Shown here: positions 1-24,877 of the stretch, in pieces
Layout: every line of letters begins with the position of its first letter
Numbering within the stretch: position 1 is the stretch's first letter
Source: a virus
Virus record (IMG/VR): IMGVR_UViG_3300022929_000189
Span: 1 to 24,877 of that record
Direction: 5' to 3' (one strand)
Length of the DNA: 24,877 nucleotides
Notes under the pieces: model-generated
What the model saw: the letters and a program-made list of their open reading frames with translations, nothing else
Databases searched by the model: none
What the model was told of the DNA's origin: nothing
Translations under genes and position numbers: made by a program

Positions 1-23
1 TACTAAGAGTATTAGACAGATAA
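1..23 (+). CDS. 3' end of a preceding gene, possibly tail tubular protein A (gp11)
   Basis: The frame starting at base 3 reads LRVLDR and then stops at TAA 21-23, just before the gp12 start at 27. In T7-like phages the gene directly before gp12 is gp11, so this is probably its C-terminus. Only six codons are visible and no motif can be checked, so the identity rests on gene order alone. Confidence 0.3.
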
Positions 24-26
24 GAG

Positions 27-3000
27 ATGCCTCTGTTAGTAAACAGTGTACCGAATCTCGCACAGGGCGTATCACAACAGCCTGACAATCTCAGGTATCC
101 CGGTCAGTGTGACGAACAAATAAACGCTTGGGCTACTGTTGTTGAGGGTCTGGTAAAGAGACCACCTACTACATACACAAAGAAGATCGGAGATAGTGAT
201 CCAGGTGTTAACTTATTCACACACTTCGTAAAGAGAGATGAACAGAATAAGTACTGTGTAACAGTATCGTTGGGTAACAGCGTATCGATTGGACAAGTAG
301 GTGTTATTGATCTTGAGACGGGTAACAATGTATCGGTATCTGTAACTTCTATAGCTTCTATTTATCTTAGTGGTATCAGTAATCCGTTAGCAGACTTACG
401 AGCATTGACGGTAGCTGACTATACGTTCCTTGTTAATAACAAAAAAGAGGTAGCTAAAGATACGCAATCTTACAGTAGTATACCGGATAGAGAAGCACTT
501 ATTGTTGTTAAGTTGGGGGATTACGAGAAATACTACAGTATATATATTGATGATACTTTAGTCCCATTCACTACTTTACATGGTGGACATAACAACCCTG
601 GAAGTTTTTCAGCTACTTATTTAAGTGGTGATCCATCACAAAAAGGAGCGGATACCGAGTTGATTGCACAAGACTTAGCTGCGTTACTATCAGCACAATA
701 CTCCTCTACTAGAACAGGTATTACAGATATTTCTTTTACCAGCGGTACGGGTAATAGCGGTTGGTTACAAGGTGATATTAAAACTTTAAGAATTAGAAGA
801 GTTTCTGGAGGTTTCGGAGGAGTATCAGTACCTACTTTATTATCCGTGGATGCTGATGATTACCCTAAGCGTTTAGAGTTTGGACTTAAGCAGACCGTAG
901 GTGGTGTAGATAATACATCTGCTAAAGGATTTTGCGAAGTATTAAATGGTGTTATAACTGATTTTATATTTACACATAACGGAAACGACTACGATACAGA
1001 CACCACAACAAATCCTCTATCTGTAATATTAACACAAAAAGCTTTTGTTGATGATACTTGGAGACCTATTTTTGGGAACTCTCCAGTACCTCCTGACACT
1101 ATCACACCTACGCCACCTACAACCGGTAATATAGCTCCTTTCATAATCGAAGTAGAAGGTAGTATTATACGCATTAGGAAGACTATAAATGTATCAAATG
1201 GGGGTACTAATTATTTACTTAAAGAAGAGCATGTATCCACATCAGATAATGAACCAGGAACTGGTCAAGCTTGGGAGGATTTTTGGGAAGAGACTACTAG
1301 TACTGCTGGTCTAGTTGCTTGGTCAAGTGGTGTTGAATATACCAAGGGTGAAGACTTTACCGTAAGAACCTCAGATGGTTTAAGTAGCGAGGGATTAGGT
1401 ACTGTATATAAAGAAGTATCTAGTATCACTGATTTACCTAAGCAATGTTTTAACAACTTTGTAGTAAAGGTCATAGGAGACGCTGATATAGATCAAGATG
1501 ATTACTATGTTAGATTTAGCACGAAAGATAAAGAAAGATTTGGGGATGGTACTTGGATAGAAACTGTAGGTTGGGAACAAGACGAGAATAAGACTGGAGT
1601 ACTAGGAGGTATACAAACTAAACTTGATGCTACCACTATGCCTATCACGCTTATTCCCGTGTTTACAGGTAACGATGTTACATCTTTTAAGTTACAAACT
1701 CCTGAAGAAGACAGCACAGCTATACCTCCTTTTAAAACTGGTTGGAGAACTAGAGTGGCTGGTGATGACAATACCAACCCATTCCCAAGCTTTGTAGGCG
1801 GTACAATCAACGATGTCTTCTTCTTTAAGAACCGTTTAGGATTCCTCACAGATAGTAATGTTATCTTCTCCGAAGCAGATGAATACTTTAACTTCTTCCG
1901 TACTACTACACAGCAGCTACTAGACAGTGCACCGATAGACGTTGGATTGAGCCACACAAAGGTAGCGATCCTTGAACACGCTGTACCATTCCAAGAGAAG
2001 CTGATGTTATTTAGTCAAGGGTCACAGTTTGTACTTCGTGGAGCAGATGTGTTATCACCTAAGACTGTATCTATATCTCCTGTTACTGAGTACGATATAT
2101 CAGACAGTGTACAACCAATAGCTCTAGGTAATTATATATACTTCACTTTTAGACGGAATGACTTTGAGGGGATGTACGAATACTTTGTTGATAACAACAC
2201 AGAGACATTCCACAGCGAAGAGATAACCTCACAGATTCCTAAGTACATAACAAAACAAGTAGAGAAGATAGCTGGTTCACAAGCAGAGAATACTATTGTT
2301 GTTGGTACAAGCGGAGATCGTAATACGTTGTTTGTGTATAAGTACTTCTGGTCGAACAAAGAAAAGATACAAAGTGCTTGGATGAAGTTTACCTTTGGTC
2401 GGGAGGTACGAGGGTTTGACTTTATCGACAGTAACTTGCATCTGTTTACTAAGGACGACGACGGGTTACACCTTGAGAAGCTTACACTTGAAGACGGTAT
2501 AAAAGATGCTGGGTTAGACTATACGTTATACTTAGACAGTAAGATAGATGGTAGTACATTAACTACTAGCTACGACGCACCGTCTAAGACTACTACGATA
2601 AGTGGGTTTCCTTACGATCCAGTAGATGTTATCATCTATACTAAAACAGGTAATAAAGTAACATTCACTAAGACAACAAGTACAACAGGTACAGTTGGTG
2701 GTGATCTTACATCTATAGATTTCGTAGCTGGTATCCCGTACAATATGTTGTACAGGTTCTCCGATCAAACACTTAAGCAACCAACAGAGCGTGGAGGACG
2801 AAGTGCATCCGATTACGCTTTTCAAACGATCCGTAACGGTAGCTTGAACTACGCAGAGACTGGACACTTCACTGTAGAAGTAACTCCGAAGTTCAGAGAC
2901 AAGTATACATACGCATTTAATCCTGACATCGTCGGTGCTAACTTAACACTTAATGCTTTTACCCCACAGGACGGTCACTTCCGATTCCCTGTACAGTGTC

Positions 3001-3113
3001 AACCTAACGAAGCAAAGATAGAAGTTGTTACCGATTCTGCTTTACCAGTTAAGCTATTAGCGGCAGAGTTTGAATCGATGATGATACCAAGGAGCAGACG
3101 TTATGGAGCTTAG
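27..3113 (+). CDS. Tail tubular protein B / tail nozzle (T7 gp12-like)
   Basis: Structural tail nozzle that closes the short podoviral tail and carries the fibers. The N-terminus (NSVPNLAQGVSQQPDNLRYP, then a conserved EGLVKRPPT) matches the family signature of T7 gp12, where ISQQPDILRYP is followed by EGLQKRPP. The protein is 1028 aa against 794 in T7. The extra length is spread over a Thr/Gly/Ser-rich central part (about residues 200-480), and the C-terminal half keeps the more familiar order, with FFKNRLGFL near residue 595. The start is the first ATG after the upstream stop; only a weak TAAGAG sits directly against it. The 3' end overlaps the next gene by 11 nt, which suggests translational coupling. 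Codon use is even along the gene and I see no frameshift. The identity is secure. Confidence 0.95.
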   Translation: MPLLVNSVPNLAQGVSQQPDNLRYPGQCDEQINAWATVVEGLVKRPPTTYTKKIGDSDPGVNLFTHFVKRDEQNKYCVTVSLGNSVSIGQVGVIDLETGNNVSVSVTSIASIYLSGISNPLADLRALTVADYTFLVNNKKEVAKDTQSYSSIPDREALIVVKLGDYEKYYSIYIDDTLVPFTTLHGGHNNPGSFSATYLSGDPSQKGADTELIAQDLAALLSAQYSSTRTGITDISFTSGTGNSGWLQGDIKTLRIRRVSGGFGGVSVPTLLSVDADDYPKRLEFGLKQTVGGVDNTSAKGFCEVLNGVITDFIFTHNGNDYDTDTTTNPLSVILTQKAFVDDTWRPIFGNSPVPPDTITPTPPTTGNIAPFIIEVEGSIIRIRKTINVSNGGTNYLLKEEHVSTSDNEPGTGQAWEDFWEETTSTAGLVAWSSGVEYTKGEDFTVRTSDGLSSEGLGTVYKEVSSITDLPKQCFNNFVVKVIGDADIDQDDYYVRFSTKDKERFGDGTWIETVGWEQDENKTGVLGGIQTKLDATTMPITLIPVFTGNDVTSFKLQTPEEDSTAIPPFKTGWRTRVAGDDNTNPFPSFVGGTINDVFFFKNRLGFLTDSNVIFSEADEYFNFFRTTTQQLLDSAPIDVGLSHTKVAILEHAVPFQEKLMLFSQGSQFVLRGADVLSPKTVSISPVTEYDISDSVQPIALGNYIYFTFRRNDFEGMYEYFVDNNTETFHSEEITSQIPKYITKQVEKIAGSQAENTIVVGTSGDRNTLFVYKYFWSNKEKIQSAWMKFTFGREVRGFDFIDSNLHLFTKDDDGLHLEKLTLEDGIKDAGLDYTLYLDSKIDGSTLTTSYDAPSKTTTISGFPYDPVDVIIYTKTGNKVTFTKTTSTTGTVGGDLTSIDFVAGIPYNMLYRFSDQTLKQPTERGGRSASDYAFQTIRNGSLNYAETGHFTVEVTPKFRDKYTYAFNPDIVGANLTLNAFTPQDGHFRFPVQCQPNEAKIEVVTDSALPVKLLAAEFESMMIPRSRRYGA

Positions 3114-3549
3114 GATAGATGAAGCACAACCTGATATGGATGCTGTTGATCTGTATGAAGACTTACGGGAAGAAGATATGTTAGAGATACTCGGACTTAT
3201 GCACCACCCACGAGACGCTGTTATTATGTCTTACGCATGTAGTACAAAGTGCTACAGTGTAAAAGATGAGATGAATAACTTATACTGTTCTTTTGGTGTA
3301 GCTACTATCAACGGTACGAATATCGGAAGTGCTTGGTTATTAGGTACTAGAAGATTACCAAGGATCAAGAAGTTCTTTTTGAAACACTCAGCGGAACGCA
3401 TGATGGACTTGTTAGATGGGTTTGATTATCTGACGAACTATGTGATGCGTAGTAACAAGTTGAGTATTAAATGGTTGGAGTGGTTAGGTGCAGAGTTTAA
3501 CGATTGTCAGTACGAAGGCTATCTGTCATTTATATTAGAGAGGAAGTAA
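3103..3549 (+). CDS. gp13-like internal virion protein A / GNAT-like protein
   Basis: A 148-aa protein in the position and size of T7 gp13 (138 aa), between nozzle gp12 and internal virion protein gp14. In T7, gp13 is needed for assembly of the internal core and may leave the virion. The sequence has the look of this small acetyltransferase-fold family: a central strand region (SFGVATINGTNIGSAWLLGT) and a C-terminal NKLSIKWLEWLGAEF, which resembles the last helix-strand motif of GNAT enzymes. Acetyl-CoA binding residues are not evident, so enzymatic activity should not be assumed. The ATG at 3103 is inside the end of gp12 and is preceded by AAGGAG with good spacing. It lies in the virion operon, with gp14 starting 5 nt after the stop. 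Confidence 0.75.
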   Translation: MELRIDEAQPDMDAVDLYEDLREEDMLEILGLMHHPRDAVIMSYACSTKCYSVKDEMNNLYCSFGVATINGTNIGSAWLLGTRRLPRIKKFFLKHSAERMMDLLDGFDYLTNYVMRSNKLSIKWLEWLGAEFNDCQYEGYLSFILERK

Positions 3550-3554
3550 TTGTT

Positions 3555-4154
3555 ATGTGTTTTGCAGCAATAGGAGCAGCGTTATTACCAGCAGGGGCAT
3601 CGGCAGCGGCAGCAACTTCAGCAGGTATTGCGGCTGTAGGTACTGCGGTTAGCGTAGCCTCATCCGGTCTTCAATACGCAGGACAACAACAGCAAGCTAA
3701 GGCACAGGCTAAGTATCAGAAACAAGCACAAGAAGCCGAGCGTCAGAGATTCCTACAAGAGCAGTCCGCTATACGTTTAAAAGAAGCACAAGAACAAACA
3801 GCAGCTAACGAAGAACTTGCTGATATAGCTAGACGCACACAAGCTGCAATGGGAACGGCGACGGCAGTGGCGGCTAATCGTGGTATTACTGGATTATCTT
3901 TAGAGGCATTATACGATGATATAACACGACAAGCTGGTGATGTTCAATTTAGATTAGCACAGCAACAAGGCTTCAGGGAAACTGCTACAGGTATGGCTTT
4001 GGAGCAAGCTGGGTTCGCAACTCAACAACGTCAGATAGGACTTAATAAACCGATCAAAAGACCTAGCCTAGCGTTAGCGGGTATGCAAGCGTTGAGTGGT
4101 AGCATCGAAGCTTACGGTAGAGGAAGACAGATAGGTGCTACTTACGAAGATTAA
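3555..4154 (+). CDS. Internal virion protein B (T7 gp14-like)
   Basis: Ejectosome component of 199 aa (T7 gp14 has 196). In T7 it is ejected first and forms the pore in the outer membrane. It begins MCFAAIG, comparable with the MCWAA start of T7 gp14, followed by a small-residue-rich hydrophobic stretch (about residues 4-45). A long Gln/Ala/Glu-rich amphipathic region follows (about 47-150) with AAMGTATAVAANRGITG, reminiscent of the conserved IRAAIGESMLEGSS region of T7. The ATG at 3555 was chosen over an in-frame upstream start at 3504, which lies inside gp13, because AGAGGAAG sits about 11 nt before it and the family starts with MC. Only one base separates its stop from the gp15 start. Confidence 0.85.
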   Translation: MCFAAIGAALLPAGASAAAATSAGIAAVGTAVSVASSGLQYAGQQQQAKAQAKYQKQAQEAERQRFLQEQSAIRLKEAQEQTAANEELADIARRTQAAMGTATAVAANRGITGLSLEALYDDITRQAGDVQFRLAQQQGFRETATGMALEQAGFATQQRQIGLNKPIKRPSLALAGMQALSGSIEAYGRGRQIGATYED

Positions 4155-4155
4155 T

Positions 4156-6654
4156 ATGACTGAGTTATTTAAGAAACCTAAGCTTCAAGCTACTGTTAGT
4201 CCATCAGGCTGGCGTAGTATAAAAGTACAAACTCAACAAGCTGCAGAATCTCCTTTAGGGAATCTAGCTAAGGCTCTCGGAGTTACTAGTCAAATCAGCC
4301 AACAAGTCGCTGGTATACAAGCTTTTGAATATAAGCAAGGAGTTAAAGAAGGACAGATAGCAGCAGCTTCCGCAGACTTAGACGAAGCATTAAAAGGTTT
4401 TGATACAGTAGGCGAAGACTTAGTAGAGAAAGGATTGATGCCGAGGTCGCAGTTAACTGGTTATCAAGTAGGATTCAGGAAGCAAACAGGAAGAAGAGAA
4501 GCTAAGTCTAATCTAAATGCAGCACTCAACAAAAGACTTAACGAAGTAGATTTAAACCCTGAAACAGGCAACTACGATGTTATCCAGCAAATAATTCAGG
4601 AAGAAGAGACTGCTGCTATTGAAAGACTTCGTAAAGCTGGTGGAGGTGAGTTGGCGTTACAAGGTTTTAGTGAGTATTCAGCTGAAATAAAAGACAGGTT
4701 TACATTACAAGCTACAGAAGCAAGGCATAAAGCTATAGATAAATTTAACAAAAGTATGCACACGGCTGATCTTAATAACGACTTCAGCGATCGTGCGGGT
4801 ATGTTAGAGACTGAGGAAGATGTAAATAGTTTCAAAGCCGATTTAAAAACTAGGATGGATGAAATTCATACTAAATCTAAAATACCTAAGTCGGAAGTTA
4901 TTGAGTTAGTGTGGAATAATTTCGCTTCTCCTACTATTAGAGGTTTGTTATCCGGTGAGAACCCACAACCAGATAGAGCTGAAGAATTATTAAACACTAT
5001 ATCTGACATTGAAACAGTTAAAGGTGCTAAGTTAGGTAACATCAATAGACAGGGTGCTGCGATAAAATCAACAGCTACGTCGTTTAGGGATCAGATAGCT
5101 AAAGCTAGAGAGAAAATAGAGAACGACACTCCTGATATAGCTGATAGAATAAAACGTGAATACGGAGTCAACGCTCCGGCTATTGCTAGTGGTCCATCCG
5201 GTGATCCGATTATAGATGAAAGGTCAGTTAGGGAGATAACAGCTCAGTTAGTACACGCTGGTTATACCGAAGAAGAAGCTGGTGAGATAGCCACGCAAGT
5301 ATATAGCGAGAGCGATGTAGCAGGGTACACTAGATATTTAAGTAAGTTCTTAGATAACGAAGCCACTAGAGAAGCGTTCGGTGATGCATTCATGTCTTTC
5401 TCTCGAATGCGTTTAGAGCAAGCACAGCTTGGTTCTATGTATCTAACAAATAAAGAACAAGAACAGTTGGCTGAGAAGTATAGAACTTTAAAAGAAACCA
5501 ACCCTGAATTAAGCCCTGCTGAGTTTTTGAATACTGGAGGTGATGGCTTAAAGCTAGGACCAATAACAGATAAACAAGCTCGTGCTGCTATAGGCAGTAT
5601 TGATATAGAGTATCAGAAAAAGAAATGGTGGAATGCTACGGAAGCTAAAAAAGTAGGAGCATCTTCTTACAGAAATAGATTAAGAACGAATACTGAAGCT
5701 CTATATATGAAGAGTGGTGTATTACCTACTGGAATCAAAACAAAAATAGATCAATTAATAGAACCGTACGAGACGACTTTCCTTAACCTTTATAACGATT
5801 TAACAAGAGAAGCAGCTGCTGCTATAGACCCAGACAATCCAGATAGGGAGCAGTTAATGATTGAAAAGGAGAAGGAAATAAGCGAGAAATTAATTGGCAG
5901 GTTTACTAGATTACAGGAAACTATAAAAACAGTAACGGATCAGGAAACAAAAAGAAAAGCTCAAGTAGGTTTTGACGCAGATGAATTTAATGAAAACCTA
6001 AAAGAAGCCGAAGAGAACGTTAAGAGCTTACATGGATTTTGGTCGAATCTTTTAGGGGTTCCCGCAATGAAGCAAGCCATCTTTGACATAGGAGCACCTG
6101 CATCATTTTTAGGAATAGGCGGCGTTTTTGAAGTAGAGGCTGATCCATCATTAACTTTAGCTGAAAGAGATTTTGAATTTAGACAATTAACTGGAGCACG
6201 TTCTCCTTTAAGAAGTAAAGCTTTAGAAGCTGCCGAAAAGTTTGAAATATCTTTAAGGGATGAAGCCGGGTTAATACAATCGTTCGATGATAAGGAAGCT
6301 CCGCAAGCGTACAAAGATACTGTTAAGTTATTAAGAAAAAGATTTGGTTATAGATCAATAGATCAAGTTCCAGATTACGATCCGACTGATCCTTTAGATT
6401 GGAGACTTACACCTGTTGTAGGTAATGAGGAGGATTTAAGGGCTGTATATACTGCGTACAAAGAAGAATTGGAATCATATTATAAACTACCCATACAAGA
6501 GCAGAATATAGAAGAGGGTAAGTTTTCAACTCTTCGTAAAATGCGTGATAAGTTTGGTGTATTTGATCCACCTGTTAAGGGTCCTGATGGTAACTTAACT
6601 ATGGAATCTTTGCGTTTATTTATTGCAACTCAAAGAAGTTTGTTTAATCAATAG
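4156..6654 (+). CDS. Internal virion protein C (T7 gp15-like)
   Basis: Second ejectosome protein, 832 aa against 747 in T7. In T7, gp15 builds the periplasmic tunnel with gp16 and helps to pull DNA into the cell. The assignment rests on position between gp14-like and gp16-like genes, on size, and on composition: almost entirely helical, rich in Glu, Lys, Ala and Gln, with no membrane segment or signal peptide. The N-terminus (KKPKLQATVSPSGWRSIKVQ) and the following Gln/Ala stretch resemble gp15 homologues in marine podoviruses. The ATG at 4156 lies one base after the gp14 stop; an in-frame TTG at 4135 lies inside gp14. Only a weak GAAG precedes the start, so translation is probably coupled to gp14. 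Confidence 0.85.
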   Translation: MTELFKKPKLQATVSPSGWRSIKVQTQQAAESPLGNLAKALGVTSQISQQVAGIQAFEYKQGVKEGQIAAASADLDEALKGFDTVGEDLVEKGLMPRSQLTGYQVGFRKQTGRREAKSNLNAALNKRLNEVDLNPETGNYDVIQQIIQEEETAAIERLRKAGGGELALQGFSEYSAEIKDRFTLQATEARHKAIDKFNKSMHTADLNNDFSDRAGMLETEEDVNSFKADLKTRMDEIHTKSKIPKSEVIELVWNNFASPTIRGLLSGENPQPDRAEELLNTISDIETVKGAKLGNINRQGAAIKSTATSFRDQIAKAREKIENDTPDIADRIKREYGVNAPAIASGPSGDPIIDERSVREITAQLVHAGYTEEEAGEIATQVYSESDVAGYTRYLSKFLDNEATREAFGDAFMSFSRMRLEQAQLGSMYLTNKEQEQLAEKYRTLKETNPELSPAEFLNTGGDGLKLGPITDKQARAAIGSIDIEYQKKKWWNATEAKKVGASSYRNRLRTNTEALYMKSGVLPTGIKTKIDQLIEPYETTFLNLYNDLTREAAAAIDPDNPDREQLMIEKEKEISEKLIGRFTRLQETIKTVTDQETKRKAQVGFDADEFNENLKEAEENVKSLHGFWSNLLGVPAMKQAIFDIGAPASFLGIGGVFEVEADPSLTLAERDFEFRQLTGARSPLRSKALEAAEKFEISLRDEAGLIQSFDDKEAPQAYKDTVKLLRKRFGYRSIDQVPDYDPTDPLDWRLTPVVGNEEDLRAVYTAYKEELESYYKLPIQEQNIEEGKFSTLRKMRDKFGVFDPPVKGPDGNLTMESLRLFIATQRSLFNQ

Positions 6655-6659
6655 CTGCT

Positions 6660-9600
6660 ATGGCGAAACCTGAAGACGATGATTGGTGGGCTTCTACTGC
6701 TCCTACTTCTGTAAGTATACCTCAAGACATATTTAACGGGGCATCTGATGATGAATGGTGGGAGAGCACGAAACCACAAGTAAGCCACACAACATTAGAC
6801 CCTACGCCTGAAGAAGTAGAAGACGATGACTACTGGAATGGTTTTACATCATGGGCTAGGAGACAGGGACCAGTAACTAGAACTCTAGGTCGTATACCAG
6901 TAAGAGCAGGTGAGGATTTATACAACGCCCTCAATGACTACTTCGAGTTTTCTACTAGAGCCAACTGGGAGGATGAAATCTTTGATGAACCGCAAAGTGC
7001 AGTAGAAGATATAACAGCAGAGATAGGGTCTTGGTTAGGTACGTTTTGGATACCCGGAGGTGCTGCTGCTAAGATAGCTACCTCAGTAAGTAAGGCTACT
7101 GGCATAACTAAGAAGGCTACGAAACTTTCGGGATTAATATCTACAACAGCTAAAGGAAAGAAGGCGGTAAGAGTAGGACAGATAGCTGCTGAAGGTGCTT
7201 TGAGGGGTGCAGTAGCTGATTATATAACAACAGACGTAGAAGACTTGGAGGGAAGCTTAGCTATACAACGTAGGTTAGAGGCTACAATAGAAGGTGGGTT
7301 ATTAGGTGCTGGCGTTAACTTAACCACGTTTGGAATAGGAAGACATGTTAGTTTAGCTTGGCGTAAGTTCAGAGCGTTAAAGAGAGTAAGGCAAGCATCT
7401 GAAGGTAAAGCGGACCCGGTAGTTGCGTTAAAAGAATTAAAGAAAGTAATCGAAGACGAGAATCAAATAAAGGACGACGTACTTGCAGAACTCAAACCTA
7501 ACGACGATTTAGTAGATGAAGCTGATCCAGAACTTAATAAAATTTTCGATGAAGAACCAGCACCTAAAGTAGAGGAACCTAAACCTCCAGTTGAAGAAGT
7601 AGCTAAAGAAGTAGGAGAACCTAAAGCTGCCGAACCGACCCCACCTAAGGTAGAGAAAGACCCCGAACTTCAAATAGAAGAGTACATAGATAGAGCTACT
7701 AGTCTACCAGACCAAATAAGAAGGATGGTGACTTTAGAGCACGGCGTAGCTACACGCTTAAACCCTAAGATAAATAACTTAATCGAATTACTAAACAAAG
7801 GTGATACAGAGAACGTAAGGAAGTTAGTATCGACACTAGAGGTTGACATTAGAAGATATAGAAAACTAATGGAAATTAGAGCTAGGGCTGGTAAGATAAC
7901 TGGACAATCTCTTCGGGCGTTTGCTGCCGATCCTTTAGATTTCTTTAGTAAGTCAATGACATACAAGCCTGAAGTTATTAGAAGAATGAATCAGATAGAT
8001 AGTCTTCTGAGATTAACTAGAGATGTTAAGGCTGGTAAGATAAAAGATGATGTTATAATTAAAGAACTAAATAGAGAGATAGCAGATGTTGAAAATGTTA
8101 TAAAAGGAAAGTCCTTAGCAGATGCCTTGAATGATTCTTTTGGTATAACTGTAGATGATTCTGTTACTACTATTTGGGGTAATTATAAATCAAGAATAGC
8201 TAAGAATGTCGCTAATACTCTAAAGAAAAAATCACCACAACAGAAAGCTACTTTAGATATATTCTCTACAAGGATAACAAAAACATTATCAGATGCAGTA
8301 AAATCTGACACTAAGATAGCTAAGAAGGTTTCGTCTGTATTAGATAATGTACAAGATATATTAGCTAATCCGGAGAAATACAGGGAATCTATATCTAAAA
8401 CAATCAAAGAAATAACCGACGCTAAGAATATAAAAGCGGAGGATAAGAGTAAAGCTATAGCTACCTTAACTGATTTAGTGGAGGGTAAAGAAGGCAAAAG
8501 ATTGTTTGATTTGTTACCTAATAGAGAAAAGTTAGTTTCTAAAATAATTAACGAAGAGCTAGATGAAATAGGAACCTCCTTAACTAAAGCTATTAAAGAT
8601 GGAACTGAGAGAGAATTACTTGAGCAAGTGGTTAGAAAAATATCAGATAAAACTGATTTAGGCCCAATAGAAAAAGAAGTGTTACTGGATCATGTTCGAG
8701 CTGATTTAAGTAATTCTTTAGCTGAGATGCGAGACCAAGTCATTCGTAAGTTTCGTTCTAAAGAGTTGTTTCAAAAGTTTAATTTACGAGCAAACATACG
8801 GGAACTAGATGAGATGTCAGATAAAAGCATCAAGGAAATACGAGAGTATCTATCTAGGAAAGTAGGAGAGAAACAAACCCCAGCCGATATAAAAGCGTTA
8901 CAAGCGGAAGCTCGTGAGGCTCTTAAAGTTTTAAAGGATAAAGTAAAGCAAGCGGATATAGACGCTGAGAATGAACTTACTAAAAGATTCGTTAAAGAAT
9001 TATCCGGTATGCAGGAGTTTGATATAAGTGCGATGGGTAACTTTGAACTTATGTTGAGAGCGTTTGAAAAGCTACGTTTAAACATGATGTTATTCAGCCC
9101 TAGAACTTGGTTGGTCGGAGTACCTTCTGCTGCTTTTAATGTGGCTTACCAACCTTTACAACAGTCTGTTAAAACTTTTATTAAAGCTAAAACTAATCCA
9201 TTTGAAAATATATCTACAGCTAAAGCATTTAAATTAGCACAAGCTGAGATACAGGGGATGAGTGAATACTTCTCAAACTACACTATGTTCTGGGAGTTAA
9301 TAAAAGAAACATACAGAAATAACGGGCAGTCAGCTATACTCCCCAGATCATTCAGAAGACACGAAGAAGATTTAATTGAAGCAGGTACAGGTGCGGTAGA
9401 ATCAAAACCACTAAAGGTTACATTTAAAGATAAGAAGAAACTAGCTGAACTAATTCGTAAGTACGGTGTTAAAAACGAAGCTAACGAAAAAGGGTTTAGG
9501 AAGTTTATGTTAGAATTGGTGGAGGGTGAACCTACTACGCAGATGGGACGGATACTCGATCCAGTATTTTCTATTAGCTTTAGGGCTATGGGTATATTAG

Positions 9601-11279
9601 ATGAACCTTTTAAAGCTATGGGTCTAATGAGAGCTTTGCGTTCTCAAGCTTTACGAGAAGGAATATCAAAAGGATTAGATGAGAAAGCTTTAAATACCTA
9701 TGTGGAGAAGAGAATGAAGGAAGCTTTAGTCGAGAAGGATGGGCTACCTCAATGGGCTGGTAAGGAGGAATTTGACGAAGTAGAACAGTTAGGATTAGCT
9801 ATGACATATCAAGCTGATTACGCTGATAAGTACTTCTCTCAAGCTGCTCGTGCATTTTCTAATTGGAGTCGAGGCGGCGAAGACGCACATTACAATCCAC
9901 TTAAAATATTATTTAGGTTACAAGTTCCATTTATTAAGACACCAACAGCTATTGCTCAGTTTGGGTTGGATCATTTCCCACCTACAGCTGTAATAGGTCA
10001 TGTATGGAAATTTCATCCAAAGATAAGAAGGTCACCGCTACATCAACAATTAGATGGATTAGCTAAAGAGATAGAGCAGAATACTGCAGCATTAACAGCT
10101 AAAGAAGCCTCGGAAGATATAAAGAAAAAAGCACAAGAATCTTTAGATGACCTCTTAAAACAACAGCAAGACTTAACACTGAAGTTAAAGGAACAAGAAG
10201 CCGAATCCATTACGAATATGGTGTTAGGAACAGCTTTAACTAGTTCTTTGGCTTTTGCAGCTACTACTGGAGCAATTACAGGTACTGGTGCTTATTTAAC
10301 ACCGGAACAAAAAGATCGTTTAATAGATGCAGGATGGCGTCCTAATAGTATAATGATAGGAGGTAAACGTATTAATTACGGGAGGTTAGAACCTTGGTCC
10401 ACATTCTTGTCGTCTATGGCTGATATTGTACATTACATGGGTATGACTGGTCAGCATTTTGATGAATTAAGTGATACGGATAAAAGCTATATAAGTGCTT
10501 TTCAGTCATCGATTGTAGAAAACATGACTAATAAGTTTTTTATCAGGGGCCTTTATGAAACATTGGAGTTAGCTTTGAATCCTAAAAAGAAAGCTATGGA
10601 CGTACCTGTTAGTTTCTTAGCTTCTCTATCGCCTACTATTGTTAGAGATGTTGCATCGATGAATGAACAATTTCAAAGAGAGGCTGTTGAATGGCAAGCT
10701 CAAGCTAAGGAACGTACATTAGGGCTTCACCCCGGTCAGTACAAAAGAAATTTGCTAGGAGAAAAGGTAGATAGAGTATGGGGTATGGATGGGTTTTGGG
10801 GTATCATTAGCCCTGTTACATGGACAGATAAACCTAAAGATAAGTTAATGAAAGAAATCGCAGGTCTAAGGGGAAAACTCGGACAGACGCATTCATACAG
10901 AAAGAAGGGAATTGATACTCGTAAGTTCTATCACAAGAAAACAGGTCAGTCGTTATATGATGCTTGGATGGATAAAATGTCTAAAGCTATTGACTATGAC
11001 GGTATGACTTTAAGAAATAGGTTGAACCTGCTTGTGAAATCAGAAGAGTATTTAACTGCACCTCAAATTCAAATCGATCCTGAAGATATACCTAAATCAA
11101 AACTTATAGTAAACGAGATAAGTAAGTTTAGAAGTGATATATGGAATGAAATAGAAAACGATCCTGAATTTAGAAATAATTTCTTAAGCAACGACGGAGA
11201 CTCTTGGACTAACCAGATAACAAACGAAGGCTTACGAAACAAAGTATTAGACCCGCTAACTGAACTTGTAGGCTTTTAA
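6660..11279 (+). CDS. Large internal virion protein D (T7 gp16-like), without visible transglycosylase domain
   Basis: Largest gene here, 1539 aa (T7 gp16: 1318). It should be the third ejectosome protein, spanning the inner membrane and powering early DNA entry. In order: an acidic Trp-rich N-terminus with repeated DDxWW motifs (residues 7-10, 31-34, 55-59); a Gly/Ala-rich hydrophobic region (about 125-230); a Pro/Glu/Lys/Ala linker (about 295-340); a long helical region; a conserved-looking MMLFSPRTWLVG patch near 808; FRLQVPFIKTPTAIAQFG near 1085; and a hydrophobic segment near 1184-1212 followed by GWRPNSIMIGG and YGRLEPWSTFLSS. These C-terminal patterns are typical of marine-phage gp16. 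The N-terminal lytic transglycosylase of T7 gp16 is not recognisable. The gene starts 5 nt after gp15 without a Shine-Dalgarno sequence, so coupling is likely. Confidence 0.85.
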   Translation: MAKPEDDDWWASTAPTSVSIPQDIFNGASDDEWWESTKPQVSHTTLDPTPEEVEDDDYWNGFTSWARRQGPVTRTLGRIPVRAGEDLYNALNDYFEFSTRANWEDEIFDEPQSAVEDITAEIGSWLGTFWIPGGAAAKIATSVSKATGITKKATKLSGLISTTAKGKKAVRVGQIAAEGALRGAVADYITTDVEDLEGSLAIQRRLEATIEGGLLGAGVNLTTFGIGRHVSLAWRKFRALKRVRQASEGKADPVVALKELKKVIEDENQIKDDVLAELKPNDDLVDEADPELNKIFDEEPAPKVEEPKPPVEEVAKEVGEPKAAEPTPPKVEKDPELQIEEYIDRATSLPDQIRRMVTLEHGVATRLNPKINNLIELLNKGDTENVRKLVSTLEVDIRRYRKLMEIRARAGKITGQSLRAFAADPLDFFSKSMTYKPEVIRRMNQIDSLLRLTRDVKAGKIKDDVIIKELNREIADVENVIKGKSLADALNDSFGITVDDSVTTIWGNYKSRIAKNVANTLKKKSPQQKATLDIFSTRITKTLSDAVKSDTKIAKKVSSVLDNVQDILANPEKYRESISKTIKEITDAKNIKAEDKSKAIATLTDLVEGKEGKRLFDLLPNREKLVSKIINEELDEIGTSLTKAIKDGTERELLEQVVRKISDKTDLGPIEKEVLLDHVRADLSNSLAEMRDQVIRKFRSKELFQKFNLRANIRELDEMSDKSIKEIREYLSRKVGEKQTPADIKALQAEAREALKVLKDKVKQADIDAENELTKRFVKELSGMQEFDISAMGNFELMLRAFEKLRLNMMLFSPRTWLVGVPSAAFNVAYQPLQQSVKTFIKAKTNPFENISTAKAFKLAQAEIQGMSEYFSNYTMFWELIKETYRNNGQSAILPRSFRRHEEDLIEAGTGAVESKPLKVTFKDKKKLAELIRKYGVKNEANEKGFRKFMLELVEGEPTTQMGRILDPVFSISFRAMGILDEPFKAMGLMRALRSQALREGISKGLDEKALNTYVEKRMKEALVEKDGLPQWAGKEEFDEVEQLGLAMTYQADYADKYFSQAARAFSNWSRGGEDAHYNPLKILFRLQVPFIKTPTAIAQFGLDHFPPTAVIGHVWKFHPKIRRSPLHQQLDGLAKEIEQNTAALTAKEASEDIKKKAQESLDDLLKQQQDLTLKLKEQEAESITNMVLGTALTSSLAFAATTGAITGTGAYLTPEQKDRLIDAGWRPNSIMIGGKRINYGRLEPWSTFLSSMADIVHYMGMTGQHFDELSDTDKSYISAFQSSIVENMTNKFFIRGLYETLELALNPKKKAMDVPVSFLASLSPTIVRDVASMNEQFQREAVEWQAQAKERTLGLHPGQYKRNLLGEKVDRVWGMDGFWGIISPVTWTDKPKDKLMKEIAGLRGKLGQTHSYRKKGIDTRKFYHKKTGQSLYDAWMDKMSKAIDYDGMTLRNRLNLLVKSEEYLTAPQIQIDPEDIPKSKLIVNEISKFRSDIWNEIENDPEFRNNFLSNDGDSWTNQITNEGLRNKVLDPLTELVGF

Positions 11280-11325
11280 GGACTTGCTCTTCTCACTCAA
11301 TAATTAATAATATACACTTATCATC

Positions 11326-12978
11326 ATGGCTAACACTTTCCAAGATTATACAGCGACAGCCGGACAGACGGACTTTGCTTTTACTTTTGATTACTTAGAA
11401 GACGAACACGTAACAGTCGAGATTAACGGTGTTGTTCAACTTGCATCTGCTTACTCAATCATCGTTGAAAGTAACGGCGATACAAAGGTACGGTTAAATG
11501 TTGGAGCAACAGCTGGACAAGTCGTCCGAGTACGCAGAAAGAGCCAACCCGACACGAACCTTGTAGACTTTGTAAATGGTTCTGTATTAACGGAATCGGA
11601 GTTAGACAGAGCGTACTTACACAATCGTTATCTTGCTGAAGAGATTGCTGAACTGAATGATGCGTCGTTGCAGCTCGAACAAGGAGGCACGCAGTGGGAT
11701 GCTAAGGGATTACGAATCAAGAATGTTGACACACCGACTGCTACCGGAGACGCCACTAATAAGACCTACGTAGATAACAAGGTAAATCAAGTATCCAGCG
11801 GAACTCCTTATCCTCCTACTAAGTGGGTATTTACTGGTAACTCAGGTGCTAATACTACTTACACTGTTACAGGGGCGGAAGTAAACGGAGACACTGCTTA
11901 CGATTTAAGTATTGATGGAGTTGTTAAAGAACCCACTACTGACTACACGGTAGACCCAGATACGGATACACTAACAATTATACCCAGCCTTAGCGGAGGT
12001 GAAAACATTGTTGTTATTCAGCGTGGGTTTGGGGTCGCTATTACGAGCACGGTTGTGGAGTCTAATATCATAGACGGTGCTGTTACGACTAATAAATTAG
12101 GCAATAGTGCTGTTACGACTGCTAAGATAAATGACGGTGCTGTTACGACTGCTAAGACCGACTTTGACCAATTAACTATTGAAGCTGATACAGTTTCAGA
12201 GGGTCAAGGAGGTATTGCGGCACTTGAGATTGTAGGAGTAAACGGTTCTTTAATTGATCTAAGACAAGACCCGGAAGCTGATTTCGATGTTAGACTAATA
12301 AATCAAACTCAATCGACGAGACTCGACTCTAAAGACCCCGTCCTGATAAGAGCAGGTACATCGCTAAACACTGCTTTTAATATTCACACCGATGGTAAAG
12401 TTCAAGTTGGGTCCGCTGCTACGCCTAGCTACGCTCTTGATGTAGCTGGCGATGTAAACGTCACTGGTAACTTTAAAGTAAACGGTACTAACCTTAGAGT
12501 ACCAACAGGAACGGTGTCTGCTTTTGCTGGCAGTGCTGCTCCTACGGGTTACGCTTTGTGTGACGGGTCCGCAGTAAACAGGACGACTGAAGCTGCTTTA
12601 TTTGCTGTTATCGGAACGACTTACGGTATTGGTGATGGTTCTACTACATTCAATCTTCCTGATCTTCGTGGACGAGTAGTTGCTGGATTAGATTCAGCTA
12701 ATAATGTACTAAACGAAACTACCTCTATAGACGGTACAGCTTTAGGTGAAGTCGGGGGCGATGATGTACACCTCCTCACAGCCGCACAATCGGGTCTGCC
12801 AGCACACAGTCACACTATACCAATCCAATTTTCGTCCGGAGGAAATACGCCTAGAGATGGGGGTACTGGAACAAGTACACAAACCAAAAGCACAGGTACA
12901 ACAGGTGGGGACGACGCATCCTCCGCACACAACAATGTCCAGCCCACCATCATCCTTAACTACATTATTAAAAAATAA
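11326..12978 (+). CDS. Tail fiber protein (T7 gp17-like N-terminus, collar-type C-terminus)
   Basis: Receptor-binding fiber of 550 aa (T7 gp17: 553). Residues about 1-115 match the T7 fiber N-terminal attachment domain: a start of the type NTFQDYTATAGQTDFAFTF, then VRRKSQPDTNLVDF and an RAYLHNRYLAEEIAE helix. This part anchors the fiber to the tail. The shaft contains two or three copies of an (I/A)xDGAVTTxK motif near residues 247-275, and GDVNVTGNFKVNG near 375-387. A phage tail collar domain follows at about 394-450 (GTVSAFAGSAAPTGYALCDG ... FNLPDLRGRVVAG). The end is His/Gly/Thr-rich and closes with HNNVQPTIILNYIIKK, a usual collar-fiber terminus. No Shine-Dalgarno sequence precedes the ATG; the 46-nt leader is A+T-rich and ends in TATCATC. 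Confidence 0.92.
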   Translation: MANTFQDYTATAGQTDFAFTFDYLEDEHVTVEINGVVQLASAYSIIVESNGDTKVRLNVGATAGQVVRVRRKSQPDTNLVDFVNGSVLTESELDRAYLHNRYLAEEIAELNDASLQLEQGGTQWDAKGLRIKNVDTPTATGDATNKTYVDNKVNQVSSGTPYPPTKWVFTGNSGANTTYTVTGAEVNGDTAYDLSIDGVVKEPTTDYTVDPDTDTLTIIPSLSGGENIVVIQRGFGVAITSTVVESNIIDGAVTTNKLGNSAVTTAKINDGAVTTAKTDFDQLTIEADTVSEGQGGIAALEIVGVNGSLIDLRQDPEADFDVRLINQTQSTRLDSKDPVLIRAGTSLNTAFNIHTDGKVQVGSAATPSYALDVAGDVNVTGNFKVNGTNLRVPTGTVSAFAGSAAPTGYALCDGSAVNRTTEAALFAVIGTTYGIGDGSTTFNLPDLRGRVVAGLDSANNVLNETTSIDGTALGEVGGDDVHLLTAAQSGLPAHSHTIPIQFSSGGNTPRDGGTGTSTQTKSTGTTGGDDASSAHNNVQPTIILNYIIKK

Positions 12979-12981
12979 GCG

Positions 12982-13233
12982 ATGATCGACTCTTTCCCCA
13001 ATCTTCTTAACACCGCTCTTGTCGTCGCTCTTGGCGTGATCGGGTGGATTATCAAACGTGTTATTGAACGATTAGATGTTGGTGATAAACGACTGACGAA
13101 GATAGAGGTGGAGCTTGCGGCACAGAGAGAAAGAGACGCTGCTGTTGAAAGTAGAATAGGTAAGGTTGAGACTGCTATCAATGAGATGCACAACAAGCTC
13201 GACCGTATGATGGAAATATTAATGAGGAAATAG
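12982..13233 (+). CDS. Small single-TM coiled-coil protein, candidate holin
   Basis: An 83-aa protein directly after the fiber gene, which is where T7 has its holin gp17.5 (67 aa). Residues about 5-28 form one strong hydrophobic helix (LLNTALVVALGVIGWII) ending in KR. A heptad-rich coiled coil follows (about 29-80) and the C-terminus is basic (MRK). Short length, one TM segment, coiled coil and position fit a holin-like or XhlA-like lysis protein. A membrane-anchored structural or spanin-like role is also possible, and I see no lipobox. Three nucleotides separate it from the fiber stop. No clear ribosome binding site is seen, so translation is probably coupled to the fiber gene. Confidence 0.6.
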   Translation: MIDSFPNLLNTALVVALGVIGWIIKRVIERLDVGDKRLTKIEVELAAQRERDAAVESRIGKVETAINEMHNKLDRMMEILMRK

Positions 13234-13235
13234 AC

Positions 13236-13364
13236 ATGCCAAAAGGACTATACGCAAACATTAACAGAAGAAAGAAGCTCGGTATTAGCCGTAGCAAAAA
13301 GAAATCAACGATTACACCAAAGGCTTACGCTAATATGAAGCGTGGGTTTCCGAAGAAGAAGTGA
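13236..13364 (+). CDS. 42-aa highly basic miniprotein
   Basis: Reads MPKGLYANINRRKKLGISRS and on to a PKKK terminus: 42 residues with 15 Lys/Arg and no acidic residue. Short proteins starting MPKGLYANI are familiar from marine podoviruses and myoviruses, but their function is not known to me. The charge suggests binding to DNA, RNA or an acidic partner. The ATG is preceded by TGAGGA with good spacing and lies 3 nt after the previous stop. Its TGA overlaps the GTG start of the next gene by 3 nt. It is too short to be found by length alone; the support is the ribosome binding site, the tight packing and the familiar N-terminus. Confidence 0.75.
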   Translation: MPKGLYANINRRKKLGISRSKKKSTITPKAYANMKRGFPKKK

Positions 13365-13597
13365 GTGTATCGTTGTCCATAGGCAGAGGTGAGAAAAGCA
13401 AGAAGGGCGGACTCACTGCAAAGGGGCGGGCTAAGTATAACAGAGCTACAGGTTCTAAGCTTAAAGCTCCTCAGCCGGGCGGCGGTCCACGTAAGCGTTC
13501 CTTCTGTGCTAGGATGTCTGGCGTCAAGGGACCAATGAAAGACAGTAAAGGTCGTCCTACTCGCAAGGCTTTAGCTTTGCGTAGGTGGAAGTGCTGA
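13361..13597 (+). CDS. DUF6321-like small basic protein
   Basis: 78 aa with about 23 Lys/Arg against 2 acidic residues. The pattern GEKSKKGGLTAKGRAKYNRA, then GSKLKAPQPGGGPRKRSFCA and RMSG, ending in ALRRWKC, is the one I know as DUF6321, common in marine phages and of unknown function. It starts with GTG at 13361 inside the stop of the previous miniprotein, 3 nt before that gene's end. AAGAAGAAG just upstream can act as a weak ribosome binding site. Its TGA shares one base with the ATG of the next gene. Two Cys (in SFCARM and at the C-terminus) are the only candidate metal or disulfide residues. The neighbours suggest a virion or late role, but nothing shows it. Confidence 0.8.
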   Translation: MSVSLSIGRGEKSKKGGLTAKGRAKYNRATGSKLKAPQPGGGPRKRSFCARMSGVKGPMKDSKGRPTRKALALRRWKC

Positions 13598-13863
13598 TGG
13601 CTAGACCTTACAGAAGACCTCGTGTTGTTAGACCGAGTCCATTAATTGCTCAATACAATACACTTGGAGCAGTTGCTGCGGGCGGGGTTACGGAAGCGAT
13701 AGCTACGACAGCTGCCGCACAAACCATCGTTGATTCTATTACATCTGATCCTGACATTATCGGATTGAGCGGTGGTAATGCACCGTTGAGTGACCCACAG
13801 ATTGATTCTTTAAGAGCTGATGCTAGTGATAACTTAGATGTTTACAACGGAGGAGGAGCATAA
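13597..13863 (+). CDS. Hypothetical late protein, 88 aa
   Basis: I do not recognise this protein. It starts MARPYRRPRVVRPSPLIAQY (basic, Pro-rich). An Ala/Gly-rich stretch (about 29-48) and an acidic part with SDPDIIGLSGGNAPLSDPQ follow, and it ends YNGGGA. No TM helix or enzyme motif is seen. The ATG at 13597 overlaps the previous stop by one base (TGATG), the usual arrangement for coupled genes here; an in-frame GTG at 13585 inside the previous gene is less likely. A basic Pro/Arg N-terminus next to fiber genes could suggest a small virion or linker protein, but that is a guess. Confidence 0.65.
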   Translation: MARPYRRPRVVRPSPLIAQYNTLGAVAAGGVTEAIATTAAAQTIVDSITSDPDIIGLSGGNAPLSDPQIDSLRADASDNLDVYNGGGA

Positions 13864-13866
13864 CAA

Positions 13867-14100
13867 ATGGCTACATTTAGTAAAAGAATACAACTTAGAC
13901 GAGATACCCCCAGCAACTGGTCGTCCGAGAACCCCGTACTCTTAGAAGGGGAAATAGGTCTTGAATTAGACAGCACCCGTAACAGGATGAAGATCGGAAA
14001 CGGGACGGATGCTTGGAATGATTTGCCGTACTTCTTAGACGCACACGAGGAGGATGTTGGTGATTATCAAGACTTTATAGATGGATTAAATACACCGTAA
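13867..14100 (+). CDS. Small fiber-type protein with hyaluronidase/Mtd-N-like domain
   Basis: 77 aa. The pattern KRIQLRRDTPSNWSSENPVL, EGEIGLELDSTRNRMKIGNG and TDAWNDLPYF is the short domain found at the N-terminus of many phage receptor-binding proteins (the Mtd N-terminal / hyaluronidase-like repeat with RRGT...W...NPVL..GE.G.E......KIGDG...W..L.Y). Usually it heads a larger fiber; here it is almost the whole protein. It may be an attachment or trimerisation piece for another fiber chain. Start ATG 13867 follows a very strong GGAGGAGG ribosome binding site. The next gene begins 6 nt after its stop. Confidence 0.75.
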   Translation: MATFSKRIQLRRDTPSNWSSENPVLLEGEIGLELDSTRNRMKIGNGTDAWNDLPYFLDAHEEDVGDYQDFIDGLNTP

Positions 14101-14106
14101 CGAGAG

Positions 14107-14451
14107 ATGAGCAGTTTACTTACACAGTTAGGTCAGAAGGTTAAAGCCAAGCTTGATAACAAGTTTGATAAGTCCGGAGGCTTGATTAGTGGTTCGGTAA
14201 ATATATCACAATCTCTGCAAATTGGATCATATCTTACATCTAGTTTACCAGCAACGGGCACATCAGGACGTATCATTTATGTCACGGATGGGGATGGTAG
14301 TGGCGGTCCTTGTATAGCGGTAGATGATGGAACAGCGTGGAAAATCGTAGAGCTAGGCGGTGCAGTACCTACTGTTATTCATATACTTGCGGAAGATGGA
14401 GATAGCTTAACAACTGAGGCTGGAGCTATTTTAATCACCGAGCCAGCTTGA
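14107..14451 (+). CDS. Short fiber-associated protein with MSSLLTQLGQK module
   Basis: 114 aa. It starts MSSLLTQLGQKVKAKLDNKF and then KSGGLISGSVNIS, the same N-terminal module that heads the larger fiber-like gene at 14548. The centre (GTSGRIIYVTDGDGSGGPCI, then DDGTAWKIVELGG) looks like the small beta-rich display domain found in phage tail proteins. The end has the frequent phage pattern LAEDGDSLTTEAGAILITE. It is likely a short tail-fiber or tail-tip component that shares an attachment site with the 14548 product. The ATG directly follows CGAGAG, a weak site. Function is inferred from sequence style and place. Confidence 0.7.
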   Translation: MSSLLTQLGQKVKAKLDNKFDKSGGLISGSVNISQSLQIGSYLTSSLPATGTSGRIIYVTDGDGSGGPCIAVDDGTAWKIVELGGAVPTVIHILAEDGDSLTTEAGAILITEPA

Positions 14452-14547
14452 CACCTATTAGCCTAGCTTATAGTCTTTATCAATCATTTGAACTCGTGGC
14501 TTATTGTTACGAATCTCGGTTAACCCACAAAAGAAAGTATATATATT
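14452..14547 (+). promoter_or_regulatory. 96-nt gap upstream of the coiled-coil fiber gene, possible phage promoter
   Basis: This is the first real gap in the fiber block and precedes the most codon-biased gene in the window. It ends in CGGTTAACCCACAAAAGAAA (14517-14536) and GTATATATATT just before the ATG. TTAACCC plus CACAAAAG has some likeness to the T3 promoter core, but several key bases differ, and the motif is not repeated at the other unit starts. A promoter here is plausible because the gene has its own terminator; the exact element is uncertain. No Shine-Dalgarno sequence is visible before 14548. Confidence 0.3.
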
Positions 14548-15501
14548 ATGTCTAGTTTGCTTACCCAATTGGGTCAAAAAACAAAAGTAGAGCTTGATAA
14601 GAAGCTCGCCCTCGCAGGCGGAACAATGACTGGGGCTTTGACCCTCAGTGGTGCTCCTACTGCCGACCTTCACGCCGCTACCAAAGCATACGTTGATTCA
14701 GTATCTTCAACTGCTTCTGGTCTTCAAACTGAACTTGACGCTACTCAAGCTGGTGCAGGTCTCGGTGCTAACGGTGCTTACACAGCTAACGGCTCTGCCA
14801 ACTACATCAGTTCGGTAACGACCCTTCAAGCTGCTGATAACGCTCTTGATGCTCAGATCAAAACGAATGCTGACGCTATCGCTTCTAACGACTCCGACAT
14901 TTCTACCTTACAATCTAACGTAAGCAGCAATGACTCGGACATCAGCTCCCTTCAATCTGACGTTTCAACTGCTCAGTCTGACATCTCCACTCTTCAATCG
15001 AACGTTTCGTCGAATGATAGTGACATCTCAACCCTTCAAAGCAACGTTTCCAGCAACGACACAGACATCTCTGCTCTGCAAACTCAAGCTGGTTCCCTCG
15101 CTTCTGACGGTAACTCTGCTTCGTTCAGTGGAAACCTTTCTGCTGCTAATGCTACGTTCTCCGGTAACTTGACTGTTAATGGTACGACCACTTCGGTTAA
15201 CACCACCAACATCGACGTTACTGACAGCATCATGAATCTGTCCAAGGGTGCTGGCTCCGGAACAAATGCTTCCAATGACGGTGGTTTTGTTGTTGAGCGT
15301 GGTTCTTCCGAAAGCAATGTTGCATTCATCTGGGATGAAGGAGACGACAAGTTTAAGGTTCTCTCTACCTCCGCAACTGCTGCTGCTACTGACATCTCCT
15401 CGACTGACGGATCGGCTACTCTGGCTGACCTCGACGCCAACCTCTACCATAACGGTACTGAGTTAGGAACAGTCGCTGAGTTCGAGTCTGCTTTAAGCTA
15501 A
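14548..15501 (+). CDS. Coiled-coil fiber-like structural protein with five 14-residue repeats
   Basis: 317 aa, probably a trimeric virion fiber. Residues 1-11 (MSSLLTQLGQK) repeat the start of the gene at 14107. Next come GGTMTGALTLSGAP and ATKAYVDS (about 26-50), the common fiber motif that carries a trimer into the shaft. Residues 113-182 are five tandem 14-residue units of the type SNDSDISTLQSNVS, two heptads each, ideal for a parallel coiled coil. The C-terminal part (about 195-300: NGTTTSVNTTNIDVTDSI, GGFVVERGSSESNVAFIWDE) is a beta-rich type frequent in marine-phage structural proteins. Codons are visibly more C-ending (AAC, GAC, TCC, ACC) than in neighbouring genes, a sign of high expression. 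An intrinsic terminator follows 22 nt after the stop. Confidence 0.82.
   Translation: MSSLLTQLGQKTKVELDKKLALAGGTMTGALTLSGAPTADLHAATKAYVDSVSSTASGLQTELDATQAGAGLGANGAYTANGSANYISSVTTLQAADNALDAQIKTNADAIASNDSDISTLQSNVSSNDSDISSLQSDVSTAQSDISTLQSNVSSNDSDISTLQSNVSSNDTDISALQTQAGSLASDGNSASFSGNLSAANATFSGNLTVNGTTTSVNTTNIDVTDSIMNLSKGAGSGTNASNDGGFVVERGSSESNVAFIWDEGDDKFKVLSTSATAAATDISSTDGSATLADLDANLYHNGTELGTVAEFESALS
14884..15093 (+). repeat. Five 42-bp units encoding a 14-residue coiled-coil repeat
   Basis: Units cover residues 113-126, 127-140, 141-154, 155-168 and 169-182 of the fiber-like protein. Protein units are nearly identical (S-N-D-S-D-I-S-x-L-Q-S-x-V-S), while the DNA copies use many different synonymous codons, for example for the four Ser positions. 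Ile and Leu/Val sit at heptad core positions. Confidence 0.85.
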
Positions 15502-15523
15502 GCTTTAACGCTCATCCATCATT

Positions 15524-15559
15524 AAGGGTCGCCTCTGCGTAGCGGGGGCGGCTCTTTTT
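15524..15559 (+). terminator. Intrinsic (rho-independent) terminator
   Basis: A 13-bp stem, including four G-U pairs, is formed by GGGTCGCCTCTGC (15526-15538) and GCGGGGGCGGCTC (15542-15554), with a 3-nt loop GTA. Five T residues (15555-15559) follow, and two A residues before the stem can extend it into the T run. It lies 24 nt after the fiber-like gene and before terminase. This is the clearest terminator in the window and should end most late transcripts, as T-phi does after gene 10 in T7, though here it sits elsewhere. Confidence 0.88.
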
Positions 15560-15595
15560 GTTTACAAAGATAACAACCACTAGTAATATAACATC

Positions 15596-15850
15596 ATGCT
15601 TAGTCATAAAGAGGGAAGTAAACTGCACGATAAGATAGCAGGTGCGTACAGTCACAGCATAGATATGATGGAGGATATGGGGGAGTACAACGCTGCTCTT
15701 CTTAACGGTGCTAGACAGTTCCTGAAAGATAACAACGTTACTATGGACAGCGGTGTAGGTACTCCTTTGGAAGCATTAGATCATCAATTAAAAGCGTTAC
15801 CATTTGAAGAAGAAGAACATCGAGATACCACCCAAGCTACGGGACTTTAG
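15596..15850 (+). CDS. Terminase small subunit (T7 gp18-like)
   Basis: 84 aa (T7 gp18: 89). It recognises the packaging site on the concatemer and loads the large subunit. The visible signature is ARQFLKDNNVTMD (about 42-54) followed by a Leu-rich acidic C-terminus (LEALDHQLKALPFEEEE), typical of small terminases of this group. The ATG at 15596 has no Shine-Dalgarno sequence; the leader reads AATATAACATC. The last 47 nt overlap the large terminase gene in another frame. It follows the intrinsic terminator, so expression needs either read-through or a promoter in 15560-15595; CCACTAGTAATATAAC there is the only candidate and is weak. Confidence 0.85.
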   Translation: MLSHKEGSKLHDKIAGAYSHSIDMMEDMGEYNAALLNGARQFLKDNNVTMDSGVGTPLEALDHQLKALPFEEEEHRDTTQATGL

Positions 15851-17498
15851 AAACTTTCTATACTTAGTTTGGAAACACCTTAATCTTCCTGATCCTACCG
15901 AGCTACAGTACGACATAGCGGAGTACCTGCAACACGGTCCGAAGCGGTCTGTTATTATGGCGTTCCGGGGAGTAGGTAAGTCTTGGATAACGTCTGCCTT
16001 TGTAGTACATCAGCTACTGCTGGACCCATCTAAGAACATACTTGTTGTATCAGCTAGTAAGAATAGATCGGATGACTTCTCTACATTTACCTTGCGAATC
16101 ATTCAGGAGATTCCCATTTTACAAGGATTAAAGCCATCAGAGAACCAACGATTCAGTAAGATTGCATTTGATGTCGGACCTGCTCCTGCCTCTCACGCTC
16201 CCTCTGTTAAGTCCCTTGGTATATCGTCACAGCTCACCGGTTCCCGTGCAGACATCATCGTAGCGGACGACGTGGAGGTAGCTAATAACAGTGCTACCCA
16301 AGGTATGAGGGATAAGCTGGATGAACAAGTAAAAGAGTTCGACGCTATCGTTAAACCCTTAGACTCCTCCCGTATCATCTTTCTTGGTACTCCACAGTGT
16401 GAGGACTCTATATATAACAAACTGCGAGAAAGGGGCTACAAGAGCCGTATATGGCCTTCAGAGTATCCAGACGATACAGAGGCTACTAACAACTACGGAA
16501 ACGATCTAGCACCTCTTATAGAGGATAACATAACTCCTGACACAATTGGTACCTCTACAGAACCCTTACGGTTCACTGATCTCGACTTAGAAGAACGTAA
16601 GATGAGCTACGGTCGTACCGGGTACGCTCTTCAGTTCATGTTGAACCCTAAGCTGTCTGATGCTGATCGATACCCATTAAAGATAAACGATTTGATTATA
16701 TCTGATGTGGATGTAGACTTAGCTCCTGAAAAGATCGTGTGGTCCTCTGACCCGGATAACACAGATAGAGAGTTACCTAATGTCGGATTGGCGGGGGATC
16801 GATTCAGGCGTCCCTCTTCCACCGTAGGAGATATGATACCGTACAGCGGCTCTGTGTTATCTATTGACCCATCAGGACGGGGTAAGGACGAGACAGGGTA
16901 CGCTGTGGTAAAGATGCTTAACGGACAACTATACGTACCTGATGCTGGTGGTATACGGGGCGGTTACGACGAGAAGACGTTGAAACAACTGGTAGCTATA
17001 GCAAAGGATAACAAAGTTAATATCGTTGTTATAGAGTCTAACTTTGGAGACGGTATGTTTATGGAGCTGATTAAACCTCTGTTTAGAACAACATATCCTG
17101 TAACTATAGAAGAAGTACGTCATAACAAACAAAAGGAACTTCGTATCGTTGATGTATTGGAACCTGTACTTAACGCTCATAGACTTGTTGTAGACCCTTC
17201 TGTTATAACAAATGATTACAGATCAGCTCTTAGCTATCCTATAGAACAACAAACTAGATATATGTTAATGTATCAGCTATCAAGGATAACAAGAGATAAA
17301 GGATCACTGGTACACGATGACCGTCTTGACGCCCTATCAATCGCTGTTGGTTATTGGACGCAGCAGATGGCTGCTAATGCAGACCAATCGATGGTTGATA
17401 GACAACAAGAACTACTTCATAAAGAACTACAAGACTTCACTGATAGCTTCTATAAGCGTAATAACAAAGCTAGAGCTGTCACTTGGATGCAGTCGTAG
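15804..17498 (+). CDS. Terminase large subunit (T7 gp19-like)
   Basis: Packaging ATPase and nuclease, 564 aa (T7 gp19: 586). Walker A is AFRGVGKS (53-60) and Walker B is IIVADDVE (151-158). The QLTGSRAD just before it and FLGTPQ near 194 are as in T7. The RNase H-like nuclease has IDPSGRGKDETGYAV with Asp355, ESNFGDGMF with Glu411, and HDDRLDAL with Asp505/Asp506/Asp509. The ATPase-to-nuclease linker keeps LQFMLNPKLSDADRYPL. The start is a TTG inside the small terminase. No ATG occurs before Walker A, and KLRDFRNFLYLVWKHLNLP aligns with T7 LKGDFVAFLFVLWKALNLP, so reading must begin upstream of residue 11. Expression is probably coupled to the small subunit. No hairpin terminator is evident after its stop. 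Confidence 0.95.
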   Translation: MKKKNIEIPPKLRDFRNFLYLVWKHLNLPDPTELQYDIAEYLQHGPKRSVIMAFRGVGKSWITSAFVVHQLLLDPSKNILVVSASKNRSDDFSTFTLRIIQEIPILQGLKPSENQRFSKIAFDVGPAPASHAPSVKSLGISSQLTGSRADIIVADDVEVANNSATQGMRDKLDEQVKEFDAIVKPLDSSRIIFLGTPQCEDSIYNKLRERGYKSRIWPSEYPDDTEATNNYGNDLAPLIEDNITPDTIGTSTEPLRFTDLDLEERKMSYGRTGYALQFMLNPKLSDADRYPLKINDLIISDVDVDLAPEKIVWSSDPDNTDRELPNVGLAGDRFRRPSSTVGDMIPYSGSVLSIDPSGRGKDETGYAVVKMLNGQLYVPDAGGIRGGYDEKTLKQLVAIAKDNKVNIVVIESNFGDGMFMELIKPLFRTTYPVTIEEVRHNKQKELRIVDVLEPVLNAHRLVVDPSVITNDYRSALSYPIEQQTRYMLMYQLSRITRDKGSLVHDDRLDALSIAVGYWTQQMAANADQSMVDRQQELLHKELQDFTDSFYKRNNKARAVTWMQS

Positions 17499-17542
17499 TC
17501 GCTATTGCTCCTACTCCTTTATAATAACAAACCTTTAGTAGT

Positions 17543-17554
17543 CTTATATATAAG
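17543..17554. repeat. 12-nt perfect palindrome
   Basis: CTTATATATAAG is self-complementary and lies 45 nt after the TerL stop. It could be a weak hairpin, a protein binding site or a melting site. Function is unknown. Confidence 0.5.
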
Positions 17555-17611
17555 GTGATGAGGTAGTTAGTGTATTTACACCGACTATAGCTATACCTTG
17601 AAATACTAAAG

Positions 17612-17661
17612 TTAAGGTTTAGATTTACTAGGTCTACGTCTGTAGACACACCTATCCTTAA
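17612..17661. repeat. Nested inverted repeats (stem-loop)
   Basis: The outer arms are TTAAGG (17612-17617) and CCTTAA (17656-17661). The inner arms are GTCTAC (17632-17637) and GTAGAC (17642-17647) around a GTCT loop. TAGG and CCTA (17629-17632 and 17651-17654) can add a middle step. There is no T run, so this is not a standard terminator. It may be a processing, packaging or origin structure. Confidence 0.5.
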
Positions 17662-18040
17662 AAGACCTATTTAACGATCACGTTATCAATCTGTAAGTAT
17701 TAGAGGTTATTGCGAAAGAACGGAGTATGAGCAATAATAACAACGGATGTATTGATCTGATGGAGCTGTAGTATTTGTATGGGAATGTTATGTAACGAAG
17801 TGGAATAAAATAGCTACAACTAGCGTCAGCTAATGTAACCTCTGTTGATGCTATTGCTTATTGCTTATCTATATTACCTATTAAGAATACCTATCGGTAT
17901 GAGACCTCTTAAACGTACGTCTATAACGACTATCTAAATCTCATTATTATAACTTTCTCAAGCCGAAGGGACTCTGTCAATACTAAATGAAAAAACATCA
18001 GTAAGTAAGAGGGGTACAAGAGGGTATTAGATTTACCTAT
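17650..18040 (+). repeat. Dispersed ACCTAT direct repeats
   Basis: ACCTAT occurs at 17650-17655, 17665-17670, 17876-17881, 17889-17894 and 18035-18040, with a near copy ACCTCT at 17904-17909. Most are followed within a few bases by TAA or TTAA. Five exact copies of one hexamer in under 400 nt of AT-rich DNA is more than chance would give. T7 carries short repeat arrays (CCTAAAG) beside its terminal repeats, which makes a genome-end function reasonable but unproven. Confidence 0.5.
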
Positions 18041-18076
18041 CATTTAATCTCATTTATTGTTATACTACTACTAGTG

Positions 18077-18313
18077 ATGAATATCAACGATCAAACAGAT
18101 ACATTCCAGTACGAACTAGCTAAGCTGGTATATAGGTTCAAGAGCGAATACGATCTTAACGATTACACTATAGCCGGATGCTTAGACTTCTGTAAGCTGT
18201 CAGTGTTGACGGAAACAGATGATGTTATCTTTACTGGAGAACTAACAACAGAGGACACCGATGAAGAAGAAGACACCGAAGACGACCACAACGACATCTA
18301 CCCAACCTTCTAG
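18077..18313 (+). CDS. Hypothetical protein with acidic tail, 78 aa
   Basis: The N-terminal part (QYELAKLVYRFKSEYDLNDYTIAGCLDFCKL) looks like a folded helical domain of a kind I have seen in small marine-phage proteins without known function. The last 22 residues hold 11 Asp/Glu and end IYPTF. An acidic tail with a C-terminal aromatic is the partner-binding feature of SSB and T7 gp2.5, so a role at the replication machinery is possible but not shown. ATG 18077 is preferred to the adjacent GTG 18074. No Shine-Dalgarno sequence is seen; an (ACT)3 run lies just upstream. It occupies the position of T7 gene 19.5 and overlaps the next gene by 53 nt. Confidence 0.65.
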   Translation: MNINDQTDTFQYELAKLVYRFKSEYDLNDYTIAGCLDFCKLSVLTETDDVIFTGELTTEDTDEEEDTEDDHNDIYPTF

Positions 18314-18524
18314 TCGCTCCGCTTCGACGGCTGCTCTAAACGATCTTCCTGTTATACGAATCGTGTCGGAGGAGGAAGAGATGCACGTAAAGCTCGGGCT
18401 GGAGATGGAAGACACAACACACGATATGCTTGTTAAATGGGGCAAAGAGGTAGCATCCGATGAAGACTATATAGAGATCGCTGTGAGGGCGGGGTTAAAG
18501 CACCTTATATCAAGCGATAAGTAG
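18261..18524 (+). CDS. Hypothetical protein overlapping the acidic tail of its neighbour, 87 aa
   Basis: I do not recognise it. The N-terminus (MKKKTPKTTTTTSTQPSSRS) is basic and Thr/Ser-rich and probably disordered. From about residue 28 there is a likely folded helical part (VIRIVSEEEEMHVKLGLEME ... EIAVRAGLKHLI). The ATG at 18261 is preceded by GAGGA with good spacing, which supports translation. Its first 53 nt are shared, in another frame, with the acid tail of the upstream gene: the same GAAGAAGAAGA stretch gives Glu runs in one frame and Lys runs in the other. No TM segment or enzyme motif is seen. Confidence 0.65.
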   Translation: MKKKTPKTTTTTSTQPSSRSASTAALNDLPVIRIVSEEEEMHVKLGLEMEDTTHDMLVKWGKEVASDEDYIEIAVRAGLKHLISSDK

Positions 18525-18587
18525 CACTTTGCTACAGCTGTTCAAAAGGTTTCGATAGAAAAATCTGAGACGTCGACGCTATATACG

Positions 18588-18620
18588 CCCGCAAGTTTTT
18601 ACCCCGTGTGTACCCGCAAG
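18588..18620 (+). repeat. CCCGCAAG direct repeat pair, 25-nt period
   Basis: CCCGCAAG occurs at 18588-18595 and 18613-18620. Both copies follow an AC or ACG step and are followed by T-rich DNA. The function is unknown; it could be a paired protein site. Confidence 0.4.
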
Positions 18621-18722
18621 ATTCTTATAGGGGAGGGGATGTTATTTCGCATAACACATATTATGTCTAATTACAAGTGCTTGGTTATCAATGACTTAGT
18701 GTTTTTACTGCAGTTTTCGGGA

Positions 18723-18885
18723 CGATCAAGATCAGCTTGACACGAGTAAAGCACATCAGTAAAGCTTGCCAGGTTGTTATCGATCAAAGCTGGTAATGAT
18801 GTCGCCCTTATTGCAATTTGCTTGCATTAGTGTTTTTCTTTTTTCGCGTTCCACTATCGATCATCAAAGCGATCATAAACGATCA
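18723..18885. repeat. CGATCA iteron-like cluster
   Basis: Copies lie at 18723, 18781, 18858, 18870 and 18880. The last three are 12 and 10 nt apart, close to one helical turn. Two of them sit in TATCGATCA. All contain GATC, a Dam-type site. Phased short repeats next to an AT-rich dyad are typical of origins or operators. Which of the two this is cannot be told from sequence. Confidence 0.5.
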
Positions 18886-18990
18886 TTAGTAATTCTGCTA
18901 TCAATACCGCTTAAACACTAGCACTTAGCATTTTCATTCTCATAAACTATTGTTATTCAATGCTTTAGAGTCGAGATTGATTTGACTTAG

Positions 18991-18996
18991 TATAAT
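18991..18996 (+). promoter_or_regulatory. Candidate -10 box of a host-type early promoter
   Basis: A perfect TATAAT lies about 130 nt before the first early gene. TTGACT lies only 3 nt upstream, which is too close, and no good -35 sits at 16-19 nt, so a promoter here would be weak or activator-dependent. It is listed because early genes need a host promoter in this gap. Confidence 0.3.
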
Positions 18997-19008
18997 AGGT
19001 GAAACTTT

Positions 19009-19061
19009 TTTATTTTTTATTTCGCTGATTATCAACGATTTACAGCAACTTAAAAAATAAA
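19009..19061. repeat. 11-bp AT inverted repeat with inner GCTG/CAGC dyad
   Basis: TTTATTTTTTA (19009-19019) pairs perfectly with TAAAAAATAAA (19051-19061). Inside the loop, GCTG (19024-19027) can pair with CAGC (19043-19046). There is no terminal T tract after the right arm, so it is not an intrinsic terminator on the + strand. It could be a DNA unwinding element, a repressor site or a 5'-UTR stem. Confidence 0.55.
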
Positions 19062-19127
19062 GTTTGCATTATCTTGAGGTTCTGTCAGATGTTATCGGCA
19101 TTAACCTAAACCATATATATCTATATC

Positions 19128-19538
19128 ATGAAAGTAACAATATCACAGAACCTATTATCATTCGTCAGTAACGCTTATTCGGACTTAGATCATCCCTTAA
19201 AGCCTAGTCACACAGAGATCGATTTAATGAAGGGACATTGGGTGCTAGCAAACATAGTAATGGGTGACTTCATGGAAACCACCGCAGAAGATCAAGTGGC
19301 TATTTTCTCAGAACTTAGAGCCTTAAAAGCTACCCTTCAAACATTTGAGAACCACGAGCTTAGATCAGAGTACACAAAGTTTGACGAAATCGACACTAGG
19401 AGGCTTTTGGATTGGTACAGAACAGATCGGCAAAGAAAGTTCAGAACTAGCGATACTCTAAGAACTATGGCTAAGGATGGCAGGTTCAATAAGATCGGGG
19501 CAGAAATAATCGCATTACCATCACCTAAGATTGCATAA
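19128..19538 (+). CDS. First early gene, hypothetical, 136 aa
   Basis: I do not recognise it. It appears soluble and mostly helical, with the visible stretches SYSDLDHPLKPSHTEIDLM-like near the start (actual first residues MKVTISQNLLSFVSNAYSDL) and DTRRLLDWYRTDRQRKFRTS near residues 89-108. Its position as the first gene after the long control region makes it an analogue in place of T7 0.3, where host-takeover or anti-restriction proteins are usual. There is no sequence likeness to Ocr. No Shine-Dalgarno sequence is present; the leader ends in CTATATC. The next gene starts 4 nt after its stop. Confidence 0.75.
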   Translation: MKVTISQNLLSFVSNAYSDLDHPLKPSHTEIDLMKGHWVLANIVMGDFMETTAEDQVAIFSELRALKATLQTFENHELRSEYTKFDEIDTRRLLDWYRTDRQRKFRTSDTLRTMAKDGRFNKIGAEIIALPSPKIA

Positions 19539-19542
19539 GACC

Positions 19543-19821
19543 ATGAACATCAAACCATCACTAATAACAAGATTGCACAAGGGTTATATCAAGCGTATCC
19601 ATGTCAATCAGCATATCATCAAAGCTAATAAAAAGCACGACCGCAACGATCCAGTTCTGACGATCAAGACGACAGGCGACAACATCAAAGCAAACCATAT
19701 CATGATCGGGGAAAACGTCAGACTTTGTTATTCTCCTGAATCGCCATTGGCTTGTGGAGCTACGATTTGGATTGAAACAACAGAACAAGTCTCTATACAA
19801 GATTGGCACGAACATTACTAA
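19543..19821 (+). CDS. Conserved early hypothetical protein with HVNQH motif, 92 aa
   Basis: It contains RIHVNQHIIKANKKHDRNDP, then LTIKTTGDNIKAN and YSPESPLACGATIWIETTEQ. Proteins with the same order (HVNQH.IK.N.KH ... Y.P..PL.CGA..WIET) recur in marine cyano- and other phages and are, as far as I know, uncharacterised. It is a compact, probably beta-rich fold. His22 and His26 (first HVNQH), His35 and Cys74 could bind a metal but no standard spacing is present. ATG 19543 is preferred to an in-frame TTG at 19531 inside the previous gene. The 50-nt gap after it is CA-rich with two ACCAATAA copies. Confidence 0.8.
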   Translation: MNIKPSLITRLHKGYIKRIHVNQHIIKANKKHDRNDPVLTIKTTGDNIKANHIMIGENVRLCYSPESPLACGATIWIETTEQVSIQDWHEHY

Positions 19822-19828
19822 TCAAACA

Positions 19829-19871
19829 ACCAATAAACACCAATAACACCAAAAATACTACTACTACTACT
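19829..19871 (+). promoter_or_regulatory. Shine-Dalgarno-free leader with ACCAATAA pair and (ACT)n run
   Basis: ACCAATAA occurs at 19829-19836 and 19839-19846. A run of five ACT units follows directly before the ATG at 19872. The leader lacks G and is probably unstructured. The same ACCAATAA lies in the 24524-24546 gap, and ACCAATAC in the 21044-21058 gap. It may help translation or mark RNA processing. Confidence 0.35.
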
Positions 19872-20210
19872 ATGAAAAATTACAAAGAATATATAGACTA
19901 CTGCCAGCGATTGGCGGAAGATGTTAATAACTCATACTCAGACGACATAGAAGTCACTGAACGCATGCACGAAATCGCTGATGGTTGCCAATATGTTATC
20001 TATTACAGCAAAGCTTGGGATTTAGTAAATATGATGCGAGAATATAATCATGAGCTGTTCATGCAAGCTGTGGAAGAAGTTCAAGACAATGGTTTCGAGC
20101 ATGAATTGGCAGGTGATGTAAACAAGCTAATGACTTGGATTGCTTTCTTTCTCATTCGTAATGGCATCCACTCAGCTTATCAGCACATTGAATCGGAGGC
20201 GGTAGCATGA
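19872..20210 (+). CDS. Acidic early protein, 112 aa, possible Ocr-type antirestriction candidate
   Basis: About 21 Asp/Glu against 8 Lys/Arg, spread along the chain. Size (T7 Ocr: 117 aa), strong negative charge and early position match the DNA mimic Ocr. A loose local pattern DDIxxTxxxHxxxxxAD...YY can also be laid on Ocr. These are weak signs: a helical early protein can be acidic for other reasons, and the central EIADGCQYVIYYSKAWDLV may belong to an unrelated phage family. ATG 19872 was chosen over an in-frame TTG at 19803, which would overlap the previous gene and translate the ACT run as poly-Thr. Its TGA overlaps the next ATG (ATGA). Confidence 0.75.
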   Translation: MKNYKEYIDYCQRLAEDVNNSYSDDIEVTERMHEIADGCQYVIYYSKAWDLVNMMREYNHELFMQAVEEVQDNGFEHELAGDVNKLMTWIAFFLIRNGIHSAYQHIESEAVA

Positions 20211-20353
20211 ACAAAGAGCATTTACTGAGCAAAGCGAATAAATGCGATAGGAGCGAAGCGACTGCCATTAAAGACCATCTCCTCTCTCTCTTAATCCTTA
20301 ACCTTTGCTTTGGCTCGTGGTGGCTTGTGCTCCTGCTCTGCCTTAGTTCCTAA
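20207..20353 (+). CDS. Small early membrane protein, 48 aa
   Basis: It reads MNKEHLLSKANKCDRSEATA and continues into a hydrophobic helix (about residues 25-46) with WW in the middle and Cys/Leu-rich flanks. A very good CGGAGGCGG ribosome binding site precedes the ATG, and the start overlaps the upstream stop as ATGA, so it is most likely translated. One TM helix with a short basic N-terminal side suggests a cytoplasmic N-terminus and insertion in the inner membrane. Early phage proteins of this kind can act on host membrane functions or superinfection exclusion; nothing specific is visible. No family is recognised. Confidence 0.65.
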   Translation: MNKEHLLSKANKCDRSEATAIKDHLLSLLILNLCFGSWWLVLLLCLSS

Positions 20354-20376
20354 TACCTAAACCTTACTAAACCAAA

Positions 20377-20583
20377 ATGAATAAACTATACAGAATAAAA
20401 TTAACGCCTGAAACTCCGAGCTATCGTGTAAAAACTTACCAATTAACAGCGGATAATGTAGAAAATGCTATAGCTAAAGCTATTGATCGTTTGAATCAGG
20501 GTGGTCTTACTTTTAAAAAAGTTGTGAGCGTTGATATATACCTTGAAAGAGGAAAGGCTTGGCTAACTAAATTAAGCTGGTAA
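20377..20583 (+). CDS. Early hypothetical protein, 68 aa
   Basis: I do not recognise it. Its pattern, with KLYRIKLTPETP, then a helix ADNVENAIAKAIDRLN and a strand VVSVDIYLERGKAW, looks like a small alpha/beta fold (strand-helix-strand), basic overall. No catalytic motif is seen. The ATG has no Shine-Dalgarno sequence and follows a leader with ACCTAAACC and CTAAACCAAA. The stop TAA overlaps the start of the next gene (TAATG). Confidence 0.65.
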   Translation: MNKLYRIKLTPETPSYRVKTYQLTADNVENAIAKAIDRLNQGGLTFKKVVSVDIYLERGKAWLTKLSW

Positions 20584-20753
20584 TGAATAAAATAGATCAA
20601 ACTACCTACTCACATTTAACCAAGTCACAACTGACTCAACTCCGTAAAGCTTGCAAGATTGCTAACTTAGATTTTAAGGCAATGGCTTGTCGTCCTAAGG
20701 ATGGCTTGCAACTTATTAAAGATGTAGAAAATAGAACTGGAGTGAAGCTGTAA
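20583..20753 (+). CDS. Early hypothetical miniprotein, 56 aa
   Basis: It reads MNKIDQTTYSHLTKSQLTQL and ends in LIKDVENRTGVKL, is basic and is probably two or three helices. HLTKSQLTQLRKACK resembles small DNA-binding or adaptor helices but no helix-turn-helix can be claimed. It is tied by one-base overlaps (TAATG) to the genes on both sides, which supports it as a real gene in the early operon. Function unknown. Confidence 0.6.
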   Translation: MNKIDQTTYSHLTKSQLTQLRKACKIANLDFKAMACRPKDGLQLIKDVENRTGVKL

Positions 20754-21043
20754 TGTCAGTGACAATATACCTAACCGACCATAACGGACGAAAGGTTGCG
20801 TTCTTTTATCGAATCGATAGCGAGCGATACCTTACCTGTCCACAGCTTATATGGGCGTGCCGTCAGCATCCTGAGTATCAAGGCACAGCAGAATCAAAGG
20901 AGCATTTCATCGAGCAAGCAAAGGATGTTATGCGTGAGCTTAACCGATCCTTACCTGTTCGTACTTGTGATGTCTGCGATAAAAGCTTGCAAGGCATGGA
21001 AAGAGAAGGCACAACTTGTAACGATCACAACTTTGACCGATAA
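20753..21043 (+). CDS. Early protein with putative C-terminal zinc-binding motif, 96 aa
   Basis: The N-terminal half (SVTIYLTDHNGRKVAFFYRI) looks beta-rich. The C-terminus holds Cys72-x2-Cys75-x13-Cys89-x2-His92 (CDVCDKSLQG ... CNDH), the spacing of a small zinc ribbon. Zinc ribbons in early phage proteins often bind nucleic acids or RNA polymerase, but no homologue is recognised and the binding is inferred only from spacing. It starts by TAATG overlap with the previous gene. A 15-nt gap with AACCAATACCTAAA leads to the next gene. Confidence 0.7.
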   Translation: MSVTIYLTDHNGRKVAFFYRIDSERYLTCPQLIWACRQHPEYQGTAESKEHFIEQAKDVMRELNRSLPVRTCDVCDKSLQGMEREGTTCNDHNFDR

Positions 21044-21058
21044 AAACCAATACCTAAA

Positions 21059-21334
21059 ATGAATACTACTAATACACATTTAAAACCAATAGCTACAAAC
21101 TGCGACACTTACAGCGGTCTGCAAAGATGCAATGAATTAGAAAAGATTATTAAACATGCTTACAAGGAATACCAATCCGAGATGATGGCGATGGGTAATG
21201 ATATTTACAGCGACAACAAGGAAAACATTATTAGATTAATCGAAAGACAGCAGGTGTATGGCGAATCAATAGCTGACCAATACATTGACGATATGATGGA
21301 TGAGCATATGAGACCAGACCAAGAATCTTTATGA
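21059..21334 (+). CDS. Early hypothetical protein, 91 aa
   Basis: I do not recognise it. After a polar N-terminus there is a helical, acidic chain (LQRCNELEKIIKHAYKEYQS, later ENIIRLIERQQVYGESIADQ and DDMMDEHMRPDQ). No TM helix or enzyme motif is visible. The ATG follows a purine-poor leader ending CCTAAA, without Shine-Dalgarno. Its TGA overlaps the next ATG (ATGA), so the two are likely translated together. Confidence 0.65.
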   Translation: MNTTNTHLKPIATNCDTYSGLQRCNELEKIIKHAYKEYQSEMMAMGNDIYSDNKENIIRLIERQQVYGESIADQYIDDMMDEHMRPDQESL

Positions 21335-21585
21335 CTGACAACCTAACCGACCCAGATTTCCTAGACATGAACGACCTCGACAACGACCACATTCGTGCTT
21401 TAATTGAGCATTACCTGTCCGTGCGAGAAAAGATGCCCGACAACTTAGCTGTCCGTGACCGGATTGAAGAGCTACAAGCGGAGCTGATTAACAGGACGCT
21501 GAAAGCGGACGCTGAGAGCGAAGCGAACAACCGATCTTCAACGATTGAGGGCGTTATCCGACAATCAACCGACAATCCGCTGTGA
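21331..21585 (+). CDS. Early hypothetical acidic helical protein, 84 aa
   Basis: It contains DLDNDHIRALIEHYLSVREK and RIEELQAELINRTLKADAES, typical of an amphipathic two-helix or coiled-coil protein. The short pattern (sxxxLxxLIxHYLxxR) is seen in small marine-phage proteins of unknown role. It starts within the stop of the previous gene. A 23-nt gap with a strong AAGGAG leads to the 24-aa peptide gene. Confidence 0.65.
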   Translation: MTDNLTDPDFLDMNDLDNDHIRALIEHYLSVREKMPDNLAVRDRIEELQAELINRTLKADAESEANNRSSTIEGVIRQSTDNPL

Positions 21586-21608
21586 CCTTAACCGAAGGAG
21601 AATATATT

Positions 21609-21683
21609 ATGAGTATGCTTGGATTATTTTGCCTGTCCGTTATCGGTCTTATCTTCCTAGCTTGGATGTATAATGACCTTTAA
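21609..21683 (+). CDS. 24-aa membrane peptide
   Basis: It codes for MSMLGLFCLSVIGLIFLAWM followed by YNDL: a single hydrophobic helix with almost no soluble part. It has the best ribosome binding site of the early block (GAAGGAG, about 9 nt before ATG) and its stop overlaps the start of the next gene. Such coupling makes chance unlikely. It could be a real micro-protein acting in the membrane, or a leader whose translation opens the next gene. Confidence 0.55.
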   Translation: MSMLGLFCLSVIGLIFLAWMYNDL

Positions 21684-21918
21684 GACTGGACTATTTAACC
21701 GAACCTCGTGGGTAATACCTGACGAGATCAAATACAATAAAGAACCAATGAACGGATACAATTACGACAACTGGTTAAACAGCAACAACCCATACGATGA
21801 AGCAGATGAAGAAGAGAGAGAAAGAGAGTACCATTTGGCAGAGATTAAAGGACTTACTGAAGAGGAGATCGAAGATTACCTGTTCGCAGAACGCATCGAT
21901 GACCCACGCAAACGCTGA
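21673..21918 (+). CDS. Early hypothetical charged protein, 81 aa
   Basis: I do not recognise it. N-terminus MTFKTGLFNRTSWVIPDEIK, then a Tyr/Asn-rich part (NGYNYDNWLNSNNPYDEA), then a strongly charged helix (DEEEREREYHLAEIKGLTEE). YNYDNWLNSNNPYDEADEEE resembles a short motif common in phage small proteins, but no function is known to me. It begins inside the 24-aa peptide gene by an 11-nt overlap and relies on that gene for translation. Confidence 0.6.
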   Translation: MTFKTGLFNRTSWVIPDEIKYNKEPMNGYNYDNWLNSNNPYDEADEEEREREYHLAEIKGLTEEEIEDYLFAERIDDPRKR

Positions 21919-21982
21919 CATTTTTTGGGAAGCGGAAGCGGATATCATAAGAGAGGAGTTACGAAGTGGAGGAAAGCTTTAG
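21899..21982 (+). CDS. 27-aa miniprotein
   Basis: It reads MTHANADIFWEAEADIIREE and then LRSGGKL. It overlaps the end of the previous gene by 20 nt and the start of the next by 17 nt, and so fills what would otherwise be a gap. The sequence is an amphipathic acidic helix. No clear Shine-Dalgarno sequence precedes it. It may be real or may be a chance frame; the tight fit with both neighbours is the main support. Confidence 0.4.
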   Translation: MTHANADIFWEAEADIIREELRSGGKL

Positions 21983-22184
21983 CGATTGGGGTGTGTGTGT
22001 CCGGCACGACATAGACTGGGGAAAGGTAGACCCGAAAGCGATACACGAGGGATACCAACTCTTCTGGAATAACACCGAGGTGAAACACTTTGAGCGGGAT
22101 GAGGAGGGCAATTTAGTAGCTGTCCGCACAGACATCCAACGGATGAAACCGAAGACGACCTTTGATAACTTCGAGAACCTATGA
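21966..22184 (+). CDS. Early hypothetical protein before RNA polymerase, 72 aa
   Basis: It starts with GTG after AGAGGAG, with good spacing. MEESFSDWGVCVRHDIDWGK and GYQLFWNNTEVKHFERDEEG suggest a small beta-rich soluble protein; Cys, His and Trp are frequent but in no known metal motif. Its TGA overlaps the ATG of RNA polymerase (ATGA), so polymerase synthesis probably depends on its translation. Function unknown. Confidence 0.65.
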   Translation: MEESFSDWGVCVRHDIDWGKVDPKAIHEGYQLFWNNTEVKHFERDEEGNLVAVRTDIQRMKPKTTFDNFENL

Positions 22185-24523
22185 GTAACGAACACATAGC
22201 TAAGATGCGGGCGTGGGGGAAGACTGCGTATCGTAACCGACAAGCGAAACTTAGAGCAGAGGGTGAATCAAGTAAGACTGCCAGTGCTAAACGGATAATG
22301 AATAATATGTGTCCGAAACTAGGTAAGAGGGTGGAAGACTTTATTGATTACTACAACACCACACAAGCTACGATGCCGTTGTTTCTTACTTATGTGTGTG
22401 ACCTATGTCCGTATGAAATAGCTGTTATTGGTATGCGTACATTTCTTAACAACTTAGATCGTTCGTTAAGCATAAGTGCTATGAGTTTTAAAATTGGTAA
22501 AGCATTTGAGAATGAGGCACGATGGCAACAAGCTTTGGAAACATTTCACCCGAACAAGATTGACCTGTTAAAGTTGGATGACCGTAGTAAAGCGATGAAG
22601 CTCAAGCAGTTCTACGATTACGAAAACATGGAGCAACGCTTTCAATTGTGGGAACACAAACATAAGACTGCATTAGGTGCGTGGGTACTCGAAGAAATCC
22701 GCTTGCACACCGGTTTGTGGGAAGTGGGATACCGTGACTTGATGGGGCGTGGGACGATTACTTACGAACGCATTGTCTTACCGACTGCTGAGTTTACAGA
22801 TTGGGTAAAGAGGTTCGATGAGTGGAAGGAAGGTTCTCGTACATTTTGTATGGCACTTGAAAAGAAACCTATTGATTGGCACTTGTTAATTGGTGGGGGG
22901 TATCCGATTGAAGACTTACCACCCTTTAACTTTATAACAGGTAAGCCAAGGCAGTGGTTTGAACCGCACGCAAAGTCGTACACTCACGCCATGTCCGCAG
23001 TGAATAAGTTACAACAAGTACCTTGGAAGGTTAACCACGATATGCTTGATGTTATTATTAAATGTTGGGAGATGAAGCGTGTGGTTGGTAACATCCCAGA
23101 GTTTGGCGAGATTGATGAGCAACCGAGGTACACTGGTGATTGTCCGCACGAGTTACGGGCTTGGAAGTTAAAACAAAAAGACATTAAGACATCCAATGTA
23201 GCTACGAAGAGTAAGCGTTACCTGACCTGCAAGATTATACACCTTGCTAAGTTATATAAGACATACGATAAGTTATATTTTCCACACCGTAGTGATTACC
23301 GAGGTAGATTGTACGCTATACCATTCTTTCTCCATCCGCAGGGCAGTGACTTAGCGAAGAGCTTACTTGACTTTCATAACGGTCAGCAAGTGGTTGATGA
23401 GGAAGACTTGGAGGCTGTACTTATACACGGTGCGAATACATTTGGTGTAAAGGGTACGAGAGCGGAGAGACTAGAGTGGGTAGGTAAGAGGCAGAACTTT
23501 ATATTGGAAGCTGCGGAGAATCCACACGGTGATGATTGGTGGACAGAAGCAAGTGATCCGTTCTCATTCTTACGCTTTTGTTTTGAGTTTAAGAAGTTTA
23601 AAGAAGAAGGATACGGGTACACAAGTTACTTACCTGTTCGTCAAGACTGTAGTAATAATGGTATGCAGATACTGAGTTTGTTACTACGGGACAAAGAGAC
23701 TGGGAGGATGTGTAACTTAGTAGAGGAGGACAGGGTAAACGACTTGTATCAAGAGTTAGCTGACCGTGTGTACAATGTACTCAAGAAGGATGGCGGAGCG
23801 ATTGCACGTGGGTGGATGCGTTATGGATTTAATCGTAAGATGGCAAAGCTTGCAATCATGAACCGACCTTACGGAGCTACGCACTATAACTATCTACAGG
23901 ATTTGTTTTATTCGATAGGTATTAATCATCCGTGGGAATCCACAGCCGAACAACTCACTGCTTGTATATGGTTGAGTAAGATTGTAAACAAGATAGCGGA
24001 TGAGATGAGTGAGCCAGTCAAGCGAGTGATGAGGTTCTTAAAAGACAGTGTCCGTGCTTTACCCTCCGATCAACCTGTTACATGGACAACACCTACTGGA
24101 TTCAAAGTTGTACAATCTTTTAGAGAGAAGAAGCAAGTATGGGTGGACAGTGTGTTTGATAATACATACATCCGATTAAAGACTGAGGATTTAAGTGACG
24201 AGTTAGATAAAAAGGGTCAGTGCAACGCCGTCACTGCTAACTTTATCCACAGCTTAGACGCTTGTATCGTACACCAAGTAGCTAATGAGGTTGACTTTGA
24301 CCTCGCTACTATACATGACTGCTTTGTGACCCACGCTTCCAATGTACGCAGAATGAATACAATTGTACGAGAGATGTACGCAAAGACTTTCACCGTTGAT
24401 CTCCTAGGCGAGTTCCGTGCGGAGCAAATCAACAACAACCCAGAAGCAGTACTGCCTGATGTGCCGGAACTTGGAGACTTAGATGTGTCCGCAGTTAAAC
24501 GCCAGCAGTATCTGTTATCTTAA
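22181..24523 (+). CDS. Phage DNA-directed RNA polymerase (single-subunit, T7 family)
   Basis: 780 aa (T7: 883; the shortening is mainly N-terminal). Catalytic signatures are all present. DYRGR is at 372-376 (T7 DxxGR). Motif A is D489-CSNN-G494-M-Q496, matching T7 D537...G542-x-Q544. Motif B is R552-x3-K556-x7-Y564-G565, matching R627/K631/Y639/G640. ANFIHSLDA lies before motif C, and motif C is H712-D713 in IHDCF (T7 H811/D812). The enzyme takes over transcription of middle and late genes from phage promoters. It is the last gene of the early cluster and is coupled to the preceding gene by ATGA. The C-terminus ends in a phage-typical DLDVSAVKRQQYLLS. A 23-nt gap with AACAACCAATAACAC follows. 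Confidence 0.97.
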   Translation: MSNEHIAKMRAWGKTAYRNRQAKLRAEGESSKTASAKRIMNNMCPKLGKRVEDFIDYYNTTQATMPLFLTYVCDLCPYEIAVIGMRTFLNNLDRSLSISAMSFKIGKAFENEARWQQALETFHPNKIDLLKLDDRSKAMKLKQFYDYENMEQRFQLWEHKHKTALGAWVLEEIRLHTGLWEVGYRDLMGRGTITYERIVLPTAEFTDWVKRFDEWKEGSRTFCMALEKKPIDWHLLIGGGYPIEDLPPFNFITGKPRQWFEPHAKSYTHAMSAVNKLQQVPWKVNHDMLDVIIKCWEMKRVVGNIPEFGEIDEQPRYTGDCPHELRAWKLKQKDIKTSNVATKSKRYLTCKIIHLAKLYKTYDKLYFPHRSDYRGRLYAIPFFLHPQGSDLAKSLLDFHNGQQVVDEEDLEAVLIHGANTFGVKGTRAERLEWVGKRQNFILEAAENPHGDDWWTEASDPFSFLRFCFEFKKFKEEGYGYTSYLPVRQDCSNNGMQILSLLLRDKETGRMCNLVEEDRVNDLYQELADRVYNVLKKDGGAIARGWMRYGFNRKMAKLAIMNRPYGATHYNYLQDLFYSIGINHPWESTAEQLTACIWLSKIVNKIADEMSEPVKRVMRFLKDSVRALPSDQPVTWTTPTGFKVVQSFREKKQVWVDSVFDNTYIRLKTEDLSDELDKKGQCNAVTANFIHSLDACIVHQVANEVDFDLATIHDCFVTHASNVRRMNTIVREMYAKTFTVDLLGEFRAEQINNNPEAVLPDVPELGDLDVSAVKRQQYLLS

Positions 24524-24546
24524 CAACCAATAACACACGAAGAGAA

Positions 24547-24877
24547 ATGGTAAAAGCACGTAAGAAACACGACATAATAAAAGCACAAGGCACTGCAAGA
24601 TACGCCCACTTGAATGAACCTAACAAACGGTTTGATGAGTACGGTGTATGGAGTTGTGATCTTGTTATCGACGAAGAAACAAAACAAGGAATCGTACAGA
24701 AGTTAAAGCCGATCTATGAGGCTGAGTTACGAGACATCATGGAAGCTAACCCCGGCAAGAAGATCGAGCAGAAGGGGTTACCTTTTACTGAGGTAGATGG
24801 CGGACACATGTTGAAAGCCAAGCTGAAAGCTGGAGGTAGAAGACGGGACGGTACAGAGTACGAGTTATCTATCGCTC
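24547..24877 (+). CDS. Single-stranded DNA-binding protein (T7 gp2.5-like), partial at the window edge
   Basis: 110 codons are visible and the frame is open to the edge. KAQGTARYAHLNEPNKRFDE then YGVWSCDLVIDEE is the start of the OB-fold seen in gp2.5-like SSBs of marine podoviruses (T7 gp2.5 has GTAEPYAYIAKPD...GVYKVDLTI). Later GGHMLKAKLKAGG fits the next strands. It coats single-stranded DNA and coordinates polymerase and helicase; the acidic C-terminal tail is outside the window. The ATG follows CGAAGAGAA. Position directly after RNA polymerase agrees with the start of the replication module. Confidence 0.75.
   Translation, partial: MVKARKKHDIIKAQGTARYAHLNEPNKRFDEYGVWSCDLVIDEETKQGIVQKLKPIYEAELRDIMEANPGKKIEQKGLPFTEVDGGHMLKAKLKAGGRRRDGTEYELSIA

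Follow-up and report, generated by a model that had tools for sequence, protein, structure and literature searches.

The control region and its setting

The window, meaning the whole analysed stretch of 24,877 bases, is virus record IMGVR_UViG_3300022929_000189, linear according to its IMG/VR class. Its gene layout is T7-like, with a gp14-type internal virion protein, a T7-type tail fibre and a T7-type terminase (15804-17498), and 3' of the terminase gene lie small early ORFs followed by a single-subunit RNA polymerase (22181-24523). Among the matches listed from 50,697 phage records, the best full-length match of this polymerase was that of Pelagibacter phage HTVC109P (29.9%). The large terminase showed 65.5% identity with that of the uncultured phage MedDCM-OCT-S45-C18 (Ayaqvirus according to its record), about 60% with those of Roseobacter phages CRP-171, CRP-113 and CRP-125, and 56.5% with those of pelagiphages. 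The similarity of terminase and polymerase to their counterparts in Roseobacter phages and pelagiphages points to a marine alphaproteobacterium as the likely host. Terminase relatives are encoded by 581 stretches of viral_contigs, so the group is common; the best 80 of these 581 were kept.

The control region is a 603-nt gap between ORFs (18525-19127). The first ORF 3' of it (19128-19538, + strand, 136 aa) matched neither a Pfam nor a PHROGs family at E 0.001. Another AT-rich gap, 575 nt long, lies directly 3' of the terminase gene (17499-18073) and, apart from overlaps, has no + strand ORF of 60 aa listed. Behind the terminase genes, within the control region, is an ultraconserved box (ACCCGCAAGATTCTTATAGGG followed by GAGGGG; 18612-18638, + strand), which is among the best-conserved non-coding sequence here and whose 21-nt core (18612-18632) is found exactly in 69 stretches of viral_contigs. 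The gap also holds five copies of CGATCA, at 18723, 18781, 18858, 18870 and 18880, all on the + strand. These five copies within 163 nt, the GATC core in each of them and the start-to-start steps of 12 and 10 nt between the last three are as the first-pass annotation had described them. The gap sequence had no match in the phage collection, and BLAST of an array against phages and plasmids gave short, weak matches only.

Such a concentration of CGATCA is not expected by chance. Five copies in the gap compare with a mean of 0.15 in 5000 dinucleotide shuffles, none of which held five, and the whole window contains 17 copies on both strands against 7.81 expected (no shuffle in 100 was as high). 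When any non-simple 6-mer was allowed, five occurrences within 163 nt were seen in one of 2000 shuffles of the gap and three within 28 nt in 10 of 2000. The five copies do not form a single array. The last three, CGATCATCAAAG CGATCATAAA CGATCATTAG (18858-18889, + strand), are three direct units and constitute the phased array proper, whereas the two outlying copies sit in separate blocks. The copy at 18723-18728 (+ strand) lies in the block ...GATCAGCTTGACACGAGTAAAGCA..., a form re-found in L032 only. The copy at 18781-18786 (+ strand) lies in the block TTATCGATCAAAGC..., and genomes that lack the array can have this block as well; in the form GATCAAAGC it is present in nine regions of types lacking a CGATCA array (one of type H, two of G, three of F and three of C).

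Directly 5' of the array cassette is a pyrimidine-rich anchor (18830-18851, + strand), which, read by eye, is similar across several cassette types. The AT-rich dyad that had been noted 3' of the CGATCA copies was also found, with arms at 19009-19027 and 19043-19061 that are 84% complementary. This dyad block (19009-19061) recurs 3' of another cassette type in L058, L062, L071 and L081.

Phased arrays and their replacement in related phages

Related regions were gathered by the exact 21-nt box core, together with loci from other searches, and 67 were kept that were long enough and distinct over 270 nt, near-copies such as L032 and L083 included; two further regions, L144 and L161, were read outside the 67. 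A chain was defined as at least three C[GAT][ATC]TCA units at one- or two-turn steps, with steps of 9-12 and 20-23 nt permitted. Chains of this kind were present in 30 of the 67 regions, while each of six control motifs gave none. The mean helical period was 10.39 bp per turn (s.d. 0.17). Among the 114 chain steps, 77 were of 10 nt, 16 of 11 nt, six of 21 nt, 14 of 22 nt and one of 12 nt; the permitted steps of 9, 20 and 23 nt did not occur at all. The sole 12-nt step in the 30 regions is the one in the window, whose three units also place it in the shortest class, together with L056 and L095. Full arrays have five clear units; where a chain has six, one of them is a CGTTCA of the anchor. Of the 67 regions, 17 contained three or more exact CGATCA copies. 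A sister form is built of CGCTCA units at steps such as 10, 22, 10 and 10, its middle place being degenerate. Comparison of the matching gap in relatives, proposed in the first-pass annotation as a check, has thus shown the spacing to be conserved, and the helical phasing it described is real; it is much clearer in the relatives than in the window itself, where the steps of 12 and 10 are a poorer example. Two other observations were made during these comparisons. In L028, a 124,773-base contig, positions 947-968 agree exactly over 22 nt with the AGCTTGACACGAGTAAAGCA block, and the surrounding DNA looks GC-rich and unrelated. In the corresponding gap of the cultured relative Roseobacter phage CRP-125 (L332:1617-1937) there are four copies resembling TTCTGGTGGT, at steps of 98, 147 and 66 nt.

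Most of the other regions carry unrelated repeats at the same site, behind a similar pyrimidine-rich anchor. These alternatives include TCTCAA types, TGTCAC/GTGAC types, repeated TGTATA...TATACA palindromes, ATTGAAACG types, GTTCA/TGAAC types and one more. The array types (A-H, assigned by eye before the tests, with mixed arrays forced into one type) do not cluster on the tree of upstream DNA: a tree built from the 2 kb or so preceding the box (40 rows) required 28 type changes against a mean of 26.1 for shuffled labels, a comparison that crosses the box, where assemblers may have joined the ends of different strains. The RNA polymerase tree (29 rows), which lies on the array's own side and does not cross the box, gave 16 changes against a shuffled mean of 17.9, and a value as low was reached in 29 of 200 shuffles. 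On this tree the CGCTCA type alone clusters mildly (5 changes versus 7.2; 17 of 500). Further, the polymerases of the window and L003 are 96% identical and their cassettes are different. This contrast and the absence or weakness of clustering by type suggest frequent exchange of cassettes, although caution is needed because strains can be mixed in assemblies of metagenomes. Arrays also seem to recombine piecewise. In L144 (4000-4130), a composite is seen in which TCTCA-type sites pass without a break into an array of the TGTATA type, itself followed by a sigma-54 site, and ATTGAA- and TCTCAA-type sites are mixed in L092, L338 and L339.

Homology between relatives ends at the right edge of the box in four pairs (L039/L049, L075/L080, L068/L077 and L086/L084). 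L039 and L049, for instance, are 99.9% identical over the 2000 nt upstream, after which only the first 29 nt of the box are common. Several contigs begin or stop within some 20 nt of the box. The box, of which one strong copy was present in the records searched, may be a promoter for the phage polymerase or be situated close to an end of the genome. As a repeated phage promoter, TATAGGGGAGGGG was set aside because of this single strong copy.

Promoter signals and the search for a binding protein

The regions were scored for a -24/-12 sigma-54 element (TGGCAYR-N4-TTGCW, out of 12). Scores of 11 or 12 occurred in exactly the five of 67 regions with TGTCAC or TGTATA arrays (types D/E), where the element (TGGCATGGCGTTTGCT and kin) sits 3' of the array; the other 62 regions scored 10 or less, ten of them reaching 10. 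In G001, G003 and G012 the 12/12 site is the sole one of that score, and G002, G004 and G005 contain no site of 11 or more. Outside the 67, the more distant relative L144 combines a TGTATA array with a 12/12 site, and L161 a TGTCAC array with a 10/12 site, a score that by itself is at background level. The gap of the window (18525-19127) has no sigma-54 site, its best score being 10 or less; the window's sole 11/12 match is at 19804, in coding sequence beyond the gap, and is without the -12 GC. The first gene 3' of all five sigma-54 sites belongs to one small family with a KVDI(I/V)xAL motif at its end (examples are L040:7610-7825 and L068:2784-3041 and kin). It was considered as a type-specific partner and rejected, as a homologue is found in L061, which has a CGCTCA-type array.

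Matches to WATCAANNNNTTR, which we take to be the IHF consensus, were found at +55 to +130 from the box in 37 of the 67 regions, compared with a mean of 0.23 and a maximum of 2 in 100 shuffles preserving single-base composition only. In the window, one such match, TATCAATGACTTA, lies at 18686-18698 (+ strand) and a second (19030-19042) is carried by the loop of the dyad. In each of the four TGTCAC regions the array and the sigma-54 site have an IHF-consensus match between them; L100, the TGTATA region, has none in that interval. In the stretch from +290 to the first ORF, 19 of 60 regions contained an exact TTGACA, compared with 6% of shuffles (again preserving single-base composition only), whereas the five sigma-54 regions contained none. 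This distribution of TTGACA is counted in favour of the activator reading given below; that TTGACA makes a strong -35 element, atypical of activator-dependent promoters, is counted against it. No convincing promoter was recognised in the window, which also speaks against that reading.

A phage protein binding the array might be expected to change together with it, and protein identities within and between array types were compared accordingly. None of 12 upstream families (at least eight loci each) showed a convincing link, the lowest p value being 0.048 for a difference of 1.4 points. These families include two small proteins beside the box, the large terminase and the ORF before the terminase (a small subunit by position only); the latter two were rejected as array partners, since neither co-varies with cassette type. 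Approximately 58 downstream families (at least three loci each) were also compared, and the single strong hit was a frame that reads through the array itself. An eight-locus family gave a p value of 0.003 (difference 1.9 points), a 34-locus family 0.043 and a 12-locus family 0.077, and such values are expected because about 58 families were compared. Two three-member families occur with the CGATCA type only. Five long records representing different types have most of their genes in common outside the early region; within it, six ORFs lacked a homologue in the other four records.

The 87-aa protein adjoining the control region (18261-18524) has a strongly conserved core, LVKWGKE, and relatives in phages of several cassette types. 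It was first read as a ribbon-helix-helix protein and considered as a partner; it does not track array type and has no Pfam family, and its predicted fold, which contains helices only, is uninformative because the model is poor (pLDDT 61.9, pTM 0.27). A Pfam scan of 54 proteins (representatives of 45 of the 58 families plus nine window proteins) found 19 families, with no known transcription regulator or initiator among them, and the PF00589 integrase was present in none of 17 records. With no clearly co-varying gene among those compared and no regulator family, the array-binding protein is more likely not phage-encoded, although a novel small protein would be missed by these comparisons. Pattern searches of bacterial genomes did not place the arrays in any host. 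A search for four CGATCA units returned 62 stretches, of which 57 were the plain 10-10-10 form; the TGTATA-type array was found in none of 385 and none of 369 genomes of two bacterial classes.

Interpretation and comparison with known systems

The tightly spaced CGATCA copies may be a shortened version of a cassette that is exchanged among these T7-like marine phages and consists of protein-binding half-sites in phase with the helix. The cassette lies 3' of the conserved box that follows the terminase genes, and the first early genes come after it. A regulator, most likely encoded by the host, would occupy the half-sites in a head-to-tail row along a single helix face, as OmpR/PhoB-type proteins do, and, aided by DNA bending by IHF, would activate an early promoter read by the host RNA polymerase after DNA entry. 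Other genomes would carry arrays for other regulators. The common denominator of the regions is an array of binding-site type in the control region, at a distance of about 100-250 nt from the first early ORF on its 5' side. A sigma-54 promoter requires an upstream-bound activator, and the array in the TGTCAC and TGTATA types is therefore most simply read as a putative enhancer of such a promoter; by analogy with these types the CGATCA array of the window may also be an activator array. That the array binds protein is very probable, and control of early transcription is a good deal more probable than the contrary. The full statement, an exchangeable activator array for a host-transcribed early promoter bound by a host-encoded regulator, stands at close to an even chance. 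The array, its phasing and replacement, the sigma-54 and IHF motifs and the lack of a clearly co-varying phage gene among those compared are directly legible in the sequences; binding, activation, the host origin of the regulator, the use of IHF and the transfer of the sigma-54 logic to the window's own type are what we infer.

The first-pass annotation had favoured a replication origin and had offered an operator of an early repressor as an alternative. An operator fits better than an origin, because relatives carry other arrays at this position and two types are accompanied by a sigma-54 promoter and one of them also by an IHF-consensus match between array and promoter, which is promoter anatomy; a repressor is less favoured than an activator. 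As a repressor operator, the array would be bound by a protein from the host, from a prophage or satellite, or from a co-infecting phage; this protein would shut the early promoter, and cassette exchange would be a means of escape, as in temperate immunity regions. Operators are often repeated and phased, binding-site type does change fast among close relatives and, the sigma-54 types apart, the data would be equally compatible with a repressor. The two sigma-54 types need an activator, however, and with no linked repressor family recognised and no integrase in the 17 records, we consider this explanation unlikely. Iterons bound by an initiator beside an AT-rich unwinding region are improbable. 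The direct repeats do lie near an AT-rich dyad, and T7 origins are located near its promoters, but the array is replaced by unrelated arrays with no co-varying gene, its types are coupled to sigma-54 promoters and no initiator family was found in the 54 proteins (a novel initiator would be missed). An unrecognised phage-encoded regulator that changes together with the array, for example a small early protein, is given a similarly low probability. The early region is mosaic and rich in small ORFs of no recognised family, and the two CGATCA-only families and the low p values given above (0.003, 0.043 and 0.077) would be in keeping with it; against this, such values are expected from about 58 families, the strong hit is the array frame itself and the upstream families are likewise without a convincing link.

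The statement that T7 itself does not use iterons needs a caveat, as T7 (NC_001604) has a CCTAAAG array at a comparable place, at about 175-341, mostly with 13-nt steps and upstream of promoter A1 at 498. Because T7 has short repeats at this map position, beside its terminal repeat, a genome-end or packaging role for the phage array retains a slight probability. The place between terminase and early promoters is similar and homology breaks sharply at the box, which is suggestive only; yet the step is 10-11 nt rather than 13, the array lies approximately 220 nt downstream of the right end of the box, and neither the terminase large subunit nor the preceding ORF tracks cassette type. A methylation-sensitive site, also suggested at first, would be consistent with the GATC in every CGATCA copy of the window. 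That idea is weak, because CGCTCA units, which hold no GATC, occupy the same phased places in relatives; chance is disfavoured by the shuffles and by the absence of control motifs from all 67 regions, and these two explanations together are extremely improbable.

Returning to the host-regulated activator array, a broader proposal may be made, though we hold it tentatively and with some doubt. Members of this lytic T7-like marine group may share, at population level, a library of enhancer cassettes that respond to host regulators and can replace one another, a sigma-54- and IHF-dependent early promoter being part of some of them. Swapping would be fast enough for closely related phages to begin infection under different control circuits of the host, with frequency-dependent selection acting on them much as on antigens. 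If true, the first infection step in a well-represented group of marine viruses would be gated by whichever host regulator is active, and the choice of that regulator would be a swappable part. Why close lytic relatives can start infection in different host states would become testable, and an early promoter of a phage would be seen to employ sigma-54. The elements are of known kinds, and the new part would be the exchange of cassettes with sigma-54 promoters in a T7-like group. Searches of the open-access PMC literature at abstract level found no report of a T7-like group swapping phased arrays, two types of which have sigma-54 promoters, or of a phage early promoter that employs sigma-54. 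In a study of cultured Roseobacter Autographiviridae (PMC11092137), the words promoter, intergenic and repeat do not appear in the main text.

Several known systems resemble parts of this arrangement. Iteron origins of plasmids and lambdoid phages also have phased direct repeats beside AT-rich DNA; in the present phages no initiator gene was recognised, and the array type is exchanged without a co-varying gene. Temperate-phage immunity and operator regions likewise show different specificities at one locus in otherwise similar phages, whereas here no linked repressor was recognised in 54 proteins and none of 17 records held an integrase. The T7 CCTAAAG repeats are regular short direct repeats between a genome end and early promoters, as may be the case here, but the array in this T7-like group has another sequence and lacks 13-nt steps; we know of no exchange of the T7 repeats.

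Two bacterial systems are also comparable. In the Desulfovibrio orp operons, as described in PMC3897727, the order is activator site, IHF site and sigma-54 promoter, and the TGTCAC-type phage regions similarly present repeated sites, an IHF-consensus match and a -24/-12 element. The phage arrangement differs in lying in an early region as an exchangeable cassette, and it is absent from the window's own gap. OmpR/PhoB-type direct-repeat sites, such as the pho boxes listed in PMC10294691, have a parallel in the head-to-tail NNTCAY-type half-sites of the phage array, in its A-rich spacers and in its spacing of about one unit per helical turn. The pho box itself is TGTCA with an 11-nt step, whereas the array is made of CGATCA or CGCTCA at a mean step of 10.4 with up to five clear units, and because both unit and step differ the array is not called a pho box here.
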